From NCBI GenBank assembly GCA_023701085.1, contig JAMPXR010000003.1, forward strand, positions 1 through 20,892: DNA of 20,892 nt. Reading direction: 5' to 3'. Below, piece by piece: positions 1 through 20,892 of the stretch (position 1 is the stretch's first letter; the number at the start of each line of letters is the position of its first letter). The stretch comes from Ramlibacter sp. (GTDB taxonomy: Bacteria; Pseudomonadota; Gammaproteobacteria; Burkholderiales; Burkholderiaceae_C). A model generated the notes under the pieces. That model worked only from the letters and a program-made list of their open reading frames with translations, had not been told where the DNA came from and made no database searches. Position numbers and translations under genes: made by a program.

Positions 1-170
1 AAGCCGACGTGGTGGGCGGGCCCTACTACTACGCCAATGGCTCGACTTGCCTGGGCGCGCAGTGCACGGTGCGAAATGTGAGCGGCACCAACGGAGACGT
101 GACCTCCGCGGGCCTGATCGCCGAAGAAAGCGAGGCCAACAACGCGGCCGGAGCCGCAATTTCCTTCTAG
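1..170 (+). CDS. 3' end of an unrecognised gene upstream of the secretion operon (partial)
   Basis: The frame beginning at base 3 is open from the window edge to a TAG at 168-170, giving the last 55 residues of a protein whose start lies outside the window. The tail is rich in Gly, Asn, Ser and Ala, contains a short Tyr run (PYYYANGS), two cysteines four residues apart (CLGAQC) that could form a disulfide, and ends in AAISF. Lack of charged patches and the Gly/Asn/Thr bias suggest an exported or surface protein, but I do not recognise the family. It lies 22 bases upstream of gspG on the same strand with no hairpin between, so it may be the preceding gene of the operon, perhaps a secreted substrate or another pilin-like subunit. 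This last idea is inference only. Confidence 0.55.
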   Translation, partial: ADVVGGPYYYANGSTCLGAQCTVRNVSGTNGDVTSAGLIAEESEANNAAGAAISF

Positions 171-192
171 CACAACCGATCGAGATTCCCGC

Positions 193-648
193 ATGCGGAC
201 CTTACAGAAGCAGCCGAAGCACAGCCAACGCTTGGGACGTGCGGCCCCGCCAACCGGCTTCACCTTGATCGAACTGCTGGTGGTGATCGTCATCATTGGC
301 CTGCTCACCGCGGTGGTGGGGCCGCGTCTCTTTTCACAGATAGGCAAGTCGGAGCAGAGCGCAGCCATGGCACAGATCGACTCATTTGCCAAAGCATTGG
401 ATGCTTATCGCTTCGACACGGGTCATTATCCGACGACGGAGCAAGGGCTCCAGTCCTTGTTCGTCAGGCCGCAGGGAGAGAGCAAATGGAACGGGCCCTA
501 TCTGCAAAAGAAAGTGCCGCCTGATCCCTGGGGCAAGCCCTATACCTACCGTTCGCCGGGGCAAGGCGGCGATTTCGACTTGCTGTCCTTCGGCAAGGAT
601 GGCCAGCTCGGTGGCGACCAAGAAAATGCGGACCTGTCGTTCCGCTAA
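193..648 (+). CDS. gspG: Type II secretion system major pseudopilin GspG
   Basis: This 151-residue protein matches GspG along its length. A basic leader of 22 residues ends in Gly and is followed by FTLIELLVVIVIIGLL, the class III prepilin cleavage site (cut between Gly22 and Phe23, with Glu at +5) and hydrophobic assembly helix. After it come the family hallmarks: YPTTEQGLQSL, WNGPYL, VPPDPWGKPY and the C-terminal SFGKDGQLGGD region, which in known GspG proteins binds calcium. Subunits assemble into the periplasmic pseudopilus that pushes substrates through the secretin. Length agrees with the family, allowing for the long leader. No strong Shine-Dalgarno precedes the ATG. The next gene, gspF, starts 15 bases downstream. 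A prepilin peptidase would have to be supplied from elsewhere in the genome. Confidence 0.93.
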   Translation: MRTLQKQPKHSQRLGRAAPPTGFTLIELLVVIVIIGLLTAVVGPRLFSQIGKSEQSAAMAQIDSFAKALDAYRFDTGHYPTTEQGLQSLFVRPQGESKWNGPYLQKKVPPDPWGKPYTYRSPGQGGDFDLLSFGKDGQLGGDQENADLSFR

Positions 649-663
649 GGAAACCCGGGACTC

Positions 664-1908
664 ATGAGTTCGATGGAGGTCACATCAGCCAAAAGCATCG
701 CCGCGGACGGCGTGCGCCTGAAGGTCAGCCGGGGCACAACCGATGTTTGGCACAGGTATCCCGGTCTTTCAGCCGCGCAAGCGACAGTGGTTGCCCAACG
801 AGCCGGATGGCGCGTGCTCGAAACCGAGGCCATGCCAGAAGCGGCCGCAAGAATGGAACGCGGGCTGGGGTTGCGTGTTCGGACGCGGCGCTTCCAGTTG
901 CTGCTGTTCTCGCAGGAACTTCTCACGCTCCTCGAAGCAGGGCTGAATCTCACGGAAGCACTGGAAACGCTGAAGGCAAAAGCCCGCGCGGGCGCGGAGC
1001 TCGGCACCTTGTCTCAGATCGTGAGCGCGGTGCGTGAGGGCCGGCCCTTCTCCGATGTGCTGCAAGGCATGCCCCACTCCTTCCCCGAAGTCTATGTGGC
1101 CACGGTCCGCGCCAGTGAGCGAACTGGAACGCTGCCTCAGGCATTGCAGCGCTTCGTCGCCTATCAGCAGCAGTTCGACGCCTTGCACCGAAAGGTCGTC
1201 TCGGCTGCGATCTACCCTGCGATGCTGCTGGTAGTCGGAACATTGGTGGTGCTGTTTCTCCTGGGTTTTGTGGTACCCCGTTTCGCATCCGTCTACGAGT
1301 CCTCCGGCCGCGACATTCCCGCCCTGTCCCGCGCGTTGCTGTGGCTCGGGCGCATCCTTCACGAGCACGCCTGGCTGGCATTTGGCTGTGCGGTCGTGGG
1401 GGTTGCCGGTAGCGTAACCGCATGGCGATCCGACCAGGCGCGGCACCGCCTCGTGGACATGCTTCTCTCGCTGCCCGGCCTGCGCGAGCGGGTCGCCTTG
1501 TTCCGGCTGAGCCGTTTTTACCGCGCGACGAGTCTGCTGCTCGCTTCCGGTATCGCATTGCCGCGGGCATTGGGGATGGTCGCCGGACTGCTCGGGGGTC
1601 AGCAGCGAGTTGCCCTCGCGCTTGCCAAGACACAGCTCGAACAGGGTTTACCGGTTTCGCAGACCCTGGTGGCGAACGGGTTGGCCTCGCCCGTGGCCGA
1701 GTCGCTGGTCAGGGTGGGCGAACGGTCCGGTCAACTGGCTCAGATGCTGGAGCGAACGGCCGGTTTCCATGACGAGGAACTGGCGCGCTGGATCGATTCG
1801 GCGTCCCGGCTCATGGAGCCACTGCTGATGCTGTTGATCGGTCTGATCATCGGCACGGTCGTGATTCTCATGTATCTGCCCATATTTGACCTGGCGGGGA
1901 CGTTCTAG
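664..1908 (+). CDS. gspF: Type II secretion inner-membrane platform protein GspF
   Basis: The 414-residue product has the GspF/PilC organisation. A cytoplasmic N-terminal part (1-70, rich in basic residues) is followed by two repeats of the T2SSF domain, each leading into membrane segments. The first repeat starts near QLLLFSQELLTLLEAGLNL and reaches the helix at VSAAIYPAMLLVVGTLVVLF; a second helix lies around HAWLAFGCAVVGVAG; the second repeat starts near LFRLSRFYRATSLLLASGI and ends in the last helix (MEPLLMLLIGLIIGTVVIL). GspF links the GspE ATPase to pseudopilus assembly at the inner membrane. The start is ATG 664, preceded by an AAGGAA-type ribosome site around 648-653. The gene ends just before gspE, with a one-base gap. 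Length is typical of the family. Confidence 0.93.
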   Translation: MSSMEVTSAKSIAADGVRLKVSRGTTDVWHRYPGLSAAQATVVAQRAGWRVLETEAMPEAAARMERGLGLRVRTRRFQLLLFSQELLTLLEAGLNLTEALETLKAKARAGAELGTLSQIVSAVREGRPFSDVLQGMPHSFPEVYVATVRASERTGTLPQALQRFVAYQQQFDALHRKVVSAAIYPAMLLVVGTLVVLFLLGFVVPRFASVYESSGRDIPALSRALLWLGRILHEHAWLAFGCAVVGVAGSVTAWRSDQARHRLVDMLLSLPGLRERVALFRLSRFYRATSLLLASGIALPRALGMVAGLLGGQQRVALALAKTQLEQGLPVSQTLVANGLASPVAESLVRVGERSGQLAQMLERTAGFHDEELARWIDSASRLMEPLLMLLIGLIIGTVVILMYLPIFDLAGTF

Positions 1909-1909
1909 C

Positions 1910-3469
1910 ATGACCGCGCTTACAGCCGAGGCCCTGGGCGTGCGTGTGTTGAGCATGGACGAACTGCGCACCATGACGCCGCAGTGGCAAGCCGTGTCGT
2001 ACTCCGAGGCAGGCGCACGCAAAGTTCTGATCTTGCGTGATGGCAGAAACGTTCATTGGCTCGTCATGGTCGATTTCGCCGATGCGGCGACCGAAACCTG
2101 GGGTCGCAGGCGTTGCGCGCGCTTGAGAGTCGCGTTGCCCGAGCTTGCCGCAGTCGGCGAAGAGGATCTCCTTGCTTTGCTGGCGCAGCACGAGCATGGG
2201 CTACGCGCGATGGATGTAGTTGAACCGGGCAGCGCCGCAGGTGATGTCGAGGAAGTCGCAGCAGTGATCACGTTGGCCGCGCTCGAAAACGAGACGAGCG
2301 CAGTGGTGCGCCTGGTCAACTCCACGCTGTACGATGGACTCAAACTGAACGCGAGCGACATCCATCTGGAGTGCGATCCGCAGGGGCTGCGCATCCTCTA
2401 TCGGCTCGATGGCGTGTTGGTGCCCATTACGGAAATGCCCGGGCTCGAGATGGCCGATCAGGTGATCTCCCGCATCAAGGTAATGGCCGAACTCGACATC
2501 GCAGAGCGGCGAGTGCCGCAGGACGGCCGTTTCAAAGTGCGCGTCGGCGAGCGCGAAGTCGACTTTCGCGTCTCCGTCATGCCCAGCGTTTTCGGTGAAG
2601 ATGCCGTGCTACGGCTTTTGGACCGAAAAGCGCTGGCGGAAGAGGGCCAGGGCTTGACCCTGGACAAACTGGGTTTGAGCCATGATCTTGTCAAGGCGGC
2701 TCGCCGGCTCGCGCATAAGCCTCACGGGATGCTGCTGGTGACGGGGCCGACCGGATCGGGCAAGACCACCACGCTGTACGCGACCATTTGCGAGATCCAT
2801 ACCGGGCGCGACAAGATCGTCACCATCGAGGACCCCGTGGAGTATCGGCTCCCACGCGTGCTGCAAATCCCGGTCAACGAAAAGAAAGGCCTGACGTTCG
2901 CCCGCGGTTTGCGCTCGATTCTTCGGCACGACCCGGACAAGATCATGGTGGGCGAAATTCGAGACAACGAGACGGCGCAGATCGCGGTTCAGGCGGCCCT
3001 GACGGGTCATCTGGTACTCACCACCGTGCACGCCAACAATGTGCTGGATGTGCTGGGGCGTTTCCTTCACATGGGCGTGGACGGGTACAGCCTTGCGTCG
3101 GCGCTTAATGGCATCCTGGCACAACGGCTCCTTCGGATCAACTGCGACCACTGCACGCAGGCCGCAACGCCCGACCAGGACTTGCTCGAGGACTTGGGTT
3201 TGGCCTCGAGCCGCACGCGGGGCTGGAACTTTCTCGAAGGCAAAGGGTGCGGTCACTGCCGCGGAACCGGATACAAGGGTCGCCGTGCCGTAGCCGAAGT
3301 ATTGGTGCTCGACGACGAATTGAGAGAGCTGATCGCGCAGCGCGCGCCAGCCTCAGTGATCAAGCAGGCGGCGACACGGGCCGGGTGGATGAGCTTGACC
3401 GATTGCGCACTTGGATGTGCAGCCCGGGGTGAGACGACTTTGGCGGAGGTCGCGCGTGTGGCCGGCTGA
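1910..3469 (+). CDS. gspE: Type II secretion assembly ATPase GspE
   Basis: This 519-residue cytoplasmic hexameric ATPase powers pseudopilus assembly. Visible motifs in order are Walker A GPTGSGKTT (279-287), the Asp-box segment EDPVEY (Asp308), Walker B-like IMVGEIRDNE (Glu349) and the His-box TGHLVLTTVHANN. A C-terminal tetracysteine zinc module follows, with pairs C412/C415 and C447/C450, as in true GspE. The N-terminal domain that would bind GspL is short and diverged. I chose ATG 1910 because GGCGGGGA precedes it at 1893-1900; an in-frame ATG at 1886 would overlap gspF by 23 bases. The zinc-binding spacer between the cysteine pairs is 31 residues. Everything needed for catalysis appears intact. 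Confidence 0.93.
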   Translation: MTALTAEALGVRVLSMDELRTMTPQWQAVSYSEAGARKVLILRDGRNVHWLVMVDFADAATETWGRRRCARLRVALPELAAVGEEDLLALLAQHEHGLRAMDVVEPGSAAGDVEEVAAVITLAALENETSAVVRLVNSTLYDGLKLNASDIHLECDPQGLRILYRLDGVLVPITEMPGLEMADQVISRIKVMAELDIAERRVPQDGRFKVRVGEREVDFRVSVMPSVFGEDAVLRLLDRKALAEEGQGLTLDKLGLSHDLVKAARRLAHKPHGMLLVTGPTGSGKTTTLYATICEIHTGRDKIVTIEDPVEYRLPRVLQIPVNEKKGLTFARGLRSILRHDPDKIMVGEIRDNETAQIAVQAALTGHLVLTTVHANNVLDVLGRFLHMGVDGYSLASALNGILAQRLLRINCDHCTQAATPDQDLLEDLGLASSRTRGWNFLEGKGCGHCRGTGYKGRRAVAEVLVLDDELRELIAQRAPASVIKQAATRAGWMSLTDCALGCAARGETTLAEVARVAG

Positions 3470-4931
3470 ATCCAGGCGCGGTGGCCTGCTTTGTGTCTAT
3501 CTGGGAGCTCACTCGGCGCAATCGGTGCTGTGGCTTGGTGGCCGGCACATGAAGCAGTCCTTCCGTGCGGTGCCGGTAGGCTGGCGCGACGAGGATGCAT
3601 TGATGGGGGTTCTTGGCAACTGGACACTGGACTCCGAATGGCTCGAGACTGTACGCGGGGCCGGTGAACTGCGTGTCATCATTTCTGATCACTGGCTGGC
3701 GGCAGCGTCGGTGCCCTGGTCGAGCGCGCAGCTCACGGGCAAGAAAGCACGGCAGGACGCGTGGGAGCATCTGAACGCCGCCGGCTATGACGTGTTGCCC
3801 GACGAACAGATATGCCTCGACGATTGCGCTTCCCGGCGGCCGCGACTGGCGTTGGCCTATCCGAGCAGGATTTTGACGGCCCTGGAGCACCTCGCCCGGG
3901 AGTCAGGCGTGCGGTACATCCAGGCGGGCAGTCTCGCAGTTTTGGTCGGCTCGCGATTGCGAGCGATGCGGCCCCGGCCCAAGACCGCCGCGCTGGCGAT
4001 CGTTGAGCCCGGTGACAGGGAGTTGCGTGCCGCCACGTTCGTGAAGCTGGATCCCGCGTGCGAGCGCATCGAAAGGGTTGTCCCGCGAAACATCCGCGCT
4101 GAGTGCGGCGCTGAGTGGCGTGGTTTGGAGCAGGCATGGATGCGGCTGGGATGGGGTGGGCAGGATGAGGCGGCCTCGCACCCGGCGCCCTGTGTGGTCA
4201 TTGACGCCAACCTCGAAGGCGAGCCCTTGCGTGCCGCGACCAAGGCCGCGGCGAGCTTCTGGCTGCCGGTCAGTTGGACCCTATCTCAGGAGGACAGCGC
4301 CACCAATCGTGCGGGATGGATCGAATGGCTCGGGCTGCGGCCCGGGCGTGCAGTTGCACCGCTGGACATCAGGCTCGAACACTCCCCCAAGACGGTTTCT
4401 GGATTCCGGCCTGCGCTCCTGGGTGTACCTATGAGATCCTGGCAAGTTGCTGCAATCGCAGCGGTCGCGGCGGCGACCGTGTGGCTGGCTGGCGAGGCAA
4501 CGGAGCATCGCGAGCGCCTCGCGCTTGTACGCGCCGCCGAGGTCGCCGCACTCGCCCCGCGCACGCCGGTCCCGCCGCTGACCCCGCAGACGCGCGAAAG
4601 ACTCCTAGCCGTCAACCATGTCATCGCTCATCTCAATATCCCCGTCGAGGACGTGCTGCGCGCCATACAGCCACCCGCTGACATTCATGTCGGCCTCATC
4701 GGCCTGGAAGCTTCCGCAGCTGGTGCTCAGCGCTCTGACGGCACTGCGGGACAGCCGCTGCTCAAAGTCATGGCAGAAGCTCCGTCGGCTTTGGACATGA
4801 CGCGTTACGTTTCCTACCTTGGAGGACGCCGTCCGCTAACGCGCGCTGAACTTCTAAAGCATGAGTTCATTAAGACGGGGAATACCGATGCCCCGTATCG
4901 GTTCCATGTGGAAATAGGGTGGCAGCCATGA
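3456..4931 (+). CDS. GspL-like (PilM-PilN style) inner-membrane assembly protein
   Basis: The 491-residue product has a large soluble N-terminal part (about 1-325) with a weak actin-like (PilM/GspL cytoplasmic) flavour: an early LLCVYLGAHSAQSVLWL strand pair and a later AALAIVEPGDRELRAATFV. A single membrane helix follows at about 328-346 (SWQVAAIAAVAAATVWLAG), then a periplasmic coiled region and a ferredoxin-like tail as in PilN/GspL. This single-pass order is that of GspL, which recruits GspE to the membrane. Position directly after gspE supports it. GTG 3456 overlaps the end of gspE by 14 bases; an ATG at 3411 would overlap by 59. The stop overlaps the next start (ATGA). Sequence similarity to textbook GspL is not obvious, so the call rests on topology and neighbours. 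Confidence 0.72.
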   Translation: MWPAESRRGGLLCVYLGAHSAQSVLWLGGRHMKQSFRAVPVGWRDEDALMGVLGNWTLDSEWLETVRGAGELRVIISDHWLAAASVPWSSAQLTGKKARQDAWEHLNAAGYDVLPDEQICLDDCASRRPRLALAYPSRILTALEHLARESGVRYIQAGSLAVLVGSRLRAMRPRPKTAALAIVEPGDRELRAATFVKLDPACERIERVVPRNIRAECGAEWRGLEQAWMRLGWGGQDEAASHPAPCVVIDANLEGEPLRAATKAAASFWLPVSWTLSQEDSATNRAGWIEWLGLRPGRAVAPLDIRLEHSPKTVSGFRPALLGVPMRSWQVAAIAAVAAATVWLAGEATEHRERLALVRAAEVAALAPRTPVPPLTPQTRERLLAVNHVIAHLNIPVEDVLRAIQPPADIHVGLIGLEASAAGAQRSDGTAGQPLLKVMAEAPSALDMTRYVSYLGGRRPLTRAELLKHEFIKTGNTDAPYRFHVEIGWQP

Positions 4932-5539
4932 GCGTGGCCCTTGCGGCCTGGTCGCTTCGCCGTCTCGCGTTTCGTACGGTGCGGTGGCTGGGGGTCGGTG
5001 GCGTGACACTGGTCGCCCTGGGTTTACTGCTGGCTATCGCCTGGGCAACCGATCTGCATTTTTCCGAGCAGCTTGCCATGGAGCAGCGGCGCGCCGCGAA
5101 GATCGCCTCACGCGCAGGGACGAGTGATGCAGCGTCGGAGTTGCGCGTTACGACAGTGACGCAGGAACTCCATGCTTTCGACAGGCGGATGCCCGCTGCG
5201 GAGGATGCGATGCAGGTGCTGGCGGACCTGTTCTCGTTGGCCGGGAAGCACCGGCTGGTGCTGGCGCGCGGCGATTACCAGCTTGAGTCGGACGACAAGA
5301 GCGCTTTGCTGCGTTTGCAAATCACGCTCCCGCTCAAAGGCGACACGAAATCGATCCACGGTTTCGTGCAGGACGCGCTGCTGGCTAATCAAACTCTGGC
5401 ATTCGACGCACTGACATTCAAGCGCGAACATTTGAACAGCGAAGAAGCCGAAGCCAAGGTGCAGATGTCTTTGTACACGCGACGGTTCGCAAACGTGTCA
5501 CAAGACGCTGTGGTCTTCACGGCGAGGACTTCGCCGTGA
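4928..5539 (+). CDS. PilO/GspM-like inner-membrane secretion protein
   Basis: A 203-residue protein with a basic N-terminus, one membrane helix (about residues 19-39, GWLGVGGVTLVALGLLLAIA-like) and a periplasmic region that begins with a helix rich in Gln, Arg and Ala and ends in a compact alpha/beta tail (ALLRLQITLPLKG and FDALTFKRE). That is the topology of PilO and GspM, which pair with PilN or GspL to form the periplasmic collar linking ATPase and secretin. The gene directly follows the GspL-like gene; its ATG 4928 forms an ATGA overlap with that gene's stop, implying translational coupling. An upstream in-frame ATG at 4919 is less likely. There is no recognisable catalytic motif. The identification depends on topology and order. 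Confidence 0.68.
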   Translation: MSVALAAWSLRRLAFRTVRWLGVGGVTLVALGLLLAIAWATDLHFSEQLAMEQRRAAKIASRAGTSDAASELRVTTVTQELHAFDRRMPAAEDAMQVLADLFSLAGKHRLVLARGDYQLESDDKSALLRLQITLPLKGDTKSIHGFVQDALLANQTLAFDALTFKREHLNSEEAEAKVQMSLYTRRFANVSQDAVVFTARTSP

Positions 5540-6078
5540 AGACCAATCGCCTGCTGCTGACTTTGTTGCTTGCCGCATCGGCCGCCGCCGCATTGTGGTT
5601 GCCACCCACGACAAGCGAGGTGGTCGCACCTGTTGCGCGTCCGGGCCAGGGCGGTCGAACAGCGGCTGGCGCCGCCCCGCGCGAGAAACCTGCTGTGTCG
5701 GGACGTCTGGACCGACTTGTGCCGCGGACAGCTTCCGACGAAGGAACGGCAGGGCCGTTCGCTGTACCGACGTGGGTTGCGCGGAAAGTGGCTGCGGTGC
5801 CGGTGCAAGCAGTGTCCGCCTCTGTCGCCGAGCCGGCCCCGCCGCAGGCGCCACTGGCTCCGTTCAAAGTGATCGGCCGGTACGAGGAGGGAGGTCGGGC
5901 GGGCGTCTTTCTTGAGCACCAGCAAAGAACGATTGTGGCGCGCGGCGGCGAGCAGCTTACGCCCGAATGGAAGGTAGATAGCGTCGAGGGTGGACGTGTC
6001 GTGATCGAGTACCTGCCGTTGTCGCAGCGGCAGACCTTGGAATTGACCAGCTCCGCAGCGGGGAAGGTGACTGAATGA
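5536..6078 (+). CDS. PilP/GspC-like periplasmic linker protein
   Basis: The 180-residue product begins with an N-terminal hydrophobic stretch (residues 5-22, signal peptide or membrane anchor), continues with a Pro/Ala/Arg-rich linker to about residue 105, and ends with a small beta-rich domain. That domain carries PFKVIGRYEEGGRAGVFLEH, then QRTIVARGGEQL and VVIEYLPLSQRQTLEL. The pattern 'xFKxIGxxxxxxxxxVFL...VxxGxxL...V..I....V.I.YLPL' is shared by GspC homology-region and PilP domains, which contact the N0 domain of the secretin. The start is GTG 5536, forming a GTGA overlap with the preceding stop; GCGAGG at 5522-5527 may be the ribosome site. Its stop overlaps the secretin start (ATGA). 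It could equally be called GspC-like or PilP-like. Confidence 0.68.
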   Translation: MKTNRLLLTLLLAASAAAALWLPPTTSEVVAPVARPGQGGRTAAGAAPREKPAVSGRLDRLVPRTASDEGTAGPFAVPTWVARKVAAVPVQAVSASVAEPAPPQAPLAPFKVIGRYEEGGRAGVFLEHQQRTIVARGGEQLTPEWKVDSVEGGRVVIEYLPLSQRQTLELTSSAAGKVTE

Positions 6079-8450
6079 TCGAGCAGTATCCGAGTCGGTG
6101 GGCGGCGGGAGTTGGGGTTTGCCGGTGGCTGGTGTTCGTACTCGCCGCGTCGCTGTTGGCCGCGTGCGGGGCGATGCAGTCGTTCAAGCAAGGAAATCAA
6201 TATCTGGAGGAGGGCAAAGTCGCCGAGGGCTTGGCCAAGCTCGAAGAGGCCGTGCGTCTGGACCCGAAAAATCTGGAATACCGAATGGGCCTGGCCTCGC
6301 GCCGGGCCGGCGTGGTGAACCAGCTGCTTGCGGGTGCCGAGGCGCACCGGCGGGCAGGCCGTCTGTCGGAAGCCGAGAAAGGCTTTCGACAGGCGCTTGT
6401 CTTCGATCCGGAAAACGTGCAGGCGCACCAAGAGCAGAGAGCGATCGTCGCCGAGCGCAAGCATCACGCGCTGGTGACGGAAGCCGAGTCGATCTTCAAA
6501 CGTGGCAAGGCCGACGATTTGGCCTTGGCTCTGGAAAAGCTGCGCCCTGTGCTCCAGGAGAATCCCAAACAGCGCGAGGCCCTGAACCTGAAGGAGCGCA
6601 TCGATACCGAACGCGCGAAGGAAAGGCGCGCCGAAGCGCGACTGGCAGCCACCTATCGCCAGCCCATCACGCTCGAATTTCGCGATGCGCCGTTGAAGTC
6701 GGTGTTCGACGTGATCGCCAGGCTGTCGGGCCTGAATTTCTTCTTCGACAAGGACTTGCGCCCCGACTTGAAGGCCAGCATTCTCGCCAAGAATACGACG
6801 GTCGAGGACGCGGTGCGGCTGCTACTCGTGACCAACCAGCTGGAACAGAAGATTCTGAATGAAAATTCCGTCCTGATTTATCCCAACACGCCGCAAAAGC
6901 AGAAGGAGTATCAGTCACTTTCGATCCGGAGTTTTTTCCTGGCCAACGCGGACGTCAAGGCGGTTTCGAACACGATCAAGACACTCGTAAAAACCAAGGA
7001 TTTGGTCATCGACGAGCGCCTCGGACTCCTCATCATGCGCGACACGCCGGAAGCCATTCGCCTCGCGGAGCGAATCGTCGCGTTGCAGGACCTGAGTGAT
7101 CCCGAAGTGATGCTCGAGGTGGAGATCCTGGAAATCAAACGCTCCCGGCTTCTGGAACTGGGCATCAGCTGGCCCGGCCAGCTTACGTTCTCCCCCATCG
7201 TCCCGGCAGAATCCGTGTTGTCGGTAGCCAGCTTGCGAGGAATCAACAGCAGCGCTATCCAGGTCACCGGGGCGAGCCTGGGCGTAAACGCGCGCAAAGA
7301 GGACCAGGAGGGAAACATCCTCGCAAACCCCCGAATCCGCGTGCGCAACAAGGAAAAGGCCAAGGTCCTCATCGGCGAAAAGGTGCCGGTTATCACGACG
7401 ACATCGAACGCGAACTTCGTGTCCGAGTCGGTCACCTATGTGGACGTGGGCCTGAAGCTTGAAGTCGAACCCAGCATCTATTTGGACGAGGAGGTCGCGA
7501 TCAAGATCAACCTCGAGGTTTCCAGCCTGGTGCGCGAGGTGCTCAGCAAGTCCGGAACTCTCTCGTATCAGATTGGCACGCGGGGTGCGAGCACGGTGCT
7601 TCGCCTGAAGGACGGCGAAACGCAGATCCTCGCGGGGCTGATCAGCGATGAAGAGCGGTCCAGTGCCAGCAAGGTTCCCGGCGTCGGTGAATTGCCCCTT
7701 GTGGGCCGCCTGTTCGGCAACCGGAAGGATGACAGTCAACGCAGTGAAATCCTGCTCTCGATCACGCCGCGCGTGGTACGGTCCATCCGCCGGCCTGACC
7801 TATTGGCCGCCGAGTTCGAATCCGGCACTGAAGCAAGCATAGGTGCGATGTCGCTCAGGCTTGCCGCGGTGGACACTTCGGTTTCTGCCGCGGTTACGGG
7901 CGCTGTTTCAGCGCCGACCGGCGGGGCCAGAGCCGCCGTGGCCACGGCAAGAGTGCCGGCCGGCATTTCGTCCACAGGCCCGGGCTCGACGCCGGCCGAA
8001 TCCGTGCCAAGCCAGGCATTACCGAGTTCTCTCACCCTGAACTGGGCCGCTCCGCCGCAAGTCAAAGTAGGCGAGCAGTTCAGCGCGGTGCTGCGAGTGA
8101 ACAGCCAGGCGAGCCTGCGCGGCTTGCCGCTGCTGGTCGGCTTCGATCCCCAGCTGTTTCAGGTCGTGAGCGTGATCGAAGGCGACTACTTCAGGCAGGC
8201 TGGCGGACGCTCCAGCTTCAGCCAGCGGGTCGATCCCGCCCAGGGCAAGATCTTCGTCGCCGCGGTCCGGCAGGCGTTTTCGGGAACGGACAGCGGCATA
8301 AACGGAACGGGCTCGGTGGTCACGGTAACTCTTAAGGCGATCAGGCCGGCGGCCCAGGCACGCATCCAGCTTCTTTCCGCCACACCCGAGCCGCCGCTTG
8401 CTTCGACAGTGCCGGTGCCAATGGATCATGTGATCCGCGTGGTGCCTTGA
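6075..8450 (+). CDS. gspD: Secretin with TPR-like N-terminus and C-terminal cohesin-like domain
   Basis: This 791-residue protein forms the outer-membrane channel. A hydrophobic signal ends in lipobox LAAC (Cys31), so it is probably a lipoprotein. Residues 35-170 hold TPR-like helices (QGNQYLEEGKVAEGLAKLEE, FRQALVFDPEN). The N0/STN domain starts near 197 (PITLEFRDAPLKSVFDVIA) and one N1-type domain follows (SFFLANADVKAVSNTI). The secretin core includes NILANPRIRVRNKEKAKVLIGEKVPV and the signature VPGVGELPLVGRLF (534-547), closing with RSEILLSITPRVV. An Ala/Thr/Pro-rich linker (about 575-645) then leads to a beta domain (about 650-788) with VKVGEQFSAVLRVNS, LVGFDPQLFQVVSV and GTGSVVTVTLKA, the pattern of cohesin domains. 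Canonical GspD has neither the lipobox-TPR part nor a cohesin. ATG 6075 overlaps the previous stop. Confidence 0.88.
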   Translation: MIEQYPSRWAAGVGVCRWLVFVLAASLLAACGAMQSFKQGNQYLEEGKVAEGLAKLEEAVRLDPKNLEYRMGLASRRAGVVNQLLAGAEAHRRAGRLSEAEKGFRQALVFDPENVQAHQEQRAIVAERKHHALVTEAESIFKRGKADDLALALEKLRPVLQENPKQREALNLKERIDTERAKERRAEARLAATYRQPITLEFRDAPLKSVFDVIARLSGLNFFFDKDLRPDLKASILAKNTTVEDAVRLLLVTNQLEQKILNENSVLIYPNTPQKQKEYQSLSIRSFFLANADVKAVSNTIKTLVKTKDLVIDERLGLLIMRDTPEAIRLAERIVALQDLSDPEVMLEVEILEIKRSRLLELGISWPGQLTFSPIVPAESVLSVASLRGINSSAIQVTGASLGVNARKEDQEGNILANPRIRVRNKEKAKVLIGEKVPVITTTSNANFVSESVTYVDVGLKLEVEPSIYLDEEVAIKINLEVSSLVREVLSKSGTLSYQIGTRGASTVLRLKDGETQILAGLISDEERSSASKVPGVGELPLVGRLFGNRKDDSQRSEILLSITPRVVRSIRRPDLLAAEFESGTEASIGAMSLRLAAVDTSVSAAVTGAVSAPTGGARAAVATARVPAGISSTGPGSTPAESVPSQALPSSLTLNWAAPPQVKVGEQFSAVLRVNSQASLRGLPLLVGFDPQLFQVVSVIEGDYFRQAGGRSSFSQRVDPAQGKIFVAAVRQAFSGTDSGINGTGSVVTVTLKAIRPAAQARIQLLSATPEPPLASTVPVPMDHVIRVVP

Positions 8451-8462
8451 GCGAGAGCGCAG

Positions 8463-8975
8463 ATGATTGTCGACGGGCCACTTCGCCGCGATATACGCGT
8501 GCGGCCGCGTACAGGCGGATTCACTTTGGTCGAGTTGCTGGTGACGCTGGCGATTATGGGAATTCTGGCGACAGTGACGGTTCCGCTCGCGCAGATTTCG
8601 GCGCAGCGTCAAAAGGAACGCGAATTAAGAGCCGCGCTGGCGCAGATAAGGGATGCAATCGACGCGTACAAACGGGCTGGCGAGCAAGGGCGGATTCTGG
8701 TCAAGCTGGGCGAGAGCGGTTATCCGCGCACTCTGGACGAGCTGTGGCAGGGCGTTTCGGATCAGCGCAGCCCAGACCGCCGCAAGATTTACTTTCTCAG
8801 GGCTATTCCCAGGGACCCTATGCACGAGGACTATTCGGTATCTTCAGTGGAAAGCTGGGGGCTGCGCAGCTACTCCTCCCCGCCTGACGATCCATCGCCT
8901 GGCGAGGATGTGTACGACGTTTACTCCAAGTCGGCAAAAACGGGTTTGGATTCCTTGCCCTACCGGCAGTGGTGA
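8463..8975 (+). CDS. GspG-like pseudopilin, second copy
   Basis: A 170-residue protein with a basic 19-residue leader ending GG, then FTLVELLVTLAIMGILATV: a class III prepilin cleavage site with Glu at +5 and the N-methyl helix. The soluble part has EEL-type helices (RELRAALAQIRDAIDAYKRA), YPRTLDELW, and AIPRDPMHEDY, corresponding to the 'YP-x-T-x-x-x-L' and 'VPxDPWG' positions of GspG. It lacks the GspG calcium-site tail GKDGxxGG but ends in VYDVYSKSAKTGLDSLPYRQW, whose SxxxGLDxxPY is a shorter analogue. It begins 13 bases after the secretin stop. Its likely role is a further pseudopilus subunit, minor or alternative. It is not recognisably GspH, I, J or K. Confidence 0.83.
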   Translation: MIVDGPLRRDIRVRPRTGGFTLVELLVTLAIMGILATVTVPLAQISAQRQKERELRAALAQIRDAIDAYKRAGEQGRILVKLGESGYPRTLDELWQGVSDQRSPDRRKIYFLRAIPRDPMHEDYSVSSVESWGLRSYSSPPDDPSPGEDVYDVYSKSAKTGLDSLPYRQW

Positions 8976-8981
8976 GCGCTC

Positions 8982-9359
8982 ATGATAAGTCGCACCAAGG
9001 GATTCACACTGATCGAGCTTCTGGTGGTGATGGCGATTGTTGCCCTGCTCTCGAGCGTTGCGCTGCCACGTTATCTCGCCTCGGCGGAAAGAGCCAAGGA
9101 GACGGCCCTGAAGGAAAACCTGAAGGCCATCCGCGTTTCCCTGGATCGCTTCCGCGCGGACAAAGGTCGCTGGCCCAAGCGCTTGGAAGAGCTGGTGGAG
9201 CAACGATATTTGTCGCATGTGCCGGTCGATCCGATGACCGAGCAGGCAGACACCTGGACCGTCGAGGCGTCGAGAGATGCGGGCGAGGAAGGCGTCGCTG
9301 ACGTGAAGAGCGGCGCATCCGGAACCACCAGTGACGGCAGGCGTTATGCGTCATTCTGA
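8982..9359 (+). CDS. GspG-like pseudopilin, third copy (short)
   Basis: The 125-residue product has a six-residue basic leader plus Gly7, then FTLIELLVVMAIVALLSSVALP, a strong prepilin cleavage site with Glu +5. The helix ends in PRYLASAERAKETALKENLK, the GspG/PilE-type continuation, followed by DKGRWPKRLEELVEQRYLSHVPVDPMT. The last segment aligns with the GspG YPTxxxxL...VPxDPWG region. The C-terminus is Gly/Ala/Asp-rich (DAGEEGVADVKSGASG) and ends in RRYASF. It begins six bases after the preceding pseudopilin, with GGTGAG upstream as a ribosome site. It is a small, simple pseudopilin and the shortest of the four. Which canonical subunit it replaces cannot be told from sequence. Confidence 0.85.
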   Translation: MISRTKGFTLIELLVVMAIVALLSSVALPRYLASAERAKETALKENLKAIRVSLDRFRADKGRWPKRLEELVEQRYLSHVPVDPMTEQADTWTVEASRDAGEEGVADVKSGASGTTSDGRRYASF

Positions 9360-9933
9360 AGAACGGAAAAACAACAGGGTTGGCTACCGGCAGCCCTTGC
9401 GGCGCAGGCAGGGCGGCTTCAGCTATCTGTGGCTGCTGCTGGTGATCGCGCTGATCGCCGCCGGTTCGAGCACGGTGCTGGAGCTGCAACAGACCGTGGC
9501 ACGCAGGGACCAGGAGAGGGAGTTGCTGTGGATCGGACGCCAGTTCGTCGCGGCGCTGGAGAGTTATCGCACGGCGCAATCCTACGAGGTGGGTTCCATC
9601 CACGGAGCGGCATCGCCAGGTTCCGATCTCCGCCACTATCCGGCTTCGCTCGAAGAGCTGCTCAAGGATCCGCGCTTTCCGGGGATCAAACGGCACTTGC
9701 GCAGAATTTTCCGCGATCCACTGATGGGTAACACCGAGTGGGGCTTGATTCGAAGAGCCGGGCGGATCGTGGGCATCCATTCGCTGTCCCGCGAAAAGCC
9801 GATCAAGCAGGATGGGTTCGAGCCGAACGAAGCGAGCTTCGCGGGAGCGGAGCATTACAGCAATTGGGTCTTCGTGGCCCCGGTCGCAGTCCACTCATTG
9901 CAACCCGGTGCCGGTATACGCACGATCCCGTGA
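9346..9933 (+). CDS. Atypical pseudopilin-like protein lacking Glu+5
   Basis: A 195-residue protein with an Arg-rich leader ending in RRRQGG, then FSYLWLLLVIALIAAGSSTV. The Gly-Phe cleavage point and the hydrophobic helix are pilin-like, but position +5 is Trp rather than Glu, as tolerated only in tip-type subunits such as GspK. The rest resembles the other copies: RDQERELLWIGRQFVAALESYR, HYPASLEELLKDPRF, and RRIFRDPLMGNTEWGLI. That is, the DP motif of GspG is retained, though GspK-specific domains are absent. The start at ATG 9346 overlaps the previous stop by 14 bases; GTG 9331 is an alternative. It probably caps or initiates the pseudopilus; this is inference from the missing Glu. Confidence 0.75.
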   Translation: MRHSEERKNNRVGYRQPLRRRQGGFSYLWLLLVIALIAAGSSTVLELQQTVARRDQERELLWIGRQFVAALESYRTAQSYEVGSIHGAASPGSDLRHYPASLEELLKDPRFPGIKRHLRRIFRDPLMGNTEWGLIRRAGRIVGIHSLSREKPIKQDGFEPNEASFAGAEHYSNWVFVAPVAVHSLQPGAGIRTIP

Positions 9934-9943
9934 TCTGGAGGCG

Positions 9944-10861
9944 ATGATGAATCTGAATCGCCACGAAAGAAGTCGTTCCCGCGTACGCGTCGCGCTGCTG
10001 TCATTGCTGCTGCCCCTCTGTGCGCAAGGCCAGCAAGGCAACGAGGAGCTCCCCGAGGCGTTACGCAATATTCCGCGCGCCGGCGAGTCGTGCAAAAACG
10101 ACGCGCCGGACGTCGCCGCGACGCGCACTTCCCGAACTGCCGCTGCCGCGCCCGGGCTTGCGTGCATGGTCACCATGAGCCAAGTGCGTGGCGACATCGA
10201 ATCTGGCGCTATCCTGATTGTCGACGTGCGCCAAGACAGCCAGCACCAGCGCTTTCACATCCCGGGTTCGGTCAATTTTTCTGCCACCAGCCTGGCGCAC
10301 AAACCTGCGTTGCGCGGCAAGGCGCTGCTGCTCGTGGGAGACGGAAAAGGCGAGCGCGAACTGCATGCGGGCTGCTCGCTCCTGAAGCAATCTGGATTTG
10401 CCTCGGTACGTGTTCTGGCCGGCGGAATGATTTCCTACCTCGCCAGTGGTGCGCCCCTGCGCGGGCGCGTACCTTCAGCATATGAACTCGCTGACCTCGA
10501 TGCCGGCCAGCTCTGGGCCGAAAGCAAATTCGTGGAGAACCTTCTTGTCATCGCCGGCAACGCGGCGGACTACTCGGATCATTTACCCTACGCCACAGCC
10601 GTGAACCCGTTGACGCCGGCGTCATTGGCCGCCGTGCTGGACCGGCGCCAGAAGGAGATCAAAGGAGCTGTTTCGGCCGTGGTGCTCGCCGGGGCGCCCG
10701 TCACTGAAGAAACGAGCTACGCCGCGCTGGCGACAGCTGTTGCGCCGGTGCCGTTGCTGACCTACAGGGACTCGGCGGCCGCGCTGGGCCGCTTTGTCGC
10801 GGGCCAGAAGGCTTCGTGGACCGCCCGGGCGCGCGGGCCGAAGCGGCCGCGGTGCGGGTAA
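9944..10861 (+). CDS. Exported rhodanese-like protein with non-canonical active site
   Basis: The 305-residue product begins with a basic N-terminus and hydrophobic core (VRVALLSLLLPLCAQG), a signal peptide. A rhodanese fold follows: ILIVDVR (Asp94-Arg96), FHIPGSVNFSA (around 104-114), ALLLVGDGKGER (about 128-138) and VRVLAGGMISYL. The active loop, which in functional sulfurtransferases reads C-x-x-G-x-R, is here V-G-D-G-K-G-E-R, with no Cys; the nearest cysteine is C144. A second, more divergent alpha/beta half (about 175-290) contains LLVIAGN and AVVLAGAP and could be a degenerate second rhodanese. ATG 9944 follows the CTGGAG ribosome site. Gene order places it in the secretion operon, 10 bases after the last pseudopilin. 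A binding or sensing role seems likelier than sulfur transfer. Confidence 0.75.
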   Translation: MMNLNRHERSRSRVRVALLSLLLPLCAQGQQGNEELPEALRNIPRAGESCKNDAPDVAATRTSRTAAAAPGLACMVTMSQVRGDIESGAILIVDVRQDSQHQRFHIPGSVNFSATSLAHKPALRGKALLLVGDGKGERELHAGCSLLKQSGFASVRVLAGGMISYLASGAPLRGRVPSAYELADLDAGQLWAESKFVENLLVIAGNAADYSDHLPYATAVNPLTPASLAAVLDRRQKEIKGAVSAVVLAGAPVTEETSYAALATAVAPVPLLTYRDSAAALGRFVAGQKASWTARARGPKRPRCG

Positions 10862-10877
10862 GTGGAGTGAGCTGCCA

Positions 10878-11726
10878 ATGATGGGCAGGCGTTGTTTTTT
10901 GGGGCTGGTAGCGGCGGCGCCCGTCGTGAGCGTAGGCGTGCCGCAAGCCAGCTTGCGAGCCGTCCGCCTGAACGTGCTGATGACGAATCCGTTCGGCCAT
11001 GATCTGAAGCAGCAGACCTTATGGATGTACCTCCCGGTCCTCGCCGGCTCCCACACCCGAGTGATACATCAGGAGGCGTCAGGAGGTCACTCCTTCCTCA
11101 GCGACGCCTTGGGCCACAATATCCTCGAGCTAAGGCTCGATCGCCTAGCGCCTTATGCGCACCGGGTCTTCAACGTTCTTGTTTTGCTTGAGAGCGTCCA
11201 TGATCAGCAAGGCGCGAAAGGTCCGCCGGAACCTGGAATGTGGCTGGGCCCGCAACGCAATATCGAATCGGACCACCCGCTCATCGCGGAAGCGGCAGCG
11301 CCATTGCGGCGGCCAACCTCGCGCGAAAGCGCGCTGGAGGCCTATCGTTGGGTGGCTTCGCGTATGACGTACACGGGCTATCTCAGTGAAGATTCAGGCG
11401 CACTGATCGCCTTTCGGACACGTCGGGGCGACTGCACGGAATACTCTTCGCTGCTCGTGGCGCTATGCCGGGCTTGTGGCGTGCCTGCACGCAGGGTCGG
11501 GGGTTACGTGTCGGATCGCAGCATCGCACCACGCCCTTCGGATTTCCACGATTGGGCCGAAGTCTGGATCGAAGGTCGCTGGCGCATAGCGGATGCACAG
11601 CTGCAGAACTGGTTGACCGCAGAGGAACGCTATATCCCATTGCGCTATTACTGGGACTACCCGATCAACCCCCTGGGACTGGCCCATCGGTACCGCATCT
11701 TTGGGGAGGCGACGGTCAACTTATAG
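10878..11726 (+). CDS. Transglutaminase-like protein with twin-arginine signal
   Basis: The 282-residue product carries MMGRRCFLGLVAAAPV at its N-terminus, a plausible twin-arginine (Tat) signal, although the Arg pair is followed by CFLG rather than the classical xFLK. The core domain is a transglutaminase/cysteine protease fold with the expected triad: Cys186 in RRGDCTEYSSLL, His224 in DFHDWAEVWIEG and Asp239 in RIADAQLQNW. The N-terminal part (30-150) looks like the beta-rich TG-associated domain. The family includes amide-forming cross-linkers as well as peptide hydrolases, so the activity is not fixed by sequence. GGAG at 10864-10867 lies 10 bases before ATG 10878. It is the last gene of the operon and may process or link components or substrates. 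Confidence 0.8.
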   Translation: MMGRRCFLGLVAAAPVVSVGVPQASLRAVRLNVLMTNPFGHDLKQQTLWMYLPVLAGSHTRVIHQEASGGHSFLSDALGHNILELRLDRLAPYAHRVFNVLVLLESVHDQQGAKGPPEPGMWLGPQRNIESDHPLIAEAAAPLRRPTSRESALEAYRWVASRMTYTGYLSEDSGALIAFRTRRGDCTEYSSLLVALCRACGVPARRVGGYVSDRSIAPRPSDFHDWAEVWIEGRWRIADAQLQNWLTAEERYIPLRYYWDYPINPLGLAHRYRIFGEATVNL

Positions 11727-12064
11727 GGAGAGAGGAAGCAGGAGCTGGCCTATCGCCCCTGCGCGATCTCGCTGCCGCCTTTCGCATTCAGCGTGAAGCC
11801 GAGGCCCGCCCGGTGGTCGTATAGCGTTCGATCCATCGAGCAGGCGACGCGGTCGACTCGCCGCCTCGCCGCGCCCACGCCGAGAGCACGAGAGCACGGC
11901 CAAGCCGACATCGATCAGCGGCGCCCGCGGACCCACAGCCGGCACTGGCCCTGCAGCCTCCTCGGGAATCAAGGCGGCCTCGGCATGAGGTGGCGGCGTG
12001 GACTGCTCGGGAAGCGAGGTGATACGTTCCGTCACCCATCTCTCAGGTATGTACCAGAATGCTT
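11727..12064. other. 338-base stretch without a convincing gene; possible gene remnant
   Basis: No plus-strand gene with clear starting features is visible. On the minus strand three frames are open over much of the stretch. One contains IPERWVTERITSLPEQ and PLIDVGLAVLS; a different frame holds a 53-codon reading from ATG 11911 to TAG 11750 that ends in LYDHRAGLGFTLNAKGGS. Neither has a recognisable family or ribosome site. An 8-base tandem repeat (GAGAGCAC, 11882-11889 and 11890-11897) sits at a point where a frame change would occur. The picture fits decayed coding sequence but could be chance in GC-rich DNA. No rho-independent terminator is seen after the transglutaminase gene. Confidence 0.3.
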
Positions 12065-12141
12065 TGGTAGGGCGTGTTGGACTTGAACCAACGACCAAAG
12101 GATTATGAGTCCTCTGCTCTAACCAACTGAGCTAACGCCCC
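12065..12141 (-). tRNA. tRNA with CAU anticodon (tRNA-Met, or tRNA-Ile2)
   Basis: The minus strand folds into a 77-base cloverleaf with the CCA end encoded (12065-12067). The acceptor stem is GGGGCGT with ACGCCCT, giving six standard pairs and a G-U at position 1-72, with discriminator A. The D stem GCTC/GAGC has the loop AGTTGGTTA. The anticodon stem-loop is AGGA-CTCATAA-TCCT and the T arm GTTGG-TTCAAGT-CCAAC. The loop CTCATAA is common to elongator Met and to Ile2, whose C34 is modified to lysidine by TilS. The variable loop and T-loop (TGGTC, TTCAAGT) look like the Ile2 of gamma-proteobacteria. From sequence alone the choice is open; Met is given as the conservative call. Confidence 0.9.
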
Positions 12142-12155
12142 CGACCGGACCTGCG

Positions 12156-12161
12156 ATTGTA
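12156..12161 (-). promoter_or_regulatory. Likely -10 element of the tRNA promoter
   Basis: Reading the minus strand, TACAAT lies 14 bases upstream of the mature tRNA 5' end. It matches the sigma-70 -10 box TATAAT at five of six bases in an otherwise very GC-rich gap, and would start transcription about eight bases before the tRNA. No good -35 box is visible at 16-18 bases spacing. Confidence 0.5.
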
Positions 12162-12232
12162 CGAGTGGCCCCGACGGCCCGCAGGCCGGCCGAACCGGCT
12201 CCGCCGCCCGCGACTGGCTAAGATGCGCTGCC

Positions 12233-13219
12233 ATGGAACTGGCGATCAACACCCCCGCCTACAGCCGCTCGTCGCACGGGGTGCGCCGTTACGTGTCCAA
12301 TGTGCTGCGCTACCTGTCCTGGCCGGGGCCCATCCGCTCGATTCCCGAGCCGCCGGTTGCGGGCGCCTTCCGGCTATGGGACCTGTGCCGGCGCGGCAGC
12401 GAGGACGCCGTCCTGTGGACGCCCTGCCTGCGCGGGCCGGTGCGGGCGCGGCACCATGTCGTCACTGTGCACGACTGCCTGAACGTGGAGTACGTGTACC
12501 GAGACGGCGTCAAGCGCAGGCTGTTCATGAAATTGACCGGCGCCATCCTGCGCAATGCGCAGGCCGTGGTGGCCATTTCCCATGCCACGCAGGCCGCGAT
12601 TCTGAGGAATTACGAGCTGCCGCCCGGCAGGATCCGCGTGATCCCTTCGGGCTTTTCTTCCGTGGCCGGCGAGGAGAAAACCGGCAGCAGCCATGCGGCC
12701 GCCCCCTTCGTCCTGTGGGTGACCAACACCCTGCCGCACAAGAACTGCGATCGCATGTGCGAGGCCATCGCTTCCAGCAGGCTGTCCGGCCTCGGGATGA
12801 CCGTTTGCGTGGTCGGGTCGCTTCCCAGTGAGTCCCTCGCCCGCTGCCTGTCCAGGGGCGTCAACGTCGAGGTGCACGACTGGGTCAGCGATTCGATGCT
12901 TTCCAAGCTGTATTCGAGCTGCGAGTTCCTCGTGGCCCCCAGCCTGGACGAGGGGCACAACCTGGCGGTGGCCGAAGCCGTGCAGCACGGCGCGAACGTG
13001 CTGTGCTCCGACATCGCGGTGCACCGGGAATACTATGCCGGCATGGTCCGGTTCTTCGATCCGCGTGACCTGGAGTCCATGGTCGACCAGCTCGATCGGG
13101 CCCTCGAATCGCCCCGCAACTGGAACTTGACCAAGTTCGACGAGGGGATGCGCTCGTTTCGCGATGTCGCGGCCGACTACCGGACGCTGTTCGAGGGGCT
13201 CGGGTCCCGCGCGGCATAG
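12233..13219 (+). CDS. GT4-type glycosyltransferase
   Basis: This 328-residue protein has the two-domain GT-B layout of glycosyltransferase family 4. The N-terminal half includes AYSRSSHGVRRYVSNVL (a GxxRY-type acceptor-side segment) and HHVVTVHDCLNVEY. A middle motif, VAISHATQAAILRNY...RIRVIPSGFSS, is typical of GT4 enzymes. The second half holds PFVLWVTNTLPHKN, FLVAPSLDEGHNLAVAEAV (the donor-binding E-x7-E motif) and GANVLCSDIAVHREY. It would transfer a sugar from a nucleotide-sugar donor, probably in envelope or exopolysaccharide synthesis; acceptor unknown. ATG 12233 has no clear Shine-Dalgarno. It stands alone, convergent with hrcA and separated by 19 bases without a convincing terminator. 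GC content resembles the right-hand half. Confidence 0.85.
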   Translation: MELAINTPAYSRSSHGVRRYVSNVLRYLSWPGPIRSIPEPPVAGAFRLWDLCRRGSEDAVLWTPCLRGPVRARHHVVTVHDCLNVEYVYRDGVKRRLFMKLTGAILRNAQAVVAISHATQAAILRNYELPPGRIRVIPSGFSSVAGEEKTGSSHAAAPFVLWVTNTLPHKNCDRMCEAIASSRLSGLGMTVCVVGSLPSESLARCLSRGVNVEVHDWVSDSMLSKLYSSCEFLVAPSLDEGHNLAVAEAVQHGANVLCSDIAVHREYYAGMVRFFDPRDLESMVDQLDRALESPRNWNLTKFDEGMRSFRDVAADYRTLFEGLGSRAA

Positions 13220-13238
13220 CGCGCACCGCGCACCGCGG

Positions 13239-14240
13239 CTACTTGTGGTGGCTCAGCGCGTTGCTGACCAGTTTGGAAGTGATGTCGACGATCTGGATCA
13301 TGCGGTCGTAGGGCATGCGCGTCGGGCCGATCACACCCACCGTGCCGACCACCTGCCCGTCCACCTCGTACGGGGCGCTGACGATGGACAGCTCCTCGAA
13401 GGGCACGACCTGGCTTTCGCCGCCGATGAAGATGCGCACGCCGGCGGCCTGGCTGGAGATGTCGAGCAGGCGTATCAGCTGCGTCTTCTGCTCGAACAGG
13501 TCGAAGGCCCGGCGCAGGTGGCTCATGTCGCTGGAGAAGTCGCTCACGGCCAGCAGGTTGCGCTCGCCGGAGATCACCACCTCGTCCTGCTCGCTCATCG
13601 CCTCGGAACTCGCCTCCACAGCGGTCTGCATCAGGGCGGCGATTTCGCCGCGCAGCGACTCCACTTCGGTCTTCAGGCGCTCGCGCACCTCTTCGATCGC
13701 CATGCCGGCGTAGTGCGCGTTCAGGAAATTGGCCGCCTCGATGAGCTGGGCCTGCGTGTAGTCCACTTCCGTGAACACCACCCGGTTCTGCACGTCGCCG
13801 TCGGGCGAGACGATGATGACCAGGTAGCGCCGCTGCGACAGCCGCAGGAATTCGATGTGCCGGAACACCGAGCTGCGGCGCGGGGCCATCACCACGCCGA
13901 CGAACTGCGACAGGTTGGACAGCAGGTGCGCCGCGTTGGCGATCACCTTTTGCGGCTGGTCGGGCGCCAGGCTGGGGGTGGCCAGGTCCTCGCGCTGCAC
14001 CGTGAGCATGGTGTCCACGAACAGCCGGTAGCCGCGCGCCGTGGGAATGCGTCCGGCCGACGTGTGCGGGCTGGCGATCAGGCCCAGCTCCTCCAGGTCG
14101 GACATCACGTTGCGGATGGTGGCCGGGGACAGGTCCAGTCCCGAGGCCCGCGACAGGGTGCGCGAGCCCACCGGCTGGCCCTCGGCGATGTAGCGCTCGA
14201 CCAGGGCTTTCAGCAACAACTTGGCACGGTCATCGAGCAT
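13239..14240 (-). CDS. hrcA: Heat-inducible transcription repressor HrcA
   Basis: The 333-residue product is HrcA. The N-terminal winged-helix domain includes [31 protein letters not shown] and [17 protein letters not shown], all family hallmarks; [20 protein letters not shown] follows. The C-terminal GAF-like part ends in [19 protein letters not shown]. In bacteria HrcA binds CIRCE operators at groES/groEL and dnaK and releases them on heat shock, assisted by GroEL. I chose ATG 14240; the same frame stays open far upstream into antisense of nadK and recN, but family length and the MLDDRAK start settle it. No CIRCE repeat is seen at its own promoter. It is divergent from nadK, with 96 bases between the starts. 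Confidence 0.95.
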
Positions 14241-14316
14241 GATCAGGGCAGTCGGGCTATCACCGGATTCTAGGGCCTGCACGCGAATGTCCGCCCGCTG
14301 CGCGAAGCCGGTCCTG

Positions 14317-14336
14317 TTTAATGATTTAATTTGCCG
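14317..14336 (+). promoter_or_regulatory. AT-rich -10-like patch before nadK; possible leaderless start
   Basis: A short AT-rich patch, TTTAATGATTTAATTTGCCG, directly precedes the nadK ATG in very GC-rich DNA. It holds two overlapping candidates for a -10 box (TTTAAT at 14317 and at 14325). The nearer one would place the transcription start at or near the ATG, and no Shine-Dalgarno is seen, so the message may be leaderless. Neither candidate has a good -35 box. Confidence 0.33.
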
Positions 14337-15224
14337 ATGAAATCCCAATTCCGCCAGGTGGCCCTGATCGGCAAGTACCATGCCGCGGTGTCGGGAGCTG
14401 CGGCGTCCACGCGGGCCGCCCTGGACGACATCGCCCATTTCCTGCACGCCCAGGGCTGCGAAGTCGTGTTCGACCGCGACACCGCGTCGAGCGCCGGCAT
14501 CACGGGCTACACAACCCTGGACGTCGCGGCCATCGGCCAGCAGTGCGACCTGGTCCTGGTGGTGGGCGGCGACGGCACCATGCTGGGCATCGGCCGGCAG
14601 CTGGCGCGCCACGGCGTGCCCCTGATCGGCATCAACCAGGGCCGCCTGGGATTCATCACCGACATTCCGCTGGACCTGTACCGCGCCACGCTGGAGCCCA
14701 TGCTGCGCGGCGAATACGAGGAGGACCAGCGCAGCCTGATGCACGGGCGCGTCATGCGCGACGGCCACTGCGTGTTCGAGGCGCTCGCGATGAACGATGT
14801 CGTGGTCAATCGCGGCGCCACCTCCGGCATGGTCGAGCTTCGGGTGGAGGTCGATGGCCACTTCGTGGCGAACCAGCGCGCCGACGGCCTGATCGTCGCC
14901 TCGCCCACCGGATCGACCGCCTATTCGCTGTCGGCCGGCGGGCCCCTGCTGCACCCGTCCACGCAGGGCTGGGTGCTGGTGCCGATCGCGCCGCACACGC
15001 TGTCGAACCGGCCCATCGTCCTGCCGGAGTCGTCCGAGATCACGATCGAGGTGGTGTCGGGGCGCGATGCGAGCGCCAATTTCGACATGCAATCGCTGGC
15101 CTCCCTGCTGCATGGCGACCGCATCACGGTGCGCAGGTCGCAGCACAGCGTCCGCTTTCTCCATCCCCGCGGCTGGACTTACTTCGACACGCTGCGCCGC
15201 AAACTGCACTGGTACGAGAAGTGA
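14337..15224 (+). CDS. nadK: NAD kinase
   Basis: This 295-residue cytoplasmic enzyme phosphorylates NAD at the 2' position of the adenosine ribose, using ATP to make NADP. The family motifs are all present: [10 protein letters not shown] (GGDG at 77-80, with catalytic Asp79), [21 protein letters not shown] (Asn153, Asp154) and [16 protein letters not shown] (189-203). The length agrees with proteobacterial NadK. The start is ATG 14337 (an in-frame TTG at 14331 is unlikely). It lies 96 bases from the divergent hrcA and 18 bases before recN, so nadK-recN-rapZ is likely one operon. Confidence 0.97.
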
Positions 15225-15242
15225 CCCATCCCTGAAGCCCAG

Positions 15243-16904
15243 ATGAGCCTCAAACGCATCGCCCTGCGCGACTTCGTCATCGTGCGCGAGCTCGAACTGG
15301 ACCTGGACGGCGGCTTCAGCGTCCTCACCGGCGAAACGGGCGCGGGCAAGTCGATCCTGATCGATGCCCTGCAACTGGCCTTGGGCGCGCGGGCCGAGGC
15401 GGCCGTGGTGCGCGAAGGGGCCGCGCGGGCCGACATCAGCGCCGAATTCGACCTGCCGGCGGCTCTCGCGCCCTGGCTGCAGGACGCCGGCTTCGAGGCC
15501 GAAGACAGTCTGCTGCTGCGCCGCAGCGTGGACAACCAGGGCAAGAGCCGCGCCTGGATCAACGGCAGCCCCGCCACCGCGACGCAGCTGCGCGAGCTGG
15601 CCGATCACCTGGTGGACATCCACGGGCAGCACGCCTGGCAGAGCCTGACGCGCGCGGACGCCGTGCGGGACCTGCTGGACGCCTACGCCGGTGTGGGCAC
15701 GCAGGCGCTTGCGCAGCTCTGGCAGCGCTGGCGGACCGCGCACAAGACCCTGGCCGAGGCCCGCGCCGCGCAGGACTCGCTGCAGCGCGAGCGCGAGCGG
15801 CTGGCCTGGCAGATCGGCGAGCTGGAAAAGCTCGCGCCCGGTGCGCACGAGTGGGAAGAGCTCGACACCACCCACGCCCGGCTCGCCAATGCGCAGTCGC
15901 TGCTGGAAGCGGCCCAGGCAGCGCTCGAGGCGCTGCAAGCCGAGGAGGGCGGCGCCAACGAACGGCTGTCGCAGGCGCTGGCCCTGCTGCAAGGACAGGA
16001 ACGGGTCGAACCGGCGTTCTCGGAGCTCGCGCAGGTGCTCGCCTCCAGCCTGGCCCAGGCGCAGGACACCGCGCATTCGCTGCACGCCTACCTGCGCAAG
16101 ACCCATCCCGACCCGCAGCGCCTGGCGCAGCTGGACGAACGGATGTCGCTGTGGCTGTCGCTCGCGCGCCGCTACAAGCGCACACCGCCCGAATTGCCCG
16201 GCCTGCTCGCCGGCTGGAAGCAGGAGCTCGCGACGCTGGACGCCGCCGCCGACCTGGCCGCGCTGGAAGCCGCGGAGAAAAAAGAGGGCGACGCCTACAT
16301 GGCCGAAGCGCGTTCGCTGTCGAAAGCCCGGACCCGCGCCGCGCCCCAGCTCGCCAAGGCGGTCACGCAGGCCATGCAGGGCCTGGGCATGCAGGGCGGG
16401 CGCTTCGAGGTGGCGCTGCGCCAGGCGGACCAGCCGGGCGCCAGCGGCCTCGAAGAGGTCGGCTTCCTGGTGGCCGGCCATGCCGGCAGCACGCCCCGGC
16501 CGGTCGGCAAGGTGGCTTCGGGCGGCGAGCTGTCCCGCATCGCGCTGGCGATCGCGGTGACCACCAGCCGGCTGGGCGCGGCGCAGACCCTGATCTTCGA
16601 CGAGGTGGACGCGGGGGTGGGCGGCTCGGTGGCCGAGACGGTGGGCCGGCTGATGAAGCAGCTGGGGCGCGACCGGCAGGTGCTCGCCGTCACGCACCTG
16701 CCGCAGGTCGCGGCTTGCGCCGACCATCACCTGGTCGTCACCAAGCAGGGCGGCGCCGCGGGGCCGTCCAGCAGCGTGACCGCCGTCCACGGCGAGCACC
16801 GGGTGGGCGAGGTCGCGCGCATGCTGGGCGGCCAGCACCTGTCGGGCACGACGCTGGCGCACGCCAAGGAAATGCTCGCCGGCCCGAAGGAAGGCGGGTC
16901 CTGA
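15243..16904 (+). CDS. recN: DNA repair protein RecN
   Basis: RecN is an SMC-like ATPase used in double-strand break repair and sister-chromatid cohesion. The 553-residue product has Walker A GETGAGKS (30-37) near the N-terminus, a long central coiled-coil region rich in Ala, Glu, Leu and Arg (about 160-370), and C-terminal ABC signature [13 protein letters not shown] (Ser426-Glu429). Walker B follows as [12 protein letters not shown] (Asp453), then the [14 protein letters not shown] loop typical of RecN. Length is normal. ATG 15243 follows nadK closely. The stop overlaps the rapZ start (TGATG), suggesting coupled translation. LexA boxes were not seen upstream, unlike in E. coli; expression probably follows nadK. 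Confidence 0.96.
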
Positions 16905-17791
16905 TGTCGCTCGAGCTCGTCCTGATCACCGGCATGTCGGGCTCGGGCAAGTCGGTGGCCCTGCGCGCGCTGGAGGACGCCGGCTTTTACTGCGTGGACA
17001 ACCTGCCGCCCGAGCTGCTGCTGTCCTTCGTCGCCCTGGAGCAGCGTGCCAGCGCGCCGCGCGTGGCGATCGCCATGGACGTGCGCAGCGCCACCTCGCT
17101 GCCACTGGTGCCGCGGCAGCTGCAGGAGCTGCGGCACCAGGGTTTGCAGGTGCGGCCGCTGTTCCTGGACGCCAACACCGACACGCTGGTGCGGCGCTTC
17201 TCGGAGACGCGGCGGCGCCATCCGCTGTCGAGCCACGGTTCCGCCGGGGCATCGGGCGATCCGGCCCACGACCAGCGGCGCGCCCTGGTGGACGCGATCG
17301 AGCTGGAGCGCGAGCTGCTGGCCGACCTGCGCGAGCAGGCCCACGTCATCGACACCAGCGTGATCCGTCCGTCGCAGCTGCAGGCCTACGTGAAGTCGCT
17401 GCTGTCCGCGCCCATGAGCCAGCTCACGCTGGTGTTCGAGTCCTTCGCGTTCAAGCGCGGCATTCCGGTCGACGCGGATTTCGTGTTCGACGTGCGCATG
17501 CTGCCCAACCCCTATTACGAGCCGGCCCTGCGCGACCTGACCGGCCGCGACGCGCCCGTCATCGACTTCCTCAGGCAACATGCCGACGTGCGGCAGATGT
17601 ACGAGCACATCGAGCGCTTCCTGAACCACTGGCTGGAACCCCTGGCGCGCAACCACCGCAGCTACGTGACCGTGGCGCTCGGGTGCACGGGGGGGCAGCA
17701 TCGCTCGGTGTACCTGGTGGAGGCGCTCGCCACGGCATTCGGCAAGCGCTGGACCACGCTCAAGCGGCACCGGGAACTGGACCTCGGATAA
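16904..17791 (+). CDS. rapZ: RNase adapter / nucleotide-binding protein RapZ
   Basis: The 295-residue product is RapZ (YvcJ family), a P-loop protein. It has Walker A GMSGSGKS (10-17) and [13 protein letters not shown], a second conserved element of the family. The C-terminal domain contains [34 protein letters not shown] sequence (three pieces seen at about 184-213) and [19 protein letters not shown]. In E. coli RapZ directs RNase E to the sRNA GlmZ and so controls glucosamine-6-phosphate synthase; whether that pathway exists here is unknown. The ATG shares a base with the recN stop (TGATG). It converges with mutY, 18 bases beyond its end. Confidence 0.95.
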
Positions 17792-17795
17792 ATCA

Positions 17796-17808
17796 CCCCC
17801 GAGCGGGG
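17796..17808. terminator. Small GC hairpin between convergent rapZ and mutY
   Basis: The 18-base gap between the two stops carries CCCCCGAGCGGGG, a four- or five-pair stem with a short loop. It could work from both directions, but neither side has a T run longer than three (TGATTT on the minus strand). It may be a weak terminator only. Confidence 0.35.
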
Positions 17809-17809
17809 C

Positions 17810-18838
17810 TCAACCGTCCGCGAGCAGCCGGCGTATCGGCGCGGGCAGGCCGAGCCGGGCCCATTGGTGGCTGGCGAACCACGCTCCCCGCGTCGCGCGC
17901 ACCGGCGCACCGGACACGGCGGCGCGCACCGGATGCAGGTGCAGGTCCTTGTGGGTGAGCGCATGCACGATGGGCTCTTGGTCCACCAGCTCGCGCCGCC
18001 GGGCCGGCGGCAGCGCGCCGCGCAAGGCGTCGCGGCTGTCGAACGCCGGCAGGCAATACAGCCCCGCCCAGATGCCGGTGGACGGCCTTTGTTCGAGCCA
18101 GACCGAACCGTCGGGCGCGCGCGCATGCAGCAGCCACAGGGACTGCGAACCGCGCGCGATCCTGCGCGTCTTGACCGGATACCTTTGCGGATGGCCTTCG
18201 CGCCGCGCGACGCACAGCTCGCGCAAGGGACACGCCGGGCAGTCCGGCCTGCGCGGCAGGCAGACCTGCGCGCCCAGGTCCATCAGGCCTTGCGTGTACC
18301 GGGGCATCGCCTCGCGCAATGCCCTTCGCGGCAGCAGCGTTTCAGCGTGCGCCCACAAGGCCCGCTCGTGGGCCGCCACCGCCAGGTCGGCCCCGAAGCC
18401 CAGCGCCCGCGCCAGCACACGCTTGACGTTGCCGTCCAGGATGGCCACGCGCTCGCCGAAGCAGAACGCCGCGATCGCCGCCGCGGTGGAGCGGCCCACG
18501 CCGGGCAGCGTCCGCAGCGCCAGCGCATTGCCGGGGAACTCGCCGCCATGCAGCGCCATCACCTCGCGCGCGCAGCGGTGCATGTTGCGCGCGCGGCTGT
18601 AGTAGCCCAGGCCGCTCCACAGGGCCAGGACCTCATCCAGCTCGGCGGCGGCCAGCGCCCGCACGTGCGGAAAGCGCGCGATGAATCGCGCGTAGTAATC
18701 CAGCACCGTCGCCACCTGCGTCTGCTGCAGCATGATTTCGGAGAGCCAGACCCGGTAGGGATCGCGCGTGTCCTGCCAGGGCAAGCCGCTGCGGCCATGC
18801 GTGCGCTGCCAGCGCACGACGCGCCCGGCGAAGGTCAT
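17810..18838 (-). CDS. mutY: Adenine DNA glycosylase MutY
   Basis: The 342-residue enzyme removes adenine mispaired with 8-oxoguanine. It has the catalytic Glu34 in SEIMLQQTQV, the helix-hairpin-helix LPGVGRSTAAAIAAF (111-125) and catalytic Asp135 in ILDGNVKRVL. The [4Fe-4S] cluster cysteines 193, 200, 203 and 209 have the expected C-x6-C-x2-C-x5-C spacing. A C-terminal NUDIX-like domain (about 225-342) recognises 8-oxoguanine. ATG 18838 overlaps the stop of the upstream GTPase gene (ATGA). The same frame continues open upstream within that gene, but family length fixes the start. Together with mutM and the MutT-type enzymes it belongs to the GO repair system. Confidence 0.95.
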   Translation of the reverse strand: MTFAGRVVRWQRTHGRSGLPWQDTRDPYRVWLSEIMLQQTQVATVLDYYARFIARFPHVRALAAAELDEVLALWSGLGYYSRARNMHRCAREVMALHGGEFPGNALALRTLPGVGRSTAAAIAAFCFGERVAILDGNVKRVLARALGFGADLAVAAHERALWAHAETLLPRRALREAMPRYTQGLMDLGAQVCLPRRPDCPACPLRELCVARREGHPQRYPVKTRRIARGSQSLWLLHARAPDGSVWLEQRPSTGIWAGLYCLPAFDSRDALRGALPPARRRELVDQEPIVHALTHKDLHLHPVRAAVSGAPVRATRGAWFASHQWARLGLPAPIRRLLADG

Positions 18839-20799
18839 GCCGTTTGAAGCGCGGGCTCGGCCGTGGGGTGGGCGGCGGCGCCCGGCGCTTCGACCAGATG
18901 GCCGGTCAGCTCGGCCAGCTTGGCGTCGAGTTCGTCGATCACCCTTTCCTGCTGCGCGATCTCGCCAATGCGGTCGTCCAGGCCGCTGGCGGCCTGCTGG
19001 ATGCGTTCGATCGCTTCCAGGCGCCTGGCGAAATTGCGGCGCCGCTCGCGCAGCTGGGCGTCGAGCTGGGCGGCCGCCGACTTGTTCCACAGTTCCACTT
19101 CGCCCAGCGCGGATTCGTACACCACGCGCAGCCGGGTGGCCAGGGCGCGCACCAGCCGGTCGGCGAATTCCGGCTGCGCCAGCCGGAAGGTGTTGGTCAC
19201 GCCCAGGTACTGGTTGTGGCTGCGTTCCACCAGATCCAGGTCGCGCTCGAAGCGGGCCAGTTCCGGCTCGCGCGGCGCCTGCAGCGAAAAGCCGTACTCG
19301 GCATTGAGCTGGCGGAACGTCCCCGTCAGCATGGACTGGATCTCGGCGCTGGTCGACTGCGCCTTGCGCAGGCCGGCGCGCAGCCGGGTGAAGGTCTGCG
19401 AATACGCCTTGCGCACGCCCAGCTTGATGCCCGGCTGGCGCAGCGCCGTCGTGAGTTCGGCCATTTCGGCCTTGAGCGTCTTGGTGCCCAGCATGACGAA
19501 CACCTCGCGCAGCAGCTTGAGGTGCACCGAACGCACCGCGTGGATGCGCGCGCCGCTCACGTCGAAATCGCCCTGTTCCTGCTCGATGCGCGAGCGCATG
19601 TGCCGGATGACCGCCTTGTTCTTGCCGCGCAGTCCGCGCAGCTCCATCATCTGCTCGGCCAGGTCGCGCCGGCGGATGTTGATCACGCGGGCGGCTTCCA
19701 CGCGCAGTTCGCCCACCCCCGCGGCCACCGCGGAACGCAGGATCTTCTGGCGCTGGCCCACCACGCCCTCGGCCAGGGCGCGCTCCAGCACCGGCAGCTG
19801 GCTGGCCTGCAGCAGCTCGGCGTCGCCGTTGACCTTGGCCACCAGGCCCTTCTGCGCCGAGACCGGGATCACCTGTTCCCGCGGCAGGCCCAGGATTTCG
19901 GCGGAGCTGGCGCGCTGGCGCTCGATCTCGGCCTGCACCTGCACCGGCGTGCGCAGCGAGTCCCACATCGTGTCGATCTTGTTCAGCACCACCAGCCGCG
20001 AATCGGCGCCGTCGTTCTCGGCGACCAGGTGCTCGCGCCAGATCGAGAGATCGGACTTGGTCACCCCGGTGTCGGCCGCGAGGATGAAGATCACCGCTTG
20101 CGCCTGCGGCACGAGGTTGACGGTCAGTTCGGGCTCGGCGCCGATCGCGTTCAGTCCCGGCGTGTCCAGGATGACCAGCCCCTGCTTGAGCAGCGGATGC
20201 GCGATGTTGATGAGGGCGTGGCGCCAGCGCGGCACCTCCACCTTGCCGTGCGGGCCGACCATCGGGTTGTTGTCGGGATCGTCGTCGTGCCAGAACCCCA
20301 GGGCGCGGGCCTCGTCCTTCGTCACGCGCCGCACCTCGGCGACTTTCGCGAAGGCCGTGGCGAGCTGGGCGGGATCGTTGACGTCGAGGTCGACCCGCAT
20401 CCATTTCTCGGGGACCATGCGCCATTCCATCAAGGGCTGCGGCTGCAGCCGCGTTTCGATCGGCAGCAGGCGCAGGCAGGGCGGCACGCCCTTGTCGTAG
20501 CCCAGCTCGGTCGGGCACATCGTGGTGCGTCCGGCGGCCGCGGGCATGATGCGTCGCTTGTAGCCGGCAAAGAAGATCGCGTTGATCAGTTCCGACTTGC
20601 CGCGCGAGAATTCGGCGACGAACGCGACCATGACCTTCTCGGAGCGCATCTGCGTCTCCAGGCGCCGCAGCCGTTCCTCCACGGCCGCATCGACCAGTTC
20701 ATGGTCCTTCAGCCATTCGGACAGCAGCTTCAGGCGCAGCGCGAATTCACGCCGCCAAGCGCCATGCTGGTCGAACTGTTCGTTGAAGGAAGTGCCCAC
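18835..20799 (-). CDS. Dynamin-like GTPase
   Basis: The 654-residue protein is a bacterial dynamin-like GTPase. An N-terminal helical part precedes G1 AEFSRGKS (62-69), in which the first Gly is replaced by Ala. G2 lies in GRTTMCPTEL (90-99), G3 is DTPG (212-215) and G4 NKID (273-276), followed by a long helical, Arg/Glu-rich C-terminal region (350-630) that suggests a coiled-coil stalk. No transmembrane helix is evident. Members of this family remodel membranes or act in chromosome or envelope homeostasis; the role here is unknown. GTG 20799 is preceded by GAGGGG (spacing four bases). Its stop overlaps the mutY start; mutM ends 50 bases upstream, so the gene sits between two 8-oxoguanine repair genes. 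Confidence 0.88.
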   Translation of the reverse strand: MGTSFNEQFDQHGAWRREFALRLKLLSEWLKDHELVDAAVEERLRRLETQMRSEKVMVAFVAEFSRGKSELINAIFFAGYKRRIMPAAAGRTTMCPTELGYDKGVPPCLRLLPIETRLQPQPLMEWRMVPEKWMRVDLDVNDPAQLATAFAKVAEVRRVTKDEARALGFWHDDDPDNNPMVGPHGKVEVPRWRHALINIAHPLLKQGLVILDTPGLNAIGAEPELTVNLVPQAQAVIFILAADTGVTKSDLSIWREHLVAENDGADSRLVVLNKIDTMWDSLRTPVQVQAEIERQRASSAEILGLPREQVIPVSAQKGLVAKVNGDAELLQASQLPVLERALAEGVVGQRQKILRSAVAAGVGELRVEAARVINIRRRDLAEQMMELRGLRGKNKAVIRHMRSRIEQEQGDFDVSGARIHAVRSVHLKLLREVFVMLGTKTLKAEMAELTTALRQPGIKLGVRKAYSQTFTRLRAGLRKAQSTSAEIQSMLTGTFRQLNAEYGFSLQAPREPELARFERDLDLVERSHNQYLGVTNTFRLAQPEFADRLVRALATRLRVVYESALGEVELWNKSAAAQLDAQLRERRRNFARRLEAIERIQQAASGLDDRIGEIAQQERVIDELDAKLAELTGHLVEAPGAAAHPTAEPALQTA

Positions 20800-20803
20800 C
20801 GTG

Positions 20804-20830
20804 CCCCTCGAGGTGTCATTGAATATAGCA
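20804..20830 (-). promoter_or_regulatory. Extended -10 promoter and ribosome site for the dynamin-like gene
   Basis: Reading the minus strand, TGCTATATT (20830-20822) combines a TGn extension with the -10 hexamer TATATT, which would start transcription about seven bases further on. GAGGGG (20809-20804) then serves as ribosome site four bases before GTG 20799. No good -35 box is seen, as expected for an extended -10 promoter. This would give the GTPase and mutY a promoter separate from mutM. Confidence 0.48.
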
Positions 20831-20849
20831 TTCGACCCCCGCCGCGCCT

Positions 20850-20892
20850 TCAGGATTTCTGGCAGGTCGGGCAGAAATACGACGAACGCTGT
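20850..20892 (-). CDS. mutM: Formamidopyrimidine-DNA glycosylase, C-terminal end (partial)
   Basis: Only the last 14 codons lie within the window. The minus strand reads QRSSYFCPTCQKS and a TGA at 20850-20852. The C-x2-C pair with the preceding QRSSYFCP is the second half of the C-terminal zinc finger of MutM (Fpg), which normally ends QRSTFFCPxCQ. The enzyme excises 8-oxoguanine and formamidopyrimidines from DNA and works with MutY. The frame stays open to the window edge. Its neighbour downstream is the dynamin-like gene. The stretch is short but the motif is distinctive. Confidence 0.85.
   Translation of the reverse strand, partial: QRSSYFCPTCQKS

Follow-up and report, generated by a model that had tools for sequence, protein, structure and literature searches.

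A T2SS-like operon of a distinct lineage in a Ramlibacter genome, with Rhs and Ig/Fn3 genes as probable cargo in its close relatives

If a cluster of secretion genes departs from canonical layouts, is it a decayed type II secretion system (T2SS), a hybrid of T2SS and pilus, or a machine of its own, and what would such a machine export? This question is raised by the start of contig JAMPXR010000003.1 (positions 1–20,892; this whole 20,892-nt stretch of analysed DNA is the window) in a Ramlibacter sp. MAG (GCA_023701085.1, 81% complete). Twelve open reading frames, all on the plus strand, span 193–11726 in the order G-F-E-L-M-C-secretin, followed by three further pseudopilins, a rhodanese-fold gene, and a transglutaminase-fold gene. 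Frames and profiles confirm this arrangement, which a sequence-only reading had described and had taken for a secretion lineage of its own, not for a T2SS in decay.

Profile searches place only the major pseudopilin GspG (193–648) above a cut-off, that of the T2SS major pseudopilin (TIGR01710, 166.6 versus 88.85 bits). The platform protein, ATPase, and secretin have strong family matches, all under the equivalog cut-offs. The GspF/PilC-type platform protein (664–1908; PF00482) scores 239 bits against the GspF profile (TIGR02120, cut-off 424), and the GspE/PilB-type assembly ATPase (1910–3469; PF00437, 406 bits) scores 471 against GspE (cut-off 630) and 444 against PilB (cut-off 676). The ATPase frame is open from a TTG at 1886, and the ATG at 1910 was picked as its start; a Walker A motif and two CxxC pairs were seen by eye. 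For the secretin (6075–8450; PF00263), the top whole-protein profile is PilQ (154, cut-off 284), with GspD at 142 (cut-off 351) and MshL at 93 (cut-off 250). The secretin carries a lipobox, N-terminal TPRs, and a C-terminal cohesin domain (PF00963), which were absent from the sequence-only reading, and a literature search on cohesin-domain secretins gave no lead. No operon gene exceeds a profile cut-off for GspC, GspL, GspM, or the minor pseudopilins H–K.

In phylogenetic trees, the system forms its own clade for both the ATPase (43 rows, 100/100) and the secretin (46 rows, 100/99), separate from the Gsp, Pil, and MshL clades. These clades comprise the window and 42 and 45 other rows, respectively, among which Ralstonia does not appear by name. 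The careful ATPase tree excludes L059 (which has a different ATPase), L066, L106, and L110, as well as six duplicate rows (L104, L105, L107, L114, L117, and L118), and the careful secretin tree excludes L063, L095, L096, and L097. Desulfamplus, the sole representative of related phyla, is a long basal branch. Since neither protein falls within a Gsp or Pil clade and each of the twelve frames is open, a distinct lineage is supported over a decayed T2SS.

The sequence-only reading had also called the operon a hybrid of secretion system and pilus. The window's L, M, C, and H3 proteins have no Pfam match at E 0.01. L (3456–4931; frame open from TTG 3411, GTG 3456 picked as start) reads as a fused cytoplasmic and membrane/periplasmic platform protein, and its halves match two separate co-located genes in 12 other loci (hhalign, 99.1% and 99.5%). 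It showed no match to PilM, nor to the single GspL compared, and its profile gave no match among solved structures; its second half, as a separate gene in other loci, reaches 14% against PilN (hhalign). M (4919–5539) is PilO/GspM-b-like: it reaches 46% against PilO in hhalign and E 6e-4 against PilO in the PDB, and Pfam PilO is matched in 5 of the 16 members of its alignment (A2), the window's own M not among them. C (5536–6078), in the PilP/GspC position, has one N-terminal hydrophobic stretch (alignment A3), a weak hhalign similarity to PilP (12%), and no lipobox visible by eye. Comparison with E. coli GspC, GspL, and GspM gave at most 0.6%, in what is a weak test with a single sequence each (hhalign). 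With a PilO-like M, a weakly PilP-like C, and an L unlike both PilM and that GspL, the operon is better described as a separate branch than as a hybrid.

Pseudopilins H1 (8463–8975; 33 bits) and H2 (8982–9359; 34.3 bits) match PF07963. H3 (9331–9933), read by eye as GspK-like, keeps a cleavage-type motif with a residue other than Glu at +5 in 17 of 17 rows, another feature that the sequence-only reading did not mention. Two prepilin peptidase matches lie on other contigs of the MAG. The last two genes, previously called exported accessory proteins, encode an exported rhodanese-fold protein (9947–10861; PF00581, 41 bits) whose presumed active loop contains no Cys (12-row alignment, by eye), and a transglutaminase-fold protein (10881–11726; PF01841, 82 bits; frame open from TTG 10794, ATG 10881 picked as start) with an RR signal-like start and with Cys, His, and Asp present in all 12 aligned rows.

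Fourteen loci were retrieved by secretin alone, and 12 of them (L032–L043) were compared gene by gene; L044 (a 3.6-kb contig) and L045 (Desulfamplus, 31%) are not in the synteny count. All twelve genes occur in the same order in 9 of these 12 loci, and the order recurs on an Eleftheria plasmid. Across the order, 129 of 399 genomes, among them the one that contains the window, gave matches to secretins of the wider lineage at E 1e-100 or better.

The layout is non-canonical, and it has already been reported in outline: non-standard genes between gspE and the secretin gene, together with few core genes, fit the descriptions of the unorthodox T2SS and of secretion system X. The secretin family is named 'secretion system X protein GspD-like' in one database entry. 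For Ralstonia solanacearum, the available parts of PMC5080846 and PMC6428702 describe an 'unorthodox T2SS' with seven core genes, as here. In one unorthodox cluster, gspE and gspD are separated by four hypothetical genes, a layout similar to this one, and one unorthodox cluster is missing from some strains jointly with the adjacent rhsB; the text leaves open whether these are one cluster, and the likeness is by description, not by tree. Those parts mention no rhodanese–transglutaminase pair, and the authors favour the T6SS for Rhs export. In Paraburkholderia nodosa, secretion system X has the same secretin family by name; its operon is complete and is described as resembling Ralstonia most closely, and the available part of PMC5095457 gives no function, lineage test, or cargo. 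The Geobacteraceae Pul/Oxp 'atypical T2SS' (PMC3543383, in part) is similar by description, in being an additional T2SS of non-Gsp type and in having several pseudopilins, and many 'generic' systems are classified in the available part of Denise et al. 2019 (PMC6668835). GspG, F, E, and a secretin are shared with the canonical T2SS (E. coli K-12 gspC–O), from which the operon differs in its gene order, its separate clade, and in GspC and GspH–M not being recognised by profile. The ATPase and secretin differ from those of the type IVa pilus, and the secretin from that of the MSH pilus, in both cut-offs and clades. Within the type II secretion family, the lineage is a widespread branch that has received little study.

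Besides the operon, the MAG carries a separate ordinary gspD–gspE and pilQ. The sequence-only reading had considered that gsp genes elsewhere could mark the operon as a partial duplicate; the ordinary gspD–gspE goes half of the way to that, but the MAG's other GspE lies in the Gsp clade, a different clade from the operon's, and the operon is therefore a further machine. In GC3, the operon (0.68–0.77) differs from three flanking genes (0.91–0.92). Downstream, tRNA-Met(cat) (12065–12141, minus strand; ARAGORN), likewise not mentioned in the sequence-only reading, is the border between variable DNA and a block common to congeners; beside the same tRNA-Met, no matching DNA was found in 10 of 10 congeners read, and no copy among 24 congeners exceeds 51%. 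The lower GC3 and the lack of matching DNA at this tRNA make the operon look foreign, and it was apparently acquired horizontally. Mis-binning of the contig was rejected because its recN is 75–84% identical to the genus in near-full-length matches, and 42–50% to the order's other families.

The neighbourhood of close relatives suggests what the machine may export. In the window's subclade, which we propose to be Rhs-linked and in which the rhodanese–transglutaminase pair also sits behind the pseudopilins as it does here, Rhs proteins with variable ends and an Ig/Fn3 protein of ~1,340 aa adjoin the operon. An Rhs frame lies within 18 kb of the operon at 9 of 11 subclade loci (9 of 12 if L035, omitted from the extended flank test, is counted on its examined DNA, which shows no Rhs); at canonical gspD loci of these genomes the count is 0 of 14 (Fisher p 2.7e-5, loci treated as independent). 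None was found at 20 other pilus/secretin loci in other genomes (L078–L097, 20-kb windows), and chance linkage was rejected on these two comparisons. Flanks of the system and control loci are interrupted in places by contig ends. Among further subclade loci, Rhs is present in Eleftheria (L128) and G286, and none was found in the stretch examined of G147 (L183). Outside the subclade, an Rhs frame occurs in 5 of 30 loci (L058, L130, L132, L184, and L189), with flanks mostly shorter. The Ig/Fn3 gene is present in 9 of 12 loci (disrupted in L034, cut by contig ends in L040 and L041) and was not found in L033, L035, or L039. The two families keep the same position from genus to genus and, in unbroken cases, share the operon's strand; six of seven Rhs proteins and all seven Ig/Fn3 proteins have starts that look signal-like by eye. 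In 21 pairwise comparisons the Rhs cores align; in 18 of them the alignment stops short of the C-terminal tail, and in three (L139, L144, and L150) it runs on into the tail. Of five Rhs proteins scanned, two have a PT-HINT domain and one Ntox8, and three gave no toxin domain.

These toxin-like giants are probably the machine's export cargo, and we infer from gene linkage that the operon may encode an exporter dedicated to giant exoproteins of the Rhs/Ig kind. For the window itself, the cargo is predicted from relatives, as the 5' end is cut and the MAG, 81% complete, has no match to the RHS repeat. The upstream coding sequence, a 55-aa C-terminal tail of a gene truncated by the contig start (3–170, plus strand; frame reading), is not from the Ig/Fn3 protein; 399 genomes of the order gave itself and one weak match (E 0.008, 32%), and it has no match below E 0.1 in the DNA of the loci analysed.

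Taken as a whole, a complete, horizontally acquired T2SS-like export machine with probable Rhs and Ig/Fn3 cargo is the explanation we favour, with reasonable but far from full confidence. The GspE-type ATPase would power GspF in assembling four pseudopilins (G, H1, H2, and H3) into a short filament, with H3 capping the tip and with prepilins cleaved by a peptidase encoded elsewhere. L, M, and C would connect the motor to the lipoprotein secretin, which may need no separate pilotin to get to the outer membrane. The machine would carry folded, Sec-delivered periplasmic proteins over the outer membrane. In the subclade these are probably an Rhs giant whose end is toxin-like and its Ig/Fn3 partner, on which the transglutaminase-fold enzyme and rhodanese-fold protein may work in the periplasm. 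The gene set would have come in by horizontal transfer beside tRNA-Met. More tentatively, the system could be a dedicated polymorphic-toxin exporter, with a Sec-delivered Rhs toxin held in check by a neighbouring immunity gene, an obligatory Ig/Fn3 partner, transglutaminase-fold processing, and a secretin cohesin domain that retains cargo at the pore.

A general second T2SS for hydrolases or other exoenzymes, with Rhs and Ig/Fn3 genes as frequent neighbours on shared mobile islands, is rather unlikely. Neighbours outside the subclade, namely an M4 metallopeptidase, a GH18 chitinase with CBM (L062), and an FG-GAP protein (L046), would fit it, as would the Geobacteraceae 'Pul' system, reported in the available text to secrete a multicopper oxidase; however, two families recur in place across subclade genera and at none of the 14 canonical gspD loci. 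It is improbable that the operon builds an MSH- or T4P-kind surface pilus with the GspG homologue as pilin: the PilO-like M, the PilM-N-O-P-Q-like order, and the PilQ top score point that way, but GspG passes the T2SS pseudopilin cut-off, no PilT-type second ATPase is among the twelve genes, and neither the ATPase nor the secretin groups with PilB, PilQ, or MshL. That transfer left behind a copy now silent or in decay, as the lack of a close copy in congeners and of an Rhs repeat match in the MAG would allow, is very improbable, given that all twelve frames are open and key residues are present.

The machine itself is already known; what is new is the cargo lead, the linkage to Rhs and Ig/Fn3 genes. 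The 'T2SS' export label in polymorphic-toxin tables reportedly rests on signal peptides. The tables of PMC3482391, in the part available, give 'T2SS' as the export pathway for numerous toxins that bear RHS repeats and HINT, and neither 'GspD' nor 'secretin' occurs in the 300,000 of its 357,715 characters covered. The linkage offers a specific machine for this 'T2SS' step in the export of Rhs-type toxins. With matches to secretins of the wider lineage in about a third of the 399 genomes searched, an export route so far uncharacterised could be common.

The window, which is all of contig C77 in a MAG of 543 contigs (81% complete), carries on the + strand at 193–11726 the genes gspG, gspF, and gspE, three platform genes (L, M, and C), a secretin gene, three pseudopilin genes (H1–H3), and genes for a rhodanese-fold and a transglutaminase-fold protein; in most cases the frames overlap or abut. 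In profile searches, the GspG exceeded its curated cut-off, and GspE, GspF, and the secretin gave strong family matches, yet fell below their equivalog cut-offs. By eye, the ATPase has a Walker A motif and two CxxC pairs, and pseudopilins G, H1, and H2 have prepilin cleavage motifs with Glu5. H3 retains a cleavage-type motif with a residue other than Glu at +5 in 17/17 rows; GspK is likewise non-Glu at this position. The secretin starts with a lipobox and has TPRs on its N-terminal side and a cohesin domain on its C-terminal side. A pattern search gave lipobox candidates in 24/26 secretin rows, several of them apparently spurious. Elsewhere in the MAG, contigs C214 and C457 contain frames of 963 and 966 aa that match the T2SSE family at ~384 bits each.

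Quick and careful trees were built for the ATPases (74 and 64 rows) and the secretins (70 and 66 rows). In the careful trees, the ATPases of these systems form one clade of 43 rows (support 100/100) and the secretins one of 46 rows (100/99), while GspE, PilB, GspD, PilQ, and MshL fall into other, separately supported clades. The branch to which the window itself belongs (hereafter the subclade) is supported at 100/98 and 98/89, respectively. The second GspE of the MAG falls in the Gsp clade and its PilQ in the PilQ clade; its partial GspD, present in the quick secretin tree only, falls in the GspD clade. Three MSH ATPases cluster with one unlabelled row (L116) in the quick ATPase tree. Because long branches are flagged in the trees, the branching order among clades is left unclaimed. 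The secretins of loci L095, L096, and L097 (860–904 aa; two congeners and one other genome) lie inside none of the named clades.

At the L position, 12 compared loci outside the subclade carry a pair of genes, one matching each half of L (hhalign 99.1% and 99.5%), and three others (L050, L056, and L057) have a single gene. M resembles PilO (hhalign 46%; PDB PilO, E 6e-4; Pfam PilO in 5/16), and weak resemblances link C to PilP (12%) and the second split gene to PilN (14%). With hhalign, L matched neither PilM from six loci nor the one E. coli GspL sequence tried.

A search by secretin alone returned 14 loci, twelve of which (L032–L043) were compared gene by gene. All twelve genes occur in the same order in nine (L032, L033, L035–L038, and L041–L043); no transglutaminase gene was detected in L034, gspG is not in its place in L040, and G and F are absent at the operon spot of L039, an 11-kb contig. 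All twelve genes are also present on an Eleftheria plasmid, and the rhodanese gene was not found by blastp in loci L046–L062. Among 40 related genomes, 16 have secretin relatives at E < 1e-70 (8/24 within the genus), the best being 51% identical. Across the order, 129/399 genomes, including that of the window, match the secretin at E 1e-100 or better, and 25/72,556 plasmid records match at E 1e-40.

The contig belongs to the genus, since its recN is 75–84% identical to those of congeners (near-full-length matches) versus 42–50% for other families. A block beginning at 13237, with hrcA (by eye) and NAD kinase and recN genes (Pfam), lies within ~100 bases of the same tRNA-Met in all ten congeners read, and in none of these does window 1–12060 have a match beside that tRNA. 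GC3 is 0.68–0.77 in the twelve operon genes versus 0.91–0.92 in nadK, recN, and a putative dynamin-like gene. Composition and site comparison thus point to a probable foreign origin of the operon. A glycosyltransferase gene (12233–13219) between the tRNA-Met and the hrcA-like gene has a GC3 of 0.884, close to the core genes, and its stretch (12166–13236) is unmatched at the same site in 10/10 congeners. Congener G005 has an exact 42-base repeat of the 3' end of its tRNA-Met at L195 9171–9212, ~1 kb from the tRNA, resembling the traces that integrating elements leave; the same repeat search found no second copy in the window.

Relatives of the operon suggest candidate cargo. Flanks reaching up to 18 kb to either side of the secretin were examined for 11 of the twelve named loci and for all 14 secretins over the GspD cut-off in the same genomes, with flanks in both sets shortened here and there by contig ends. 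Rhs frames (phmmer, E < 1e-10) were found at 9/11 versus 0/14 (Fisher p 2.7e-5, treating loci as independent despite common ancestry). In the two loci without Rhs (L040 and L041), the contig edge falls inside the Ig/Fn3 gene. In L043 the Rhs piece is a fragment of 176 aa located at a contig edge, and in L034 the Rhs region is disrupted and its pieces lie on both strands; unbroken cases share the operon strand. Outside the subclade, 5/30 loci examined have an Rhs frame. No RHS repeat was found in the MAG (81% complete), and the protein upstream of gspG in the window, cut by the contig start, is unlike the compared Ig/Fn3 and Rhs proteins. In Ralstonia, rhsB is described as adjoining an unorthodox T2SS, and both as missing jointly in some strains (PMC5080846, PMC6428702).

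Complete Ig/Fn3 proteins (n = 7) are 1,327–1,350 aa long and have a signal-like start followed by a stretch that is nearly identical among them; their genes, where complete, abut or overlap gspG. Signal-like starts were seen by eye in 7/7 Ig/Fn3 and 6/7 Rhs proteins. In 18/21 Rhs pairs the core aligns and then stops ahead of a tail of ~105–335 residues, and in three pairs among L139, L144, and L150 the alignment continues into it. Of five Rhs proteins scanned for toxin domains, L139 has PT-HINT and Ntox8, L150 has PT-HINT, and the remaining three have none. Seven gaps separating the Rhs gene from the Ig/Fn3 gene were read: six contain a same-strand ORF of at least 124 aa, which is weak gene evidence in GC-rich DNA, and in the remaining one, that of Eleftheria, an ankyrin-repeat gene is annotated. 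In L033 (3340–3927) and L035 (3339–3929), a small protein whose C-terminal end resembles a PEP-CTERM signal by eye is encoded immediately 5' of gspG, the place of the Ig/Fn3 gene elsewhere. From these relatives, we infer that the giant Rhs and Ig/Fn3 proteins are candidate cargo of the machine.

In 12/12 rows, the transglutaminase-fold protein retains Cys, His, and Asp, with an RR pair close to the start in 12/12 as well. In the rhodanese-fold protein, the loop that we take to hold the active Cys is without Cys in 12/12 rows, and other cysteines are common to the rows. The same pair occurs on a Methylomonas plasmid (L205 1–18774), where its neighbours are a beta-helix gene of 13.9 kb, a gene with a cohesin domain, and Ig-like genes; no T2SS gene is annotated in the 36.7 kb read, the gene table being incomplete by its own note. 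This neighbourhood suggests that the rhodanese-transglutaminase pair may act on giant exoproteins.
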